A DNA stretch of 64,000 nucleotides from Roseibium aestuarii (GTDB lineage: Bacteria; Pseudomonadota; Alphaproteobacteria; Rhizobiales; Stappiaceae): contig NZ_VORA01000001.1 in assembly GCF_008477545.1 (NCBI RefSeq), positions 434,001 to 498,000 of the forward strand, written 5' to 3'. Shown piece after piece: positions 1-64,000 of the stretch; the first letter of the stretch is position 1, and every line of letters starts with the position of its first letter. Under the pieces are notes generated by a model, which worked only from the letters and a program-made list of their open reading frames with translations, searched no databases and was not told the DNA's origin. The position numbers and the translations under genes were made by a program.

Positions 1-366
1 ACGCTCGAAGGCTGGGCTTCTGCAGACCGCTGGATGGACTGGATGACCTTCTCCTTCACCGTGCCCTTCAAGGATGTGTTCTGGAACGTCGTGCGCACCG
101 CGCCCGAGAAGCGCGACCATGCGGCGCTGGAGGCAGGGCTCGCCCAGTGCATCTCCCATTTCGCCCTTGCCGACGAGGCGCTCTCCCGCCAGCCCTATCT
201 CTCGGGCGACCATCTCGGCATCGGCGACATTCCGCTCGGCTCCATCGCCTATGCCTGGTTCGAAATGCCGATCGAGCGCCCGGCCATGCCCCATCTGGAA
301 GCCTGGTACGCGCGGCTCAAGGAGCGTCCGGCCTATCGCAAGGGCGTCATGTCGCCGCTGACCTGA
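1..366 (+). CDS. Glutathione S-transferase family protein, C-terminal part (5' end outside window)
   Basis: The reading frame is open from the first base and ends at TGA 364-366. The visible 121 residues are the all-helical C-terminal domain of a cytosolic glutathione S-transferase. They include the conserved stretch YLSGDHLGIGDIPLG (the N-capping/hydrophobic staple Asp region) and end with the usual PAMPHLEAWYARLKERPAYR. The thioredoxin-like N-terminal domain that binds glutathione lies upstream, so the substrate class cannot be judged. It sits about 100 bp upstream of a Kef-type antiporter on the same strand. Kef systems are gated by glutathione adducts in other bacteria, but a functional link here is inference. 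Confidence 0.85.
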   Translation, partial: TLEGWASADRWMDWMTFSFTVPFKDVFWNVVRTAPEKRDHAALEAGLAQCISHFALADEALSRQPYLSGDHLGIGDIPLGSIAYAWFEMPIERPAMPHLEAWYARLKERPAYRKGVMSPLT

Positions 367-469
367 GCGCTGCAATCCCTGATCTGAAACGCTGCTGGCA
401 CATGCAAGTCTTAACCTTGCAGGGCTAGACTGGGTGCAACGCATTCAGATTACGGACAAAGGAGCGAAA

Positions 470-2254
470 ATGGCCGGCGGTGGCGTGCCCCCCTTCATGG
501 CTGACGGGCTGATCTTCCTTGCGGCAACCGTGGTGGCGGTGCCGCTGGCCAAGCGGCTGGGCCTCGGGTCGGTGGTCGGCTATCTGGCGGCTGGCGTCGT
601 GATCGGCCCCTTCGGCTTCGGCTTCCTGGCCTCGGGCGAGGAGATGCTGCCCATCGCGGAACTGGGCGTGGTGCTGCTGCTCTTTGTCATCGGTCTGGAG
701 CTCGACCCCGCCAAGCTCTGGCGCATGAAACGGGACATCTTCGGCCTTGGCACCGCGCAGGTGCTGATCACGGGCCTGACCCTGTGTTCGCTGATCATGC
801 TCATGGGGTATCCCATGCGCATGGCCCTCGTGGCGGGCTTCGGGCTGGCGCTGTCCTCCACAGCCTTTGCCTTGCAGATCCTGCAGGAGCGCGGACAGTT
901 GTCCGCGGCCTATGGCCAGCGGGCCTTCTCGATCCTGCTGCTGCAGGACATTGCCATCGTGCCGCTGCTGGCGATGGTCACCCTGCTGACTCCCTTTGCC
1001 GATGCCCAGGCCGGACCCTCGATCTGGATCGAGAGCCTGACCATCCTCGGAGCCATCGCGGCCGTGGTGATTGCCGGGCGCTATCTGGCCTCGCCCCTCT
1101 TCACCATCCTGGCCCGCAGCCACGCCCGCGAGGTGATGCTCGCCGCGGCCCTTCTGGTCGCGCTGGGCAGTGCCGGGCTCATGCATGTGGTCGGCCTGTC
1201 CATGGCGCTGGGTGCCTTCCTTGCCGGTGTGCTCCTCGCCGAATCGAGCTTCCGCCATGTGCTGGAAGCCGATATCGAGCCCTTCCGCTCCCTGCTCATG
1301 GGCCTGTTCTTTGCCGCCATCGGCATGTCGCTCGACTTCGGCCTGCTCATGGACCACATCGGTCTGGTGGTGCTGGGCGTTTTCGGCGTCATGACCGTCA
1401 AGGGCGCCTTCCTCTGGGCCCTGTCCCGGGCGACCGGCTCTCCCAATTCCGATGCGCTGCGCGTGGCCGTCACCCTGCCGCAGGGCGGGGAGTTTGCCTT
1501 CGTTCTCTTCACCGCGGCCGTCGGCAATCGCATCCTGACCTATGACGTTGCCAACGTGCTGAACTCCATCGTCATCCTGTCGATGCTTCTGACGCCGATT
1601 GCCTGCCTGCTGCTCGATGCGGTGGCAGAGCGCCTGCGCGCCCGCGGCGTGGAGAACCCGATGGTGGAGACCTTCGAGGAGGCGACCCCCACGGTGCTTG
1701 TCATCGGCTTCGGCCGATTCGGCATGACGGTGGCCCAGATCCTCACCGCCGAAGGGCTGGAAGTGCGCGCCATCGACAATGCCCCGGACCGGATCGCCTA
1801 TGCCCGCCGCCTCGGCTTCAAGGTCTATTACGGCGACGCCACCCGTCCGGACGTTCTGGCGGCGGCCGGTGCCGGCAAGGCCGCCCTGATTGCGCTTTGC
1901 GTCGAAAACGACCGGGTGATGGGGCAGGCGGTGGATGTGGTGCGCGAAGGCTTCCCCCAGGCGCTGATCTTCTGCCGCGCCACCGACCGGGCCCATGCGC
2001 TTGAACTGGCGAAGAAGGGCGTCGACTTCCAGATCCGCGAGACCTTCGAATCGTCCCTCGTCTTCGGCAAGGAAGCGCTCTACAGCCTCGGTATTCCGGC
2101 GGACCGGGTTGCCGAAATCGAGGCGGACGTGCGCCAGCGGGATCAGGAGCGCCTCGCCATCCAGATGCGCGAGGGGTTCGAGGCCGGGCTGGACCGCATT
2201 CACGGCATCACCCCGCGCCGCCGGGCGAGCGACGTGGCCGCCGACCCCTCCTGA
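470..2254 (+). CDS. KefB/KefC-like monovalent cation:proton antiporter (CPA2)
   Basis: A 594-residue inner-membrane antiporter. The first ~390 residues are hydrophobic with about twelve predicted membrane spans and the CPA2 exchanger signature (GVVLLLFVIGLELDPAKLW). A cytoplasmic RCK/TrkA-N domain follows at about residues 410-530, with the Rossmann motif VLVIGFGRFG, then a short tail. Proteins of this build exchange K+ (or Na+) for H+ and are gated by nucleotides or glutathione conjugates. ATG 470 is chosen because AAAGGAG lies 5 bp upstream; an in-frame upstream start at 434 lacks this. The neighbouring glutathione S-transferase is compatible with glutathione-gated efflux, but specificity is not shown by the sequence. 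Confidence 0.9.
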   Translation: MAGGGVPPFMADGLIFLAATVVAVPLAKRLGLGSVVGYLAAGVVIGPFGFGFLASGEEMLPIAELGVVLLLFVIGLELDPAKLWRMKRDIFGLGTAQVLITGLTLCSLIMLMGYPMRMALVAGFGLALSSTAFALQILQERGQLSAAYGQRAFSILLLQDIAIVPLLAMVTLLTPFADAQAGPSIWIESLTILGAIAAVVIAGRYLASPLFTILARSHAREVMLAAALLVALGSAGLMHVVGLSMALGAFLAGVLLAESSFRHVLEADIEPFRSLLMGLFFAAIGMSLDFGLLMDHIGLVVLGVFGVMTVKGAFLWALSRATGSPNSDALRVAVTLPQGGEFAFVLFTAAVGNRILTYDVANVLNSIVILSMLLTPIACLLLDAVAERLRARGVENPMVETFEEATPTVLVIGFGRFGMTVAQILTAEGLEVRAIDNAPDRIAYARRLGFKVYYGDATRPDVLAAAGAGKAALIALCVENDRVMGQAVDVVREGFPQALIFCRATDRAHALELAKKGVDFQIRETFESSLVFGKEALYSLGIPADRVAEIEADVRQRDQERLAIQMREGFEAGLDRIHGITPRRRASDVAADPS

Positions 2255-2257
2255 ACC

Positions 2258-2283
2258 AAAAAAAGACCCGCCATGGGCGGGCC
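2258..2283 (-). terminator. Rho-independent terminator of the ialB-like gene
   Basis: A CCCGCC/GGCGGG stem with a 3-nt loop is followed, on the minus strand, by a run of seven T (the A-run at 2258-2264). It lies in the convergent gap between the antiporter and the IalB gene and fits termination of the minus-strand gene. Confidence 0.6.
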
Positions 2284-2308
2284 TTCGAATGCCTGGATGC
2301 GGTGCGGA

Positions 2309-2851
2309 TCAGGGCAGGGCGTCGAAGCCGGCCGAGAAGCCTTTCAGCGAAATCGGAATGCCGATGCCTTCTTCCGGGGTCTGGAAGATGATGAAGGTGG
2401 CCAGGTTGCCGGCCTTCAGCTTCTTGATCAGCTCCTCGTCGAGAATGACTTCGGCGATGCAGCCGTTGGAGACGCAGCGCACGAAGGCGGCGCGGCCGAT
2501 ATCCGCTTCATCCACCCGCAGGCCGAGACCGGAGGGCAGCAGCACGCCCAGAGGGGCCAGAACCCGCAGGATCTTGGCCTGCTGGTCGGCGGTCTTCAGG
2601 ATGATGACGGAGAGCCCGACATTCTCCCGGTCTTCCGCCGTCACGTTCTGGATCAGAGCGCATTGCTCGCCGGAAGCGCCCGGAGGCGTGTCGCAGCGCA
2701 TCTGCCAGTCCCCGTGCACCGCCTTCACCTCGCCCTGGGCGAGCGCAGGTGACACGAACGCGGAAAGGGAGGTCGCGGCAAGGCTCGCGGTGAGGGCAGC
2801 GCCCAGGCAGGCGGTGAGACGGGTCATTCGGCGGAGCACGCGTCTGGACAA
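2309..2851 (-). CDS. Invasion-associated locus B (IalB) family exported protein
   Basis: A 180-residue secreted protein. The N-terminus has a clear signal peptide (RR-rich start, hydrophobic core, cleavage likely after SPALAQ). The mature part carries the IalB pattern: GDWQMRCD, then paired Cys residues in CALIQ and VRCVSNGCIAEVILD. The family is periplasmic or envelope-associated, common in Rhizobiales, and was named for Bartonella erythrocyte invasion; its molecular role is not established. The start is a TTG: AGGAGG lies 9 bp upstream of it, while the internal ATG at 2827 has no ribosome binding site and would shorten the signal peptide. It is divergent from the cytochrome oxidase operon and shares its upstream region, which holds an Fnr-type site. 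Confidence 0.85.
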   Translation of the reverse strand: MSRRVLRRMTRLTACLGAALTASLAATSLSAFVSPALAQGEVKAVHGDWQMRCDTPPGASGEQCALIQNVTAEDRENVGLSVIILKTADQQAKILRVLAPLGVLLPSGLGLRVDEADIGRAAFVRCVSNGCIAEVILDEELIKKLKAGNLATFIIFQTPEEGIGIPISLKGFSAGFDALP

Positions 2852-3421
2852 GGGGAACTTCCTCCTGATGCCATGGAACGGGCCGGCTGAGCGAACCTTC
2901 AGCGTTCCTGGCGAATCGTGATGATTTTCTGCGGTGCAGAGTGCACCAAGCCGAAGGTGCTTTCCACCCTAGCGACGTCGGTTCTCCCTTGCTGCCGACA
3001 AATCTGGGCAAAAATGCAAGTCATTGATCCTTATCAAGACAGTTGAAACACCCCCTCTGGCCAGCCGAGGCGGAAATCCGTTGCGGCAGGGCCGTTCTTG
3101 TGGTTTTTGTCCTGAAGGTAGCTGTTGAAACCAGGGTGCGGCAGATCGCCGCTTCGTCTTAAGGCTCCGTCGCGTTAGGTGCTGGTTTCAGGATAAGATA
3201 CCGCTGCGGCGTTTGTTTCGGTCAGTTCGCGCAAGGCGATCTGCAGGCCGACCGGGAGGGTCGGGCGCAGGGCAAGGTGCCCGCGACCTGCGGATGGACG
3301 CCTTCGACAGGACCGCGCCAGGGGGCGCCGCAAGGACCTGCCGGGCGACGCGGCCGGAATGGTGACTATACAGTGCGAACGTCGACGGGCTGTCGACGGT
3401 TTGAGGGAAGGGAGCGAGGAC
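2852..3421. promoter_or_regulatory. 570-bp divergent control region between ialB-like gene and ctaC
   Basis: No gene is supported here; the short ORFs that cross it lack ribosome binding sites and family signals. It contains the Fnr/FixK-type palindrome at 3024-3037. The ctaC side is long (about 380 bp from the Fnr site to the start codon), so ctaC probably has either a long leader or a promoter that I could not identify with confidence. Confidence 0.5.
3024..3037. promoter_or_regulatory. Fnr/FixK-type binding site
   Basis: TTGATCCTTATCAA is a perfect match to the TTGAT-N4-ATCAA consensus of Fnr/FixK/FnrL regulators, which respond to low oxygen in alphaproteobacteria. It lies 172 bp upstream of the ialB-like start and 384 bp upstream of ctaC. 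Oxygen control of aa3 oxidase (usually repression by FnrL/FixK) is known in relatives. Which of the two genes it serves is not resolved. Confidence 0.7.
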
Positions 3422-4366
3422 GTGAAGGCCAACTTCAAGCGTCTTATGGGGGCAGTCGCCGGTGCGGCCGCCCTGTTCGGGTCGGCCGGTGCAGGTCTGG
3501 CCCAGGAAGCAGGATTTCACCCGTGGATGATCGGCCTTCAGGAGGCCGCGACCGAGGTGATGGACGATATCCGCTGGTTCAACGATCTCACGTTCTGGAT
3601 CATGTTCGCGGTCGTCCTGTTCGTGCTGGCGCTGCTGATCATCGTCATGGTCAAGTTCAACGCCAAGGCCAACCCGGTTCCTTCGCGCACCTCCCACAAC
3701 ACCTTCATTGAAGTTGTCTGGACGGTGGCGCCGATCCTCATCCTTGTGGTCATCGCCATTCCCTCCTTCCGTCTCCTCTACAAGGAGCTGGAAATCCCGC
3801 AATACGACATGACCGTGAAGGCCATCGGCTACCAGTGGTACTGGGGCTACGAATACACCGACGAGAACATGAACGGTCTCGCGATGGATTCCCTCATGAT
3901 TGGTGACAGCATGGATGCCGAGAAGGATCTGGCAGCGCGCACCGAAGTTGCGGCCGCCCGTGGCGTCACCGTCGACGAAGTGCCGCGCCTGCTGGCCGTG
4001 GACAACGAGCTGGTCATTCCGGTCGACACCACGGTTCGCCTGCAGGTGGTCGCCGAGGACGTGATCCACGCCTTCGCCATGCCGGCCTTCGGCGTCAAGA
4101 TCGATGCCATGCCGGGCCGTCTGAACGAGACCTGGTTCCGTGCGCGCCAGACCGGCGTCTACTACGGCCAGTGCTCCGAGCTCTGCGGCCTGAACCACGC
4201 CTTCATGCCGATCGCCGTCCGGGTCGTGACCCGCGAGCAGTTCGACGCCTGGGCCGAAGCCGCCCAGAGCGACCTGGACACGGCCAACAAGCAGCTCATG
4301 GCCGCGATCGCTTCCGAGCGGAAGGTCGCAGGCAGCGCATCCGAGATCACCGTCGCCCGCAACTGA
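3422..4366 (+). CDS. ctaC: Cytochrome c oxidase subunit II (aa3-type)
   Basis: A 314-residue CuA-bearing subunit that accepts electrons from cytochrome c. It has a cleavable signal peptide (about residues 1-28, ending near AGLAQ), two membrane spans (about 60-85 and 105-125), and a periplasmic cupredoxin domain. The CuA ligand motif is intact (CSELCGLNHAFM), and the aromatic electron-entry segment YQWYWGYEY is present. GTG 3422 is chosen because AAGGGAGCGAGG lies just upstream and it begins directly at the signal peptide; the frame extends 21 codons further with no such support. It is the first gene of the oxidase operon, 78 bp before ctaD. Confidence 0.96.
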   Translation: MKANFKRLMGAVAGAAALFGSAGAGLAQEAGFHPWMIGLQEAATEVMDDIRWFNDLTFWIMFAVVLFVLALLIIVMVKFNAKANPVPSRTSHNTFIEVVWTVAPILILVVIAIPSFRLLYKELEIPQYDMTVKAIGYQWYWGYEYTDENMNGLAMDSLMIGDSMDAEKDLAARTEVAAARGVTVDEVPRLLAVDNELVIPVDTTVRLQVVAEDVIHAFAMPAFGVKIDAMPGRLNETWFRARQTGVYYGQCSELCGLNHAFMPIAVRVVTREQFDAWAEAAQSDLDTANKQLMAAIASERKVAGSASEITVARN

Positions 4367-4429
4367 GGCGACGGTATGCGAGCCGGCGGGCGGGGGGAGT
4401 GAGACCCGCGCCGGCTCTGGAGAGATTGA

Positions 4430-6040
<1,611 letters not shown>

Positions 6041-6085
6041 GTCGCCCCGATCCGCATCGGCCCGAGGGCCGACCCAAGAACATAA

Positions 6086-6111
6086 GACACCGCGCTCACG
6101 GGTGCGGTGTC
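6086..6111 (+). other. Hairpin between ctaD and ctaB
   Basis: GACACCGC and GCGGTGTC form a perfect 8-bp stem with a 10-nt loop, without a following T-run. It is more likely an mRNA processing or stability element that separates ctaCD levels from the assembly genes than a terminator. Confidence 0.4.
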
Positions 6112-6192
6112 GCCCGCCAGACAGGGACGCGATCCGTCCGGACGGGCCAGGCAGAAAACAAGAAATTGAAGAATTCAGTCAAGGATGCGCCC

Positions 6193-7128
6193 ATGTCGCT
6201 CGTCGAGCGCCAGGATACTTTCACCGTGGACGGTCTCGCCCTTGAGGGCGGCGAAGGCTCGGTCGGCGATTACATCGCTCTCCTGAAGCCGCGCGTCATG
6301 TCCCTGGTGATCTTCACCGCCTTCGTCGGCATGATGCTCGCGCCCGGTCATCTCCACCCGGTTCTGGCCGTCGTCTCGATCCTCTGCATCGCCATCGGTG
6401 CGGGCGCGTCAGGTGCCTTGAACATGTGGTACGACGCCGACATCGACGCCGTGATGTCGCGCACCGCCAAGCGGCCGATCCCGGCCGGCAAGATCACCCG
6501 TCAGGAGGCCTTCGGCTTCGGCATGACCCTGTCCGTCGGCTCCGTGCTGACCCTGGGCCTTGCCGTCAACTGGTTCGCCGCTGCCTTCCTCGCCTTCACC
6601 ATCTTCTTCTATGTGGTGGTCTACACCATGTGGCTGAAGCGCTCGACGCCGCAGAACATCGTCATCGGTGGCGCGGCCGGCGCCTTCCCTCCGATGGTGG
6701 CCTGGTCCTGCGTGACCGGCGACATCAGCATCGAGAGCGCGGTCCTGTTCCTCATCATCTTCATGTGGACGCCGCCCCATTTCTGGGCGCTGGCCCTCTT
6801 CAAGTGCGGCGACTATCGCAAGGCCGGCGTGCCGATGCTGCCCGTCGTCGCCGGAGAGACCGCGACCCGCAACCAGATCCTGATCTATTCCCTGGCGCTG
6901 CTGCCCATCGGCGTGCTGCCCTGGGTCTTCGGCTTCGCAAGTGCCGCCTATGGCGCATTCGCCGGGGCCCTCGGCCTGGCCTTCCTGGGTCTTGCCGTGC
7001 AGGTCTGGCGTCACCGGGAAGGGGATCTGGCCCGCAAGTCCGCGGTCCGGCTCTTCACCTTCTCCCTGTTCTATCTCTTCATGCTCTTCGCCTTCCTTCT
7101 GGCGGAAAGCCTGATCGTGGGGGCCTGA
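6193..7128 (+). CDS. ctaB: Protoheme IX farnesyltransferase (heme O synthase)
   Basis: A 311-residue integral membrane prenyltransferase of the UbiA superfamily. It transfers a farnesyl group to heme b to give heme O, the precursor of heme A for the oxidase. The Asp-rich substrate motif [15 protein letters not shown] is present, as is the second conserved segment [12 protein letters not shown]; about nine membrane spans are seen. ATG 6193 is preferred (AAGGA 7 bp upstream) over a TTG nine codons earlier. It overlaps nothing and ends 3 bp before the small CoxF-like gene. Confidence 0.95.
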
Positions 7129-7131
7129 TCC

Positions 7132-7305
7132 GTGGCTGAAGACAAGACCGTCCTGCCCGACGGCGTCCGTCTGACGGACGCCCAGCAGAAGCGTCGCCGG
7201 GGTCGCTCCATCGCGATTGCCTGTGCGCTCGGGGCCCTGGTCGTGCTGTTCTACGTGGTGACCATCGTCAAGATGGGCCCCGAGATCATGAGCCGGCCGC
7301 TCTGA
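7132..7305 (+). CDS. coxF: Small CoxF-like membrane protein
   Basis: A 57-codon gene starting with GTG 7132, three bases after the ctaB stop, and ending TGA 7303-7305, 19 bp before ctaG. The protein has a charged N-terminus (VLPDGVRLTDAQQKRRRGR), one predicted membrane helix (about residues 27-46, ALGALVVLFYVVTIVKMG) and a short tail. A single-span protein of this size and pattern, usually called CoxF, sits between ctaB and ctaG in many alphaproteobacterial oxidase operons. Its role is presumed to be in oxidase assembly, but the function is not established. Its position, spacing and in-frame codon use support it as a real gene. Confidence 0.8.
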   Translation: MAEDKTVLPDGVRLTDAQQKRRRGRSIAIACALGALVVLFYVVTIVKMGPEIMSRPL

Positions 7306-7324
7306 AGAAGGATTGCAAGGACCG

Positions 7325-7951
7325 ATGACCCGCCCCGCCACCCCTCAGGATGAGGCCGCAGCCCAGACCCTCGCCGCGCGACGCAATCGCACGGTCGGGC
7401 TCGTCTGCGCCGGTGTCTTCCTGTTCATGGTGGGGGCGGCTTATGCAGCGGTGCCTCTCTATAATCTCTTCTGTCGTGTCACCGGCTTCGGCGGCACCAC
7501 CCAGGTCGCCGAGCAGGCGGCGGATCACGTCATCGACCGCAAGATCATCGTCCGCTTCGACGGCAACGTGCGCCACGACCTGAGCTGGAGCTTCGCGCCC
7601 GAACACCGGGAGATGACGCTGAAGATGGGCGAGACCGGAGAGATGGCCTATCGCGCCACCAACACCGGCACCCGGCCTCTGACCGGAACCTCCGTCTTCA
7701 ACGTGACCCCGCTCGAAGCGGGGGCCTATTTCAACAAGTTGCAGTGTTTCTGCTTCACCGAGCAGACCCTCGAACCGGGTGAAACGGTCGAGATGCCGGT
7801 GGTGTTTTTTGTCGATCCGGACATGGATACCGATCCGGACCTGAAAAACGTGCGGGAAATCACGCTTTCGTATACCTTTTTTCCGGTCGACGCGCCGGAA
7901 CAACCTGTTGCGGCCCGGGAGGATGACGGGGCCGCGAAATCGAAACTCTGA
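7325..7951 (+). CDS. ctaG: Cytochrome c oxidase copper-delivery protein CtaG/Cox11
   Basis: A 208-residue Cox11-family protein with one N-terminal membrane anchor (about residues 25-45) and a periplasmic immunoglobulin-like domain. The copper-binding CFCF motif is intact ([10 protein letters not shown]), and the [14 protein letters not shown] segment just after the anchor, with its conserved Cys, is typical. It supplies CuB to subunit I. ATG 7325 is preceded by CAAGGA; the frame also has a TTG four codons earlier. It lies between the CoxF-like gene and ctaE, the usual alphaproteobacterial order. Confidence 0.95.
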
Positions 7952-8001
7952 TCCGCCCGCCGATGACGGCGTCCGGATTGTCAGGCTTGGGGAGCATGCC
8001 G

Positions 8002-8874
8002 ATGGCTGAGGCACACGTTAAGAATCACGATTACCACCTGGTTGAACCGAGCCCCTGGCCGTTCCTGGCCTCCATGGGCGCCTTCATTCTGGCGCTCGGC
8101 GCCATCGGATTCATGAAGCTCGGCAAGGGCGAGGAGTTCGTTCTCTTCGGCATGAACCTCACCGGCTGGGGCCTCTTCGCCATCGGTCTTCTGGTGGTCC
8201 TCTACGTGATGTTCGCCTGGTGGCGCGACACCATCAAGGAAGCCCATCAGGGTCACCACACTCGGGTCGTGTCCCTGCACCTGCGCTATGGCATGCTGCT
8301 GTTCATCGCCTCTGAAGTGATGTTCTTCGTGGCCTGGTTCTGGGCCTATTTCGATGCGGCGCTCTATGCCGGCGAGGCCATCAACTATGCCCGCGTCGAG
8401 GCGACCGGCGGTCACTGGCCCCCGGCCGGCATCCAGACCTTCGATCCCTGGCACCTGCCGCTGCTCAACACCCTGATCCTGCTGTGCTCCGGCACCACCG
8501 TTACCTGGGCGCACCACGCCCTGCTGCATGACGACCGGGAAGGGTTGAAGTGGGGCCTGACCCTCACCGTCGTGCTGGGTGTCCTCTTCACCATCTGCCA
8601 GGCCTATGAATACGGCCATGCCGCCTTTGACTTCAGCGGCAACATCTATGGCGCGACCTTCTACATGGCCACAGGCTTCCACGGCTTCCACGTGATCGTC
8701 GGCACCATCTTCCTGGCGGTTTGCCTGTTCCGTGCGCTGGCCGGCCACTTCACTCCGAAGCAGCATTTCGGCTTCGAGGCAGCGGCCTGGTACTGGCACT
8801 TCGTCGATGTGGTCTGGCTCTTCCTCTTCGTCGCCATCTACATCTGGGGCGCCGGAACCCCGGCCGCGCACTGA
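8002..8874 (+). CDS. ctaE: Cytochrome c oxidase subunit III
   Basis: A 290-residue subunit with seven predicted helices. It starts [20 protein letters not shown] and ends with the conserved [18 protein letters not shown] motif; the [15 protein letters not shown] loop is also typical. It stabilises the core oxidase and its proton uptake. ATG 8002 fits GGGGAG 7 bp upstream; an ATG two codons earlier is too close to that site. It is the last structural gene of the operon and is followed by a terminator. Confidence 0.97.
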
Positions 8875-8909
8875 CCTGCGCGACCGGCCAGTGGCCTTGT
8901 GACAAATGG

Positions 8910-8942
8910 ACGCCCGGACCGGCAAACGGTTCGGGCGTTTTG
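8910..8942 (+). terminator. Terminator of the cytochrome oxidase operon
   Basis: ACGCCCGGACCG pairs with CGGTTCGGGCGT (one G-U pair) across a short loop, followed by TTTT. It lies 35 bp after ctaE and separates the oxidase genes from DUF983/SURF1. Confidence 0.8.
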
Positions 8943-9009
8943 CATTGGGGGAGCAGAGGCGCTAGGCTCGGCCGATTTTCCGGGCCATGGGCCCACGCGG
9001 AGGTATCCG

Positions 9010-9444
9010 GTGACAGATCCACAGGCCGACAAGGCGCATTATCCGCCGGTCAATCCGGTGACCTCGGGCCTCTCCGGCCATTGTCCGCGCTGCGGTCAGG
9101 GGCGCCTGTTCAAGGGCTATCTCACCCTGAGACGCCGCTGTTCGGCCTGCGGACTGGACTTCGACTTTGCCGACAGCGGTGACGGCCCGGCGGTTTTCAT
9201 CATCCTGCTGGTTGGCTTCCTGATCGTTGGTCTGGTGCTCTGGGTCGAGTTCACCTTCCAGCCGCCGATCTGGCTGCATCTGCTGATCTGGCTGCCCCTG
9301 ACTACTGGTCTGTCCCTGGGCATCCTGCGGCCCTTGAAGGGCCTGATGATCGCCCTGCAGTTCCGCCATGCAGCCCAGGAGGGACAGCTCGAAACCGGGG
9401 CCCTATCTGACGCCCACGCAACAGACGAAAATACCCCATCATGA
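9010..9444 (+). CDS. DUF983 family membrane protein
   Basis: A 144-residue protein with an N-terminal zinc-ribbon-like pattern (CPRCGQGRLF ... CSACGLDFDF) and two membrane helices (about residues 65-85 and 90-110). DUF983 proteins are common beside oxidase genes in alphaproteobacteria, but their function is unknown. GTG 9010 with GGAGG about 7 bp upstream is selected; the frame extends upstream without support and would run into the terminator. Its stop overlaps the surf1 start (ATGA), indicating translational coupling with an oxidase assembly factor. Confidence 0.85.
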   Translation: MTDPQADKAHYPPVNPVTSGLSGHCPRCGQGRLFKGYLTLRRRCSACGLDFDFADSGDGPAVFIILLVGFLIVGLVLWVEFTFQPPIWLHLLIWLPLTTGLSLGILRPLKGLMIALQFRHAAQEGQLETGALSDAHATDENTPS

Positions 9445-10280
9445 CCGCTTCCAATCCCCAGTCCGACCGCGAGCCCGCACCCAGCTTTGAGGACGCGGCG
9501 CCATCCCCGCTGTCGCGCCTGCTTCTGCCCGGTGCTGCCGCCGCCATTGCCCTCGGCGTCCTCGTCAATCTCGGCCTGTGGCAGGTTGATCGGCTGGTCT
9601 GGAAGGAAGCGCTGATTGCCAAGGTCACCGCCGATGTGGCGGCCGATCCGGTGGCGGCGCCCGGTCCGGACGCCTGGCCGACCCTCGATCCTTTCGAGAT
9701 CGACTACCGGCACGTGGCGGTCACCGGCCACTATCTTCCGGGCACGGCCTACTACTTCACCGCGCTCGGGGAGGATGCACGCGGTGCGGCGCAAGGGCCG
9801 GGCTACATGCTCTATCAGCCCTTCGAGACGATCGAGGGCTGGACGCTGATGGTCAACCGGGGCTTCCTGCCGCAGGAAGTCTGGCGGGATCGCCGCGAGG
9901 ACTTCCGGCAAGATGCGCCAGCGCAAGGCGCCGCAAGCACTCCCGTGACCCTGACCGGTCTGCTTCGCCTGTCGGAACAGCCCAACTGGACGACACCGGC
10001 GGCCGACACGGACGGGATGGTCTGGTTTGCCCGCGACACGATCCACATGGCCAAGACGCTCGACGTGCCGGGGCAGGGGCGGGCACCCTTCAGTCTCGAC
10101 CTCGATCAGGCTTTCTCGGGGCCGGGCGGGCTGCCGCAGGCGGGGGAAACCGTGGTGCGGTTCAAGAACGATCACCTCGGATACGCGCTGACCTGGTTCG
10201 GTCTTGCCGCAACCCTCATCGGTGTCTTCGCGACCTGGGCTGTCACCGTTCTGCGAGGAAGCCGCAAGGACGAAGCATGA
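9441..10280 (+). CDS. surf1: SURF1 family cytochrome oxidase assembly protein
   Basis: A 279-residue protein with the SURF1 architecture: an N-terminal helix (about residues 28-48, with GLWQVDRLVWKEALI) and a C-terminal helix (about 245-270, LGYALTWFGLAATLIGVF) flanking a periplasmic domain containing VNRGFLPQ. SURF1 assists heme a insertion into subunit I. It overlaps the DUF983 stop codon by 4 bp and ends at a bidirectional terminator. Confidence 0.93.
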   Translation: MTASNPQSDREPAPSFEDAAPSPLSRLLLPGAAAAIALGVLVNLGLWQVDRLVWKEALIAKVTADVAADPVAAPGPDAWPTLDPFEIDYRHVAVTGHYLPGTAYYFTALGEDARGAAQGPGYMLYQPFETIEGWTLMVNRGFLPQEVWRDRREDFRQDAPAQGAASTPVTLTGLLRLSEQPNWTTPAADTDGMVWFARDTIHMAKTLDVPGQGRAPFSLDLDQAFSGPGGLPQAGETVVRFKNDHLGYALTWFGLAATLIGVFATWAVTVLRGSRKDEA

Positions 10281-10307
10281 CGGCTGCCGACGGTCCGTAA
10301 AAACAAG

Positions 10308-10336
10308 AAAAGGCGCGGGACCGGCCCGCGCCTTTT
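10308..10336. terminator. Bidirectional terminator between surf1 and peroxiredoxin
   Basis: AAAAGGCGCGGG and CCCGCGCCTTTT form a long stem with an ACCGG loop; it carries an A-run on one side and a T-run on the other, so it can end both converging transcripts. Confidence 0.85.
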
Positions 10337-10367
10337 GTCTTTTTCCGAAGCTGTGGAGCCGAAAGGC

Positions 10368-10847
10368 TCAGAGAGCTTCGAGAATGGCGGCGGCACCCGT
10401 TGCGGTGGCGGTGCCGGGGGTTTCCTCGACGCTCAGGAAGGTGACTTCACCGTCCTTGGCGATCAGGGCGAAACGCTGGGCGCGGGTGGAGCCGAAGATC
10501 GGTGCGTCCAGACCCAGGCCGATGGCCTTGATGAAGTCGGCTGCCGGATCGGACAGGAAGGTGATGGCATCGGCCTTGGAGGCCTTGCACCAGGCGTCCA
10601 TCACGAAGAGGTCGTTGGCGGCGATCACGGCGATGGTGTCAACGCCCTTGCCCTTGATCGTGTCGGCATGTTCCACGAAGCCCGGCAGGTGGTTCATGTG
10701 ACAGGTCGGGGTGAAGGCCCCCGGAACGCCGAAGAGAACGACGGTCTTGCCGGCGAACACGTCCGCCGTGGTCAGTTCCGCGGGGCCGTCTGCGGTCTTG
10801 GTCTTGAAGGTCGCCTGCGGCAGCTTGTCGCCTACCTTGATGGTCAT
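10368..10847 (-). CDS. Peroxiredoxin (Prx5-like, redoxin domain)
   Basis: A 159-residue thiol peroxidase. The catalytic motif GVPGAFTPTCHMNHLPGF places the peroxidatic Cys at residue 49, and a second Cys (residue 87, DAWCKASK) is in the position used by atypical 2-Cys Prx5 enzymes. Such enzymes reduce H2O2 and organic peroxides with glutaredoxin or thioredoxin. AGGAGA lies 8 bp upstream of the ATG. The upstream region holds an 8-bp inverted repeat (10882-10913) that could be an operator. Confidence 0.94.
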   Translation of the reverse strand: MTIKVGDKLPQATFKTKTADGPAELTTADVFAGKTVVLFGVPGAFTPTCHMNHLPGFVEHADTIKGKGVDTIAVIAANDLFVMDAWCKASKADAITFLSDPAADFIKAIGLGLDAPIFGSTRAQRFALIAKDGEVTFLSVEETPGTATATGAAAILEAL

Positions 10848-10881
10848 TCGCCTGTCTCCTGGTTGCTCGCGAAATGTATCA

Positions 10882-10913
10882 GGAACATCTCCAGCGATGA
10901 CATAGGATGTTCC
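10882..10913. promoter_or_regulatory. Inverted repeat in the peroxiredoxin promoter region
   Basis: GGAACATC (10882-10889) and GATGTTCC (10906-10913) are perfect inverted repeats separated by 16 bp, 35-66 bp upstream of the peroxiredoxin start. The arm size and 24-bp centre spacing suit a dimeric regulator, but I cannot name it. Confidence 0.35.
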
Positions 10914-10992
10914 CTCCGATCCGTCGAGGTGTGACGCGACCGGTCGGTGAAAAATCCCTCACGCAACTGGGAGTATCAGCAGGCGGGACGCC

Positions 10993-11925
10993 TCAGGGTG
11001 CGCGGGAGAGGTCTCCGGCCTCCAGCACATGCAGGCTCTCCAGACCTCCGTCGGCGGTGCTGAGCACCAGCCGGAGCCGGGTTCCGCCGTCATCGGTCTT
11101 GGCCAGCCCGCGCAAGGGAAGGGACCAGGCCGCTGCCAAGCCGCTCGGCGCGGTGATCCGCTCGGGAAGCCGGTTGAAGGACCCTTCCGGCCCCTCGACG
11201 AAGAGGTCGAGGACATCCGTATCTCCCTCCCGCGTCAGGCCGATCAGCAGGGACTTGCCGTCTTCGGAAAGATCGAGCCTGTAGGCTCCCTCCGCCTCCT
11301 CGGCAGGAATGGGTTTCGGCACTCCCGCAAGATCCCTGCGGATCAGCAGGCTGCTCACCTTGTCCGCCCTCTCGTCGGGGGCAAGCGCCAGCTCCAGCAC
11401 GTCGTCGCGGGGCACGCAGATGTCCTTGCAGACCCCGTAGGTCGCCTGGATCCTCAGCTCCACGGGCTGCGCGGGATTCACCGGCACCACTCGAAGCGGC
11501 AAGGTGATTCCGCCATGGTAGACCGCGCTCACCGAATAGCCGTCATCCTCGCGCTCGGGCACAGGATAGAGCACCTCGGCCGCGCGCAGGTTGGTGGAAC
11601 CGGAAAAATCGAAGAGCGGCGGAATGCCCGCATCCCCCGGAAAGCGCCAGTAGGTGTGCCAGCCCGTCTCGAGTGCCAGCTCGATCCCGGCAAGATAGGC
11701 TCCCTGCTCCAGCGGTCCCTCGGAAATGAGACGGGCCGACCCGCCGAGCCCGAGAGCCGCCGTCGACCCTGCGGCCCGCGCATCCGTCGCAAGCGGCAAG
11801 GCGCCACCGAACACAAGCGCGGCGCCGAGCGATGCTGCCAGAGAAAGGCGCAGGGGGAGGCCTGTGGTCCGGCGCGATGCTTCGGACGATGCAGGGGGCA
11901 GGAAGCGAGGTTTGGGTCTGTTCAT
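10993..11925 (-). CDS. DsbD alpha-domain (N-terminal) family periplasmic protein
   Basis: A 310-residue secreted protein. It has a long signal peptide (hydrophobic core near residues 27-48, cleavage around DARAAG) and an immunoglobulin-like DsbD alpha domain with the redox pair in ATYGVCKDICVPRDD, which matches the conserved spacing of the DsbD periplasmic domain. It lacks the membrane and thioredoxin domains of full DsbD, so it is probably a stand-alone periplasmic thiol carrier, perhaps partnered by a separate CcdA-type protein. Stand-alone forms are frequent in alphaproteobacteria. Its partner is not in this window. Confidence 0.85.
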   Translation of the reverse strand: MNRPKPRFLPPASSEASRRTTGLPLRLSLAASLGAALVFGGALPLATDARAAGSTAALGLGGSARLISEGPLEQGAYLAGIELALETGWHTYWRFPGDAGIPPLFDFSGSTNLRAAEVLYPVPEREDDGYSVSAVYHGGITLPLRVVPVNPAQPVELRIQATYGVCKDICVPRDDVLELALAPDERADKVSSLLIRRDLAGVPKPIPAEEAEGAYRLDLSEDGKSLLIGLTREGDTDVLDLFVEGPEGSFNRLPERITAPSGLAAAWSLPLRGLAKTDDGGTRLRLVLSTADGGLESLHVLEAGDLSRAP

Positions 11926-12188
11926 GGGCGTAAGCTAGGGCCTGAAGGCGACCCGGTCATCCTCCGGTCGCGCACACGAGGGTCATAATCCCGTGAAGGT
12001 GACCGGTGATGGCGGCGAATTTGTGCCCGACGGGTAAAAGCGCAACCCTTCCCGGCGCTTGCCGTTAACAATCGCGGCAAGACAGGCTAGTCTGCCGTCT
12101 CGGCATCCGGGTCGCCTTCGGGGACTGGCTTGCCGGGAGTGCCGGATTCTCCGGCATTCCCGAACCTCTTGCGCGGGGACACGTCGCC

Positions 12189-12770
12189 ATGACCGATTCG
12201 CTCGAAGGACAGTTTCTGATCGCCATGCCCAACATGGAGGATGGCAGGTTCGAGCATTCGGTGATCTACATCTGCTCCCACACCGAACAGGGGGCCATGG
12301 GTCTGGTCATCAACCAGGTGGCGCGTCATCTCAGCCTCGAAGGCCTGCTCATCCAGCTCAACATCCTGCGGGACGATCCGGGCATCCAGGTGCCGCATCG
12401 CCTGCGCGAGATGAGCGTGCACAAGGGTGGTCCGGTGGAGGTGGAGCGTGGCTTCGTCCTGCACAGCGACGACTATGTGCTCGATCGCTCCACCCTGCAG
12501 ATCCGCGATGGCATCTGCCTCACGGCCACGCTGGAGATCCTCAAGGCCATGGCGGAAGGCGGCGGGCCGCGTCAGGCCATGCTGGCACTGGGCTATTCCG
12601 GCTGGGCGCCGGGGCAGCTGGAAGCGGAAATTCAGGCGAATGGCTGGATCACCGGACCGGCGGACAAGGCCCTGGTCTTCGACGGAGCGACCGACAACAA
12701 GTGGCACCGCGCGCTCCAGTCCATCGGCATTGATCCGGCCATGCTCTTCGGCGAGGCCGGCCACGCCTGA
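12189..12770 (+). CDS. YqgE/AlgH family protein (UPF0301)
   Basis: A 193-residue soluble protein with the full YqgE pattern: GQFLIAMPNMEDGRFEHSVIYIC at the start, GAMGLVINQ, KGGPVEVERGFVLH, and ALGYSGWAPGQLEAEI. The family is widespread; AlgH in Pseudomonas affects alginate regulation, but the biochemical activity is unknown. It is divergent from the DsbD-like gene with a 263-bp gap between them, in which I see no further gene. Confidence 0.93.
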   Translation: MTDSLEGQFLIAMPNMEDGRFEHSVIYICSHTEQGAMGLVINQVARHLSLEGLLIQLNILRDDPGIQVPHRLREMSVHKGGPVEVERGFVLHSDDYVLDRSTLQIRDGICLTATLEILKAMAEGGGPRQAMLALGYSGWAPGQLEAEIQANGWITGPADKALVFDGATDNKWHRALQSIGIDPAMLFGEAGHA

Positions 12771-12842
12771 GCCCTTGCCGTCCGGCCGGGCTTGACCTTT
12801 CCCGACATGGAAAAAATCCGGGTTAAATCCTGTCCCGGACAA

Positions 12843-12861
12843 CGGAAGTATGTTACTTCCG
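12843..12861. promoter_or_regulatory. Inverted repeat upstream of thrC
   Basis: CGGAAGTA and TACTTCCG flank a 3-nt centre, 67-85 bp upstream of the thrC start, just after a TTGACC -35-like element near 12792. It could be an operator or a leader hairpin. No threonine-rich leader peptide is visible here. Confidence 0.35.
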
Positions 12862-12927
12862 GCTAAAGACGGCGGCGCCCGCGGGCAGCCGCAAAAGAAC
12901 TGGCAGGAAACGCGGAGGCGGTTTGCG

Positions 12928-14334
12928 GTGAAGTATCTTAGTACGCGTGGCGAGGCTCCTGTACTCGGATTTTGCGATGTGCTCCTCCAGGGTCTGGCCC
13001 GCGATGGCGGCCTGTATCTGCCGGAAACCTGGCCGCAGCTTTCCGAAGAGACCATCGCCTCCTTCGCCGGCAAGCCCTATCAGGATGTCGCCTTCGCGGT
13101 GATCAAGCCTTTCGTCGACGGCGAGATTTCCGATGCCGACCTGAAGCGCATGATCGACGAGGCCTATGCCGGCTTCCGCCACGCGGCCGTCACGCCGCTG
13201 GTGCAGATCGCGCCCAACCGCTTCGTGCTGGAGCTCTTCCACGGTCCGACGCTCGCGTTCAAGGACGTGGCCATGCAGCTGCTCGGCCGCCTGATGGATC
13301 ATGTGCTGGAACAGCGCGGCATGCGGGCGACGATCGTCGGCGCCACGTCCGGGGACACCGGTGGTGCTGCCATCGAGGCCTTCCGCGGCCGGTCCCGCAC
13401 CGATGTCTTCATTCTCTTCCCCGACGGGCGCGTGTCGCCGGTCCAGCGTCGCCAGATGACGACGCCGACGGAGGACAACGTCCACGCCCTCGCGCTGACC
13501 GGCAATTTCGATGACTGCCAGTCCATCGTGAAGGGCATGTTCAACAACTTCGCCTTCCGCGACCGGGTGGGGCTCTCCGGGGTCAATTCCATCAACTGGG
13601 CGCGCATTCTGGCGCAGATCGTCTATTACTTCGTCTCCGCCGCCGCACTCGGCAGCCCGGCGCGCAAGGTCAGCTTCACCGTGCCGACCGGCAATTTCGG
13701 CGATATCTTCGCCGGCTACGCGGCCATGAAGATGGGCCTTCCGGTCGAGAAGCTGGTGGTCGCCACCAATGTGAACGACATTCTGGCGCGCACCCTCGAC
13801 ACCGGCCGCTACGAGATGCGCGGCGTGACCGCCACCACGGCGCCGTCCATGGACATCCAGATCTCGTCCAATTTCGAGCGTCTGCTGTGGGAAGCCACCG
13901 GGCGTGATTCCGATGCGGTGCGTCGCATGATGAACCAGCTCGGTCAATCTGGCTCCTTCACCATCGAGGATGCAGCCCTGGCCGAGATCCGCTCGTCCTT
14001 CGCGGCCGGGCGCTGCGACGAGGCGCAGACGGCGGCGACCATCGACGAGACCCTCAAGGGAAGCGGCTATTTGCTTGATCCGCACACCGCGATCGGCGTG
14101 CATGTGGCCGCAGACCATGACGATGGCGCCGTGCCGATGATCATTCTGGGCACCGCCCATCCGGCCAAGTTCCCTGATGCAGTGGAAGCGGCTTGCGGCC
14201 ATCGGCCGGAGCTGCCGCCGGAACTGCAGCCGATGATGTCGGCCGACGAGCGGTTGAGCGTCCTGGCTGCGGAACAGGGGGCGGTCGAAGGATTTATCGA
14301 GGATCACGCAAGGGCGGTCCGGAGCGGAGTGTAG
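12928..14334 (+). CDS. thrC: Threonine synthase
   Basis: A 468-residue PLP enzyme converting O-phosphohomoserine to threonine. The N-terminus MKYLSTRGEAPVLGF and ARDGGLYLPETWP are typical. The PLP lysine is in GPTLAFKDVAMQ (Lys112), and the phosphate-binding GATSGDTGGAA segment is intact. GTG 12928 follows GCGGAGGCGG at good distance; the frame runs 26 codons further upstream with no conserved sequence. It ends 2 bp before the M16 protease ATG. thrB lies 6 kb away on the other strand. Confidence 0.95.
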   Translation: MKYLSTRGEAPVLGFCDVLLQGLARDGGLYLPETWPQLSEETIASFAGKPYQDVAFAVIKPFVDGEISDADLKRMIDEAYAGFRHAAVTPLVQIAPNRFVLELFHGPTLAFKDVAMQLLGRLMDHVLEQRGMRATIVGATSGDTGGAAIEAFRGRSRTDVFILFPDGRVSPVQRRQMTTPTEDNVHALALTGNFDDCQSIVKGMFNNFAFRDRVGLSGVNSINWARILAQIVYYFVSAAALGSPARKVSFTVPTGNFGDIFAGYAAMKMGLPVEKLVVATNVNDILARTLDTGRYEMRGVTATTAPSMDIQISSNFERLLWEATGRDSDAVRRMMNQLGQSGSFTIEDAALAEIRSSFAAGRCDEAQTAATIDETLKGSGYLLDPHTAIGVHVAADHDDGAVPMIILGTAHPAKFPDAVEAACGHRPELPPELQPMMSADERLSVLAAEQGAVEGFIEDHARAVRSGV

Positions 14335-14336
14335 TC

Positions 14337-15626
14337 ATGCAGGTGCGCACGACCAAGATTGCAAATGGCATGACGGTCGTCACCGACCGCATGCCTTCCC
14401 TGAAAACCGCAGCTCTCGGCGTGTGGGTTCGGACCGGGTCTCGCAACGAGGCGATCGACCAGAACGGCATCACCCATCTGCTCGAGCACATGGCCTTCAA
14501 GGGCACGGCGACCCGCACCGCCCGGCAGATCGCCGAGGAGATCGAGGCCGTCGGCGGTGAGCTCAACGCCTCCACCTCCATCGAGCACACCAACTATTAC
14601 GCCCGCGTTCTGGCCGAAGATGTACCGCTCGCCGTCGACCTCCTGGCGGATATTCTCCAGAATTCCACCTGCGACGAGGAAGAGCTGCGCCGAGAGAAGC
14701 AGGTGATCCTGCAGGAAATCGGTGCGGCTCACGACAGTCCGGAGGATCAGGCCTTCGACCTGTTCCAGGCAGCCGCCTGGCCCGATCAGCCGCTCGGCCG
14801 GCCGATCCTCGGCACGCCGGAAACCGTCACCAGCTTCTCCGGCGATGCGCTGCGGACTTACATGGCCGAGCGCTATCGCGGTCCGGACATGGTGCTGGCC
14901 GCCGCCGGCGCCGTTGATCACGACGCCATCGTGGCCCTGGCGGAAGAGAAGTTCTGCAAGATCAGCGCGGAGCCGGCCATCAGCGAAGGCCTGGCCACCT
15001 ACCAGGGCGGCGAGCAACGCCTGCCCAAGGAGCTGATGGAAGCCCAGATCCTGATGGGCTTCCCCGGCCAGCCGTACAAGTCCAGGGACTATTATGCCAT
15101 CCAGATCCTGGCCTCGATCCTGGGCGGCGGCATGTCCTCGCGCCTCTTCCAGGAAGTGCGCGAGCGCCTGGGTCTCTGCTACGCCATCTACACGTTCCAC
15201 TGGGCCTTCTCCGACACCGGTCTCTTCGGTCTTCATGCGGCGACCAGCGAGAACGAGATCGCCGCGCTGATGCCGGTGATCCTCAAGGAACTGCGTCAGG
15301 CAGGCGAGACCATCACCGAGGAAGAAGTGGCCCGATCCCGCGCCCAGATCCGCGCCGGCTTGATGATGGCGCTGGAAAGCCCCGCCGCCCGCGCCGGTCA
15401 GATCGCCCGCCAGATTCTGGTCCACGGCCGGGTGCTCACCCTCGAGGAAGTCTCCGACAAGATCGCCGCCGTTACCGCCGCCGACATTCGCCGCGTGGCC
15501 AACGAGACCTTCCTCGGCAGTCGCCCGACCCTGTGCGGCGTCGGTCCGGTCTCTGCATTGATGAGCAGCGATGACATTGCCGCCGCTCTGGCGCATTCTG
15601 AAGCCCTGAAGGTTGCCGGCATGTAG
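14337..15626 (+). CDS. M16 family metallopeptidase (processing-peptidase-like)
   Basis: A 429-residue zinc protease related to the beta subunit of the mitochondrial processing peptidase. The inverted zinc motif HLLEHMAFKG (His47, Glu50, His51) is intact, with the distal Glu region EEELRREKQVILQEI, and a second degenerate M16 half follows with the GGGMSSRLFQEVRE loop. Alphaproteobacterial homologues next to thrC are usual (thrC-pitrilysin order). The substrate is unknown. It starts 2 bp after the thrC stop, so the two are probably co-transcribed. Confidence 0.93.
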   Translation: MQVRTTKIANGMTVVTDRMPSLKTAALGVWVRTGSRNEAIDQNGITHLLEHMAFKGTATRTARQIAEEIEAVGGELNASTSIEHTNYYARVLAEDVPLAVDLLADILQNSTCDEEELRREKQVILQEIGAAHDSPEDQAFDLFQAAAWPDQPLGRPILGTPETVTSFSGDALRTYMAERYRGPDMVLAAAGAVDHDAIVALAEEKFCKISAEPAISEGLATYQGGEQRLPKELMEAQILMGFPGQPYKSRDYYAIQILASILGGGMSSRLFQEVRERLGLCYAIYTFHWAFSDTGLFGLHAATSENEIAALMPVILKELRQAGETITEEEVARSRAQIRAGLMMALESPAARAGQIARQILVHGRVLTLEEVSDKIAAVTAADIRRVANETFLGSRPTLCGVGPVSALMSSDDIAAALAHSEALKVAGM

Positions 15627-15639
15627 GACGGGGTGGGGA

Positions 15640-16278
15640 ATGGTGTTTCTGCGATCGTTTCAGCCGCAGGAGGGCGAGCCGCGCATCGCCTCGCGCACCC
15701 ATTACCTGCGTCCCCCCGTGATGGGGGACTTCCCCGCCTGGGCGCGCCTGCGCGAGGACAGTCGCAATTTCCTTCAGCCGTGGGAACCGATCTGGCCCGC
15801 CGATGACCTGACCCGCGCCGCCTTTCGCCGCCGTCTGCGCCGCTATGCGGAAGAATGGCGCGACGGACGCACCCTGCCTCTCTTCCTGTTTCAGGCCGGC
15901 AGTGACCGGCTTCTGGGCGGACTGACCGTCTCCAACATCCGCCGGGGCGTGTCCCAGGCCGCCACGCTCGGCTACTGGATGGGCGCGCCCAATGCGGGGC
16001 AGGGGCACATGAGTGCCGGCGTGCGCCTGATCTTGCCGTATTGTTTCGATACGCTGGGTCTCAACCGGGTCGAGGCGGCCTGTCTGCCCAGCAACGGACC
16101 GTCCATCCATCTTCTGGAAAAGGCCGGCTTCCAGCGCGAGGGATATGCCCGCAACTATCTGTTGATCAATGGGCTCTGGCAGGACCATATTCTCTTTGCC
16201 TGCCAGCGCCAGGATCACCTGGATGCTCTCTCCAATCGGCCCTACTCTGTCGGGGGCAATCTGAAAGATATCTTGTGA
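15640..16278 (+). CDS. GNAT family N-acetyltransferase (RimJ-like)
   Basis: A 212-residue acetyltransferase. The GNAT fold is recognisable from LGYWMGAPNAGQGHMSAGVRL (acetyl-CoA binding motif A) and LNRVEAACLPSNGPSIHLLEKAGFQREGYARNY, as in RimJ/RimL ribosomal-protein acetylases. Homologues take protein N-termini or small amines, but the acceptor cannot be predicted. ATG 15640 has GGTGGGGA directly upstream; a TTG at 15613 is less likely. It follows the protease by 13 bp and precedes the GGDEF-EAL gene closely. Confidence 0.88.
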   Translation: MVFLRSFQPQEGEPRIASRTHYLRPPVMGDFPAWARLREDSRNFLQPWEPIWPADDLTRAAFRRRLRRYAEEWRDGRTLPLFLFQAGSDRLLGGLTVSNIRRGVSQAATLGYWMGAPNAGQGHMSAGVRLILPYCFDTLGLNRVEAACLPSNGPSIHLLEKAGFQREGYARNYLLINGLWQDHILFACQRQDHLDALSNRPYSVGGNLKDIL

Positions 16279-16308
16279 CATGTGCCCCAAACAAGTAGTC
16301 CTTCGCCC

Positions 16309-19215
16309 ATGTCTCGACTGATCCCGCAGGGCGCGAACCGCCTCCTTCTCACCGCTGTCGCAGGTCTCATGCTGCTGCTGGCCGGTCTGACCGCTGCCCG
16401 CGCGCTGGAGCCCATTCCCGTCCCCCTCGACGTGGAAGCCCTGGACCTGACCGACGCGGTCGAGATGCATGTGGAGGTGGGCTCGCGCCTGCAGGTCTCG
16501 ACGGCACCGGGCGCGGACGGCATCGTTCGCCGCATCGAAGTGTCGTCCCGCAACGGGGTCAATTCCAACTGGGCCGTCTTCGCGCTGGCCAACACCAGCG
16601 ACGAGCAGATCGACCGGCTTCTGGTCGCTCCCTTCTTCCAGCTGGTCGGCTCCCGCATGTTCTGGCCGGACCTCGGCTCGTCGCGCATCGCCTATCTGAC
16701 CCCCAGCCAGGGCATCGCGCCGGTGCGGGAAAAGAACCTTGAGGCCGATGTCTTCCGCATCACGCTGGATCCGGGCTCTGTCGTCACCTTCGTGGCGGAG
16801 CTGACCTCGCCCGAATTACCGCAGCTGCGCCTGTGGGAGCCGGACGTCTACAAGGAGACGCTGAACTCCTACACGCTCTATCGCGGCATCATCCTCGGCA
16901 TCTCCGGTCTTCTTGCGCTGTTCCTGACCATTCTCTTCGTGGTGAAGGGCACGGTGATGTTCCCGGCGACGGCCGCCCTGGCCTGGTCGGTTCTGGCCTA
17001 TCTCTGCATCGATTTCGGCTTCTGGAGCCGGGTGTTCGATCTGGTTCAGGGGCAGGACCAGCTTTACCGAGCCAGTGCGGAGGTGATGCTGGCGGCCAGC
17101 CTTATCATCTTCCTCTACGCCTATCTGAACCTCAATCGCTGGAACATTCACTACAGCCATCTGGCGCTGACGACCCTCGTCCTGCTGCTCGGGTTGCTGG
17201 GTGTGGCGGTTTGGGATCCGTCCGTCGCGGCCGGCATTGCGCGGCTGTCCCTGGGCGTCATCGGCGTGCTGGGCTTTGCCACCATCCTGGTGCTGGCCTT
17301 CAAGGGCTATGACCGGGCGATCATGCTCATTCCCACCTGGTTCCTGCTGATTACCTGGCTGATCGGTGCGGCCATGACGGTGACCGGCGCCCTTGCCAAT
17401 GACATCGTGCAGCCTGCCCTTGGGGGCGGACTGGTTCTGATCGTTCTCCTTATCGGCTTCACCGTGATGCAGCACGCCTTTGCCGGCGGGGCGATTGCCC
17501 AGGGGCTGATCTCGGACGTGGAGCGCCGGGCGCTGGCCATGACGGGCTCCGGCGACATCATCTGGGACTGGGATGTGGACCGGGACCGGATCTTCACCGG
17601 CAACGAGGTCGAAGACCTGCTCTCCCTGCGCCATGGCACTCTTGACGGTCCGGCCCGCGACTGGCTGGAAGTGCTGCACCCGCAGGACCGCGACCGGTTC
17701 CGCGCGACCCTCGATGCGGTCATCGACCAGCGGCGCGGCAAGATCTCGCAGAACTTCCGCCTGCGCGCCGAGGACGGCCACTTCCGCTGGTTCCGCCTGC
17801 GCGCCCGGCCCATCGTCGGCTCTGACGGAGAGGTGATCCGCTGCGTCGGCACCCTTCTCGACGTGACCGAGGAGCGCACCGCCGAGGAGCGCCTGCTCCA
17901 TGATGCTGTCCACGACAACCTGACCGGCCTCGCCAACCGCGAGATCTTCATGGATCGCCTGCGCTCGGCCATTGCCCGCACCAAGATGGACAATGCCGGC
18001 AAGCCGACCGTGCTCATCATCAATCTGGACCGCTTCAAACAGGTCAACGACAGCATCGGGCTGTCTGCCGGCGACAGCATCCTTCTGACGGTTGCGCGCC
18101 GCCTCAGCCGTCTGATCGGCCCGCAGGATGCGCTCTCCCGCCTCAGTGGCGACCAGTTCGGCCTGGTGCTCCTGTCGGAAAACGAACCGGACCGGATCGT
18201 CGCCCTGGCCGACAGCCTGCGCAAATCCGTGCGCGCGCCGATCACCTTCGGCGACCGCGAGATCTTCCTCACCTGTTCGGTCGGCATTGCGCTCTTCGAA
18301 GGCGAGAGCCAGTCGCTGGAGGATCTCGTCACCAATGCGGAGATCGCCATCAACCACGCCAAGCGCCTGGGCGGCGACCGGCAGGAGGTTTTCCGGCCGA
18401 TCCTGCGCCCGCTGGCGAAGAACGTGGTGGAACTGGAAAGCGAGCTGCGCGACGCGATCAAGACCCAGTCGCTCGGTGTCTATTTCCAGCCGATCATCCG
18501 CCTGCAGGACCAGAGCGTTGCGGGCTTCGAGGTGCTGGCCCGCTGGACCCACCCGAAGCGCGGCCGCATCGCGCCATCCGAGTTCATTCCGATTGCCGAG
18601 CAGTCCGGCCTGATCAACGAGCTGGGCACCTATATGCTGGACCGGGGCGCCCAGCAGCTTGCGCGCTGGCAGCGTGACTTCCCCTATCCGCACCCGCTCT
18701 TCGTCAGCATCAACCTGTCGTCGCGCCAGTTGCTGCGCCATGATCTGATCAACGAGGTGAAGGCGGTGCTCTCGCGCAATGCGCTGGCACAGGGCACGCT
18801 GAAGCTTGAGCTGACCGAAAGCATGGTCATGTCCAACCCGGAATATGCCGCCCGCGTTCTCGAGCGCCTGAAGGATCTGGGGGCGGGCCTGTCGCTGGAC
18901 GACTTCGGCACGGGCCATTCCTCGCTGGCCTATCTCCAGCGCTTCCCCTTCGACACGATCAAGATTGACCAGTCCTTCGTGAAGCCCGACGCCCGCGCCG
19001 TGCGTCCGGTGCTGCTGCGTTCCATCGTCGCCATGGGTCACGACCTGGGCATGTCCGTCGTGGCCGAAGGGGCCGAAAGCGAGGGCGATGCGCTGGAGCT
19101 GCTGCAGCTCGGCTGCGAATTCGCCCAGGGCTACCACTTTGGTCAGGCGATGGATGCGGACGAGGCGACCAAATATCTGAAGGTCGGCCTGAAGGCGCTT
19201 GAAGCGGCCGGCTGA
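16309..19215 (+). CDS. Membrane-bound PAS-GGDEF-EAL protein, probably a c-di-GMP phosphodiesterase
   Basis: A 968-residue sensor. In order: signal peptide (about 1-33), a periplasmic 7TMR-DISM-like beta domain (about 35-175), seven or so membrane spans (about 185-385), a PAS domain (about 400-515), GGDEF (about 525-690) and EAL (about 700-955). The GGDEF active site is degenerate (LSGDQF near residue 612), so cyclase activity is doubtful. The EAL domain reads EVL at residues 741-743, with DDFGTGHSSL and KIDQSFV intact, so hydrolysis of c-di-GMP is likely, possibly GTP-stimulated through the GGDEF domain. The start is uncertain: GTG 16282, nine codons earlier, is the alternative and neither has a strong ribosome binding site. 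Confidence 0.88.
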   Translation: MSRLIPQGANRLLLTAVAGLMLLLAGLTAARALEPIPVPLDVEALDLTDAVEMHVEVGSRLQVSTAPGADGIVRRIEVSSRNGVNSNWAVFALANTSDEQIDRLLVAPFFQLVGSRMFWPDLGSSRIAYLTPSQGIAPVREKNLEADVFRITLDPGSVVTFVAELTSPELPQLRLWEPDVYKETLNSYTLYRGIILGISGLLALFLTILFVVKGTVMFPATAALAWSVLAYLCIDFGFWSRVFDLVQGQDQLYRASAEVMLAASLIIFLYAYLNLNRWNIHYSHLALTTLVLLLGLLGVAVWDPSVAAGIARLSLGVIGVLGFATILVLAFKGYDRAIMLIPTWFLLITWLIGAAMTVTGALANDIVQPALGGGLVLIVLLIGFTVMQHAFAGGAIAQGLISDVERRALAMTGSGDIIWDWDVDRDRIFTGNEVEDLLSLRHGTLDGPARDWLEVLHPQDRDRFRATLDAVIDQRRGKISQNFRLRAEDGHFRWFRLRARPIVGSDGEVIRCVGTLLDVTEERTAEERLLHDAVHDNLTGLANREIFMDRLRSAIARTKMDNAGKPTVLIINLDRFKQVNDSIGLSAGDSILLTVARRLSRLIGPQDALSRLSGDQFGLVLLSENEPDRIVALADSLRKSVRAPITFGDREIFLTCSVGIALFEGESQSLEDLVTNAEIAINHAKRLGGDRQEVFRPILRPLAKNVVELESELRDAIKTQSLGVYFQPIIRLQDQSVAGFEVLARWTHPKRGRIAPSEFIPIAEQSGLINELGTYMLDRGAQQLARWQRDFPYPHPLFVSINLSSRQLLRHDLINEVKAVLSRNALAQGTLKLELTESMVMSNPEYAARVLERLKDLGAGLSLDDFGTGHSSLAYLQRFPFDTIKIDQSFVKPDARAVRPVLLRSIVAMGHDLGMSVVAEGAESEGDALELLQLGCEFAQGYHFGQAMDADEATKYLKVGLKALEAAG

Positions 19216-19245
19216 GCCTTTCCGACGCTGAAGATGAAGACAGAA

Positions 19246-19277
19246 AAAGCCCCGGCATTGGCGCGGGGCTTTTTTTC
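19246..19277. terminator. Bidirectional terminator
   Basis: AAAAAGCCCCGG pairs with GCGGGGCTTTTT-type sequence around a short loop, with A- and T-runs on either side, between the converging GGDEF-EAL and lipid kinase genes. Confidence 0.85.
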
Positions 19278-19312
19278 ATGGATCGGTCGAGGAAGAAGTC
19301 CCGTGCACCCCG

Positions 19313-20224
19313 TCAAGGCACGACCACCGAATAGCCTGTCGCCGCCGGTTCGAGATCCAGCGGAGTGGTCCCAAAGGGGTCGCCGTCGATCTGCACTGCG
19401 ACGGGAAAACCGGCAAGCACGCGAGCCTTCCGGAACGCCATGACCGTGACGCCGCGCGCCTTGTGCACCCGGCCGAGCATCAGCGCCAGCCCGAAGCGCA
19501 GGGCGGAGACCGGATCGTCCTTCTGCAGCACCAGAACGTGCAGGCCTTCGGTGGTCACCGAGGCATCGGGGCATAGCACGAAGGGGCCGCCATAGAACCG
19601 GCCGTTGGTGGCGACCACCAGCTTGCCAGAGAGGGTCTGGCCATCCACATCCACCTGCATCTCGCTGGAGCGCCGGGTGAAGCCTATCCGCAGCGCGGTG
19701 AGCACATAGGCGAGCTTGCCGAGCTTGCGCTTGAGGGACAGCGGCACCCCATGCACCACCTCCGCATCGAACCCGGCGGAGGCCATGAGCACGAAGGGAT
19801 GGCCGTTGGCGAGGCCGAAATGCAGCGGCCTTGTGCGGTGGGCCAGGATCGACCGGGCAATGGCAAGCGGCCGGCGTGGCAGGCCCAGTTCATGGGCGAG
19901 AACATTCGCCGTTCCGGCAGGGATGACCGCCAGATCCGGCGGTGCGTCATTGCGCTGGAAGCCGGTGAGCGCCTCGTTCACCGATCCGTCGCCGCCGGCA
20001 ATCGCCAGCACGTCCAGGGCGAGGAGCGGGTCTGCGGCCAGGCTCTCGATCTCGCCGGCGTGGCTCGTCAGGTGAAGGTCGACCGTGCACTCCGCGTTGC
20101 GCAGATAGGTCATGATCCGCTCGAGCCGCCGGGGATCGTAGCCGCCGCTGGTCGGATTGGCGACGATGAGCACGCGCCTGGCGCGCGGCTCCACAGGGGA
20201 GAGACGGGGCGCCCGGGGGCTCAA
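19313..20224 (-). CDS. Diacylglycerol kinase catalytic-domain (lipid kinase) protein
   Basis: A 303-residue DagK/YegS-family kinase. Visible motifs are [11 protein letters not shown] at the start, the nucleotide-binding [14 protein letters not shown], and [16 protein letters not shown]. The C-terminal beta-sandwich ends [17 protein letters not shown]. Family members phosphorylate diacylglycerol, sphingosine-like lipids or phosphatidylglycerol; the substrate is not evident. The frame starts at a TTG that overlaps the rnhA stop codon; a GTG ten codons later (20194) is an alternative. It is the last gene of the ispH-thrB-rnhA cluster. Confidence 0.9.
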
Positions 20225-20694
20225 TCGAAATCCGCCGCGGGCGCGCCGCCCGGCTTGTAGGGCGCCATGCCCTTGCGGGCCAGCGCGTCGGCGCGCTCGT
20301 TTTCCGGATGGCCGGCGTGGCCCTTCACCCAGTGCCAGGTCACGTCATGGCGCTTGCGTGCCTCGTCGAGGGCCTGCCACAGATCGGCATTCTTCACCGG
20401 CTTGTTGGCGGCCGTCTTCCAGTTCTTCTTCTTCCAGGCAAACATCCACTCCTTGATGCCGGAGCGGACATAGGTGCTGTCCGTATAGAGATCGACCGGG
20501 CAGGGGCGGGTCAGGGCGTTGAGGGCTTCGATCGCCGCCGTCAGCTCCATGCGGTTGTTGGTGGTCTCGGACTCGCCGCCGCACAATTCCTTTTCATGCG
20601 CGCCGAAGCGCAGCACGGCGCCCCAGCCGCCCGGGCCCGGGTTTCCGGAGCAGGCACCGTCCGTATAGATCGTGACGCGGGAGGTCTCGCTCAT
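20221..20694 (-). CDS. rnhA: Ribonuclease HI
   Basis: A 157-residue RNase H1 that removes RNA from RNA-DNA hybrids in the cytoplasm. The catalytic acidic residues are present: [11 protein letters not shown] (Asp11), [15 protein letters not shown] (the metal-binding Glu) and [12 protein letters not shown] (Asp), plus the basic protrusion ([15 protein letters not shown]) and [16 protein letters not shown]. It overlaps thrB by 4 bp (ATGA) and the lipid kinase by a few bases, so translation is probably coupled along the operon. Confidence 0.97.
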
Positions 20695-21656
20695 AGGGCC
20701 AGACCATAGGCGCTGACCGTATCCACGTCCTGGTGGAACTGCAGCTTCTTGAGATATTCCAGCGGATCCTTCGGCGTGACGAGCGCGCCTTCCGGCACGC
20801 TCAGCCAGTCATGCAGACGGGTCAGCAGGAAGCGCAGGGCCGCACCCCGGGCGAGAACCGGCAGGGCTGCGATCTCGGCCGGTTCCAGCGGACGAACCTT
20901 CTGATAGGCGTCGAGCAGGGCCTGGGCCTTGGTCACGTTGAAGGACTGGTCCGGCTCGAAACACCAGGCATTCAGGCAGATCACCAGATCATAGGCAAAG
21001 GAATCGGTGCAGGCGAAATAGAAGTCGATCAGGCCCGACAGCCGGTCGCCGAGGAAGAACACGTTGTCGGGGAAGAGATCCGCATGGATCACGCCGCCGG
21101 GCAGGTCCTGCGGCCAGTCGGCTTCCAGCTGGTCCAGCGCCTGCTCGATGGTCGCGCGAAGCCCGGGCTTCACCTCGTCGGCGCGCGCCGCACTCTGGGA
21201 AAAGAGCGGACGCCAGCTGGCCACCGACAGGCTGTTGCGGCGGGTCATGGCGAAGTCGGCGCCGGCCACATGCAGGGCAGCCAGTCCGCCGCCGAGTCCC
21301 GAGCAGTGCACCGGCTTCGGCCGCTTGACCCACATGCCTTCCAGGAAGGTGACCATGGCGGCCGGACGGCCTGCCAGTTCGCCGAGCGTCGCGCCGGTCT
21401 TCATCACGACCGGTGTCGGGCAGCTCAGCCCCTTGGCAGCCAGATGCTGCATCAGGTTCAGGAAAAAGGGCAGATCGTCCCGGTTCACCCGCTTCTCGTA
21501 GAGGGTGAGGATGAAATAGGCCTTCTCGGTGTGCACGAGGAAGTTGGAGTTCTCGACCCCTTCCGCGATGCCCTTGTAGGACAGCAGCTGGCCAACATCA
21601 TATTGGGCGATGAAGGCGGAAAGCTCTTCATCGGTGACTTCGGTATAGACGGCCAT
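20691..21656 (-). CDS. thrB: Homoserine kinase (ThrB, choline-kinase-like type)
   Basis: A 321-residue ATP-dependent kinase of the APH/choline-kinase fold, the ThrB type found in proteobacteria such as Pseudomonas and rhizobia, not the GHMP type of E. coli. Signals are [20 protein letters not shown] at the start, the catalytic loop [14 protein letters not shown] and the metal-binding [10 protein letters not shown]. It phosphorylates homoserine for threonine synthase, whose gene thrC is 6 kb away. It begins 6 bp after the ispH stop. Confidence 0.95.
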
Positions 21657-21662
21657 GAAACT

Positions 21663-22649
21663 CTACTCTGCGGCGTCGCGCTGATCGCGCAATTCGCGCG
21701 GAAGATTGAAGGCAATGGTCTCTTCGGCCGTGCGCACGATCTCCACCGTGACGTCATGACGTTCGGCGAAGGCGGCGATGATTTCTTCCACCAGCGTTTC
21801 CGGTGCGGAGGCGCCGGCGGTGAGGCCCAGGGTGGAAATGCCCTCGAAGGCAGCCCAGTCGATCTCGCTGGCGCGCTGGATCAGATGCGACACGCGGCAA
21901 CCGGCCCGCTCTCCCACTTCCCGCAGACGCTGGGAGTTGGAGGAATTCGGCGCCCCGACCACGATCATGGCATCCACCTTGGGCGCGACCACCTTGACCG
22001 CTTCCTGGCGGTTGGTCGTGGCGTAGCAGATGTCTTCCTTGTGGGGGGCGACGATGTCGGGGAAGCGCTCCTGCAGCACGGCGACAATGCCTGCCGTGTC
22101 ATCGACGGAGAGCGTGGTCTGGGTGATGAAGGCGAGCGGCTTGTCCGTGCGGCGCACGAAGCGGCGTGCATCCTCTTCCGTCTCGATCAGGGAGACGGTG
22201 CCGTCGGGCAGCTGACCCATGGTGCCGATCACTTCCGGATGGCCGGCGTGGCCGATCAGCAGGATCTCGCGGTCGCGGCGGAAATGGATCTCCGCTTCCT
22301 TGTGCACCTTGGACACCAGCGGGCAGGTGGCGTCGAGGAAGAACATCTGCCGCGACTGGGCGTCGGCGGGCACGGATTTCGGCACCCCGTGGGCAGAGAA
22401 AATCACGGGCCGGTCGCGGTGATCGGCCGGAATCTCGTCCAGCTCCTCGACGAAGACGGCGCCCTTGGCCTTCAGCCCGTCCACGACGAACTTGTTGTGC
22501 ACGATCTCGTGGCGCACGTAGACCGGCTGACCGAATTTCTTCAGCGCCAGCTCGACGATTTGGATCGCGCGGTCCACACCGGCGCAAAAGCCGCGCGGCG
22601 CGCAAAGGAAAACCGTCAGCGGCGGCTTGGGTGTCTGGGCCAAAGTCAT
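21663..22649 (-). CDS. ispH: 4-hydroxy-3-methylbut-2-enyl diphosphate reductase
   Basis: A 328-residue iron-sulfur enzyme for the last step of the MEP isoprenoid pathway, making IPP and DMAPP. The conserved Cys are seen in [15 protein letters not shown] and [15 protein letters not shown], together with the substrate-binding [10 protein letters not shown] and the [10 protein letters not shown] motif near the C-terminus. The frame is open much further upstream, but the family start is [20 protein letters not shown] at 22649, and the upstream part has no homology signal. It is the first gene of the ispH-thrB-rnhA-lipid kinase operon. Confidence 0.96.
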
Positions 22650-22845
22650 GCCTGTGCCTGCGTTCTGGGTGATACGCGCAATAAGGGGATCTCCCCGGCC
22701 CATGTCAAGGTTCAAACCGGGCCGCATCCAAAAGCAAGCGGCCCTTTGGCGGCGAACTTGCGGGCCCGAGCGCGCGTCTTCCCCTCGCCAAGGCGAAACG
22801 GACCTGCTATGACCCTTTCGGACAGAAGCAGGGAGTGATGAGCCG

Positions 22846-23508
22846 GTGATGGGTAAGGGCTTTGAAACACTGAATCCTTTGGCGTCCCGACTGGCGCGTG
22901 CGGCAACCCTCGGGGTGGCTCTCGCCCTGGCCGGATGCATGAGCGACCGTCCGGAAGTGGCTGGCGGACCCTCTGGTGTTTCGGCAAGCCCTGCGGCGGC
23001 TTCGTCCGGCGACAACCGTTCCGCCCTGACCAAGATCATTTCCGGCGGCGGCGCACCGCATCAGATCGATCCGGAGGCCTATGCCGCCGATCTCTACTGC
23101 CCGTCGATCCGCCTCATTCCCAATACCCATCTCATCATGAACTTCGAGCGCAACGCGGACGAGGATCCGCGCAAGTTGCTCTATCAGGCGACCGTGTCCG
23201 ACTGGGCGCGCGGCTGCACCCGCGAAGGCACCGATCAGGTTCGCATCAAGGTGGGTGTCTCCGGTCACGTCACGCCGGGCCCGGCCTGGAAGGGCGGCGA
23301 AGTTCTGCTGCCGGTCAAGGTGATGATCGTCACGCCGGTCGAAGATGAAAAGGCGGTCTACGATCAGGTGCTCAATGTGCCCGTGACGCTCGGGGCCGGC
23401 ACGCCGAGCGAAGCCTGGACCATGGTGGACTCCAGCTTCGTTGTGCCGCGTGACAGCGAAATGCAGATTCTTGTTGGTTTCGACGAGAAGGCGCTGGCCC
23501 GCCGCTGA
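22846..23508 (+). CDS. Uncharacterised lipoprotein
   Basis: A 220-residue protein with a lipoprotein signal peptide: basic start, hydrophobic stretch and lipobox LALAGC at residues 26-31. The mature part begins with a low-complexity Ser/Ala/Gly linker and continues with a beta-rich domain, with an invariant-looking [13 protein letters not shown] segment and a second Cys in [10 protein letters not shown] that could form a disulfide. I do not recognise a named family. GTG 22846 has GGGAG 10 bp upstream; ATG 22849 is the next codon and equally possible. It stands alone, upstream of the glycine riboswitch. Confidence 0.75.
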
Positions 23509-23539
23509 CGGCAGGGCCTCGCCATATTGACAAGACTTC

Positions 23540-23590
23540 GGGCGCAGGAAAGACTTGCGCCCGGTTCGGTTCGGGTCGTCTCCGAACCGT
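23540..23590 (+). other. Two hairpins after the lipoprotein gene
   Basis: GGGCGCA/TGCGCCC (23540-23562) and CGGTTCGG/CCGAACCG (about 23561-23590) form consecutive stems. They follow a TTGACA at 23527-23532 that may be the -35 of the gcv promoter. They lack a T-run, so they are leader structure or a weak terminator for the lipoprotein gene. Confidence 0.35.
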
Positions 23591-23639
23591 CGAGGGAAGG
23601 TCCCGCAGCCATGGCTGAGGGGGTCCGTCGAACCGACCC

Positions 23640-23857
23640 AAGCGGGAGAGGCCGGCTGCAAGACACCGGCGCCGAAGGAGCAACCGCCCCGGAAACTCTC
23701 AGGCAAAAGGACCGCTCGGGACATAAGCGCTCTGGAAAGCAGTCATCCGGAAGATCGGTCAACCGTCTCCGGAGAAGCTCACCGAAGGAGTAACCGCGTA
23801 ACGCCCGTGGACCGGGTGCGCGGGAAATCTCTCAGGTAGATCGGACAGAGGGGGCAC
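23640..23857 (+). promoter_or_regulatory. Tandem glycine riboswitch (two aptamers)
   Basis: Two consecutive copies of the conserved glycine-aptamer core are visible. The first has GCGGGAGAGGCCGGC, then GCCGAAGGAGCAACCGC and CTCTCAGGCAAAAGGACCG (23642-23720). The second has CTCTGGAAAGCAG, CACCGAAGGAGTAACCGC and AATCTCTCAGGTA ending CGGACAGAGGGGG (23729-23855). A short linker joins them, as in classic gcvT-leader riboswitches. Binding of glycine normally switches on the cleavage operon. It lies 80 bp upstream of gcvT. Confidence 0.96.
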
Positions 23858-23937
23858 GGAAGGAAACGCTCGCGGTCATCGCAAGATGACGGGAGCCGCC
23901 TGTCCGTGTGAAGCCCTTATCTGTTCGAGGTACCTCT

Positions 23938-25089
23938 ATGGCCGATGCTCATGGCGAAGGCGCGCTGAAGAAAACTCCCCTTTACGATCTCCATGTGGAG
24001 CTCGGCGCCCGCATGGTGCCCTTCGCCGGTTACGACATGCCCGTGCAGTATCCTGCCGGCATCATGACCGAGCACAAGGCCACCCGCGACAGCGCCGGCC
24101 TGTTCGACGTGTCCCACATGGGTCAGGCCCTGCTGATCGGTCCCGATCACGAGACGACCGCCCGCGCGCTCGAAGCCCTGACCCCCTCGAACTTCGTCGA
24201 GCTCGGCCATGGCCGTCAGCGCTACACCGTGCTGCTCAATGCCGAGGGCGGCATCATCGACGACCTGATGGTCACGCGCCCGCTCGATCCGGCCGAGGAC
24301 GGCAAGCTGATGATCGTCGTCAACGCCGCCTGCAAGGACGGGGACTACGCCCACCTGGCCGCCAATCTGCCCGCTGACGTGAAACTGGAAATCATCGAGG
24401 ACCGCGCGCTGATCGCTCTTCAGGGTCCGAAGGCCGTGGACGTGGTCGCAGCCCATGCGCCCGCCGCCGCCGATCTCGCCTTCATGACCGCAGCCCCCAT
24501 GGAATTCGACGGCATTGCCGTTCATGTGGCGCGCGCCGGCTACACCGGTGAGGACGGGGTGGAAATGTCCGTGCCCGCAGGCGCAGCCGAAGCCATCTGC
24601 CGCGCCCTTCTGGCCGACGAGCGGGTCTCGCCGATCGGCCTGGGCGCCCGCGACAGCCTGCGCCTGGAAGCCGGCCTCTGCCTCTATGGCCACGACATCG
24701 ACACCACCACCTCTCCGGTCGAAGGCAACATCACCTTCTGCATGCAGAAGCGCCGCCGGGAGGAGGGGGGCTTCCCCGGAGCCGAACGCATCCAGGCCGA
24801 GCTGAAGGATGGCCCCGGCCGTCTGCGCGTCGGCCTCAAGCTCGAAGGCCGTGCGCCGGCCCGGGAAGGCGCCGAGATCCGCACCCCCGATGGCATTCTG
24901 GTGGGCACCCTGACTTCGGGCGGCTTCGCCCCGACCGTCGGCGCCCCCATCGCCATGGGCTATGTCGCCACCGAACACGGCACCCCGGGCACCCGCCTCG
25001 ACCTCATGGTGCGCGGCAAGCCGCTGGCTGCCGAAGTGGTCGAGATGCCCTTCGTGCCCAACCGTTACTACCGCAAACCCAAGGCCTGA
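23938..25089 (+). CDS. gcvT: Aminomethyltransferase (glycine cleavage T protein)
   Basis: A 383-residue tetrahydrofolate-dependent protein that releases ammonia from the aminomethyl-lipoyl H protein and forms 5,10-methylene-THF. Visible hallmarks are the N-terminal KTPLYDLHVELGARMVPFAGYDMPVQY, GLFDVSHMGQ, and the folate-site region RAGYTGEDGVEMSVP with LGARDSLRLEAGLCLYGHD. ATG 23938 is taken; ten more in-frame codons upstream are not conserved. It is the first gene after the glycine riboswitch. Confidence 0.96.
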   Translation: MADAHGEGALKKTPLYDLHVELGARMVPFAGYDMPVQYPAGIMTEHKATRDSAGLFDVSHMGQALLIGPDHETTARALEALTPSNFVELGHGRQRYTVLLNAEGGIIDDLMVTRPLDPAEDGKLMIVVNAACKDGDYAHLAANLPADVKLEIIEDRALIALQGPKAVDVVAAHAPAAADLAFMTAAPMEFDGIAVHVARAGYTGEDGVEMSVPAGAAEAICRALLADERVSPIGLGARDSLRLEAGLCLYGHDIDTTTSPVEGNITFCMQKRRREEGGFPGAERIQAELKDGPGRLRVGLKLEGRAPAREGAEIRTPDGILVGTLTSGGFAPTVGAPIAMGYVATEHGTPGTRLDLMVRGKPLAAEVVEMPFVPNRYYRKPKA

Positions 25090-25122
25090 GAGCCGAACTT
25101 CCAGAAAAACAGGACGCTGAAC

Positions 25123-25494
25123 ATGACCACCTTTTACACCAAGGACCACGAGTGGATCGCCGTTGCCGGTGACATCGCCACCGTTGGCGTGACGAGCTAC
25201 GCCCAGGGCCAGCTCGGCGACGTCGTCTATGTGGAGCTGCCGGAAGGCGGCAAGGCTCTCTCTCAGGGCGACGAAGCCGCCGTCGTGGAATCCGTGAAGG
25301 CTGCTTCCGAAGTCTACGCCCCGATCGATGGCGAAGTGACCGAAGCTAATGATGCGCTGGCCGACGCGCCGGCCATGGTCAACGAGGATCCGGAAGCCGG
25401 TGCCTGGTTCTGGAAGATGTCGATCGCCGACAAGTCCCAGCTGGACGACCTGATGGACGCTACCGCCTACAAGGCCTACGTGGACACGCTCTGA
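25123..25494 (+). CDS. gcvH: Glycine cleavage system H protein
   Basis: A 123-residue lipoyl carrier. The lipoylated lysine is Lys59 in the motif [19 protein letters not shown], and the C-terminal [10 protein letters not shown] segment is typical. It shuttles the aminomethyl group between P, T and L proteins. The gene is 33 bp after gcvT. Its stop is 4 bp before the OsmC-family gene. Confidence 0.97.
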
Positions 25495-25498
25495 TCCC

Positions 25499-25993
25499 AT
25501 GACCGGCCACCTTCACACCGCTGAAGTGCTGTGGAGCCTGGAGGGCGACCTTGAGAAGGGTCGCTATTCCCGGGCCCATGTCTGGCGCTTCGACGGTGGT
25601 GCCGAGGTGGCCGCTTCGGCCTCGCCCTCCGTGGTGCCTCTGCCCTGGTCCTCGCCCGCGGGTGTCGATCCGGAAGAGGCGTTCCTTGCCGCCGTGTCCT
25701 CCTGTCACATGCTCACCTTCATCGACATTGCCCGGCGCAAGGGCGTGAAGGTGCTGCGCTACGAGGATCACGCGGAAGGCCTCATGGAGGTGATCGATCC
25801 GGACAGCCATCCGAAGCGTATGGGGATCACCAGGGTGACCCTCAACCCTGTCCTCACTCTGGCAGGCGCGATCCCTCCCGATCCCGCCCTGATGGTGGAG
25901 CTGCACGAGGAAGCGCATGCCCTGTGCTTCATCGCCAACTCGGTCTCCTGCGAGATCGTCGTGGCAGCCCATCCGGTGGTGATGGCGGGGTAG
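25499..25993 (+). CDS. OsmC/Ohr family protein inside the gcv operon
   Basis: A 164-residue OsmC-like protein. The pattern VDPEEAFLAAVSSCHMLTF (Cys69) and HEEAHALCFIANSVSC (Cys143) match the two redox Cys of OsmC/Ohr peroxidases, which reduce organic hydroperoxides with lipoylated or thiol partners. A lipoyl-dependent peroxidase next to the lipoyl protein GcvH is a suggestive pairing, though a functional link is inference. It follows gcvH by 4 bp and is separated from gcvPA by 190 bp that hold a palindromic repeat. Confidence 0.88.
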   Translation: MTGHLHTAEVLWSLEGDLEKGRYSRAHVWRFDGGAEVAASASPSVVPLPWSSPAGVDPEEAFLAAVSSCHMLTFIDIARRKGVKVLRYEDHAEGLMEVIDPDSHPKRMGITRVTLNPVLTLAGAIPPDPALMVELHEEAHALCFIANSVSCEIVVAAHPVVMAG

Positions 25994-26007
25994 GGCTTCT
26001 CCGCGGG

Positions 26008-26091
26008 GTCGTCATCCTCGGCCTTGTGCCGAGGATCCAGCTCTTGGAGCCTGACAGTCTGGATGCTCGGCACAAGGCCGAGCATGACGAC
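26008..26091. repeat. Intergenic palindromic repeat (RIME-like), copy 1
   Basis: Two 33-bp arms (26008-26040 and 26059-26091) are inverted repeats matching at 31 of 33 positions, around an 18-bp spacer. Each arm is itself a palindrome built on CTCGGCCTTGTGCCGAG. The design resembles Rhizobium intergenic mosaic elements. It lies inside the gcv operon between the OsmC gene and gcvPA. A related copy lies at 29247-29324. Confidence 0.85.
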
Positions 26092-26186
26092 GCAACGGAT
26101 CGTGCGAAGGCCGTATTGCCGGACTATTTCCAGCTCGTTGAGCTGACAACGAACGAAAACGAAACAACCAACAGGGACCGCTGACC

Positions 26187-27533
26187 ATGCGCTACCTTCC
26201 CCTGAGCAACCAGGACCGGGCCGACATGCTCGCCCGGATCGGCGTTGACAGCATTGATGATCTTTTTGCCGACATCCCACAGAAGGCCCGGCTCAACGAC
26301 CTGATGGATCTGCCGCGCCGCGCCAGCGAGCTGCAGGTGGAGCGTCAGCTCTCCGCGCTGGCCGCAAAGAACGTACCGGCCTCCTCCGTGCCGTTCTTCG
26401 TCGGCGCAGGCGCCTACAAGCACCACGTGCCGGCGACCGTCGATCACCTGATCCAGCGGTCCGAGTTCCTGACGAGCTACACGCCCTATCAGCCGGAAGT
26501 CACCCAAGGGACCCTGCAGTATCTCTTCGAGTTCCAGACCCAGGTTGCCCGCCTGACCGCCATGGATGTGGCCAACGCCTCCATGTATGACGGCTCCACC
26601 GGCACCGCCGAAGCCGTGCTCATGGCGCACCGGGTCACCAAGCGCAAGAAGGCCGTTCTCTCCGGTGGTCTGCACCCGCAGTACCGCGCCGTGGTCGAGG
26701 GTCTTGCCGATCTGGCCGACGATGATGTCGTCTCTCTGCCGGCCGATCCGGCCGGCACCGAGGACATTCTGGCGCAGATCGACAAGGAAACCTCCTGCGT
26801 CGTCGTCCAGTCGCCCAACTTCTACGGCCAGATCGTCGATCTGAAGCCGATCGCTGCCAAGGCCCACGAGTGCGGCGCGCTGCTGATCGCCGTCTTCACG
26901 GAAGTGGTCTCCCTCGGCCTGATCGAGCCCCCCGGGGCCCAGGGCGCCGATATTGTCGTCGGCGAAGGCCAGTCCATCGGCAACGGCCTGAACTTCGGCG
27001 GCCCCTATGTCGGCCTCTTTGCCACCCGGTCCAAGTACATCCGCCAGATGCCGGGCCGTCTCTGCGGCGAAACCACCGACGCGGACGGCAAGCGCGGCTT
27101 CGTGCTGACGCTCTCCACCCGCGAGCAGCACATCCGCCGCGACAAGGCTACGTCCAACATCTGCACCAACTCCGGTCTGTGCGCCCTGGCCTTCACCATT
27201 CACCTGTCGCTGCTGGGCTCCAAGGGCCTGCGTCAGATGGCCACCATCTGCCACGCCAATGCGGTGAAGCTGAAGACGGCGCTGGCCTCGGTTGCCGGTG
27301 TCGAGGTCCTCACCGGCGCCTATTTCAACGAGTTCACGGTGAAGCTGCCGAAGGCGGCCGATGCGGTCGTGGAAGCCCTTGCCGCCAAGGGGATCCTGGC
27401 CGGCGTGCCGGTTTCCCGCCTGGTTCCGGGCAAGGCCGAGCTTGCGAACCTTCTGGTCATCGCAAACACCGAAGTGAACACCGACGACGATCGCGACGCC
27501 CTCGTCGCAGCCCTCAAGGAGGTGCTGGCATGA
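26187..27533 (+). CDS. gcvPA: Glycine dehydrogenase (decarboxylating) subunit 1
   Basis: The 448-residue N-terminal half of the P protein, encoded separately as in many alphaproteobacteria and Firmicutes. It opens [20 protein letters not shown] and contains [21 protein letters not shown] and [21 protein letters not shown]. With subunit 2 it forms the PLP enzyme that decarboxylates glycine and loads the H protein. Its stop overlaps the gcvPB start by 4 bp (ATGA). Confidence 0.96.
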
Positions 27534-29113
27534 GCATGAATACCCAGGGACGCCCGACTTCTGCCGGCGACACGTCCGTGAGCTATACCCCGAAGACCTT
27601 CACCGGCAACCGTGCCCTCGACATGGAAGAGCCGCTGATCTTCGAATTCGGCCATTTCGACACGACCGGCGTCGACTTCGACATGCCGGACGCCTTCGAG
27701 ATGGAACTCGGCGGTCATGAGCGCAAGGCGGCCCTCGAGCTGCCGGGCCTGGCCGAGCCGGAAGCCATGCGCCACTACGTGCGCCTGTCGCGCAACAACT
27801 ACGCGATCGACGCCGGGCTCTATCCGCTCGGCTCCTGCACCATGAAGCACAATCCGCGGCTGAACGAGAAGATGGCGCGTCTGCCGGGCTTCGGCGACAT
27901 TCACCCGCTGCAGCCGCTCTCCACCGTCAAGGGCGCCGTCGAGCTGATCGACACCCTGGCGCACTGGCTGATGACCATGACCGGCACCACCGCCGTGGCC
28001 ATGAGCCCGAAGGCCGGCGCCCATGGCGAACAGTGCGGCATGATGGCTATCAAGGCGGCCCACAAGGCGGCCGGCCGTGATCCGAAGATCGTGCTGGTTC
28101 CGGAAAGCGCCCATGGCACCAACCCGGCGACCGCGGCCCTCCTCGGCTACAAGGTGGTGTCCATCGATGCCAAGGACGAGGACGGCACCGTCGACCTCGA
28201 AGCCCTGAAGCGCAAGATCGCCGAGCACGAGGGCGACATTGCCGCCATCATGCTGACCAACCCGAACACCTGTGGCCTGTTCGAACGCGAGATCATCGAG
28301 ATCGCCGACGCCATCCACAAGGCCAACGCCTATTTCTACTGCGACGGCGCGAACTACAACGCCATCGTGGGCAAGGCGCGTCCGGGTGATCTCGGCGTCG
28401 ATGCGATGCATATCAACCTGCACAAGACCTTCTCCACCCCGCATGGCGGCGGCGGCCCGGGCTCCGGTCCGGTGGTCCTGTCCGAGCGCCTGGCCCCCTT
28501 CGCGCCGCTGCCCTTCATCCGCAAGGGTGAAGACGGCCCGGTGCTGGTGGAAACCCCGGAAGCCCTGGAAGCCGGCGAGCAGCCCTTCGGCCGCATGACC
28601 GCCTTCCACGGCCAGATGGGCATGTATGTGCGCGCGCTGTCCTACATGCTGAGCCATGGCTCCGACGGCCTGCGTCAGGCCTCCGAGGATGCGGTGCTCA
28701 ACGCCAACTACGTGCGCGTCGGCCTGCAGGACCTCATGAGCCTGCCCTTCGGCGAGCGCCCTTGCATGCATGAAGTGCTCTTCGACGACACCTTCCTGAA
28801 GGACACGGGCGTCACCACCCTCGACTTCGCCAAGGCGATGATCGACGAGGGCTATCACCCGATGACCATGTACTTCCCGCTGGTGGTGCATGGGGCGATG
28901 CTGATCGAGCCGACCGAAAGCGAAAGCCGGGCGTCCCTCGACCTCTTCGTCGCAACCCTGCGGGATCTGGTGATGAGCGCCAGGAACGGCGAGACCGACC
29001 GCTTCTCCGGCGCGCCTTACTTCTCGCCGCGCCGTCGTCTCGACGAGACCTCTGCCGCCCGCAAGCCGGTCCTCAAGTGGGAAGCCCCGGCCCCGGCGGA
29101 AGCCGCCGAATAA
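27530..29113 (+). CDS. gcvPB: Glycine dehydrogenase (decarboxylating) subunit 2
   Basis: The 527-residue PLP-carrying half of the P protein. The cofactor lysine is in [20 protein letters not shown], and the [16 protein letters not shown] and [13 protein letters not shown] stretches are typical. ATG 27530 is preceded by AAGGAGGT 6 bp upstream and overlaps the gcvPA stop. The frame is open for another 660 bp upstream, but this is only a shadow of gcvPA in another frame. Confidence 0.96.
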
Positions 29114-29140
29114 CATCGGCAACGCTGTCACGAAACACGA

Positions 29141-29168
29141 AGGCCCGGTCGCAAGACCGGGCCTTTTT
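29141..29168 (+). terminator. Terminator of the glycine cleavage operon
   Basis: AGGCCCGGTC and GACCGGGCCT pair perfectly around a GCAA tetraloop and are followed by TTTT, 27 bp after the gcvPB stop. Confidence 0.92.
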
Positions 29169-29246
29169 CATGCCAGCCACGATGTGCCTTGCTGCACTCT
29201 CCGCCGTCATGCTCACCCGCTCCCTCCACACGGCCTCCCCTCTCCA

Positions 29247-29324
29247 TCGTCATGCTCGGGCCTGTCCCGAGCACCCAGTCTGCGGGCACATAGCTGGATC
29301 CTCGGCACGAGGCCGAGGATGACC
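29247..29324. repeat. Intergenic palindromic repeat (RIME-like), copy 2
   Basis: Related to the repeat at 26008-26091: a left arm 29247-29278 with CTCGGGCCTGTCCCGAG and a right arm 29294-29324 with CTCGGCACGAGGCCGAG, in inverted orientation around a 15-bp spacer. It is more diverged between its arms than copy 1. It lies between the gcv terminator and the tyrS leader promoter. Confidence 0.8.
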
Positions 29325-29373
29325 ATCTAGGGATACTGTCTCACCCGCTTCGCAACCAGCTCGGTCATCACGC

Positions 29374-29403
29374 TTGACAAGCCCGGCACGCTGGCGCCAT
29401 ATC
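29374..29403 (+). promoter_or_regulatory. Putative promoter of the tyrS leader
   Basis: A perfect -35 TTGACA (29374-29379) is followed after 18 bp by CATATC (29398-29403), a weak -10. A start about 7 bp downstream falls at the A of the leader ATG 29410, so the leader would be translated from a leaderless or nearly leaderless mRNA. There is no Shine-Dalgarno sequence before that ATG, which agrees. Confidence 0.55.
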
Positions 29404-29409
29404 GTGGTC

Positions 29410-29475
29410 ATGACCCAGATGACCGCATCCTTCGTGTATTTTTATTACGTGACCTCCATATCGGCGGCTGCGTAG
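29410..29475 (+). CDS. Candidate aromatic-codon leader peptide upstream of tyrS
   Basis: A 21-codon ORF, ATG 29410 to TAG 29473-29475. It reads M-T-Q-M-T-A-S followed by FVYFYY, so five of six consecutive codons are Tyr or Phe (three Tyr: TAT, TAT, TAC), then V-T-S-I-S and three Ala. The AT-rich aromatic run stands out in a high-GC region. The last codons overlap the 5' arm of an antiterminator (29462-29469), and a terminator hairpin follows 26 bp after the stop codon, 52 bp before tyrS. This is the arrangement of ribosome-mediated attenuation, as in trpL and pheL. It is not long enough to be called by length; the case rests on codon content and RNA architecture. Confidence 0.65.
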   Translation: MTQMTASFVYFYYVTSISAAA

Positions 29476-29527
29476 GATCGTGTTCATCTGATCTCTCCCG
29501 AAAAGCCGCCGCGTCAGGCGGCTTTTT
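29462..29527 (+). promoter_or_regulatory. Transcription attenuator of tyrS (antiterminator/terminator)
   Basis: The terminator stem is AAAAGCCGCC (29501-29510) paired with GGCGGCTTTT (29517-29526), loop GCGTCA, T-run at its 3' end. The alternative stem pairs CGGCGGCT (29462-29469, inside the leader ORF) with AGCCGCCG (29504-29511), 8 bp perfect. The two cannot form together. A ribosome stalled on the Tyr codons (29437-29448) would leave 29462-29469 free to form the antiterminator; one that reaches the stop codon would cover it and permit termination. Confidence 0.7.
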
Positions 29528-29578
29528 CGTATGAGGCACCTGACAGGCCCCCCAGAAAGTCAGTCAGGAATGCCCGAA

Positions 29579-30859
29579 ATGACCACCCACATGATCGAGG
29601 CCGGACGACCGGCCACAAAGCTGAAATCCGAAGCCCTGCAGGTTCTGCTGGAGCGCGGTCTGGTGCATCAGTGCACCGATCTCGAGACTTTGGACCGCAA
29701 TCTGGCCGCCGGCCCGGTCACGGCCTATGCCGGCTTCGATGCGACAGCCGCGAGCCTCCATGTCGGCCATCTCATGCCGCTCATGACCATGCGCTGGCTG
29801 CAGAAGCTGGGGCACCGGCCCATCCTGCTGCTGGGGGGCGGCACCTCGCGCGTCGGCGATCCGAGCTTCCGCAATGAAGCGCGCCCCCTCCTGGGCGACG
29901 AGCAGATCGCGGCCAACATCAGCGGCATTCGTCATTCGGTCGAGCGGCTGATCGACTTCCGCGGAGAGGACGGTGCGCTCCTCGTCGACAATGCGGACTG
30001 GCTCACCGAATTCCGCTTCCTCGAGTTCCTGCGGGATTTCGGCAGCCAGTTCACCGTCAACCGGATGATGACCTTCGACAGCGTGAAGTCGCGGCTGGAG
30101 GCCCAGATGCCCCTGACCGTGCTCGAGTTCTGCTACATGATGCTGCAGGCCGTGGATTTCCTGGAACTCTCCCGCCGTCACGCCTGTACCCTGCAGATCG
30201 GCGGCTCCGACCAGTGGGGCAACATCATCAACGGGGTGGAACTGGCACGAAAGGGCGATGGCAAGCAGCTCTTCGGCCTCACCGTGCCGCTCATCACCAC
30301 GGCGTCCGGCGCCAAGATGGGCAAGACGGCGGCCGGTGCGGTGTGGCTTCACCCGGAGCATCTCTCGCCCTTCGGCTTCTGGCAGTTCTGGCGCAACACG
30401 GCGGACGCGGATGTGCCGCGCTTCCTGCGCCTCTTCACCGAACTGCCCATGACGGAAGTGCTGCGCCTCTCCGAATTGCAGGGCGCGGAGCTGAATGAGG
30501 CAAAGAAGATCCTGGCGACCCAGGTGACGGCGATCGTCCACGGGGCGGAAGAGGCCCGCAATGCCCGCGAACAGGGCGACCGGCTCTTCGCCGGGGAGGA
30601 GGAGCTCGCGGCCCCCACCCACCGCCTTGACCTGCAGCATCTGGCCGATGGTCTCGGCCTGCTGCAGCTCGTGGTGCATGTGGGCTTTGCGACCTCGACC
30701 AGCGACGCCTGGCGTCTGGTGGAAGGGGGCGGCGTGCGCCTCAATGGCCGGGTGGTCGAGGATCCCCGTCGCCGCATCGCGGTCGGGGATCTGGCTGCCG
30801 AAGATCAGCTCACCCTTGCCGTCGGCCGCCGCCGCAAGGCGCTTGTTGCCTTCGATTGA
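29579..30859 (+). CDS. tyrS: Tyrosyl-tRNA synthetase
   Basis: A 426-residue class I synthetase that charges tRNA-Tyr. The HIGH-type motif is HVGH (residues 61-64), the KMSKS-type motif is KMGKT (246-250), and the tyrosine pocket motif TLQIGGSDQWGNI is present. A C-terminal S4 RNA-binding domain follows from about residue 360 (AWRLVEGGGVRLNGRVV). ATG 29579 is chosen because AGGA lies 9 bp upstream; in-frame ATGs at 29570 and 29531 lack a site. A leader peptide and attenuator lie directly upstream. It converges with ccrM. Confidence 0.95.
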   Translation: MTTHMIEAGRPATKLKSEALQVLLERGLVHQCTDLETLDRNLAAGPVTAYAGFDATAASLHVGHLMPLMTMRWLQKLGHRPILLLGGGTSRVGDPSFRNEARPLLGDEQIAANISGIRHSVERLIDFRGEDGALLVDNADWLTEFRFLEFLRDFGSQFTVNRMMTFDSVKSRLEAQMPLTVLEFCYMMLQAVDFLELSRRHACTLQIGGSDQWGNIINGVELARKGDGKQLFGLTVPLITTASGAKMGKTAAGAVWLHPEHLSPFGFWQFWRNTADADVPRFLRLFTELPMTEVLRLSELQGAELNEAKKILATQVTAIVHGAEEARNAREQGDRLFAGEEELAAPTHRLDLQHLADGLGLLQLVVHVGFATSTSDAWRLVEGGGVRLNGRVVEDPRRRIAVGDLAAEDQLTLAVGRRRKALVAFD

Positions 30860-30942
30860 GACCGGATCGGCGGGTGCCAGGAGTGCCGCGACCCGCGCAC
30901 CCTGGCATTGCTTGAGGAGCGGGCAGGGCCCTCCGCATCAGA

Positions 30943-30975
30943 AAACCCCCGACATCGGAGGCCGATGCCGGGGGA
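30943..30975 (-). terminator. Terminator of ccrM
   Basis: A 13-bp stem, CCCCCGACATCGG with CCGATGCCGGGGG (one G-U), closes on a 3-nt loop. On the minus strand it is followed by TTTT, so it ends ccrM transcription. It may also limit tyrS read-through. Confidence 0.75.
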
Positions 30976-31036
30976 GAAGGAGGTCAGTTCGTTGTCCCGC
31001 GGGGATCGCGAGGTCTTGCCCGGTCGCGCCGATTGG

Positions 31037-32580
<1,544 letters not shown>

Positions 32581-33987
32581 ATGTCCAACGTGTCGCGTCG
32601 CGAAGTCCTGCTCGGGGGAGGGGCCGTGCTCGCGGCTGCCACGGCTGGCGGGTTGACGGCAGCGCGGGCCACCGTGGCCGACCACAGGCTGGTGATCGCC
32701 CCCTACCGGGCCTCGCTGGTGCCGGGAACCGTGACCGAAGGCATGATGAGCTTCGCCGCCGATGCCATGCCGCCCGTCCTGCGCCTCCGCCAGGGCGAGA
32801 CCGTGCAGATCGACGTGGAGAACCGGCTCGACGAGGCTTCCATCGTGCACTGGCACGGGCTGCGGGTGCCCAATCGCTTCGACGGCGTGCCCTATCTGAC
32901 CCAGCCGCCGATCCATTCGGGCGAGACCTTCCGCTACGAGCTGACATCGGAGGATGCCGGAACCTACTGGTATCACCCCCATTGCAACACGCTGGACCAG
33001 ATGGCGCGCGGCCTGACGGGGCTGCTGGTGGTGGAGGAGGCGGAGCCGGTCGGGTTCGATCAGGACCTGCCCCTGAACATCCGTGACTTCCGCCTCGGCA
33101 GCGACGGCCAGTTCATTGACCTCTTCAAGGCGCGCAGCGCGGCGCGCGGCGGCACCCTCGGCACGGTCTCCACGGTCAACTGGCAGCAGGAGCCGGTCTA
33201 TGATCTTCCTGCCGGATCTCTGGTGCGGCTGCGCCTTGCGGTCACCGACGTGACCCGGGTGGGCACCTATGACCTGATGAATGCAGACGTGCCGGCCTCA
33301 CCCGAGACCGCAAGGGTGATCGCCCTCGATTCCAATCCGGTTCCCGCTTCGCTGCCGGCCGCCGGCATCCTGCTGGCCCCGGGGCAGCGCGCCGACATTG
33401 CCATGCGGGTTCCCTCGACCGAGGGACAGGAGTTGGTTCTAACCCGGCAGAGCGCGCGCGGTCCGAAACCTCTCGCCCGCTTCCGTGCGGTAGGTGCCAG
33501 CGCCGGGCGCTCCCTCGACGAGCTGAAGCCCCTGCCGCGCAATCCGATTTCCGAACCCGATCTGGCGAATGCGGAGGTACTTGAGTTCCTCTTCGGCTGG
33601 ACCCCGGAAGGCGCGCCGCCGATTGCCAGCGTCTGCGGCTCGCTGGGCTATACGTTCTGGTCCATCAACCGCATCGCCTGGGAAGGGGACACGCCGGATC
33701 CGGTCGGGCCCCTGTCGGTGATGCGCAAGGGGCGCAGCTATATCCTGCGTCTGCGCAACGAGACACCAAACGATCACCCGATCCATCTTCACGGCATGAC
33801 CTTCAGGCTCCTGCGCTCCAACAAGCGCCCGCTTCCGCCGCTGTGGACGGATACCGCCCTGCTGCTGGAAGGCGAGACGATGGAAGTTGCGCTCGTTGCC
33901 GACAACCCCGGCGACTGGGCCTTCCATTGCCATGTCATCGAGCACCAGAAGACCGGCCTCACGGGCTACCTGCGGGTGGAGGCATAA
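32581..33987 (+). CDS. Tat-exported multicopper oxidase
   Basis: A 468-residue oxidase. The N-terminus has a twin-arginine signal (VSRREVLLGGG, hydrophobic to about residue 30). The four copper motifs are present: HWHGLR (90-95), HPHCN (132-136), HPIHLHG (399-405) and HCHVIEHQKTGL (449-460). The axial type-1 position is Leu460, not Met, which tends to raise the copper redox potential. It resembles the CueO/laccase-like periplasmic oxidases that act on Cu(I), Fe(II) or phenols; no Met-rich CueO insert is seen, so copper tolerance is uncertain. ATG 32581 has AGGAG 9 bp upstream. Confidence 0.9.
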   Translation: MSNVSRREVLLGGGAVLAAATAGGLTAARATVADHRLVIAPYRASLVPGTVTEGMMSFAADAMPPVLRLRQGETVQIDVENRLDEASIVHWHGLRVPNRFDGVPYLTQPPIHSGETFRYELTSEDAGTYWYHPHCNTLDQMARGLTGLLVVEEAEPVGFDQDLPLNIRDFRLGSDGQFIDLFKARSAARGGTLGTVSTVNWQQEPVYDLPAGSLVRLRLAVTDVTRVGTYDLMNADVPASPETARVIALDSNPVPASLPAAGILLAPGQRADIAMRVPSTEGQELVLTRQSARGPKPLARFRAVGASAGRSLDELKPLPRNPISEPDLANAEVLEFLFGWTPEGAPPIASVCGSLGYTFWSINRIAWEGDTPDPVGPLSVMRKGRSYILRLRNETPNDHPIHLHGMTFRLLRSNKRPLPPLWTDTALLLEGETMEVALVADNPGDWAFHCHVIEHQKTGLTGYLRVEA

Positions 33988-34086
33988 GGGCGGGGATCGT
34001 CGTCAAAACTTCAGAAAACCGGGATTGACCTTCACCCAAGGGAAACCGATGCTGACGATATAACAATAAGAATCTGGAGTTCTGAC

Positions 34087-35598
34087 ATGTCCATCGCATC
34101 CTATTTCGGCAGTGGCTCCGCCTCCCGTCCGATCGAACTGTCCCCTGCGTTTCCCTTTGAAGCCTTCACCGATCCGACCCAGGCGGCCGACCGGTTGATC
34201 GAGATCTTCGAGACCAACACCGCCTTCCTGCGCGACGCCTTCCAGAAGCTGATCGCCGGCGAGCACCGCGATGGCCGGGTCCGCGCCTTCTATCCGGAAG
34301 TGCGCGTAACGACCGAGAGCCATTCCCGCGTCGACAGCCGCCTTGCCTATGGCTTCGTGTCCGGCCCCGGGCATCACGCCACGACCGTCACCCGCCCGGA
34401 TCTCTTCCGCGACTATCTGCGCACGCAGATCTCGCTGCTCATGAAGAACCATGACATTCCGGTGCTGATCGGGGCGTCGGAGATGCCGATCCCGCTGCAT
34501 TTCGCCTTCTATGACGGCACCCATGTGGAAGGGGGAGCGGCCGCTGCGAACCTGGACCTGCCGCTGGCCGATGTCTTCGATCTGCCGGACCTCTCCGTGA
34601 TGGACGATGCCATTGCCAATGGCACCTACGAGCCCGAAAACGGCATCCTGCCGCTGGCCTCCTTCACTGCGCCGCGGGTGGATTATTCCCTGCATCGCCT
34701 GCAGCATTACACCGCGACGGCCGCCGGGCATTTCCAGAACTTCGTGCTTTTCACGAACTACCAGTTCTACATCGACGAGTTCTGCCGCATGTCGCACGAG
34801 CTCCTCGCCGATCCGAACAGCGGCTACGAGGCCTTCGTGGAGCCGGGCAACGTCATCACCCATGCGGGCGAGGCGGGGCCGTCCCAGGCCTCCGGTCCGG
34901 TGAAGCTGCCGCAGATGCCGGCCTATCACCTCAAGCGCAAGGGCCACTCCGGCATCACCATGGTGAACATCGGCGTCGGCCCCTCCAACGCCAAGACGAT
35001 CACCGACCACATCGCGGTGCTGCGGCCCCATGCCTGGCTCATGCTGGGCCACTGCGCTGGCCTGCGGACCAGCCAGAAGCTCGGCGACTATGTGCTGGCC
35101 CATGGCTATGTGCGCGAGGACAACGTGCTCGACAAGGATCTGCCGACCTGGGTGCCGATCCCGCCTCTGGCCGAGGTGCAGGTGGCGCTGGAGGATGCGG
35201 TGGCCGAGGTTACCGGCTATGACGGCTATGAGCTCAAGCGCGTCATGCGCACGGGCACGGTCGGCTCCATCGACAACCGCAACTGGGAACTCTGGGACCA
35301 GAAGGGCATCGTGCGCCGCTTCTCCCAGTCCCGCGCCATTGCGCTCGACATGGAATCGGCGACCATCGCCGCCAACGGCTTCCGCTTCCGCGTGCCCTAC
35401 GGCACCTTGCTGTGCATCTCCGACAAGCCGTTGCACGGGGAGTTGAAGCTGCCGGGCATGGCCACGGACTTCTACAAGCGTCAGGTCGCGCAGCATCTGG
35501 AAATCGGCATCCGCGCGCTGGAAAAGCTCCGCGACATGCCGAGCGAGCGCCTCCATTCCCGCAAGCTCCGCAGCTTCGCCGAGACCGCCTTCCAGTAG
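34087..35598 (+). CDS. amn: AMP nucleosidase
   Basis: A 503-residue enzyme hydrolysing AMP to adenine and ribose 5-phosphate. The N-terminal AMP-nucleosidase-specific domain (about residues 1-200, with RAFYPEVRVTTESHSRVDSR) is followed by the nucleoside phosphorylase fold, with VNIGVGPSNAKTITDHIAVL, MLGHCAGLR, and the ribose-site Glu in IALDMESATIAANGFRFRVPYG. CTGGAG is 7 bp upstream of the ATG. The last 816 bp have a diverged and deleted second copy at 37776-38236. Confidence 0.95.
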   Translation: MSIASYFGSGSASRPIELSPAFPFEAFTDPTQAADRLIEIFETNTAFLRDAFQKLIAGEHRDGRVRAFYPEVRVTTESHSRVDSRLAYGFVSGPGHHATTVTRPDLFRDYLRTQISLLMKNHDIPVLIGASEMPIPLHFAFYDGTHVEGGAAAANLDLPLADVFDLPDLSVMDDAIANGTYEPENGILPLASFTAPRVDYSLHRLQHYTATAAGHFQNFVLFTNYQFYIDEFCRMSHELLADPNSGYEAFVEPGNVITHAGEAGPSQASGPVKLPQMPAYHLKRKGHSGITMVNIGVGPSNAKTITDHIAVLRPHAWLMLGHCAGLRTSQKLGDYVLAHGYVREDNVLDKDLPTWVPIPPLAEVQVALEDAVAEVTGYDGYELKRVMRTGTVGSIDNRNWELWDQKGIVRRFSQSRAIALDMESATIAANGFRFRVPYGTLLCISDKPLHGELKLPGMATDFYKRQVAQHLEIGIRALEKLRDMPSERLHSRKLRSFAETAFQ

Positions 35599-35611
35599 GG
35601 CCACGAGCCGG

Positions 35612-36634
35612 TCAAAACACCGAGGGCGCCCGTTCCGTCAGAGACATTCGGTAAGCCTTCGGTGTCAGGCCGTGCCAGCGCTTGAAGGCGCGGGTGAAGG
35701 AACTCTGCTCGGAAAAGCCAGTCATGAAGGCGACGTCGGCGAGAGAGTATTTCGGCCGTGCGAGCAGTTCCTGCGCAAGCTTCACCCGGGCTTCATCAAC
35801 CAGCGCCTGATAGGTCTTGCCGCGGTCGGCGATCCGCCTTTGTAGGGTTCTCGGGCCGATGCCGAGGTTGGACGCGACCCCGCCGAGTGACGGCACACCG
35901 TCGCTGAGCCGGTCCGCAATCTCCTGGATCACCTCTTTTTCCAGCGCGTCTTCAGCGTCTTCTTCCGAGAGAGCGTCGTCCACGTGCTTTGAAAAGAAGC
36001 TCCAGATGCTCCAGTCGCCGACGGTGTTGGGCCGGTCGACGTCCTCGGTCGAAAACACGATGGCATCAATCTCGGCGCCATAGGTGATCGGGGCCCGAAA
36101 AACGTCTGCAAGGGCCTGTTCCGATCCGAGTGGCTGGTGGCGGAAGTGAATGGCTTTTGGAGAAAAAGCCGGTGATCGTGCCTCCCGGCATAGCGTGATG
36201 ATTGTGGCTAGGGCGCCTTCGTTGGACAGAAACAGCCCCTTGCGGCTCGGTTCGCGCTTGTGATGCAGCCATCGGACGGTATCGCCGTCATCGGCCAGCT
36301 CGAAGACCGACACTTTGTTGAAAGCCCTGGCGTGGCGGTCGAGGCGCGAAAAGGAGTGGCGCAGTGTCGGCGCCGACTTGAAGGCGAGACCGACAGCGCC
36401 GTATTCTTCGCACTTCATTGACGTCGAGGTTCCCATGTGAAACCGGATGTCGCCGGTTTCATGGGCCGCGATTGTCTCCAGCAGGGCGTAATAGTCCTCG
36501 GCCGCTATCATTCTCGACGGATCTGCTGCCGCTTTGCTGGTCAGTCCGATGCTCGCATAAAGCACCTCCGGATCGCAGGCCGGACTCGCGTTGTCGATCA
36601 TCTTCTTCACGTACAGAACCGAGACTTCCGGCAC
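35612..36634 (-). CDS. AraC family transcriptional regulator
   Basis: A 340-residue regulator. The N-terminal ~190 residues fit the arabinose-binding-like (ArmR/OruR type) domain, with EDYYALLETIAAHETGDIRFHMGTS. The C-terminal AraC helix-turn-helix pair lies at about residues 240-330: SLGGVASNLGIGPRTLQRRIADRGKTYQALVDEAR and YSLADVAFMTGFSEQSSFTRAFKRWHGLTPKAYR. GTG 36634 is preferred (purine-rich GAGGGGGG upstream) to the longer open frame. It is divergent from an exported isochorismatase-like hydrolase, which it probably controls. It ends 13 bp after the amn stop on the other strand. Confidence 0.85.
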   Translation of the reverse strand: MPEVSVLYVKKMIDNASPACDPEVLYASIGLTSKAAADPSRMIAAEDYYALLETIAAHETGDIRFHMGTSTSMKCEEYGAVGLAFKSAPTLRHSFSRLDRHARAFNKVSVFELADDGDTVRWLHHKREPSRKGLFLSNEGALATIITLCREARSPAFSPKAIHFRHQPLGSEQALADVFRAPITYGAEIDAIVFSTEDVDRPNTVGDWSIWSFFSKHVDDALSEEDAEDALEKEVIQEIADRLSDGVPSLGGVASNLGIGPRTLQRRIADRGKTYQALVDEARVKLAQELLARPKYSLADVAFMTGFSEQSSFTRAFKRWHGLTPKAYRMSLTERAPSVF

Positions 36635-36873
36635 ACCGCCCCCCTCGCGCGTGTTGCCGTCGCGCGCAATCAAGTTCTTTCTCACTTCTGATTGACGCCA
36701 TCGGTTCAAACATTGACACGCAGCGACAATAAGAACGCCCCACCCGGATTTATACCAATATTCGTCCGGATGAAAAGGACGCGAGAGAAGCAAAACCTGT
36801 CTGCTTTCGCTTCGGCCGTTTCCCATCCGGATGTCCAAAATCTGGAACCGCGCTCTTTATCGATGAGGCAACC

Positions 36874-37695
36874 ATGAGAACGACACGACTGAAGTGGCAT
36901 CCCCTCCTTCCGGTGTTCCTGGCAGGGACAGCATTTCTTTATGCCGCAGCCGACTTCGCCTATGGGCAGACCGAAACCTCTCGGGCTGCAACGGCGAAAC
37001 TGCCGCCAATCAATGATGGCTTGCCGATGCCGGGCTTTCAGATCACGACCGACGACACGGCCATCGTGATCACCGACCCGCAGAACGACTTCCTGTCCCC
37101 CGATGGCGTGACCTGGGGCGTCGTGGGCCAAAGCATCACCGAAAACGGTACGGTCGAGAACCTGGAGGCCCTGTTGAAGGTGGCCGACGAAACCGGCATG
37201 CCGATGTTCGTGTCCCCGCACTACTACTACGAACATGACCACAAGTGGCACTTCGAAGGCACGCTGGAGAAGCTGATGCATAACATCGGCATGTTCGACC
37301 GCCCGTCGGCTCTCGAGATGACCGGCTTCGAAGGCTCCGGCGCCGACTGGCTGGATCGCTACAAGGCCTATATCAACAATGGCGAGACCGTTGTCACGAG
37401 CCCGCACAAGGTCTACGGACCGGACAGCAACGATCTGGCGTTGCAGCTGCGCAAGCGGGGCATCAACAAGGTCATTCTGGCCGGCATGTCCTCCAACCTT
37501 TGCACCGAATCCCACATGCGCGGGCTGGTCGAAGCCGGGTTCGATGTGATGGTCGTCACGGATGCAACGGCCGGTGCGATTACGGAGCATTACAACGGCT
37601 ACGCATCGTCGCTCACCAACTTCCGCATGATCGCCAGCGCGATCAACAACACGGAAAACACGGTGAAGGCGATCAAGGCGGCTTATGGTCAATAA
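36874..37695 (+). CDS. Exported isochorismatase-like cysteine hydrolase
   Basis: A 273-residue protein. The N-terminal signal or anchor (residues 1-30, LLPVFLAGTAFLYAAADFAYG) is unusual, since most members are cytoplasmic. The catalytic triad of the superfamily is complete: Asp68 (IVITDPQNDF), Lys179 (SPHKVYG) and Cys210 (GMSSNLCTESHMRGL). The substrate is unknown; relatives hydrolyse isochorismate, N-carbamoyl compounds, nicotinamide or amides. It is divergently paired with the AraC gene and lies between amn and the amn fragment. Confidence 0.87.
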   Translation: MRTTRLKWHPLLPVFLAGTAFLYAAADFAYGQTETSRAATAKLPPINDGLPMPGFQITTDDTAIVITDPQNDFLSPDGVTWGVVGQSITENGTVENLEALLKVADETGMPMFVSPHYYYEHDHKWHFEGTLEKLMHNIGMFDRPSALEMTGFEGSGADWLDRYKAYINNGETVVTSPHKVYGPDSNDLALQLRKRGINKVILAGMSSNLCTESHMRGLVEAGFDVMVVTDATAGAITEHYNGYASSLTNFRMIASAINNTENTVKAIKAAYGQ

Positions 37696-37775
37696 GCGCG
37701 AGACTTGCCCGGATCTTCAGCCTCTGGCCAGAAGATCCGGCCATGGCGCGAGCTCATCCCTGATAGGGGAGATGT

Positions 37776-38236
37776 TGCCGCATGTTGCACGAGCTCCTCG
37801 CCGATCCGGACAGCGGCTACGAGGCCTTCGTGGAGCCGGGCAACGTCATCGCCCATGCGGGCGAGGCAGGGCCGTCCCAGGCTTCCGGTCCGGTGAGGCT
37901 GCCGCAGATGCCGGCCTGCGGACCAGCCAGAAGCTCGGCGACTACGTGCTGGCTCATGGTTATGTGCGCGAGGACCACGCGCTCGACAAGGATCTGCCGA
38001 CCATCGCCGCCAACGGCTTGCGCTTCCGCGTGCCTTGCGGCACCTTGCTGTGCATCTCCGACAAGTCGTTGCATGGGGAGTTGAAGCTGCCGGGCATGGC
38101 GACTGATTTTTATAAGCGTCAGGTCGCGCAGCATCTGGAAATCGGCATCCGCGCGCTGGAAAAGCTCCGCGACATGCCGAGCGAGCGCCTCCATTCCCGC
38201 AAGCTCCGCAGCTTCGCCGAGACCGCCTTCCAGTAG
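37776..38236 (+). pseudogene. Truncated, deleted second copy of the amn 3' end
   Basis: It aligns to amn 34783-35598 with two internal deletions. The first removes 139 bp and breaks the frame; the second removes 216 bp. Both joins fall on 5-bp microhomologies (GGCCT and CGACC in amn). About 21 mismatches are scattered in the first part, while the last ~120 bp are identical to amn, including the stop. The first 696 bp of the gene are missing. A small frame remains open, but it cannot make the enzyme. Confidence 0.92.
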
Positions 38237-38276
38237 GGCGGCTTCGCGCTTCGTTTTCAGGGTCCAGGACGCCAAA

Positions 38277-39218
38277 TTGAAACGCATCTTACTTCACGCC
38301 GGGGCTCAGAAAACGGGGTCGACGTCGCTCCAAAGGTGGTTCTACAGCCATGAGACCTTGCTCAACGGGTTGGGGATGACGTGTCCCCGCCGGTTGATCA
38401 AACGGGGAGACGTCGACCCCATCCATCGAATTCTGACGAGTGCGCGCCCCGGATGTGATCGCAGCAAGCTGAAGAAGGCCTTCCTGAAGCGCCTTGAAGA
38501 GCTGTCTGGTGAAACCGGTCAGCAAACCGTTCTTCTTTCCCACGAGACGATCTTCGGTCTGCCCTTTGAGGAAAGGGGTGACGGTTTCTACCCAGATTTC
38601 ATGGCCCGGCTGAGCAACTTTCAGTACCTGATCGAAGGGACCGGCATAGAGGTAGATGTAGTCTTCTTCATCCGTGATTACTGCGATTTCATCAGCTCGT
38701 CATACGTTCAGTATGTGAAAATGGGAGGGACCTATTCCCTTTCCAGATTTGTGAGCAGCTACGATGCGCAAGCGCTGGGCCCCGCCGTCCAGGGGGCAGT
38801 CTTGCGGGGCAATCCGATCGCCTGGGAACCGATCACCCAGGCGCTGCAACAGGCGTTTCCCGGCCGTGTTCGGATCGTCGATTTCACGCAATTCTTCGCC
38901 ACACCCTCGGAGAACCTCAGCCGTATTTTCTTTGACGGTGCCGTTTCCCTGGAAGACTGCCGTGGCCTGGAGAGTATTCGCGTCAATTCCTCACCTCCAA
39001 TGGTGGCGGTCCATCTGGCGCGACATGCGAATATTGTATTGAAATACCTCACCAAATTGCCGAAGCGGAAAATCGGTCACGTCTCCTCGGCGGCTTTCAT
39101 TGGCCCTGCGGAGCGCTTCCATCGCTTCAGGCTCAAGGGGCTGGCCCTGAACAAGGCTCTGGTCTCATTCAAGGAACGGTACAGGCAGGACCTGCAGTCC
39201 CTCGTCTGGAAGGGCTAG
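38277..39218 (+). CDS. Sulfotransferase-like protein
   Basis: A 313-residue protein that begins MKRILLHAGAQKTGSTSLQR. The KTGSTSLQ loop is the PAPS 5'-phosphosulfate-binding motif of the sulfotransferase superfamily; VVFFIRDYCDFISSSYVQ resembles the 3'-phosphate-binding segment with its Arg and Ser. Proteins of this kind are often associated with surface polysaccharides, but the acceptor cannot be inferred. The start is a TTG with only weak AGGA upstream; the protein start fits the fold exactly. It lies 41 bp after the amn fragment, and its codon use looks less GC-biased than neighbours, suggesting accessory origin. Confidence 0.72.
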   Translation: MKRILLHAGAQKTGSTSLQRWFYSHETLLNGLGMTCPRRLIKRGDVDPIHRILTSARPGCDRSKLKKAFLKRLEELSGETGQQTVLLSHETIFGLPFEERGDGFYPDFMARLSNFQYLIEGTGIEVDVVFFIRDYCDFISSSYVQYVKMGGTYSLSRFVSSYDAQALGPAVQGAVLRGNPIAWEPITQALQQAFPGRVRIVDFTQFFATPSENLSRIFFDGAVSLEDCRGLESIRVNSSPPMVAVHLARHANIVLKYLTKLPKRKIGHVSSAAFIGPAERFHRFRLKGLALNKALVSFKERYRQDLQSLVWKG

Positions 39219-39264
39219 GGGGCTCGGCATCCGTCCGCTTTCGCAGGAGGAGCGGTGAGGCGGC

Positions 39265-39867
39265 TCAGTGGGGCGCCGGGCGCAGGTCGTCGAGATCCTG
39301 CGCCAGCTCGTCCGCCCGGCGCGCGAGCTCTTCCGCCGGGGCATCCCGATAGGCCTCGATCTTCAGTGCGCTCAGATCCGACTGAAAGCGCCGGGCAAGC
39401 CGACGCGGGTCGAGGTCGGCCCGGATCTCCCCAGCCGCCTTCGCCTGCTCAAAGACATGGGCCATCTCCTGCGCCATGCCTTCCAGATAGCTGTCCACGG
39501 TCCGGGTAATCTTCGCATCCTCCGTCGTCGTGGTGAGCAGGGTTTTCACCAGCATGCAGGCCCGATGCTTCGGATTGCGGATCTCCGCGGAGGCGACGGC
39601 CTTCAGGAAGGCCTTCAGCCCGGCCATCGGACCGGGTGCCTCCGTCACGACAGACCGGAACTCCTCACGCGAGCGCTCGTAATAGCGCTCCAGCGTCAGC
39701 AGGAAGAGCTTCTCCTTGCTGGTGAAGGCCGCATAGATGCTGCCGGGCTTCATGCGCAGGACGGCCTCGAGGTCCTTGAGGGAGGTGGCGTGATAGCCCT
39801 TTTCCCAGAAGAGCCCCAGGGCGGCGTCGAGGGCCTCGTCCCGGTCGTATGGTCGCGCGCGTTGCAT
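39265..39867 (-). CDS. TetR family transcriptional regulator
   Basis: A 200-residue repressor. The N-terminal helix-turn-helix is at about residues 8-55 (DRDEALDAALGLFWEKGYHATSLKDLEAVLRMKPGSIYAAFTSKEKLF), typical of the YxAF/AcrR-type subgroup. The C-terminal ligand domain is all-helical. It is divergent from an AhpD-like gene and two palindromic operators lie between them, so it very likely represses that gene and itself. Confidence 0.92.
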   Translation of the reverse strand: MQRARPYDRDEALDAALGLFWEKGYHATSLKDLEAVLRMKPGSIYAAFTSKEKLFLLTLERYYERSREEFRSVVTEAPGPMAGLKAFLKAVASAEIRNPKHRACMLVKTLLTTTTEDAKITRTVDSYLEGMAQEMAHVFEQAKAAGEIRADLDPRRLARRFQSDLSALKIEAYRDAPAEELARRADELAQDLDDLRPAPH

Positions 39868-39927
39868 GAGGTTCTAGATAGTCCCTGAAGGCCGGTTTGT
39901 CTCGTCCAACCTGCCGGACGCGATGAC

Positions 39928-39947
39928 ATTTGAGTGATCGCTCAAAT
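39928..39947. promoter_or_regulatory. TetR operator 1
   Basis: ATTTGAGTGATCGCTCAAAT is a 20-bp palindrome with one mismatched pair. It shares the TTGAGTGATC core with operator 2; centres are 24 bp apart, close to two helical turns plus a few bases. It lies 61 bp upstream of the TetR start. Confidence 0.8.
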
Positions 39948-39953
39948 TCTGTA

Positions 39954-39969
39954 TTGAGTGATCACTCAA
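39954..39969. promoter_or_regulatory. TetR operator 2
   Basis: TTGAGTGATCACTCAA is a perfect 16-bp palindrome, 68 bp upstream of the AhpD-like start and next to operator 1. The pair would allow a TetR dimer on each site. Confidence 0.82.
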
Positions 39970-40036
39970 AGTGATCCCATATGAGGCCCTGAAGCCGGGG
40001 CACCTGCGCGCCCGGCCCAGAAGGACCAGACAGACC

Positions 40037-40600
40037 ATGACCCAATTTACCGCCTATGATCTCGACACCGCCCCTGCCGCCAGCAAGCCGCTGCTTGAAA
40101 AGTCGATTGCCGCCTTCGGATCGATCCCGGGCCTTCATGCGGTGATGGCGGAATCTCCGGAACTGCTGGAGGGCTATCAGGTGCTCCATGGCCTGTTCCA
40201 GAAGTCGACCCTCGACAAGGACGAGCTGACGGTCGTCTGGCAGACGATCAACGTCGAGAACGAGTGCCACTATTGCGTGCCCGCCCACACCCTCATTGCC
40301 AAGGCAATGGGCGTGTCCGACGAGATTTCCAACGCCTTGCGCGACGAGACGCCCCTGCCCAACGCGCGTCTGGAAGCCCTGCGGACCTTTACCCTGGCGC
40401 TGGTGCGCGAGCGCGGCTTCGTGAGCGACGCGACCGTCGAAGCCTTCCTGGCCGCAGGCTTCACCCGCCGCAACATCCTCGAGGTGGTTCTGGGCTATTC
40501 CCAGAAGATCATGTCCAACTACACGAATCATCTGGCCAAGACGCCGACCGACCAGCGTTTCCAGCAATTCGCCTGGACCAAGGCCGCAGCGGCAGCCTGA
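40037..40600 (+). CDS. Carboxymuconolactone decarboxylase/AhpD-like protein
   Basis: A 187-residue helical protein of the AhpD-like fold. The redox/catalytic motif ENECHYCVPAHT gives Cys77, Cys80 and His84. Such proteins act as peroxidase-related alkylhydroperoxidase or decarboxylase-like enzymes. The substrate is not known. ATG 40037 has AAGGA upstream; the frame opens 22 codons earlier inside the operator region, which is not supported. Control by the divergent TetR protein is likely. Confidence 0.88.
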   Translation: MTQFTAYDLDTAPAASKPLLEKSIAAFGSIPGLHAVMAESPELLEGYQVLHGLFQKSTLDKDELTVVWQTINVENECHYCVPAHTLIAKAMGVSDEISNALRDETPLPNARLEALRTFTLALVRERGFVSDATVEAFLAAGFTRRNILEVVLGYSQKIMSNYTNHLAKTPTDQRFQQFAWTKAAAAA

Positions 40601-40612
40601 CCCTGAGGGCAC

Positions 40613-40643
40613 AAAAAAACGCGGCGCCGTGAGGTGCCGCGTT
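40613..40643 (-). terminator. Terminator of bfr
   Basis: AACGCGGCGCC and GGTGCCGCGTT form an 11-bp stem (one G-U) with a GTGA loop. On the minus strand it is followed by seven T, so it ends bfr; on the plus strand it has a weaker TTCTTT tail and may also end the AhpD-like gene. Confidence 0.8.
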
Positions 40644-40668
40644 CTTTCATGTCCCTGACGGGAAGATG

Positions 40669-41154
40669 TTACTCGGCCTGGTCGGCCGGCACGGCGTTCA
40701 GCAGGCCGTAGCGCTCCACGCCGATCTTTTCCAGAAGGTCGAGCTGGGTTTCCAGGAAGTCGATGTGACCTTCCTCGTCCTTCAGCAGCTCTTCGAACAG
40801 CGCCATGGAGACATAGTCGCCTTCGTCGCGGCAGATGTCGCGGGACTTGGAGTAGGAGGCGCGGGCATCATACTCGCCGGCCAGATCGCACTCGAGGACT
40901 TCCTTGATGTCCTGACCGATCCGCAGAGGCGCAACCTTCTGCATGTTCGGGTGGCCTTCGAGGAAGATGATGCGGTCGGTGATCTTGTCCGCGTGCTGCA
41001 TTTCCTCGATGGACTCTTCGCGCTCCTTCTTGGCGAGACGCGCATAGCCCCAATCTGCGAGCAGGCGGTAATGCAACCAGTACTGGTTGATCGCGCCAAG
41101 CTCCAGGAACAGGGCTTCGTTCAGGCGTTCGATGACTTTCTCATTGCCTTTCAT
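40669..41154 (-). CDS. bfr: Bacterioferritin
   Basis: A 161-residue heme-containing iron-storage protein that forms 24-mers. Counting from [10 protein letters not shown], the ferroxidase ligands Glu18, Glu51, His54 and the C-terminal EEGHIDFLE pair are present, and the heme-ligating Met52 is conserved (SIEEMQHAD). Start at 41154: GGAGG lies 8 bp upstream, which is too close to an ATG two codons earlier. An Irr-type iron control element lies 38 bp upstream. No bfd ferredoxin gene is seen nearby. Confidence 0.96.
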
Positions 41155-41191
41155 GGCCATAGCCTCCGCTAGAAGTCGGTGTTGAAGCTAG

Positions 41192-41208
41192 TTTAGAACT
41201 TTTCTAAC
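41192..41208 (-). promoter_or_regulatory. Irr-type iron control element upstream of bfr
   Basis: TTTAGAACTTTTCTAAC fits the 7-3-7 inverted repeat TTTAGAA-N3-TTCTAAA of the Irr iron control element with one mismatch. Irr represses bfr under iron limitation in Bradyrhizobium and Rhizobium relatives. Position is 38-54 bp upstream of the bfr start, overlapping the likely promoter. Confidence 0.75.
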
Positions 41209-41433
41209 TTGGAAGTCCAGTGCCCTTTGCGCGCAGGGCATGAAATTTCTCGGGACTTCGCGTCCGGCAGGGGCAGCCTATCCGAAATCCGGGGCAGGGG
41301 CCATCGCATCAGCCGCAGGCCCCCAGGGATTGCCTTGAAGCCCCAGCGACCGATTATCTCGTGGGCCGCCGCCGGACATGCGGCGGAGACGGTCTCACGG
41401 TATGCTTCCACGGCGCGCTTTCAGGGCAGGCTT

Positions 41434-41982
41434 TCAGCGGAAGCTCGGGCCGTGGCACCAGCAGGTTAGGGAATAGCGGCGGCCCTTGCTCACCGGCACC
41501 ACGCGGTGAAGCATGAAGCTGGCAAAGACCATGGCCGAGCCATTGTCGCGGGAGGCCTGGATCTCGTGCCCGCCGAGAGAGAGCTCCAGAGCGCCGCCTT
41601 CGTAGCTGTCCCCTTCCGACAGCTGGGTGACGATGGTCAGCTTGCGCTGGCGTGCCAGAGGTCCGTCGCCGATGTCCGAATGCCAGTCATAATGGCCCTC
41701 GTCGGTCTCGTCATAGGCGGCAACCTGCAGCCGCTCGAGGAAGTCGGTGATGTCGAACTGGAAGCTGTCCCGGTTCGCCTGGGCCACCCCGTCGAGAATG
41801 CGGCGCATCACCCAGGCGGCATCCCCCTGATCATCCAGCCAGTTGATGCGCGCACGACGGATATTGTCGTGGCGCTGGCCGCCGACGAGACCGCCCTGGG
41901 CAAGGCCGGCATTCTCCGCCAGACGGATGATTTCGGTGGTTTCGGACTTCGTGAAGAGGGCCGGGAGCGTGTGGTTGAACAT
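41434..41982 (-). CDS. 2-oxoglutarate/Fe(II)-dependent oxygenase (PKHD-type-like)
   Basis: A 182-residue oxygenase of the prolyl-4-hydroxylase-like cupin fold. The iron triad is visible as HYDWHSD (His-X-Asp) and MLHRVVPV (distal His), followed by KGRRYSLT with the 2OG-binding Arg. Related bacterial proteins hydroxylate protein residues or siderophore-related molecules. The target here is unknown. It is on the same strand as bfr, 280 bp upstream of it, with the iron box in between. Confidence 0.82.
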   Translation of the reverse strand: MFNHTLPALFTKSETTEIIRLAENAGLAQGGLVGGQRHDNIRRARINWLDDQGDAAWVMRRILDGVAQANRDSFQFDITDFLERLQVAAYDETDEGHYDWHSDIGDGPLARQRKLTIVTQLSEGDSYEGGALELSLGGHEIQASRDNGSAMVFASFMLHRVVPVSKGRRYSLTCWCHGPSFR

Positions 41983-42158
41983 GCGGGAAAAGCGCCTTGA
42001 AAGCCAGCGGTTGAACTGGCTGTGCTAAGGCGCTCAATCCGCGCATTTCGCAAGCGAAATCGTCGGGCGATTATTGCCTGTCCGACGAAACCTCGAGACC
42101 GATTATATCCCTGCGGGCGCAAATGCCCTTGAAGGTTCCTCCGGTCCCCGGGCAGGCC

Positions 42159-43229
42159 TCAGGTTAGGCCCGTTTCCACCACCTTGCGCATCACTGTCGG
42201 CAGCGCCTCGCCAGCAAGCTCCGAAGGGGGGGACCACCAGTGTCCCTCGGGCAGCTGGTAGTCGGCAGGCGCGGTTGCCCGGTAGACGGTCAGGGTCAGG
42301 TGAAAATGGGTGAAGGTGTGGGTCACCTGCGCCAGCCGCTTGTGCCATTCGGCCGGGATGGGCGCCTGGGTCAGCGCCTCGCTCCCGTCCCCGTCGAAGT
42401 CCTCGCTCCAGATCGTGCCGGGAACCTCGCTCATGCCCCCGAGCAATCCTTTCGGCGGGCGGCGGCGCAACAGCACGGCCCCGTCCTGCGCGCGCACGAG
42501 CACGAAGGCGGCACCTGCCCGGTTCGGCTTGGCCTTTTTCGGCGCCTTGCGGGGCAGGGAAGGGGCGGTGCCGGCGATCCGGCCTGCGCAGTCGTCCATC
42601 CAGGGGCAGAGCCCGCAGGCCGGATTGCGCGGCGTGCAGATCGTGGCCCCCAGATCCATCACCGCCTGAGCGAAGTCGCCCGGCCGCTCGACCGGTGTCA
42701 GCTCCGCCATCCGCGCCTTGATCTCGGGCTTGGCGTCCGGCAGCGGTGTCATGATCTCGAAATAGCGGGTGAGCACCCGCTCCACATTCCCGTCCACCAC
42801 GGCGGCCGGCCGGTCAAAGGCAATCGATGCGATGGCAGCGGCCGTATAGGGCCCCACCCCGGGCAGGGTCTTCAGTCCGTCTTCCGTGTCTGGAAAGCGG
42901 CCCTCCAGCTCGAAGGCCACCGTCTCGGCGCATTTCTTCAGGTTTCGGGCCCGCGAGTAATAGCCGAGCCCCGCCCAGGCCTTCATCACGTCCTCCTCAG
43001 GCGCGGCGGCAAGGTCTTCCACACGCGGCCAGAGGGCCAGGAACCCGGTGTAATAGTCCTTCACTGCCGCGACAGTGGTCTGTTGCAGCATGACCTCCGA
43101 CAACCAGACATGATAGGGATCCGGCAGGACGCCGAGGCTGCGGTCCTCCGGCGACGTGCGCCAGGGCAGGACGCGTGCATGGCGATCGTACCAGGAAAGT
43201 AATGCGGCAGTGGGGGTGGGTGTCTTCAT
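42159..43229 (-). CDS. mutY: Adenine DNA glycosylase MutY
   Basis: A 356-residue repair enzyme that removes A opposite 8-oxoguanine. It shows the catalytic Glu in WLSEVMLQQTT, the helix-hairpin-helix LPGVGPYTAAAIAS with the catalytic Asp in AVVDGNVERVLTR, the [4Fe-4S] cluster C-X6-C-X2-C-X5-C (CTPRNPACGLCPWMDDC), and a C-terminal MutT-like domain with HTFTHFHLTLTVY. It is divergent from the DUF721 gene. Confidence 0.96.
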   Translation of the reverse strand: MKTPTPTAALLSWYDRHARVLPWRTSPEDRSLGVLPDPYHVWLSEVMLQQTTVAAVKDYYTGFLALWPRVEDLAAAPEEDVMKAWAGLGYYSRARNLKKCAETVAFELEGRFPDTEDGLKTLPGVGPYTAAAIASIAFDRPAAVVDGNVERVLTRYFEIMTPLPDAKPEIKARMAELTPVERPGDFAQAVMDLGATICTPRNPACGLCPWMDDCAGRIAGTAPSLPRKAPKKAKPNRAGAAFVLVRAQDGAVLLRRRPPKGLLGGMSEVPGTIWSEDFDGDGSEALTQAPIPAEWHKRLAQVTHTFTHFHLTLTVYRATAPADYQLPEGHWWSPPSELAGEALPTVMRKVVETGLT

Positions 43230-43494
43230 GGCGCCATGCTGCCGGGCGCGAAGAATGTTTCAAGTCACCCAAGCAAAGGGGCTGGGGAAAACCGGTGCAA
43301 ACTTTCGCCTCACGTCGCGAAAACAGCGAAAAGGTCTTTTTTCTGACTCAATGCCAAGGGAAGGTTCTGATCAGAATGGACGAATCCGTCGACTGCAGCG
43401 AAAACGGCCCCACGGGGCCGATTGAAGGAGGCAAGTCATCAGCGCGCTCGGTGTCACATCCGGACAGGCACTGACGTCCCGGCAGGACGAGCCG

Positions 43495-44049
43495 GTGGCG
43501 GCGTCCGTCGACGCCTCGCCCGCCGCTGCCCCCCGGACGCCCCAGCAGCCCCAGAAGCCCCGGACCCTTGCCGATCTCATCGGCAAGGCCATGACACCCC
43601 TGTGCCGCAAGCGTGGCTTTGCCTCGGTGGACATTGTTGCCGCCTGGCCCGAGATCGTCGGCCCCCGCTATGGCGAAAGGGTCCAGCCCGACCGGCTGAT
43701 CTGGTCGCGCCGCAAGGATGCCGATGGCGAGGACATCGCCGAGCCGGCAACTCTTCTTGTCCACACTGATGGCCCGACGGCCATGATGCTCTCCCATGAG
43801 ACCGGCCAGATCATCGAGCGCATCAACGCCTTCTTCGGCTGGGCGGCCGTGGGCCGCATCAAGATCGCCCAGAAGCCCGTCATGCCCCGGCCGAAATCGC
43901 GCCCCAGGCCGCCACGCCCGCTGACCGGCGAAGAACGCGCCCGGCTCGACCGGCAGGTCGAGGGCGTCGAGGATGATCGCCTGCGCGAGGCTCTCCGCAA
44001 GCTCGGGGAGAGGGTCATTGCCCGGGGTGATGCGGGCAAGCGCTCCTGA
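43495..44049 (+). CDS. DUF721 family protein (DciA-like)
   Basis: A 184-residue protein with a DUF721 domain at about residues 20-115 (TLADLIGKAMTPLCRKRGFASVDIVAAWPEIVGPRYGERVQPD), and a basic, proline-rich linker. DciA proteins load the replicative helicase DnaB in bacteria lacking DnaC; the domain is distinct from E. coli DnaC. GTG 43495 has AGGA 7 bp upstream. The frame is open back to a strong GGAGG (43427-43431), six bases after which lies ATC, not a standard start. mutY is divergent and dsbA-like/smc are downstream, a usual alphaproteobacterial neighbourhood. Confidence 0.87.
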   Translation: MAASVDASPAAAPRTPQQPQKPRTLADLIGKAMTPLCRKRGFASVDIVAAWPEIVGPRYGERVQPDRLIWSRRKDADGEDIAEPATLLVHTDGPTAMMLSHETGQIIERINAFFGWAAVGRIKIAQKPVMPRPKSRPRPPRPLTGEERARLDRQVEGVEDDRLREALRKLGERVIARGDAGKRS

Positions 44050-44293
44050 CGCCTTTCCGGCACCTGTCGCAGCAGGCAAAGGCGCGTTCAGGCAAGACCT
44101 TTGTCTTCACGACTGTGTGAGCTGGTCTCATGCCTGCGGATGAGGCTCCGCCCTTTCCCGAAAAGGCCATATTTCTCCTCTCCTGTTGACGCATGTTCCC
44201 GGACAGGGCACATGGAAACAGACACTTGCCCGGATCCGGGCGGGGAGGCCGGACGGCGTCCCGAAAAGGACCTTGAGCAACAGGAATTGGCCC

Positions 44294-44929
44294 GTGAGCG
44301 TTTCTCGTAGAACTTTCCTTCAATCCGCCTCCGGCATCGCCCTTGCCGTCAGCTTCGCAGCCCTGCCGGGCTTCGCCTTCGCTGCCGATGTCGATCTCGA
44401 GGAGCTGCTGAAGCCGGGTCCCCTGGGCGACAAGGTGATGGGTGCGGAAGATGCGCCGGTCACCATTGTTGAATATGCGTCCATGACCTGCAGCCACTGC
44501 GCGCATTTCCACAAGACCACCTGGCCCGAGCTGAAGACCAAGTATATCGACACCGGCAAGGTGCGCTTCATGCTGCGCGAATTCCCGCTCGACCAGATCG
44601 CCGCCGCCGGGTTCATGCTGGCGCGCTGCGCACCGGAAGAAAAGTATTATGACATCGTGGATGTGATGTTCCACGATCAGAGCAGCTGGGCCTTCACTCC
44701 GGATCCCTACAACTCCATGCTCAACTTCTCCAAGCAGATCGGCTTCACCAAGGAAACCTTCGAGGCCTGCCTGCAGAACCAGGGACTTCTTGACGCCATC
44801 AACGCCGTGAGGGATCGTGGTGCGAACTTCGGCGTGGATGCGACGCCGACCTTCTTCATCAATGGCGAGAAGCATTCCGGGGCCCTGTCGATTGAAGAGA
44901 TCTCCAAGATCATCGACGAGAAACTCTGA
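44294..44929 (+). CDS. DsbA family thiol:disulfide oxidoreductase
   Basis: A 211-residue exported thioredoxin-fold protein. The start has a Tat-like signal (SVSRRTFLQSASG, cleavage near AFAADV). The active site is CSHC (Cys66, Cys69) in the ASMTCSHCAHFHKTTWPEL pattern, and the cis-Pro loop is DATPTFFING. Stand-alone DsbA/BdbD-like proteins form or isomerise disulfides in the periplasm. GTG 44294 is chosen because it begins at the signal peptide; a further 36 codons are open upstream without a signal. It is followed by smc 141 bp downstream. Confidence 0.9.
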   Translation: MSVSRRTFLQSASGIALAVSFAALPGFAFAADVDLEELLKPGPLGDKVMGAEDAPVTIVEYASMTCSHCAHFHKTTWPELKTKYIDTGKVRFMLREFPLDQIAAAGFMLARCAPEEKYYDIVDVMFHDQSSWAFTPDPYNSMLNFSKQIGFTKETFEACLQNQGLLDAINAVRDRGANFGVDATPTFFINGEKHSGALSIEEISKIIDEKL

Positions 44930-45070
44930 AGACCATCCGGCGGCCGGGAGGGGGCTCCCGGCTGCCTGTCCTGCCGTGTGCAGATCTGATTTCGGGCGTG
45001 GTCCCGGTGGCCGTCACGGCGCGGGGCAAGGCTTCGGCGCAACGGCGATCCCCATGGGGCGGGGGCGCGC

Positions 45071-48000
45071 ATGAAATTCTCCAAGCTGCGGGTCGTGGGC
45101 TTCAAGTCCTTCGTGGACCCGATGGAATTCGTCATCGGGCGGGGCCTCACCGGCGTCGTCGGACCCAATGGCTGCGGCAAGTCCAATCTTGTCGAGGCCC
45201 TGCGCTGGGTCATGGGCGAAAATTCCTACAAGAACATGCGTGCGTCTGGCATGGACGACGTCATCTTCTCCGGTTCGCTGAACCGTCCGGCCCGCAACAC
45301 GGCCGAAGTGACCCTTTTCCTCGACAATCAGGATCGCACCGCGCCTGCCGCCTTCAATGATGCGGACATGCTCGAGGTCAGCCGCCGCATCGAGCGCGAG
45401 AACGGCTCCAACTACAAGATCAATGCCAAGGATGTGCGGGCCCGCGATGTCCAGCTCCTGTTTGCGGATGCATCCACCGGTGCCCGGTCGCCGGCCATGG
45501 TGCGTCAGGGCCAGATCGGCGAGCTGATTTCCGCAAAGCCCACCTCCCGCCGTCAGATCCTGGAAGAGGCCGCCGGCATTTCCGGCCTCCACTCGCGCCG
45601 CAAGGAAGCGGAGATGCGCCTGCGTGCCGCCGAGCAGAACCTGGAGCGCCTGGAAGACGTCCTCGTCCAGATCGACAGTCAGCTCGAAAGCCTGCGTCGT
45701 CAGTCCCGTCAGGCATCGCGCTACCGCAACCTCTCCTCCGAGATCCGCTCCGCCGAGGCAACGATCCTCTATCTGCGCTGGAACGAGGCGCGTGAGGCCC
45801 TGCTGGAGGCCGAAGAAACCTTCGCCGCCGCCCGGTCTGCGGTGAACGATGCCGCCGCCGTGCAGGCCGAAAGCGCCCGCACCCAGGCGATCGCCGCTCA
45901 CAAGCTGCCCGAACTGCGCGAGGACGCAGCCCGAGCGGGTGCGACGCTGCAGCGCCTCGTCATTGCCCGCAATGACCTTGATGCCGAGGAGCGTCGCATC
46001 AAGGAAAAGCTTCAGGATCTGGAGCGCCGGCTGGTGCAGCTCGACGAGGACGTGCGCCGGGAAAAGAGCCTTCTGGCCGAAAACGACGAGGTTCTCGAAC
46101 GCCTTCAGGAGGAACGCGCCGAGCTGCTGGAGGAAAACGAATCCGTTGCCGAGCGCAGCGAGGCGGCGCGCGAGATCGTCGCCGAACTGCAGGACCGTCT
46201 GAGCGGCCGCGAGGAGGCGCTCTCCGATCTGACCGCCGAACAGGCGCGGGTCTCGGCCGAGCGCAACCAGCTTCTGCGCACCGTGGCGGACGCCCGACAG
46301 CGCAGCGAGCGTCTGACGGCGGAAGCCGGAGCGGCGCGCCAGGCGCTTGCGGCCATCGAGGCGGAATTTGCGGCCGTCGAGGGCGTCGAAGCCTCGCGCG
46401 AGGCGGTCGAGCTGGCCGGCGAGGAGCTTGCGGAAGCCGAAGCTGCCGCCGAGGCCGCCGAGGAAGCGACGCTTGCCGCACGCGCCGCCGAGCAGCAGGC
46501 TCGCCAGCCCCTGGCCGCCGCCGAGCGGGAACTGTCTGCCCACCAGACCGAGGCGCGCACTCTGGAAAAGGTTCTGAGTGCGACCCTGGGCGGAGACTGG
46601 GCACCCGTCGTCGACAGCCTGCAGGTGGCACCCGGTTATGAGACCGCGCTCGGCGCGGCGCTGGGCGAGGATCTTGATGCCTCCCTCGACCCGCTTGCCC
46701 CGGTCCACTGGGGCCCGGCACTTTCAGCAGATCAGGATCCGGCCCTGCCGACAGGCGCTCTGTCCCTCGCGACCCAGGTGAAGGCGCCTGCGGCTCTGGC
46801 GCGCCGGCTGGCGCAGATCGGCCTTGTCGATGCAGCTGACGGCGCGCGCCTGCAGCCCGAGCTGAAACCCGGCCAGAGGCTGGTCAGCCGGGAAGGGGGG
46901 CTGTGGCGCTGGGACGGGCTGGTGATCGCCGCCGACGCGCCGACCCCTGCCGCCCAGCGGCTGGCGCAGCGCAACCGCCTGGCCGAGCTGGCCGAGGTGA
47001 TCGACCTTGCCGCCGCTGAGGTCGAGGCCGCCGCCGCCGTGCTGGAGGATGCTGGTCATAGGGTGCGTCAGGCGAGCGAGACCGAACAGGCTGCCCGCCA
47101 GCAGGTGCGCGAGCGTCAGAGACTTCTGGCTGCCGCCCGCGAGACCCTTGCCGCGGCCGAGCGTCAGGCGACCCAGCTTGCCGCCCGCAAGTCTGCCGCA
47201 GAAGAGAAATGCCAGCGCCTGGAAGACGAGGCGGCTGCCGCGCGCGAGATCCTCTCCGAGGCCGAGATGCATCTGGAAGAGGCTCCCGCCGTCGAGGGGT
47301 TCGAAACCCGCATCGCGGCGCTTCAGGCTGAAGTGGCGCAAGGCCGTGCCGCTCTGGCCGAAGCCCGAGCCCGCGCCGAGGGCCTTGCCCGCGAGCAGGA
47401 GATGCGTGACCGCCGGCTCCAGGCGATTGCCAGGGAATATGACGGCTGGAAGCTGCGCACCGCGCGGGCGGCCGAACAGATCTCGGTGCTGGAAGAGCGC
47501 CGTCTCGAGGCGCAGGAGGAGCGCGCGGAGCTGATGGAGGCGCCCGAGGAGATCGAGTTCAAGCGCCGCTCGCTCTTCGGCGCGATCGAGACGGCCGAGA
47601 CGGCGAAGAAGGCGGCGGACGATGAGATGATCCGCGCCGAGGCCGATCTGCAGGAGATCGATCGTCTGGCGCGCTCCATGCTCGAAGGCCTGTCCACCGC
47701 GCGCGAGGGACTGATCCGGGCCGAGGAAAGGCTGGCTGCGGCAAAACAACGCAAGCAGGCCATCGAGATGCGGATCGACGACGATCTGGACATGCCGGTG
47801 ACGGCTCTGCCGGAGCTTGCCGGCCTGCACGACGATGCCCCTCTCCCGGATCCGGAGGCGGTGGAGCGCAAGCTGGAGCGGCTCAAGGGGGAACGGGAGC
47901 GCCTCGGCGGGGTGAACCTGCGTGCGGAAGAGGAACTGCGCGAGATCGACGAGCAGAAGGAAACGCTCACCTCCGAGCGCGACGATCTGATCGAGGCGAT

Positions 48001-48529
48001 TCGCCGCCTGCGCACCGGCATTTCCAACCTCAACAAGGAGGCCCGCGAGCGTTTGCTGTCCTCCTTCCAGGTGGTGAACGATCATTTCCAGCGGCTTTTC
48101 ACCCATCTTTTTGGCGGAGGCACCGCCGAATTGCAGCTGGTCGATTCGGAAGATCCGCTGGATGCGGGCCTGGAAATCCTTGCCCGCCCGCCGGGCAAGA
48201 AGCCCCAGACCATGACGCTGCTCTCCGGCGGCGAGCAGGCGCTCACGGCCATGGCCCTGATTTTCGCCGTGTTTCTGACGAATCCCGCGCCGATCTGCGT
48301 GCTGGACGAAGTGGACGCACCGCTCGATGACGCCAATGTGGAGCGCTATTGCGACCTGCTGGAGGAAATGGCCAAGCGGACGGACACACGCTTCGTGGTG
48401 ATCACCCACAATCCCATCACAATGGCCCGCATGAACCGGCTCTTCGGGGTCACGATGGCCGAGCGTGGTGTGTCCCAGCTCGTCTCCGTCGACCTTGAAA
48501 CTGCCGAGCAGTTCCGGGAAACGGCCTGA
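45071..48529 (+). CDS. smc: Chromosome segregation protein SMC
   Basis: A 1152-residue SMC ATPase that compacts and segregates the chromosome with ScpA and ScpB. Walker A is GPNGCGKS (residues 31-38). Long coiled coils rich in Glu, Ala and Arg flank a hinge at about residues 490-650. The C-terminal head has the LSGGEQ signature (1051-1056) and Walker B ICVLDEVDAPLDD (near 1075-1087). scpA and scpB are not in the window. Length and domain order are normal for bacterial SMC. Confidence 0.97.
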   Translation: MKFSKLRVVGFKSFVDPMEFVIGRGLTGVVGPNGCGKSNLVEALRWVMGENSYKNMRASGMDDVIFSGSLNRPARNTAEVTLFLDNQDRTAPAAFNDADMLEVSRRIERENGSNYKINAKDVRARDVQLLFADASTGARSPAMVRQGQIGELISAKPTSRRQILEEAAGISGLHSRRKEAEMRLRAAEQNLERLEDVLVQIDSQLESLRRQSRQASRYRNLSSEIRSAEATILYLRWNEAREALLEAEETFAAARSAVNDAAAVQAESARTQAIAAHKLPELREDAARAGATLQRLVIARNDLDAEERRIKEKLQDLERRLVQLDEDVRREKSLLAENDEVLERLQEERAELLEENESVAERSEAAREIVAELQDRLSGREEALSDLTAEQARVSAERNQLLRTVADARQRSERLTAEAGAARQALAAIEAEFAAVEGVEASREAVELAGEELAEAEAAAEAAEEATLAARAAEQQARQPLAAAERELSAHQTEARTLEKVLSATLGGDWAPVVDSLQVAPGYETALGAALGEDLDASLDPLAPVHWGPALSADQDPALPTGALSLATQVKAPAALARRLAQIGLVDAADGARLQPELKPGQRLVSREGGLWRWDGLVIAADAPTPAAQRLAQRNRLAELAEVIDLAAAEVEAAAAVLEDAGHRVRQASETEQAARQQVRERQRLLAAARETLAAAERQATQLAARKSAAEEKCQRLEDEAAAAREILSEAEMHLEEAPAVEGFETRIAALQAEVAQGRAALAEARARAEGLAREQEMRDRRLQAIAREYDGWKLRTARAAEQISVLEERRLEAQEERAELMEAPEEIEFKRRSLFGAIETAETAKKAADDEMIRAEADLQEIDRLARSMLEGLSTAREGLIRAEERLAAAKQRKQAIEMRIDDDLDMPVTALPELAGLHDDAPLPDPEAVERKLERLKGERERLGGVNLRAEEELREIDEQKETLTSERDDLIEAIRRLRTGISNLNKEARERLLSSFQVVNDHFQRLFTHLFGGGTAELQLVDSEDPLDAGLEILARPPGKKPQTMTLLSGGEQALTAMALIFAVFLTNPAPICVLDEVDAPLDDANVERYCDLLEEMAKRTDTRFVVITHNPITMARMNRLFGVTMAERGVSQLVSVDLETAEQFRETA

Positions 48530-48646
48530 CGCCGGGGCATGCTGGCAGGTCTGACAGAGCGACAAATTGGACCATGGTCTGACGAAAACCGTTCATAACG
48601 GGATTTGTTCAGTTTTTTCAGCGCGTTAACAGGTCGTTACCTGTTC

Positions 48647-48675
48647 TTGACACGTTCAAGGGTGCCGACTATGGT
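48647..48675 (+). promoter_or_regulatory. Putative promoter of the F0 ATP synthase operon
   Basis: TTGACA (48647-48652), 17-bp spacer, TATGGT (48670-48675), followed by about 65 bp to the atpI ATG. A short inverted repeat, ACAGGT-N4-ACCTGT, lies just upstream at about 48629. Confidence 0.6.
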
Positions 48676-48739
48676 GCGCGCGGCTTACAGGGGCTTGGCA
48701 AACACCGTCCTTTTCGAGGTCCGGTGCGGGGGAAAATCG

Positions 48740-49138
48740 ATGAACTCTGCACAAAACAACGGATCTGGAGAGGCGGGCGGCAACGCTCCCGAGGCCGGAC
48801 TGTCCGAACGCCGGGACCGTCTGAACCAGAAGCTCGACGAGCGCCGCACCGCCGAAGAACGGCAGGAGCAGGAGCGATCGAAGGGTGACACCAGGGGCTA
48901 TGCCCAGGCCATGAAACTCTCTTCGGAGTTCATTGCCGGCATTGTTGTTGGTGGCGGGATCGGATGGTTGGTGGACCAGTGGCTGGAGACGACGCCTTTC
49001 GGGCTGATCGTGTTCCTTCTGCTCGGTTTTGCTGCCGGGGTCTTGAATGTTCTGCGTTCCGCGGGCTATGTGGCGGAACCGGAGCGTCGGATCGGGGAAA
49101 TGTCGAAGGACACCCACCGGAACGACCGTCCGAAGTGA
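48740..49138 (+). CDS. atpI: ATP synthase protein I (AtpI)
   Basis: A 132-residue protein with a charged N-terminus (SERRDRLNQKLDERRTAEERQEQER) and two membrane helices (about 58-78 and 85-105, SSEFIAGIVVGGGIGWLVDQ and FGLIVFLLLGFAAGVLNVLR). Alphaproteobacterial AtpI proteins of this type help assemble the c-ring. ATG 48740 is preceded by GGGGGA; the frame extends upstream beyond the promoter and is not supported. It is the first gene of the F0 operon. Confidence 0.9.
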   Translation: MNSAQNNGSGEAGGNAPEAGLSERRDRLNQKLDERRTAEERQEQERSKGDTRGYAQAMKLSSEFIAGIVVGGGIGWLVDQWLETTPFGLIVFLLLGFAAGVLNVLRSAGYVAEPERRIGEMSKDTHRNDRPK

Positions 49139-49212
49139 GATCCAAGGCGTCCGCCGGGCAGGGTACTGACCACGGGCGTGTCGTAAATTGAACGAGCGAA
49201 GAAGGCTGACAG

Positions 49213-49962
49213 GTGGCGAACGATCCGATCCATCAGTTCCAGATCCAGAAACTTTTCCCGATTGAAGTGGGTGGTCTGGATTTCTCTTTCACCAACTCTT
49301 CGCTGTTCATGGTTGCGACCGTGGCGGCGGCCTCCGCATTCCTGATCTTTGCGACCGGCGGTCGCGGCCTGGTGCCGTCCCGCATGCAGTCCATCGCGGA
49401 AATGGCCTATGAGTTCGTCGCGGGCATGCTGCGCAGCTCGGCCGGAACGGAAGGCATGCGGTTCTTCCCGCTGGTCTTCTCCCTGTTCATGTTCGTCCTG
49501 GTGGCGAACCTGTTCGGCATGTTCCCCTACTTCTTCACCGTGACCTCCCACATCATCGTCACCTTCGTGCTGGCCATGATCGTGATCCTGACCGTGACCG
49601 TTTACGGCTTCATGCGTCACGGTACCCATTTCCTTCACCTCTTCGTGCCGTCGGGCGTGCCTGCTGCGCTGATCCCGATCGTGGCGCCGATCGAGGTGAT
49701 TTCCTTCCTGTCCCGCCCGGTCAGCCTCTCCGTTCGTCTCTTCGCGAACATGCTGGCTGGCCACATCACCCTCAAGGTGTTCGCGGGCTTCGTCGTCAGT
49801 CTGAGCGCCATGGGCGGCTTGGGCGTTGCCGGTGCCATCCTGCCCCTGGGCATGACCGTTGCACTGACCGCGCTTGAGTTCCTGGTCGCCTTCCTGCAGG
49901 CCTATGTCTTCACGGTCCTGACCTGCATGTACCTGAACGACGCCCTTCATCCGTCCCACTAA
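49213..49962 (+). CDS. atpB: F0F1 ATP synthase subunit a
   Basis: A 249-residue membrane subunit that forms the proton half-channels. It carries the essential Arg in [20 protein letters not shown], and the conserved [23 protein letters not shown] at the end. Five or six helices are predicted. GTG start. In order it is between atpI and atpE. Confidence 0.97.
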
Positions 49963-50052
49963 GGGTCGAGACCAAGTCACGCGGCGCCCCGCCAGAACAA
50001 CAATGGGGGCGCTGCCTGGTGAAATCTGCAAATCCAATTAGGAGCACGTGTC

Positions 50053-50277
50053 ATGGAAGCAGAAGCAGCAAAGTACATCGGCGCCGGTATCGCATGCCTC
50101 GGCATGGGTGGTGCAGCAATCGCACTCGGCACCATCTTCGGTAACTACCTGGCAGGCGCCCTGCGCAACCCGACCGCCGCTGATGGCCAGTTCGGTCGTC
50201 TGGTGTTCGGCTTCGCCGTGACCGAAGCTCTGGGCATCTTCTCCCTGCTGATCGCCCTTCTTCTCCTGTTCGCGTAA
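50053..50277 (+). CDS. atpE: F0F1 ATP synthase subunit c
   Basis: A 74-residue hairpin proteolipid that forms the rotating ring. The proton-carrying Glu is Glu58 ([20 protein letters not shown]), and the polar loop RNPTAADGQ joins the two helices. It must be made in many more copies than a, b and b', and a strong hairpin follows it at 50323-50363. Confidence 0.97.
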
Positions 50278-50322
50278 TTCTGTTCGCTTAACCCTTTAAG
50301 CGAGTTTAGACGCGACTCCGGT

Positions 50323-50363
50323 GGCGGCGCGCCTCTCCCCGACTGAGGGGAGACAGCGCCGCC
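50323..50363 (+). other. Extended hairpin between atpE and atpF'
   Basis: GGCGGCGC (50323-50330) pairs with GCGCCGCC (50356-50363), and within it TCTCCCC (50334-50340) pairs with GGGGAGA (50347-50353), leaving a small internal loop and a GACTGA apical loop. There is no T-run. It could shield atpE mRNA from 3'-exonucleases or mark a processing site, raising subunit c over b and b'. Confidence 0.65.
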
Positions 50364-50386
50364 TGTCCGGACTGTGGAGACAGGAA

Positions 50387-50950
50387 ATGGCAAGCCAAAC
50401 CCATTCGAACACCGAAGGCACGACCGAAACGATCGAAGTGCAGCACGGCGAGGCGCATAGCGCCGGTTTCCCGCCGTTCGACAGTTCGACTTTCGCCTCT
50501 CAGATCCTCTGGCTGGCCATCACTTTCGGCCTGTTCTACTGGATCATGAAGAACGTGGCCGTGCCGCGCATCGCCGGTATCCTCGAGGACCGCAAGGACC
50601 GCATTGCAGGTGACATGGCGGAAGCCAATCGCCTGAAGCAGGACACCGACGCTGCCATCGCAGCTTACGAGCAGGCACTCGCCGAAGCCCGCAACAAGGC
50701 TCACGGCATTGCCAGCGAAACCCGCGCCAAGCTCAAGGCCGAAACCGAAGCGCGCCGCTCCAAGGCTGAAGCTGACGTTGCCGCCAAGCTGAGCGCAGCC
50801 GAATCCCAGATCGCCGCCCTCAAGTCCGGCGCCATGGACAAGATCGAGGAAATCGCCACCGACACCACCAGCGCGCTCGTCGAGCAGCTGCTGGGCACGG
50901 CGCCGACGGCCACCGATGTGTCCAAGGCCGTGAAGACGGCTCTGAACTAA
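50387..50950 (+). CDS. atpF': F0F1 ATP synthase subunit b'
   Basis: A 187-residue peripheral-stalk subunit. After a polar N-terminal extension of about 40 residues (SQTHSNTEGTTETIEVQ), there is one membrane helix (about 45-65, FASQILWLAITFGLFYWIM), then a long Ala/Glu-rich coiled coil. The extension marks it as b'. ATG 50387 has AGGAA upstream. It is 13 bp before atpF. Confidence 0.93.
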   Translation: MASQTHSNTEGTTETIEVQHGEAHSAGFPPFDSSTFASQILWLAITFGLFYWIMKNVAVPRIAGILEDRKDRIAGDMAEANRLKQDTDAAIAAYEQALAEARNKAHGIASETRAKLKAETEARRSKAEADVAAKLSAAESQIAALKSGAMDKIEEIATDTTSALVEQLLGTAPTATDVSKAVKTALN

Positions 50951-50963
50951 GGGGACGAGTTCC

Positions 50964-51449
50964 ATGCATTTTGATGCGACTTTCTGGGCATTCATCGGCC
51001 TCGTCCTGTTCTTCGCCCTGGTCATCTGGATGAAGATCCCGGGCAAGATGGGCTCCGCCCTCGACAAGCGTGCGGATGACATCCGCAAGGAACTGGACGA
51101 AGCACGCCGTCTGCGTGAAGAAGCTCAGGCCCTGCTGTCCGAGTATCAGCGCAAGCGTCACGAGGCAGAGGCCGAGGCGGAAGCCATCATCGCCGAAGCC
51201 AAGTCCGAAGCTGATCGTCTGACCCTGGAGACCAACCAGGCTCTGGAAGAAATGATCGCCCGCCGCGCCAAGGCTGCGGAAGAGAAGATCTCCCAGGCAG
51301 AGACCCAGGCGATTGCCGAAGTCCGCGCCCGCGCCGCCGATGTGGCCGTTGCCGCCGCCGAGCAGATCCTGACCGCCAAGGTCAAGGACAAGGTCGCCGA
51401 CGACATTCTGGCTCAGAGCATCGAGCAGGTGAAGACCAAGCTGAACTGA
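50964..51449 (+). CDS. atpF: F0F1 ATP synthase subunit b
   Basis: A 161-residue peripheral-stalk subunit, starting MHFDATFWAFIGLVLFFALVIWMK with one N-terminal membrane helix, then a coiled coil (KRADDIRKELDEARRLREEA ... AEAIIAEAKSEADRL). With b' it holds the F1 head still. It ends the F0 operon; F1 genes are not in the window. Confidence 0.95.
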   Translation: MHFDATFWAFIGLVLFFALVIWMKIPGKMGSALDKRADDIRKELDEARRLREEAQALLSEYQRKRHEAEAEAEAIIAEAKSEADRLTLETNQALEEMIARRAKAAEEKISQAETQAIAEVRARAADVAVAAAEQILTAKVKDKVADDILAQSIEQVKTKLN

Positions 51450-51483
51450 TCGCTCGACGATCATTCGCTCAACGAATTCGAGA

Positions 51484-51508
51484 AGCGGCCTTCGGGCCGC
51501 TTTTTTTG
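51484..51508 (+). terminator. Terminator of the F0 ATP synthase operon
   Basis: AGCGGCC-TTCG-GGCCGCT followed by TTTTTTT: a perfect 7-bp stem with a stable tetraloop and a clean T-run, 35 bp after atpF. Confidence 0.93.
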
Positions 51509-51561
51509 TGGGCAGCGCCTCGCCGGCGCGGCTTGCGGGCAGTCCTTGGGAAGCGGAATGA

Positions 51562-52215
51562 TCAGTCGGCTTCGCCGGCGGCGAGGCGCACGGGACGGAA
51601 GCTCAGCCGATGGTGAGGGCAGGGCCCAAGCCGGGTCAGGGCCTCCGCATGGGCGGGAACGCCATAGCCCTTGTGCTGGGCAAAGCCATAGCCGGCGCAG
51701 GTCTCCTCCAGCTGCATCATCATCCGGTCCCGCGTGACCTTGGCGATGATGGAGGCCGCCGCGACGGCAAGGCAGCGGCCGTCGCCCTTGATCAGGTTCT
51801 GCCCGGCCATGGCCAGCCCGGGCGGCACGTCCCGCCCGTCGACGATCACCATGCGCGGGGTGAGCGCCAAGCCCTCCACCGCGCGCCGCATGGCCCCGAG
51901 GGTCGCCGCACGGATGTTGATCCGGTCGATGGTCGCAGGCGAGGCGGAGGCGATCGAGACGGTGGCGCTGCGAAGGATCTCTTCAAACAGGGCCTCGCGC
52001 CGGTCCTCGCTGAGCTTCTTGGAATCATTCAGCCCCGCCGGCACGCGCCGGTAATCGAGGATCACGCCCGCGGTGACCACGGGACCGGCCCAGGGGCCGC
52101 GCCCGGCCTCGTCCACTCCGGCCAGCAATCCGTCAAAGGCACGCGCGTGCTTGCGCTCCAGCTTAAGGTTGGGAGCGTCATCGAAGGGCAGATCGAAGAG
52201 TGAGGGCATGGACAT
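51562..52215 (-). CDS. rnhB: Ribonuclease HII
   Basis: A 217-residue RNase H2 that removes single ribonucleotides from DNA. The catalytic DEAGRGPWAGPV segment, the GLNDSKKLSEDRRE motif and the Asp-rich VDGRDVPPGL and AAASIIAKVTRDR stretches are present. Start 52215 is selected because the protein then begins MSMPSLFDLPFDDAP, as in relatives; the longer frame overlaps the adjacent gene. Confidence 0.95.
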   Translation of the reverse strand: MSMPSLFDLPFDDAPNLKLERKHARAFDGLLAGVDEAGRGPWAGPVVTAGVILDYRRVPAGLNDSKKLSEDRREALFEEILRSATVSIASASPATIDRINIRAATLGAMRRAVEGLALTPRMVIVDGRDVPPGLAMAGQNLIKGDGRCLAVAAASIIAKVTRDRMMMQLEETCAGYGFAQHKGYGVPAHAEALTRLGPCPHHRLSFRPVRLAAGEAD

Positions 52216-52259
52216 CGCCAGACCATGCCAAGGCCCGCACCACCCTGCAAGCGCCAAGC

Positions 52260-53393
52260 CTAGAACAGGGCCAGTTGAACCCCGCCTTTTTGCGGGGCGA
52301 CGAACTGGTCGCAGTCGAGCTTGCGGCGGCGCCCGTTCAGCCCGAGCCGCTTGGTCGCTAGCTGGAACCGGCGTGCGATCTGTTCCGCATAGGGGCCGGT
52401 GCCGCGCATCCGCTCGCCCCACTTGGCGTCATAGTCCTTGCCGTCACGCATGGAGCGGATCAGGTTCATCACGTGGCGATACTGACGCGGCCGCTCCCGC
52501 ACCAGCCAGTCCCGGAAGAGCTCCGAGACTTCCCGGGGCAGGCGCAGCAGGATGAAGGCGGCGCCATCCGCTCCATGTTCGGCGGCGGCCTCCAGGATGC
52601 TCTCCAGCTCGCTGTCGGTGAGGGCAGGGATCACGGGGGCGATCATGACCGAGGCAGGAACACCGGCCTCCGCGAGGGTCTTGAGCGCGGCAAGCCGCTT
52701 GTGCGGAGCCGAGGCGCGGGGCTCCATCGCCCGGCAGAGCTTGCGGTCGAGCGTGGTGATCGACAGGGCCACCTTGGCGAGATTGCGTTCGGCCATGCGC
52801 CCCAGAATGTCCGCGTCCCGCTCGATCAGCGCGGATTTGGTCACGATCGCCACCGGGTGATTGTAGCGGTCGAGCACCTCGAGGATCTCGCGCATCAGCC
52901 CGTAGCTTCGTTCGATGGGCTGATAGGGGTCGGTGTTGGTGCCGATGGCAATCGTGCGCGGCTGATATCCCGGACGGGCCAGCTCCCGCTCCAGCACCTC
53001 GGCCGCGTTCGGCTTGGCAAAGAGCTTCGCCTCGAAGTCGAGACCCGGCGACAGGCCGAGGAAGGCGTGGCTGGGCCGGGCGAAGCAATAGATGCAGCCA
53101 TGCTCGCAGCCGCGATAGGGATTGATCGACCGGTCAAAGGAAATGTCCGGCGAGGCATTGCGGGTGATGATGGTGCGGGCGCGTTCTTCCTGCACGTCGG
53201 TCTGGAAGGGCGGCAGCTCTTCAAGGCTCCCCCAGCCATCGTCCAGCGCTTCCCGGCTCTCGCGCTCGAAGCGTCCGCTCATGTTCAGCCCGGCGCCGCG
53301 CCCCCGCCGCCGGTCGGCATGGATCGTCTCCGACTCGGAATGTCCTGCGTGTTCATGAAATGTTCTAGGATCAAGATCCGGGCGGGGGATCAT
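52260..53393 (-). CDS. PA0069 family radical SAM protein
   Basis: A 377-residue radical SAM enzyme. The cluster motif CEHGCIYC gives Cys96, Cys100 and Cys103. The N-terminal GRGAGLNMSGRFERESREALDDGW and the INPYRGCEHGCIYCFARPSHAF pattern are those of the PA0069 / splB-like family. Function unknown; it is related to spore photoproduct lyases by sequence only. Start 53393 is chosen because the frame upstream of it lacks conservation and would pass the divergent glycosyltransferase promoter. Confidence 0.9.
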   Translation of the reverse strand: MIPRPDLDPRTFHEHAGHSESETIHADRRRGRGAGLNMSGRFERESREALDDGWGSLEELPPFQTDVQEERARTIITRNASPDISFDRSINPYRGCEHGCIYCFARPSHAFLGLSPGLDFEAKLFAKPNAAEVLERELARPGYQPRTIAIGTNTDPYQPIERSYGLMREILEVLDRYNHPVAIVTKSALIERDADILGRMAERNLAKVALSITTLDRKLCRAMEPRASAPHKRLAALKTLAEAGVPASVMIAPVIPALTDSELESILEAAAEHGADGAAFILLRLPREVSELFRDWLVRERPRQYRHVMNLIRSMRDGKDYDAKWGERMRGTGPYAEQIARRFQLATKRLGLNGRRRKLDCDQFVAPQKGGVQLALF

Positions 53394-53545
53394 GGTCGGC
53401 AGGGTTTCTGACGCATGGGAAGGTTGGGGCATGGCGCGAGTCGGACCTCGAAGATGCGGAACAGAAGAAGAACATGGGCCTGAAGCCGCGAGAAAACAAG
53501 CATCTTTCCTCGCCATGCCCGAAAAACTTCGCTACAACCTAACCC

Positions 53546-54238
53546 ATGATCAGCGTCATCATTCCGACCTTGAACTCTGAAGCGGACCTGGCTCACACCC
53601 TTGCCGCCCTTGTGCCCGCCGCAGCCGACGGCGTGGTGCGTGAGGTCATCGTTGTCGACGGCGGCTCCTCCGACAACACGGATCAGGTCGCCGACGCTGC
53701 TGGATGCACCTGGCTTACGGTTGCAGGCCCCCGGTCTCGCCGACTGATTGCCGGCGTCAGCGCGTCCGAGCGCGGCGAATGGCTGCTCTTCCTCAATCCG
53801 GATACGGTGCTCGAGACCGGCTGGCATCATGATGTGCAGGCCTTCATCGAGCGCGCGGAGCGGGCCGGAAGCGCCCGGCGCATCGCCGCTGCCTTCAAGC
53901 TGCGCTATGAAGCCTTTGGCCTCGCGCCCCGCCTGTGGGAAGGCTGGTCGACGCTTCGCACCCGGCTGCTCGGCATGCCCTATGCCGATCAGGGACTGCT
54001 TCTGACGCGCCACTTCTATCAGGAACTTGGCGGCCACCGGGCCCTGCCGAACCTCGAGGATCTGGATCTGGTGCGGCGCATCGGCGCGCGCCGGGTGGTC
54101 AGCCTGCGCAAGGCCGCGATCTCGCCGGACCGCCCGCGCCGGGAAGGCCGCCTGCGCGCCATCCGCCGTGCCATCGCCCGCTTCTGCATCGGCACCCTGC
54201 GCCTGCCTGCAAGCCTGGTTCTCAAGCTGCACGGCTGA
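53546..54238 (+). CDS. Glycosyltransferase family 2 protein (TIGR04283-like)
   Basis: A 230-residue GT-A protein with MISVIIPTLNSEADLAHTLAAL at the start, the VVDGGSSDNT nucleotide-binding loop, and FLNPDTVLETGWHHDV in place of the classical DXD. It is shorter than usual GT2 enzymes and resembles the TIGR04283 type often next to radical SAM genes. The acceptor is unknown. It is divergent from the radical SAM gene. Confidence 0.83.
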   Translation: MISVIIPTLNSEADLAHTLAALVPAAADGVVREVIVVDGGSSDNTDQVADAAGCTWLTVAGPRSRRLIAGVSASERGEWLLFLNPDTVLETGWHHDVQAFIERAERAGSARRIAAAFKLRYEAFGLAPRLWEGWSTLRTRLLGMPYADQGLLLTRHFYQELGGHRALPNLEDLDLVRRIGARRVVSLRKAAISPDRPRREGRLRAIRRAIARFCIGTLRLPASLVLKLHG

Positions 54239-54379
54239 GCGGGCCAGCCTGTGGTCACAGGTCTCGCGTTTCGGATCTGAGGCAACCCGCACGACGCTCG
54301 CGCCTTTTCCTTCGGGCGGAAGCAACTCCGCTGAGGCAGACGCCGACGATCCAGCGACCGGCGGAACAAGGGAGGGGAC

Positions 54380-55699
54380 ATGGATCTCGACACGGTGCTG
54401 ACAGATCTGGAACGGGCAGTCATGCGGGGCCTCGACCCGCTCCTCAATCCTTGGCTCCTCTATCAGCTGCTGATCATCGCCGTCCTGTTCCTGGCGGCCC
54501 GTGTGCTGAAGGCGCGCATCGAGCCGCAGCTGGAAGAGCGTGCCCGCGAGATCCGTGGCCATCCGGGCCTGCTCCGGGTGGTGGTCGCCTTCCTGCGCCG
54601 TCTCGACTGGGTCATCTTCATCTGTCTGGCGCTTGTCGCGCTTTCGGTCATGCGCAGCCTGACCTGGCCCAGCCGCAGCTATCTCCTCTCCATCGCCCTG
54701 TCCCTGTCCGTCGTCTGGCTCTTCGTGTCGGTCCTGTCGCGGGTGATCCGCAACCGGCTCATTGCCCGCGCCATCAGCTGGCTTGCATGGATCTATGCCG
54801 CGCTGGTGATCCTCGGGCTTGACCAGCGCGTGGCAGGCTTTCTCGACAGTCTGGCTTTGCCGGTGGGCGAGGTGCGGCTCTCCGTGCTCACGCTGATCAA
54901 GGCGGTTGTTCTTCTGGCTGTGACGATGTGGCTGGCCGTCGTGGCCGGCCGCTATCTGGATGAGCGGGTGCAGAAGACCGAGGAACTGACGCCCTCCCTG
55001 CGGGTGCTTGTCGGAAAGTTCGCCAAGATCGGCCTGATCTTCGTCGCCGGCGTCGGGGCGCTGTCCTCGGTCGGCATCGACCTCACGGCCTTCACGGTCT
55101 TCTCCGGGGCCATCGGTCTGGGGCTCGGCTTTGGCCTTCAGAAGGTGATCTCGAACTTCATTTCCGGGATCATCATTCTCCTCGACCGGTCCATCAAGCC
55201 CGGCGACACGATCTCGCTGGAAGGCACCTTCGGCTGGATCCGCGAGCTGCGGGCGCGCTTTGTGTCCGTGGTGACGCGCGATGGTCGCGAATATCTGATC
55301 CCGAACGAGGACTTCATCACCGGCCGGGTGATCAACTGGTCCTTCTCGGATGATCTGGTGCGCCTCGACGTGAATTTCGGCGTGTCCTACGAGGCGGATC
55401 CGCACGAGGTCAGCCGCCTTGCCATCGAGGCCGCCATGAGTGTCGGCCGTGTCAATGCGGACCGTCGCCCGGTCTGCTGGCTCACCGGCTTCGGTGAGTC
55501 GTCGCTGGATTTCGTCCTGCGCTTCTGGATTTCCGATCCCCAGCAGGGGCTCACCAACGTGCGCGGCAAGGTGCTGCTGGCGCTCTGGGACACATTCAAG
55601 GCCAATGGCGTCGGGATTCCCTATCCCCATCGGGAAGTCATCCTGCGCCCCGCACCGCCAACCCCCAGCCCGACCCCGCCGCTTGATCTCGGCGACTAG
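54380..55699 (+). CDS. Mechanosensitive ion channel (MscS family)
   Basis: A 439-residue channel with several N-terminal membrane spans (up to about residue 240). The MscS pore helix segment GAIGLGLGFGLQKVISNFISG lies at about residues 247-270, followed by the beta domain LDRSIKPGDTISLEGTFGWI and RDGREYLIPNEDFITGRVINWS. It opens on membrane tension under hypo-osmotic shock. It follows the glycosyltransferase by 141 bp. Confidence 0.92.
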   Translation: MDLDTVLTDLERAVMRGLDPLLNPWLLYQLLIIAVLFLAARVLKARIEPQLEERAREIRGHPGLLRVVVAFLRRLDWVIFICLALVALSVMRSLTWPSRSYLLSIALSLSVVWLFVSVLSRVIRNRLIARAISWLAWIYAALVILGLDQRVAGFLDSLALPVGEVRLSVLTLIKAVVLLAVTMWLAVVAGRYLDERVQKTEELTPSLRVLVGKFAKIGLIFVAGVGALSSVGIDLTAFTVFSGAIGLGLGFGLQKVISNFISGIIILLDRSIKPGDTISLEGTFGWIRELRARFVSVVTRDGREYLIPNEDFITGRVINWSFSDDLVRLDVNFGVSYEADPHEVSRLAIEAAMSVGRVNADRRPVCWLTGFGESSLDFVLRFWISDPQQGLTNVRGKVLLALWDTFKANGVGIPYPHREVILRPAPPTPSPTPPLDLGD

Positions 55700-55730
55700 G
55701 CAAGGGCGTGGCGCGGGGTCCGGCGGGCGC

Positions 55731-56288
55731 TCACGCGCCCTGAAGCTTGCCGCGCTTCAGGTGCTCGTCGAGCCGGGGCATGATCTCCACGAAGTTACAG
55801 GGCATGTGCCGGTAGTCGAGCTGCCAATTCAGGATGCCGTCCCAGGCGTCCTTGCAGGCGCCGGGAGATCCCGGCAGCACGAAGATATAGGTGGCGCCCG
55901 CCACGCCGCCCGTGGCGCGGGACTGGATGGTCGACGTGCCGATCTTGTCATAAGAGATCCGGTGGAAGACCTCCGAGAATCCGTCCATGCGCTTCTCGAA
56001 CAGGGGCTCCAGCGCCTCTGGTGTCACGTCGCGGCCCGTGAAGCCGGTGCCGCCGGTGGAAATCACCACGTCCACGCCCTTGTCCTCGATCCAGGCCTTC
56101 ACCACCGCCTGAATGGCAGGCACGTCATCGGTGACGATCTGCCGGTCCGCGAGCCGGTGCCCGGCGGTTTCCAGGCGGTCGACCAGCGTCTTTCCGGACC
56201 GGTCCTCGTCGAGGGACCGGGTGTCCGAAACCGTCAGCACGGCGATATTCAGCGGAATGAAGGGGCGGCTTTCATCGAGGCGGTTCAT
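55731..56288 (-). CDS. moaB: Molybdenum cofactor biosynthesis protein B
   Basis: A 185-residue MoaB/MogA-type protein that adenylylates molybdopterin or aids molybdenum insertion. Visible are the substrate motif VISTGGTGFTGRDVTPEAL and FVLPGSPGACKDAWDGIL, with SFxE-like DGFSEVFHRISYD. Start 56288 has GGAGA 6 bp upstream; the adjacent ATG 56291 is one codon earlier, and the long upstream frame is not conserved. It is divergent from an aminotransferase. Confidence 0.93.
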   Translation of the reverse strand: MNRLDESRPFIPLNIAVLTVSDTRSLDEDRSGKTLVDRLETAGHRLADRQIVTDDVPAIQAVVKAWIEDKGVDVVISTGGTGFTGRDVTPEALEPLFEKRMDGFSEVFHRISYDKIGTSTIQSRATGGVAGATYIFVLPGSPGACKDAWDGILNWQLDYRHMPCNFVEIMPRLDEHLKRGKLQGA

Positions 56289-56365
56289 CATGGGTCTCCG
56301 GACGCAGAGGGGTGCCGAGGCGTGACCCACAGATAGGCGAGCCACGTCCGGCTCGCCAGTCCCTA

Positions 56366-56379
56366 TCTTTTCGAAAAGA
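56366..56379. promoter_or_regulatory. 14-bp palindrome in the moaB/aminotransferase divergent region
   Basis: TCTTTTCGAAAAGA is a perfect palindrome. About 35 bp downstream, TTGCGC-17-TAATAA (56404-56432) resembles a promoter toward the aminotransferase. The palindrome would be just upstream of its -35 and could be an operator. Confidence 0.4.
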
Positions 56380-56554
56380 AATCGGGTCGATTGCGAAAAA
56401 AAGTTGCGCGGAATGATCGTCGGGAGTAATAAAGTCTCAAGAAAGGTCAGTGATGCTGACCTATGAAACGACAGGACCCCGCCGGGCATGCGCTTTGTGA
56501 GCGTGCCTCGAGACAGGGTCCGACCAAGAAAAAGACCCTCTGGGCAGGAAACCG

Positions 56555-57769
56555 ATGCTGAACTGGACAACGCAATTCTCGGGTCGAACCGCGCGCATGC
56601 AGGCCTCCGAGATCCGCGAGCTGCTGAAACTCCTCGACGACCCGAACATTCTCTCCTTCGCCGGCGGCATTCCCGATCCGGAGCTCTTCCCCGCGGAGGC
56701 TTTCCGCAGCGCCTATGGGGAAGTCCTCTCGGACGACCGCAGCGGCCAGGCCCTGCAATATGCGGTGTCGGAAGGCTTTGCGCCGCTGCGCCGCTGGATC
56801 GCCGGCTACATGGCTCGCTTCGGCATCGACTGCGGCATCGACAACATCATGATCACCTCCGGATCCCAGCAGGCGCTCGACTATCTGGGCAAGCTGTTCC
56901 TGTCCCCGGGGGATACGGCGCTGGTCGGCTGGCCGACCTATCTCGGCGCGCTGCAGGCCTTCAATGCCTATGAACCCACCTACGCCCGTCTCGAGCCCTT
57001 CGGCAACGAGACCCCGGAGGCCCTGCGGGCCGCGGCCGAGGCAGTCGGCGGCGCGGTGAAATTCGCCTACACCACGCCGGACTTTGCCAATCCCACCGGC
57101 GAGACCCTGAGTGTCGCGGCCCGTGTCCGCCTGCTGGAGCAGGCCGAGGCGCTGGACTGCGCGGTCATCGAGGATGCCGCCTATCAGGCCCTGCGCTATT
57201 CCGGCGAGGACGTGGCACCCATCCTGAAACTTGACATCGACCGCAGCGGCCATATCGATGCCACCCGCACCATCTTCTGCGGCTCCTTCTCCAAGACCCT
57301 GTCGCCCGGCCTGCGTCTGGGCTGGGTTGTCGCGGCCAAGCCGGTCGTCCAGCGCCTGGTGCTAATCAAGCAGGCCGCCGACCTGAACACCTCCGCCGTC
57401 AACCAGATGGTCATGGCGCGGGTGGCCGAGACCATCTTCGACGAACAGGTCGAGCGGATCCGCACGGCTTATGGCCATCGGCTCGAGTCCATGTTGCAGG
57501 CCCTGCGCGACTTCATGCCCGAAGGCGTGACCTGGAACGAGCCCGATGGAGGCATGTTCGTCTGGGTGCGTCTGCCCGAAGGTCAGGATTGCGCCGAGCT
57601 GTTGAAGGCTTCCGTCCGCGACATTCAGGTGGCCTTCGTCCCCGGCAAGGCCTTCTTTGCCGACGGCTCCGGCGCCAACTATCTGCGTCTCAACTTCTCC
57701 CTGCTCAAGCCGGAGCGCATCCGCGAGGGCATGGAGCGGCTGGGCAAGCTCATCGCCTCCCGTCTCTGA
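56555..57769 (+). CDS. PLP-dependent aminotransferase (class I/II, 2-aminoadipate/GntR-free type)
   Basis: A 404-residue fold-type I aminotransferase. The PLP lysine lies in CGSFSKTLSPGLRLGW, and the YAVSEGFAPLRRW, TSGSQQALDY and YTTPDFANPTGETLS segments match the 2-aminoadipate/kynurenine aminotransferase-like group. No GntR helix-turn-helix is present, unlike MocR proteins. Substrate unknown. It is followed by a large bidirectional hairpin. Confidence 0.88.
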   Translation: MLNWTTQFSGRTARMQASEIRELLKLLDDPNILSFAGGIPDPELFPAEAFRSAYGEVLSDDRSGQALQYAVSEGFAPLRRWIAGYMARFGIDCGIDNIMITSGSQQALDYLGKLFLSPGDTALVGWPTYLGALQAFNAYEPTYARLEPFGNETPEALRAAAEAVGGAVKFAYTTPDFANPTGETLSVAARVRLLEQAEALDCAVIEDAAYQALRYSGEDVAPILKLDIDRSGHIDATRTIFCGSFSKTLSPGLRLGWVVAAKPVVQRLVLIKQAADLNTSAVNQMVMARVAETIFDEQVERIRTAYGHRLESMLQALRDFMPEGVTWNEPDGGMFVWVRLPEGQDCAELLKASVRDIQVAFVPGKAFFADGSGANYLRLNFSLLKPERIREGMERLGKLIASRL

Positions 57770-57794
57770 GGCGTCGTCGTTCCCCTATTGGTTC

Positions 57795-57857
57795 GCTGAC
57801 GCAAAGGTAAAAGGGCAGGGTGCATGTCGCGTCCTGCCCTTTTACCTTTGCGTCAGC
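57795..57857. repeat. Large perfect inverted repeat after the aminotransferase gene
   Basis: Arms 57795-57819 and 57833-57857 are 25 bp, fully complementary, with a 13-nt loop. The distal arm contains CCTGCCCTTTTACCTTTG, so the core may act as a bidirectional terminator with an unusually long stem. Confidence 0.8.
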
Positions 57858-58044
57858 CTGACCGGACAAACGGATCAGACGCGGTCGGAACAGGGCTCAA
57901 AACACGCTGAGGAAGGGTGGAGCCGCATTTTTTTCGGCATATCCCGCTCTGGTGCTTGCGGATTCGGTTGCCGAGGCTTCTCATTTGCCGGAAGCCCGGC
58001 TACACCCGTGACCATACGACACCCTCAAGACGTGGTTGCCCGAG

Positions 58045-58062
58045 GGTTGGCATCTGCCAACC
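58045..58062. promoter_or_regulatory. Palindrome in the maeB leader
   Basis: GGTTGGCATCTGCCAACC: 8-bp arms around a 2-bp centre, 44 bp upstream of the maeB start. Candidate operator for a metabolite-responsive regulator; no family is named by the sequence. Confidence 0.4.
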
Positions 58063-58106
58063 GGGACGCGCACCACCATCCCGGTTAAAGACAAGGCACT
58101 CGGCCA

Positions 58107-60407
58107 ATGAGCGATACGAAGCCCACCGGAAGCGACCTCACCGAAGCCGCTCTGTTCTTCCACCAGTATCCGCGCCCCGGCAAGCTGGAGATCCAGGCGA
58201 CCAAGCCTCTTGGCAACCAGCGCGACCTCGCGCTCGCCTATTCCCCCGGTGTCGCCGCACCCTGCGAAGAGATCGCCAGGGATCCTTCCAAGGCCGCCGA
58301 CTACACCGCGCGCGGCAATCTGGTGGGCGTGATCTCCAACGGCACCGCCGTTCTGGGTCTCGGTGCCATCGGTCCGCTGGCCTCCAAGCCGGTGATGGAA
58401 GGCAAGGCGGTCCTCTTCAAGAAGTTTGCCGGCATCGACGTCTTCGACATCGAGGTCGACGAGCTGGACGTGGACCGGTTTGTGGATGCGGTCGCAGCGC
58501 TCGAGCCCACCTTCGGTGGCATCAACCTCGAGGACATCAAGGCTCCCGAGTGCTTCCAGATCGAGGCCAAGCTGCGCGAGCGCATGAACATTCCGGTGTT
58601 CCATGACGACCAGCACGGCACCGCGATCATTGTCGGTGCAGCCGTCCGCAACGGTCTGGAACTCGCCGGCAAGGACATTTCCAAGGCCAAGATCGTGGCT
58701 TCCGGCGCCGGTGCCGCAGCACTCGCCTGCCTCAACATGCTTGTGGCGCTCGGCGCCAGCCTGGAAAACATCTGGGTCACCGACATCGAGGGCGTGGTCT
58801 ATGAAGGCCGCGAGGCCCTGATGGACGAGTGGAAGGCCAAGTTCGCCCAGAAGACCGACCAGCGGAAGCTGGCTGAAGTCATCGAAGGCGCCGACGTCTT
58901 CCTCGGCCTCTCGGCTGCTGGCGTGCTTAAGCCGGAAATGGTCGCCGCCATGGGCGAGCGCCCGCTCATTCTCGCGCTCGCCAATCCGCGCCCGGAAATC
59001 ATGCCGGAAGACGCGCTGGCCGTCCGTCAGGACGTGGTCATGTGCACGGGCCGTTCGGACTATCCGAACCAGGTCAACAACGTACTGTGCTTCCCCTACA
59101 TCTTCCGCGGTGCGCTGGATGTGGGTGCGACCACCATCAACGAGGAAATGAAGCTGGCGGCCGTCGAGGCCATTGCCCAGCTCGCCCGCGAGGAACCTTC
59201 CGACGTGGCCGCCCGCGCCTATGGCGGCGTGACCGAGACCTTCGGGCCGAAATACCTCATCCCGTCGCCCTTCGATCAGCGCCTCATCCTGCGCATCGCG
59301 CCGGCCGTCGCCAAGGCTGCGATGGACACCGGTGTCGCGACCCGTCCGATCGATGACTTCGCGGCCTATCTCGACCGTCTGAACCGCTTCGTCTTCCGCT
59401 CCGGTCTGGTGATGAAGCCGATCATTCAGGCTGCGTCCCAGGCGCCGAAGAAGATCATCTACGCCGAGGGCGAGGACGAACGCGTCCTGCGCGCCACCCA
59501 GATCCTGCTGGAAGACGGCGTGGCGACCCCGATCCTCGTCGGCCGTCCGGACGTGCTCAAGGCCCGCTGCGAGCGCTTCGGCCTGCGCATCCGCCCGGGC
59601 GAGCATTTCGAGTTCGTCAACCCGCAGGACGATCCGCGCTACCGTGACTATGTCGAGGAATATTTCGACTGCGTCGGCCGTCTCGGCGTTCCCCCGGTCG
59701 CGGCCCGTACCGTGGTGCGCACCAACCAGACCGTCATCTCGGCGCTGGCCGTGCGCCGTGGCGATGCGGATGCGCTGATCTGTGGTCTGGAAGGCCGCTT
59801 CCCCAAGCACCTGCGTGACATTCGTCAGGTCATCGGTCTGCGCGAAGGGGTGAAGGATCTCTCTGCCCTCTCCCTGCTGATCAACTCGAGGGGTGCGCTC
59901 TTCCTGTCGGACACCTTCGTCAACGAGGATCCGACGGCGGAAGAGCTGGCCGACATGGCCCTGCTGGCCGCCGAGGAGATCCGGCGCTTCGGTATTGCGC
60001 CGAAGGCAGCGCTGCTGTCGCTCTCCAACTTCGGCTCCCGTCCGACGACCTCCTCGCGCAAGATGCGCGAAGCCCTCGAGATCCTCTGGGCGAAGGCGCC
60101 CGATCTGGAAGTCGATGGCGAGATGCACGGCGATTCCGCGCTGAACGAGGAACTGCGCAAGCGCGTCATGCCCGACAGCAAGCTGACGGGAGAGGCGAAC
60201 CTGCTGCTCTTCCCCAATCTCGACAGCGCCAACATCGCGCTCAATCTGCTGAAGGTGGCAACTTCCGCCCTGCATGTGGGCCCGATCCTGCTTGGCACCG
60301 CCAAGCCGGCCCACATCCTGACGCCGTCGGTCACCTCGCGCGGCGTGGTGAACATGTCGGCGCTGGCCAGCGTCGAGGCCGCCACCCGGGTTCGTGTGGC
60401 CGACTGA
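58107..60407 (+). CDS. maeB: NADP-dependent malic enzyme with phosphotransacetylase-like domain
   Basis: A 766-residue protein. The N-terminal ~430 residues form the malic enzyme ([55 protein letters not shown]). The C-terminal ~320 residues form a PTA-like domain (from [19 protein letters not shown]), which in this fusion type is regulatory and responds to acetyl-CoA in rhizobial enzymes. It makes pyruvate and NADPH from malate. Length is normal for MaeB/TME-type proteins. Confidence 0.96.
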
Positions 60408-60432
60408 TCCTGCGCCGGCATTCAGATGTGAC

Positions 60433-60467
60433 AAGGCCCTCGCGGAGACACCTGCGAGGGCCTTTTT
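60433..60467 (+). terminator. Terminator of maeB
   Basis: AAGGCCCTCGC and GCGAGGGCCTT form an 11-bp stem with a 10-nt loop, followed by TTTT, 26 bp after the stop. Confidence 0.88.
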
Positions 60468-60491
60468 CATGTCCGGGGGCGGTGAGGGGTG

Positions 60492-62084
60492 TCAGGCGCA
60501 GCCGCTGGAGCTTGCTGCCGTCGTATCAGTCTGCTGCGGACCGACCCCCGCCAGATGGGCGTGAACCTGCTCCTGCGGCATGGCCTTTCCGATCAGGTAG
60601 CCCTGACCATAGCGGCAGCCCAGCTGCTTGAGCGCTTCCATCTGGGAGGCGTTCTCGATGCCTTCTGCCGTGATTGTGATCCCCAGCCCCTTGCCGAGGG
60701 CGACGACCGTGCGGACGATGTTCATCTGCTTGTCGTTGCTCTGGAAGGTGGCCACGAAGCTCTTGTCGATCTTGATCTTGTCGAAGTAGAGGTTCGAGAG
60801 CTGGGAGAGGCTCGAATAGCCGGTGCCGAAGTCGTCGAGGACGACCTTGATCCCCGCATTGCGCAGGTCCCGGATCACGGTCTTGGCGAGATCCAGATCG
60901 GCAATCAGCGCACTCTCGGTGATCTCGATCTCCAGCCGCTGCGGTGCGAGCCCGGTCTGCCCGAGCACCCGGATGATGCGGATGCCGAGCAGCCGGTCGA
61001 TCATCATCTTGGGCGACAGATTGACCGCCAGCTGGATGTTTGACGGCCAGGTGGTCGCGTCCTCGCAGGCCTTCAGCAGCAGCTGCTCGGTCAGATCCAT
61101 GATCAGGCCGATGTCTTCGGCCATGGAAATGAAGATGTCGGGCGAGATGAAGCCGTCCTGCTGGTCGTGCCAGCGCGCCAGCGCCTCGAAGGCCCGGATC
61201 TCGCCGGTCTGCAGATCCACCAGAGGCTGATAGAAGGGTGTGATTTCCCGCTTCTGCAAGGCCTGGCGCAGGCGGTTCTCCACCGCAGCCCGATGAGACA
61301 TCTCCTCCTTCATCGACGTATCATAGGCGCGGACCATGTTTCGGCCGGTCCGCTTGGCGCTGTAGAGCGCCATGTCCGCCAGCTCGGCCAGGTCCTTGAG
61401 GTTGGAGCCGTCCTGCGGGGCCGTGGCAAAGCCGATGCAGGCGCCCACCTCCGCATGGGAGTTCTCGATGATCATCGGCGCTGTCAGGGTCTCGACGACT
61501 TCGAGGGAGAAACGCTCCTGATCCTCCGGCGTGCGGCGGCGGCAGATCGCCAGAAACTCGTCTCCCCCGAGCCGGAAGACCAGGCCGTTGGGAAAGAGGT
61601 CTGTCAGCCGCTCGGCGGTCTGCACCAGAAGCGCGTCGCCACCCGCGTGCCCGATCAGATCGTTGATCTTCTTGAACCCGTCCAGATCGATGGCGTGAAC
61701 CGTGTAGTCGTGGTCGGGGAAGAGATGCTCGACCTCCTCCTGTGCGCGCTCCTCCAGGAAGCGGCGGTTGGGCAGCCGGGTCAGATAGTCGTGATAGGCA
61801 ATCCACCGCGCCTTGGATTCCGCTACCAGCCGGGCATTGGATTCCCGCCGCAGATCCCACAGGCGCCGGCCGGCATAGACATGACCGGCGACGCCGGCCA
61901 GCATCAGCGCCAGGATCAGTTCGTCCAGCTCCCAGTCCTCGTGGCTGACGACAAACGCGGTGAGCCTCTCGTAACCGTCGCCGAAATGGGCAAGCACCCA
62001 GACGATAAGCGTCGCGGCACCGATGATGATCGCTTCGCGTCGTGCCCTGTTCTTGCCCTCGAGGAAGTTTGCGATGAGTCTCAT
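60492..62084 (-). CDS. GGDEF-EAL c-di-GMP signalling protein
   Basis: A 530-residue protein with two N-terminal membrane spans (about residues 18-36 and 52-72), then GGDEF (motif intact, GGDEF at residues 173-177) and EAL (EAL at 300-302 in FEALARW, DDFGTGYSSL and KIDKSFV present). No PAS domain is seen. Both active sites look competent, so it may make or degrade c-di-GMP; no RxxD inhibitory site is seen before GGDEF. It converges with maeB. Confidence 0.9.
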   Translation of the reverse strand: MRLIANFLEGKNRARREAIIIGAATLIVWVLAHFGDGYERLTAFVVSHEDWELDELILALMLAGVAGHVYAGRRLWDLRRESNARLVAESKARWIAYHDYLTRLPNRRFLEERAQEEVEHLFPDHDYTVHAIDLDGFKKINDLIGHAGGDALLVQTAERLTDLFPNGLVFRLGGDEFLAICRRRTPEDQERFSLEVVETLTAPMIIENSHAEVGACIGFATAPQDGSNLKDLAELADMALYSAKRTGRNMVRAYDTSMKEEMSHRAAVENRLRQALQKREITPFYQPLVDLQTGEIRAFEALARWHDQQDGFISPDIFISMAEDIGLIMDLTEQLLLKACEDATTWPSNIQLAVNLSPKMMIDRLLGIRIIRVLGQTGLAPQRLEIEITESALIADLDLAKTVIRDLRNAGIKVVLDDFGTGYSSLSQLSNLYFDKIKIDKSFVATFQSNDKQMNIVRTVVALGKGLGITITAEGIENASQMEALKQLGCRYGQGYLIGKAMPQEQVHAHLAGVGPQQTDTTAASSSGCA

Positions 62085-62619
62085 GCCTTGCCCGTTCTTG
62101 ATGGTTCATCAAGTCCTATCGAGAAACCATTGATGAATGGTCAAGCAATTGTTGCGGCTTTTCTTTTTGACTGCCGATTATTGTCAGTATTGACAAGGTG
62201 AAACCACTTCGGGGGACAGGCCTCGTAACCTTGGTGCCCGACCGCGCAGGAAGAGGGCGATGCCCTCCGGGACCTGAGGCCGGAGAGCTCTGCACTTGAC
62301 TTCTCCTTGATTTCGCGACATATGGGCCTCATCCGGGCTGCCGCGTGAGTGGCCCGAGTGATGACGCGGGAAAGCACTGCCCCTTGGCAAAAGCTCCGGC
62401 GCCTCCACAAAACCCCCAAAGTTTTCAGAGCGGGCGTGATCGCCTGCATCGACCTCCCGGTCACGCGCGGAGCCAGTCAGATCCCGAAACAGGTTCGGGA
62501 CACGCGGCTCCTCCGGGCGATACCACCGGTGACCCGTCTGCGCGCGACGTCGTGCGCAGACCGATGTCCGATCACGCGCATCTGGCCGGATCGGGCAAAA
62601 CCCTCTTGAAGGTAATCAT
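62085..62619. promoter_or_regulatory. 535-bp divergent region and long leader of the DEAD-box helicase gene
   Basis: TTGACT-17-CATATG (62296-62324) resembles a promoter toward the helicase, giving a leader of about 290 nt. The leader holds a nested hairpin (62469-62511, with TCCCGAA/TTCGGGA) and a 26-bp near-perfect palindrome (62537-62562). Long structured leaders are usual for cold-induced helicase genes. The small ORFs here have no support. Confidence 0.5.
62537..62562. other. 26-bp near-perfect palindrome in the helicase leader
   Basis: GTCTGCGC and GCGCAGAC flank a self-complementary centre (GCGACGTCGT); 24 of 26 positions are symmetric. It lies 58 bp upstream of the start codon and would form a strong RNA hairpin or a protein site. 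Confidence 0.55.
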
Positions 62620-64000
62620 TTGACCGATTTCAAATCGCTGGGCCTGTCCGAGGCTCTTCTGGCCGCCGTTGCCGAAAACGGCTATTCTGCTCCCACTCCG
62701 ATCCAGGAAAAAGCCATCCCCCATGTTCTGGCCCGCCGGGACATCATGGGTCTGGCGCAGACCGGCACCGGCAAGACCGCTGCCTTCGGCCTGCCGCTGG
62801 TGGAACGTCTTCTCGAAGAGAATGACCGCGTTCAGCCCTGTGGCGCCCGGGCCCTGATCCTGGCGCCGACCCGCGAACTGGTGAACCAGATCGCCAAGAC
62901 CCTCATCTCCTTCGTCCGCAAGACGCCGCTGCGCGTCACGTCTGTCGTGGGTGGGGTTTCCATCAACGCCCAGATCAAGCGCATGTCCCGCGGCACCGAC
63001 ATTCTCGTCGCCACGCCGGGCCGCCTGCTCGATCTGGTCGACCGTCAGGCCGTGCGTCTCGACACCGCGACCTTCCTGGTTCTGGACGAAGCCGACCAGA
63101 TGCTCGATCTGGGCTTCATCCACTCCCTGCGCCGGATCTCCGGGCTGGTGGCCAGGAAGTGTCAGACCCTGCTCTTCTCCGCCACCATGCCGAAGCAGAT
63201 CAGCGAACTGGCGGGCACCTACCTGACCGACCCGATCCGGGTCGAGGTCGCCCCCGCCGGCAAGACCGCCGACAAGGTGTCCCAGGTCGTTCACTTCATG
63301 GATCAGGCCGAGAAGACCGACATGGTCATCTCGATGCTTTCGGAGAACCCGGACGATCTGTCCCTGGTGTTCTGCCGCACCAAGCATGGCGCCGAGCGCC
63401 TGATGCGCAAGATGGTTCAGGCAGGCCTGAAGGCTGCCTCGATCCACGGCAACAAGAGCCAGAACCAGCGTGACCGGGCCATCCAGGCCCTGCGCGATGG
63501 CGAGATGCGCATCCTCGTGGCCACCGATGTGGCCGCGCGCGGCATCGACATTCCGGGCGTCAGCCACGTCTACAATTTCGAGCTGCCGGAAGTGCCGGAA
63601 GCCTATGTGCACCGCATCGGCCGTACGGCGCGCGCCGGGGCCGATGGCGACGCCATTGCCTTCTGCGCGCCGGAAGAGATCGGCTATCTGCGCCAGATCG
63701 AAAAGCTCACCGGCAACGACATCCCCGTGGCCAGTGGCGAGATTCCGCCGATGAGCGCGGCTGCAAAGCCGAGCCGTGGCGGCCGCAAGAGCGGTGGCGG
63801 TGGTCGTGGCCAGAACCAGGGCCAGTCCCGCGGTCAGGGCCGTGGCCAGGGCTCCGGCCAGGGTCAGAAGCGGCAGGAAAACGCCGCCGGCGCTCAGGGC
63901 AAGGGCCCGCGCAAGGGCTCCGGCCAGGGCGGCCAGGGTCGTGGCGAGGGCGGTCGCATGGGTGAGGCCCGCGGGGCTCAGGCCGATGGCGGCGCCGGTC
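62620..64000 (+). CDS. DEAD-box RNA helicase (RhlE-like), runs off window
   Basis: At least 460 residues, with no stop before the window edge. Q motif (YSAPTPIQEKAI), Walker A (AQTGTGKT), LDEAD, FSATM and HRIGRTARAG are intact. After about residue 380 the tail becomes a basic, Gly/Gln/Arg-rich low-complexity region (RGQNQGQSRGQGRGQG), typical of helicases that act on structured RNA. The start is a TTG (MTDFKSLGLSEALL) with GAAGG upstream; the long structured leader fits cold or post-transcriptional control. Confidence 0.93.
   Translation, partial: MTDFKSLGLSEALLAAVAENGYSAPTPIQEKAIPHVLARRDIMGLAQTGTGKTAAFGLPLVERLLEENDRVQPCGARALILAPTRELVNQIAKTLISFVRKTPLRVTSVVGGVSINAQIKRMSRGTDILVATPGRLLDLVDRQAVRLDTATFLVLDEADQMLDLGFIHSLRRISGLVARKCQTLLFSATMPKQISELAGTYLTDPIRVEVAPAGKTADKVSQVVHFMDQAEKTDMVISMLSENPDDLSLVFCRTKHGAERLMRKMVQAGLKAASIHGNKSQNQRDRAIQALRDGEMRILVATDVAARGIDIPGVSHVYNFELPEVPEAYVHRIGRTARAGADGDAIAFCAPEEIGYLRQIEKLTGNDIPVASGEIPPMSAAAKPSRGGRKSGGGGRGQNQGQSRGQGRGQGSGQGQKRQENAAGAQGKGPRKGSGQGGQGRGEGGRMGEARGAQADGGAG

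Follow-up and report, generated by a model that had tools for sequence, protein, structure and literature searches.

The tyrosyl-tRNA synthetase gene studied here (tyrS2) is an extra paralogue, the second tyrS copy of its genome, and is very probably controlled by a ribosome-mediated transcription attenuator responding to charged tRNA-Tyr. The preliminary description of the window (the whole stretch of 64,000 nt of Roseibium aestuarii DNA that was analyzed) had proposed ribosome-mediated attenuation of tyrS, and this proposal is supported by the Tyr codons of the leader, their distance to the antiterminator, both alternative helices and the conservation of the promoter. The tyrS duplication and the restriction of the leader to the extra copy had been missed, as had helix 1:2, the probably leaderless ORF, the dispensability of Phe and a conserved Shine-Dalgarno hairpin. 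The features of the locus are collected in Table 1.

Table 1. Features of the tyrS2 leader region, in window coordinates
Feature	Position	Strand	Remark
-35 element TTGACA	29374-29379	+	TTGAC kept upstream of the leader ATG in relatives
-10-like CATATC	29398-29403	+	By eye
Leader ORF, 21 codons, probably leaderless	29410-29475	+	ATG 29410, TAG 29473-29475
Helix 1:2	29447-29457 with 29463-29473	+	Possible pause/anti-antiterminator hairpin
Region 2, antiterminator 5' strand CGGCGGCT	29462-29469	+	Pairs with 29504-29511
Terminator hairpin 3:4 with U-run	29501-29526	+	Region 3 is 29504-29511
Terminator loop and start of 3' arm, GTCAGG	29513-29518	+	Complementary to region 5 CCTGAC 29539-29544
Region 5	29535-29544	+	5' arm of Shine-Dalgarno hairpin
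Region 6	29564-29574	+	Holds tyrS Shine-Dalgarno AGGA 29566-29569
tyrS paralogue (TyrRS2), 426 aa	29579-30859	+	TIGR00234

The assignment of the downstream gene as tyrS was borne out by a match to TIGR00234 at 345.8 bits (cut-off 113.8; E 3.4e-103). In the alignment, the class-I signatures HVGH and KMGKT, presumably the HIGH and KMSKS motifs, are intact. A start at 29570 had been given for the gene; 29579 is more likely, because the relatives begin at the equivalent codon. The other tyrS of the genome (G000:C11:1832512-1833765) is 49% identical to TyrRS2. Among the 87 genomes of the family, 66 carry a close relative of the window copy (65% or more identical) plus another tyrS: 45/45 in the window's genus, 5/5 in g16, 1/1 in g17 and 15/16 in g18. 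The genera g14, g15 and g19 (20 genomes) have a single tyrS only. Among the best 80 of 258 loci, those with tyrS2-like copies that bear a name belong to Roseibium/Labrenzia, Pannonibacter and Pseudovibrio.

The leader follows this extra copy. A covariance model of the leader (R1), built from 51 sequences, gave one match in the window's genome (E 1.1e-24) and matched 67/87 family genomes, which are the 66 with an extra tyrS and one (G046) with a decayed copy, while the 20 single-copy genomes of the family gave 0 matches (Infernal, stricter filters). By coordinates, 66 of the 67 leader-bearing genomes have the leader immediately before a tyrS2 that is free of internal stops. The exception, G046, is from the genus of the Pseudovibrio-like leaders; it has kept the leader (L190, minus strand, 1923-2056), its tyrS2 is reduced to a C-terminal remnant and the Tyr-Tyr adjacency of its leader is lost.

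Direct reading of the window bore out the 21-codon aromatic leader ORF, whose product is MTQMTASFVYFYYVTSISAAA, with SFVYFYYVTSISAAA* as the aromatic C-terminal part up to the stop. Its Tyr codons lie at 29437-29439, 29443-29445 and 29446-29448. In 53 of 54 distinct sequences, the distance from the start of TTGAC to the leader ATG is 34-38 nt (45 nt in the remaining one), and many relatives have CAT-containing -10-like sequences a few nt upstream of the ATG when read by eye. A simple sigma-70 consensus scan of the window reported no promoter, and the window has only a poor -10. On the basis of the TTGAC spacing and the -10-like sequences, transcription is predicted to start with the A of the leader ATG or no more than 1-2 nt away, as for trpL of Sinorhizobium meliloti, where excerpts of two papers place the transcript start at the leader ATG (PMC7298713, PMC10117765). 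The leader ORF is thus probably leaderless, like rhizobial trpL.

We kept 54 distinct sequences from 69 upstream regions. All 54 contain an aromatic leader in which two Tyr codons stand side by side. Measured from the start of the last Tyr codon, the distance to region 2 is 17 nt in 52/54 and 20 nt in 2/54, a difference of one codon. The check across relatives that the preliminary description had suggested therefore came out in favor of both the aromatic codons and the spacing. Over the first 20 codons of the leaders, Tyr is encoded by TAT 108 times and by TAC 50 times. The number of Phe codons before region 2 ranges from 0 to 3. As most Roseibium leaders contain FVYFYY, at least one Phe codon is found in 45/54 leaders and related DAHP synthase leaders mix Phe, Trp and Tyr, the leader might sense Phe, or aromatic amino acids generally, rather than Tyr. 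We consider this highly unlikely: Phe is absent from nine leaders, all from Pseudovibrio, Tyr-Tyr is universal in the set and the gene encodes a TyrRS. The earlier alternative of Tyr or Phe sensing is therefore retained for Tyr and dropped for Phe, since nine leaders lack Phe altogether.

The terminator reads AAAAGCCGCC-gcgtca-GGCGGCTTTT. Its region 3 (AGCCGCCG) can form instead an 8-bp helix with region 2 (CGGCGGCT) that excludes the terminator, and both the hairpin and the competing pairing reported earlier were confirmed in the sequence. In an alignment of 50 distinct rows, pairing is found in 95.0% of cells for helix 2:3 and in 95.8% for helix 3:4, with free variation across relatives in the spacer between the pairing elements of regions 2 and 3. 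The expected stem pairing is thus conserved, but the compensatory changes expected with it are scarce in these two helices: both sides are changed in 0/8 pairs of 2:3 and 2/10 of 3:4. Covariation proves nothing for 2:3, which has no compensated pair and for which all 500 shuffles scored as high. RNAalifold predicted 10 pairs on the 51-sequence alignment, none with both sides changed. The core helices are near-invariant, as expected when one arm has to fit two partners.

Compensatory changes are few in helix 1:2 and clearer in the downstream helices. Over the same number of distinct rows, helix 1:2 has 80.2% of its cells paired and 2/9 pairs compensated, whereas two of the nine fail to pair in most rows (37/50 and 43/50). 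A 9-bp version occurs in L068 and L079 (Pseudovibrio exalbescens). A further consensus helix (P0), between the 5' part of the leader ORF and the spacer after the stop, exceeded the average stability of shuffles in 22/22 representatives; it reached p <= 0.05 in only 9/22 against shuffled spacers and in 3/22 against shuffled ORF parts, and we therefore list it as possible only.

In four sequences (L062, L064, L075 and L080), the leader stop codon precedes region 2, and region 2 is retained all the same. Its conservation beyond the stop codon indicates that the RNA, not the peptide, is under conservation. These four of the 51 aligned sequences also lack a clear U-run, and the U-run is interrupted in the remaining Pseudovibrio sequences, which makes termination doubtful in such Pseudovibrio-type sequences. 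With their leader-proximal hairpin, the element of these four may act more through translation.

A scan for terminator-like sites detected one at the locus and, counting both strands, 6 in the surrounding 3 kb, compared to a mean of 1.1 in shuffles of this stretch. With more such sites so close by, the hairpin could be an ordinary terminator beside a meaningless short ORF. This reading is scarcely credible, as it is contradicted by the conserved ORF, the constant Tyr codon distance and both alternative helices, and by the failure to find the leader in any of the 20 family genomes that lack tyrS2.

We propose the following sequence of events for the attenuator. RNA synthesis would begin at or beside the leader ATG, and the early 1:2 hairpin would probably pause RNA polymerase until a ribosome begins the leader. 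When Tyr-tRNA is plentiful, the ribosome would reach the leader stop and cover region 2; the 3:4 terminator would then form and an RNA of ~117 nt would be released. When Tyr-tRNA is scarce, the ribosome would stall at the Tyr codons, 17 nt before region 2, leaving region 2 free to pair with region 3, so that no terminator forms and tyrS2 is expected to be transcribed. TyrRS2 likely serves as a reserve enzyme for times when charging of tRNA-Tyr by the housekeeping TyrRS falls short. This leads to the prediction that the spare TyrRS would be made only when tRNA-Tyr is under-charged, as when tyrosine runs short or an inhibitor acts on TyrRS.

Folding of these states gave the following results. 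With a ribosome stalled on a Tyr codon and an RNA ending just past region 3, helix 2:3 folds in 8/8 sequences. Placing the ribosome at the leader stop masks region 2 by design, and 3:4 is then obtained. When region 4 is present in the stalled state, 3:4 is the minimum-energy fold in 8/8 sequences; as full-length stalled folds favor 3:4, helix 2:3 would have to win kinetically. Switching in other attenuators is likewise kinetic.

The released RNA, or the peptide, might itself be the main product and act in trans, with attenuation being secondary. Such a role has a precedent in rnTrpL/peTrpL of Sinorhizobium (excerpts of PMC7298713 for rnTrpL), and G046 retains the leader in spite of its decayed tyrS2. 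The leader of G046 has nevertheless lost its Tyr-Tyr adjacency, and in every other leader-bearing genome of the family the leader adjoins an uninterrupted tyrS2, which makes a primary role in trans improbable. Control by a tRNA-binding T-box or by TyrRS autoregulation would agree with the T-box control of tyrosine genes in other bacteria described in excerpts of PMC1262725. We attach next to no probability to it; as for the T-box, neither a T-box nor any other Rfam family was found at the leader at gathering threshold, and the permissive Rfam list contained no T-box either; the best leader-type match there was Phe_leader (RF01859), at 15.7 bits and below its gathering threshold of 55. Attenuation sensing charged tRNA-Tyr is the reading we keep.

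Leader-peptide attenuation is a classical mechanism, and pheM-pheST of Escherichia coli is a case of it acting on a tRNA synthetase. To our knowledge, the attenuators of pheM-pheST, trpS and leuS are not paralogue-specific, and they differ from that of tyrS2 in the amino acid and in the phylum or class. For trpS and leuS, leader-peptide attenuation has been reported in Streptomyces (excerpts of PMC1262725). Duplicated tRNA synthetase genes with their own histidine leader peptide are described for Bacillus hisZ and hisS* (excerpts of PMC2965389); they differ from tyrS2 in being from Firmicutes and specific for histidine, and are likened to it here by description, not by sequence. The tyrZ gene of Bacillus subtilis encodes a second, specialized (spare) TyrRS according to excerpts of PMC9437257, and a title cited there places it under T-box control. 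Unlike tyrS2, tyrZ has a T-box and a MarR regulator and no leader peptide.

Also close to the tyrS2 leader is trpL-trpE(G) of Sinorhizobium meliloti and relatives, which, as far as the excerpted sources go, has a leaderless ORF and a terminated small RNA, both predicted here too, and the same kind of cognate codon run and mutually exclusive antiterminator and terminator. The tyrS2 leader differs from it in that Tyr is sensed, a duplicated tRNA synthetase is controlled and a Shine-Dalgarno hairpin is present; no such hairpin was seen by eye on two Roseibium trpE leaders. In a literature search that did not extend to most subscription journals, no previous account of a leader peptide attenuating tyrS turned up. 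The tyrS2 attenuator would do in a proteobacterium, through another mechanism, what T-box control does for tyrS elsewhere, and it links attenuation by a leader peptide with a duplicated synthetase seemingly kept in reserve.

Beyond the family, R1 gave weak matches in 7 further genomes among 397 of the order. Class-wide, it matched 4/385 genomes, the window's own included (3 further); the class-wide match L211, upstream of a glycosidase-like gene, was rejected as noise. A tyrS is preceded by the leader MIKNAPIAANYYATLP in G402 and G349 (family f44) and by MTEMMHITAVYFARLP in G672 (f156), the latter with one Tyr and one Phe and no Tyr-Tyr. A second covariance model (R2), built from 15 sequences, matched 43/297 order genomes and identified the leader MITTAPIAARYYATFP before a tyrS in G286 (f18). 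The second R2 match in the window's genome has no leader and was set aside as noise. G402, G349, G672 and G286 each carry two tyrS genes, and R2 together with an ORF scan detected no Tyr leader upstream of the other copy. In the f44 genus g76, only 2/18 genomes have an extra tyrS copy. In a tree of 53 TyrRS, a single branch (99/90) separates 12 leader-bearing rows from 41 housekeeping rows, and an earlier 77-row tree without G286 showed the same split at 81/89. This one-branch split indicates that the leader and the TyrRS lineage were inherited or moved together.

Related leaders also precede other genes. A second weak R1 match in two Roseibium genomes is trpL before trpE (MNTIRKSAWWWRRAT in L188), the attenuator that is classical for this bacterial class. 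After the R2 searches, 26 loci comprised 11 GNAT genes, 11 DAHP synthase genes, 2 prephenate dehydrogenase genes, 1 tyrS and 1 trpE. Identities were HMM-checked for 3/11 GNATs and 3/11 DAHP synthases (L252, L261, L257), the rest of these being assigned by eye, and for both prephenate dehydrogenases, the TyrRS and the trpE; from the earlier R1 matches, we checked in the same way the GNATs L187 and L209, two translations made by eye and the DAHP synthase L184. In two other families, Tyr-Tyr leaders (at about 1501) ending in TYYRPLT and SYYRTNP stand before prephenate dehydrogenase genes (L253 and L258). They are apparently Tyr attenuators of tyrosine synthesis, and since prephenate dehydrogenase serves tyrosine synthesis, their Tyr-Tyr gives independent support for Tyr sensing.

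In several families, aromatic leaders (SYWYPS., SYFWxYL, AWYFTPLT) that are probably leaderless and are followed by a terminator precede GNAT acetyltransferase genes (L183, L185-L187, L209, L242, L243, L245, L246, L248, L249, L262-L264, L266 and L267, each at about 1501). Mixed Phe/Trp/Tyr leaders (FWYFYY, YWYFSS) precede DAHP synthase genes (L184, L247, L250-L252, L254, L255, L257, L259-L261 and L265). The R1 and R2 models suggest that leader peptides are numerous in Hyphomicrobiales and in other Alphaproteobacteria.

Downstream of the terminator, hairpin 5:6 conceals the Shine-Dalgarno of tyrS. Both arms vary from lineage to lineage but stay complementary, a lineage-specific compensation. 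In the window, none of 300 shuffles reached the observed pairing (p 0). Over 22 representatives, 0/20,000 permutations paired as well as the cognate arms, both for 5:6 and for the pairing of the terminator loop with region 5 (loop:5), in tests that leave some shared ancestry in. With one representative per loop type, p was 0.0056 and 0.013 for 5:6 and 0.00125 and 0.0006 for loop:5 (the same two sets for both). Over 15 distinct loop types, loop:5 again gave 0/20,000, compared to p 0.92 and 0.63 for two control segments. Restricting the tests to lineages with tyrS only gave p 0.038 for loop:5 and 0.0033 for 5:6. Five later loci, with L244 and L253 read by eye before the test, gave p 0.039 for loop:5, the terminator being mis-picked in two of them (L258, L259). 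In the window, loop:5 is weak (6 bp, shuffle p 0.05) and its cognate partner ranks 19 of 22.

The two pairings overlap within region 5 in 21/22 representatives, and this dual complementarity suggests a linked translational gate, an extension of attenuation in which the same leader would also control translation. In the off state, region 5 would pair with the Shine-Dalgarno in region 6. In the on state, the antiterminator would free the terminator loop and arm, which would capture region 5 and open the Shine-Dalgarno. We put this two-tier switch forward tentatively, at somewhat less than even chances. Region 5 can pair with either partner, with compensation specific to each lineage, and its dual pairing is also seen on GNAT and DAHP synthase leaders. 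Against it, shuffles of each representative's own downstream sequence reach p 0.05 in only 13/22 for loop:5 and 15/22 for 5:6, and equilibrium folding gives a gain in Shine-Dalgarno openness above 0.2 in the antiterminator state in only 4/22 (L041, L210, L187 and L209), with a loss in L043 and no change in the window. As a thermodynamic test of the gate, equilibrium folding was mostly negative.

If the downstream gate is true, one ribosome stall would control both the making and the reading of the mRNA. Taken jointly, the sequence comparisons would then suggest, with the same reserve, that one stall sets transcription and translation, leaving leaky readthrough untranslated; that this is an alphaproteobacterial design of aromatic attenuators, used for tyrS2, GNAT, DAHP synthase and prephenate dehydrogenase genes; and that the tyrS2 version travels between families with a distinct TyrRS lineage.

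Near tyrS2, ccrM is found in the fetched flank of 20/50 loci and gcvPB in that of 10/50, so gene order does not explain the conservation of the leader. In the window, a gene for a CcrM-type DNA methyltransferase (31037-32164, minus strand) converges on tyrS2. A glycine riboswitch (RF00504; 23633-23724, plus strand), the only Rfam match at gathering threshold within the window, lies upstream of glycine-cleavage genes.
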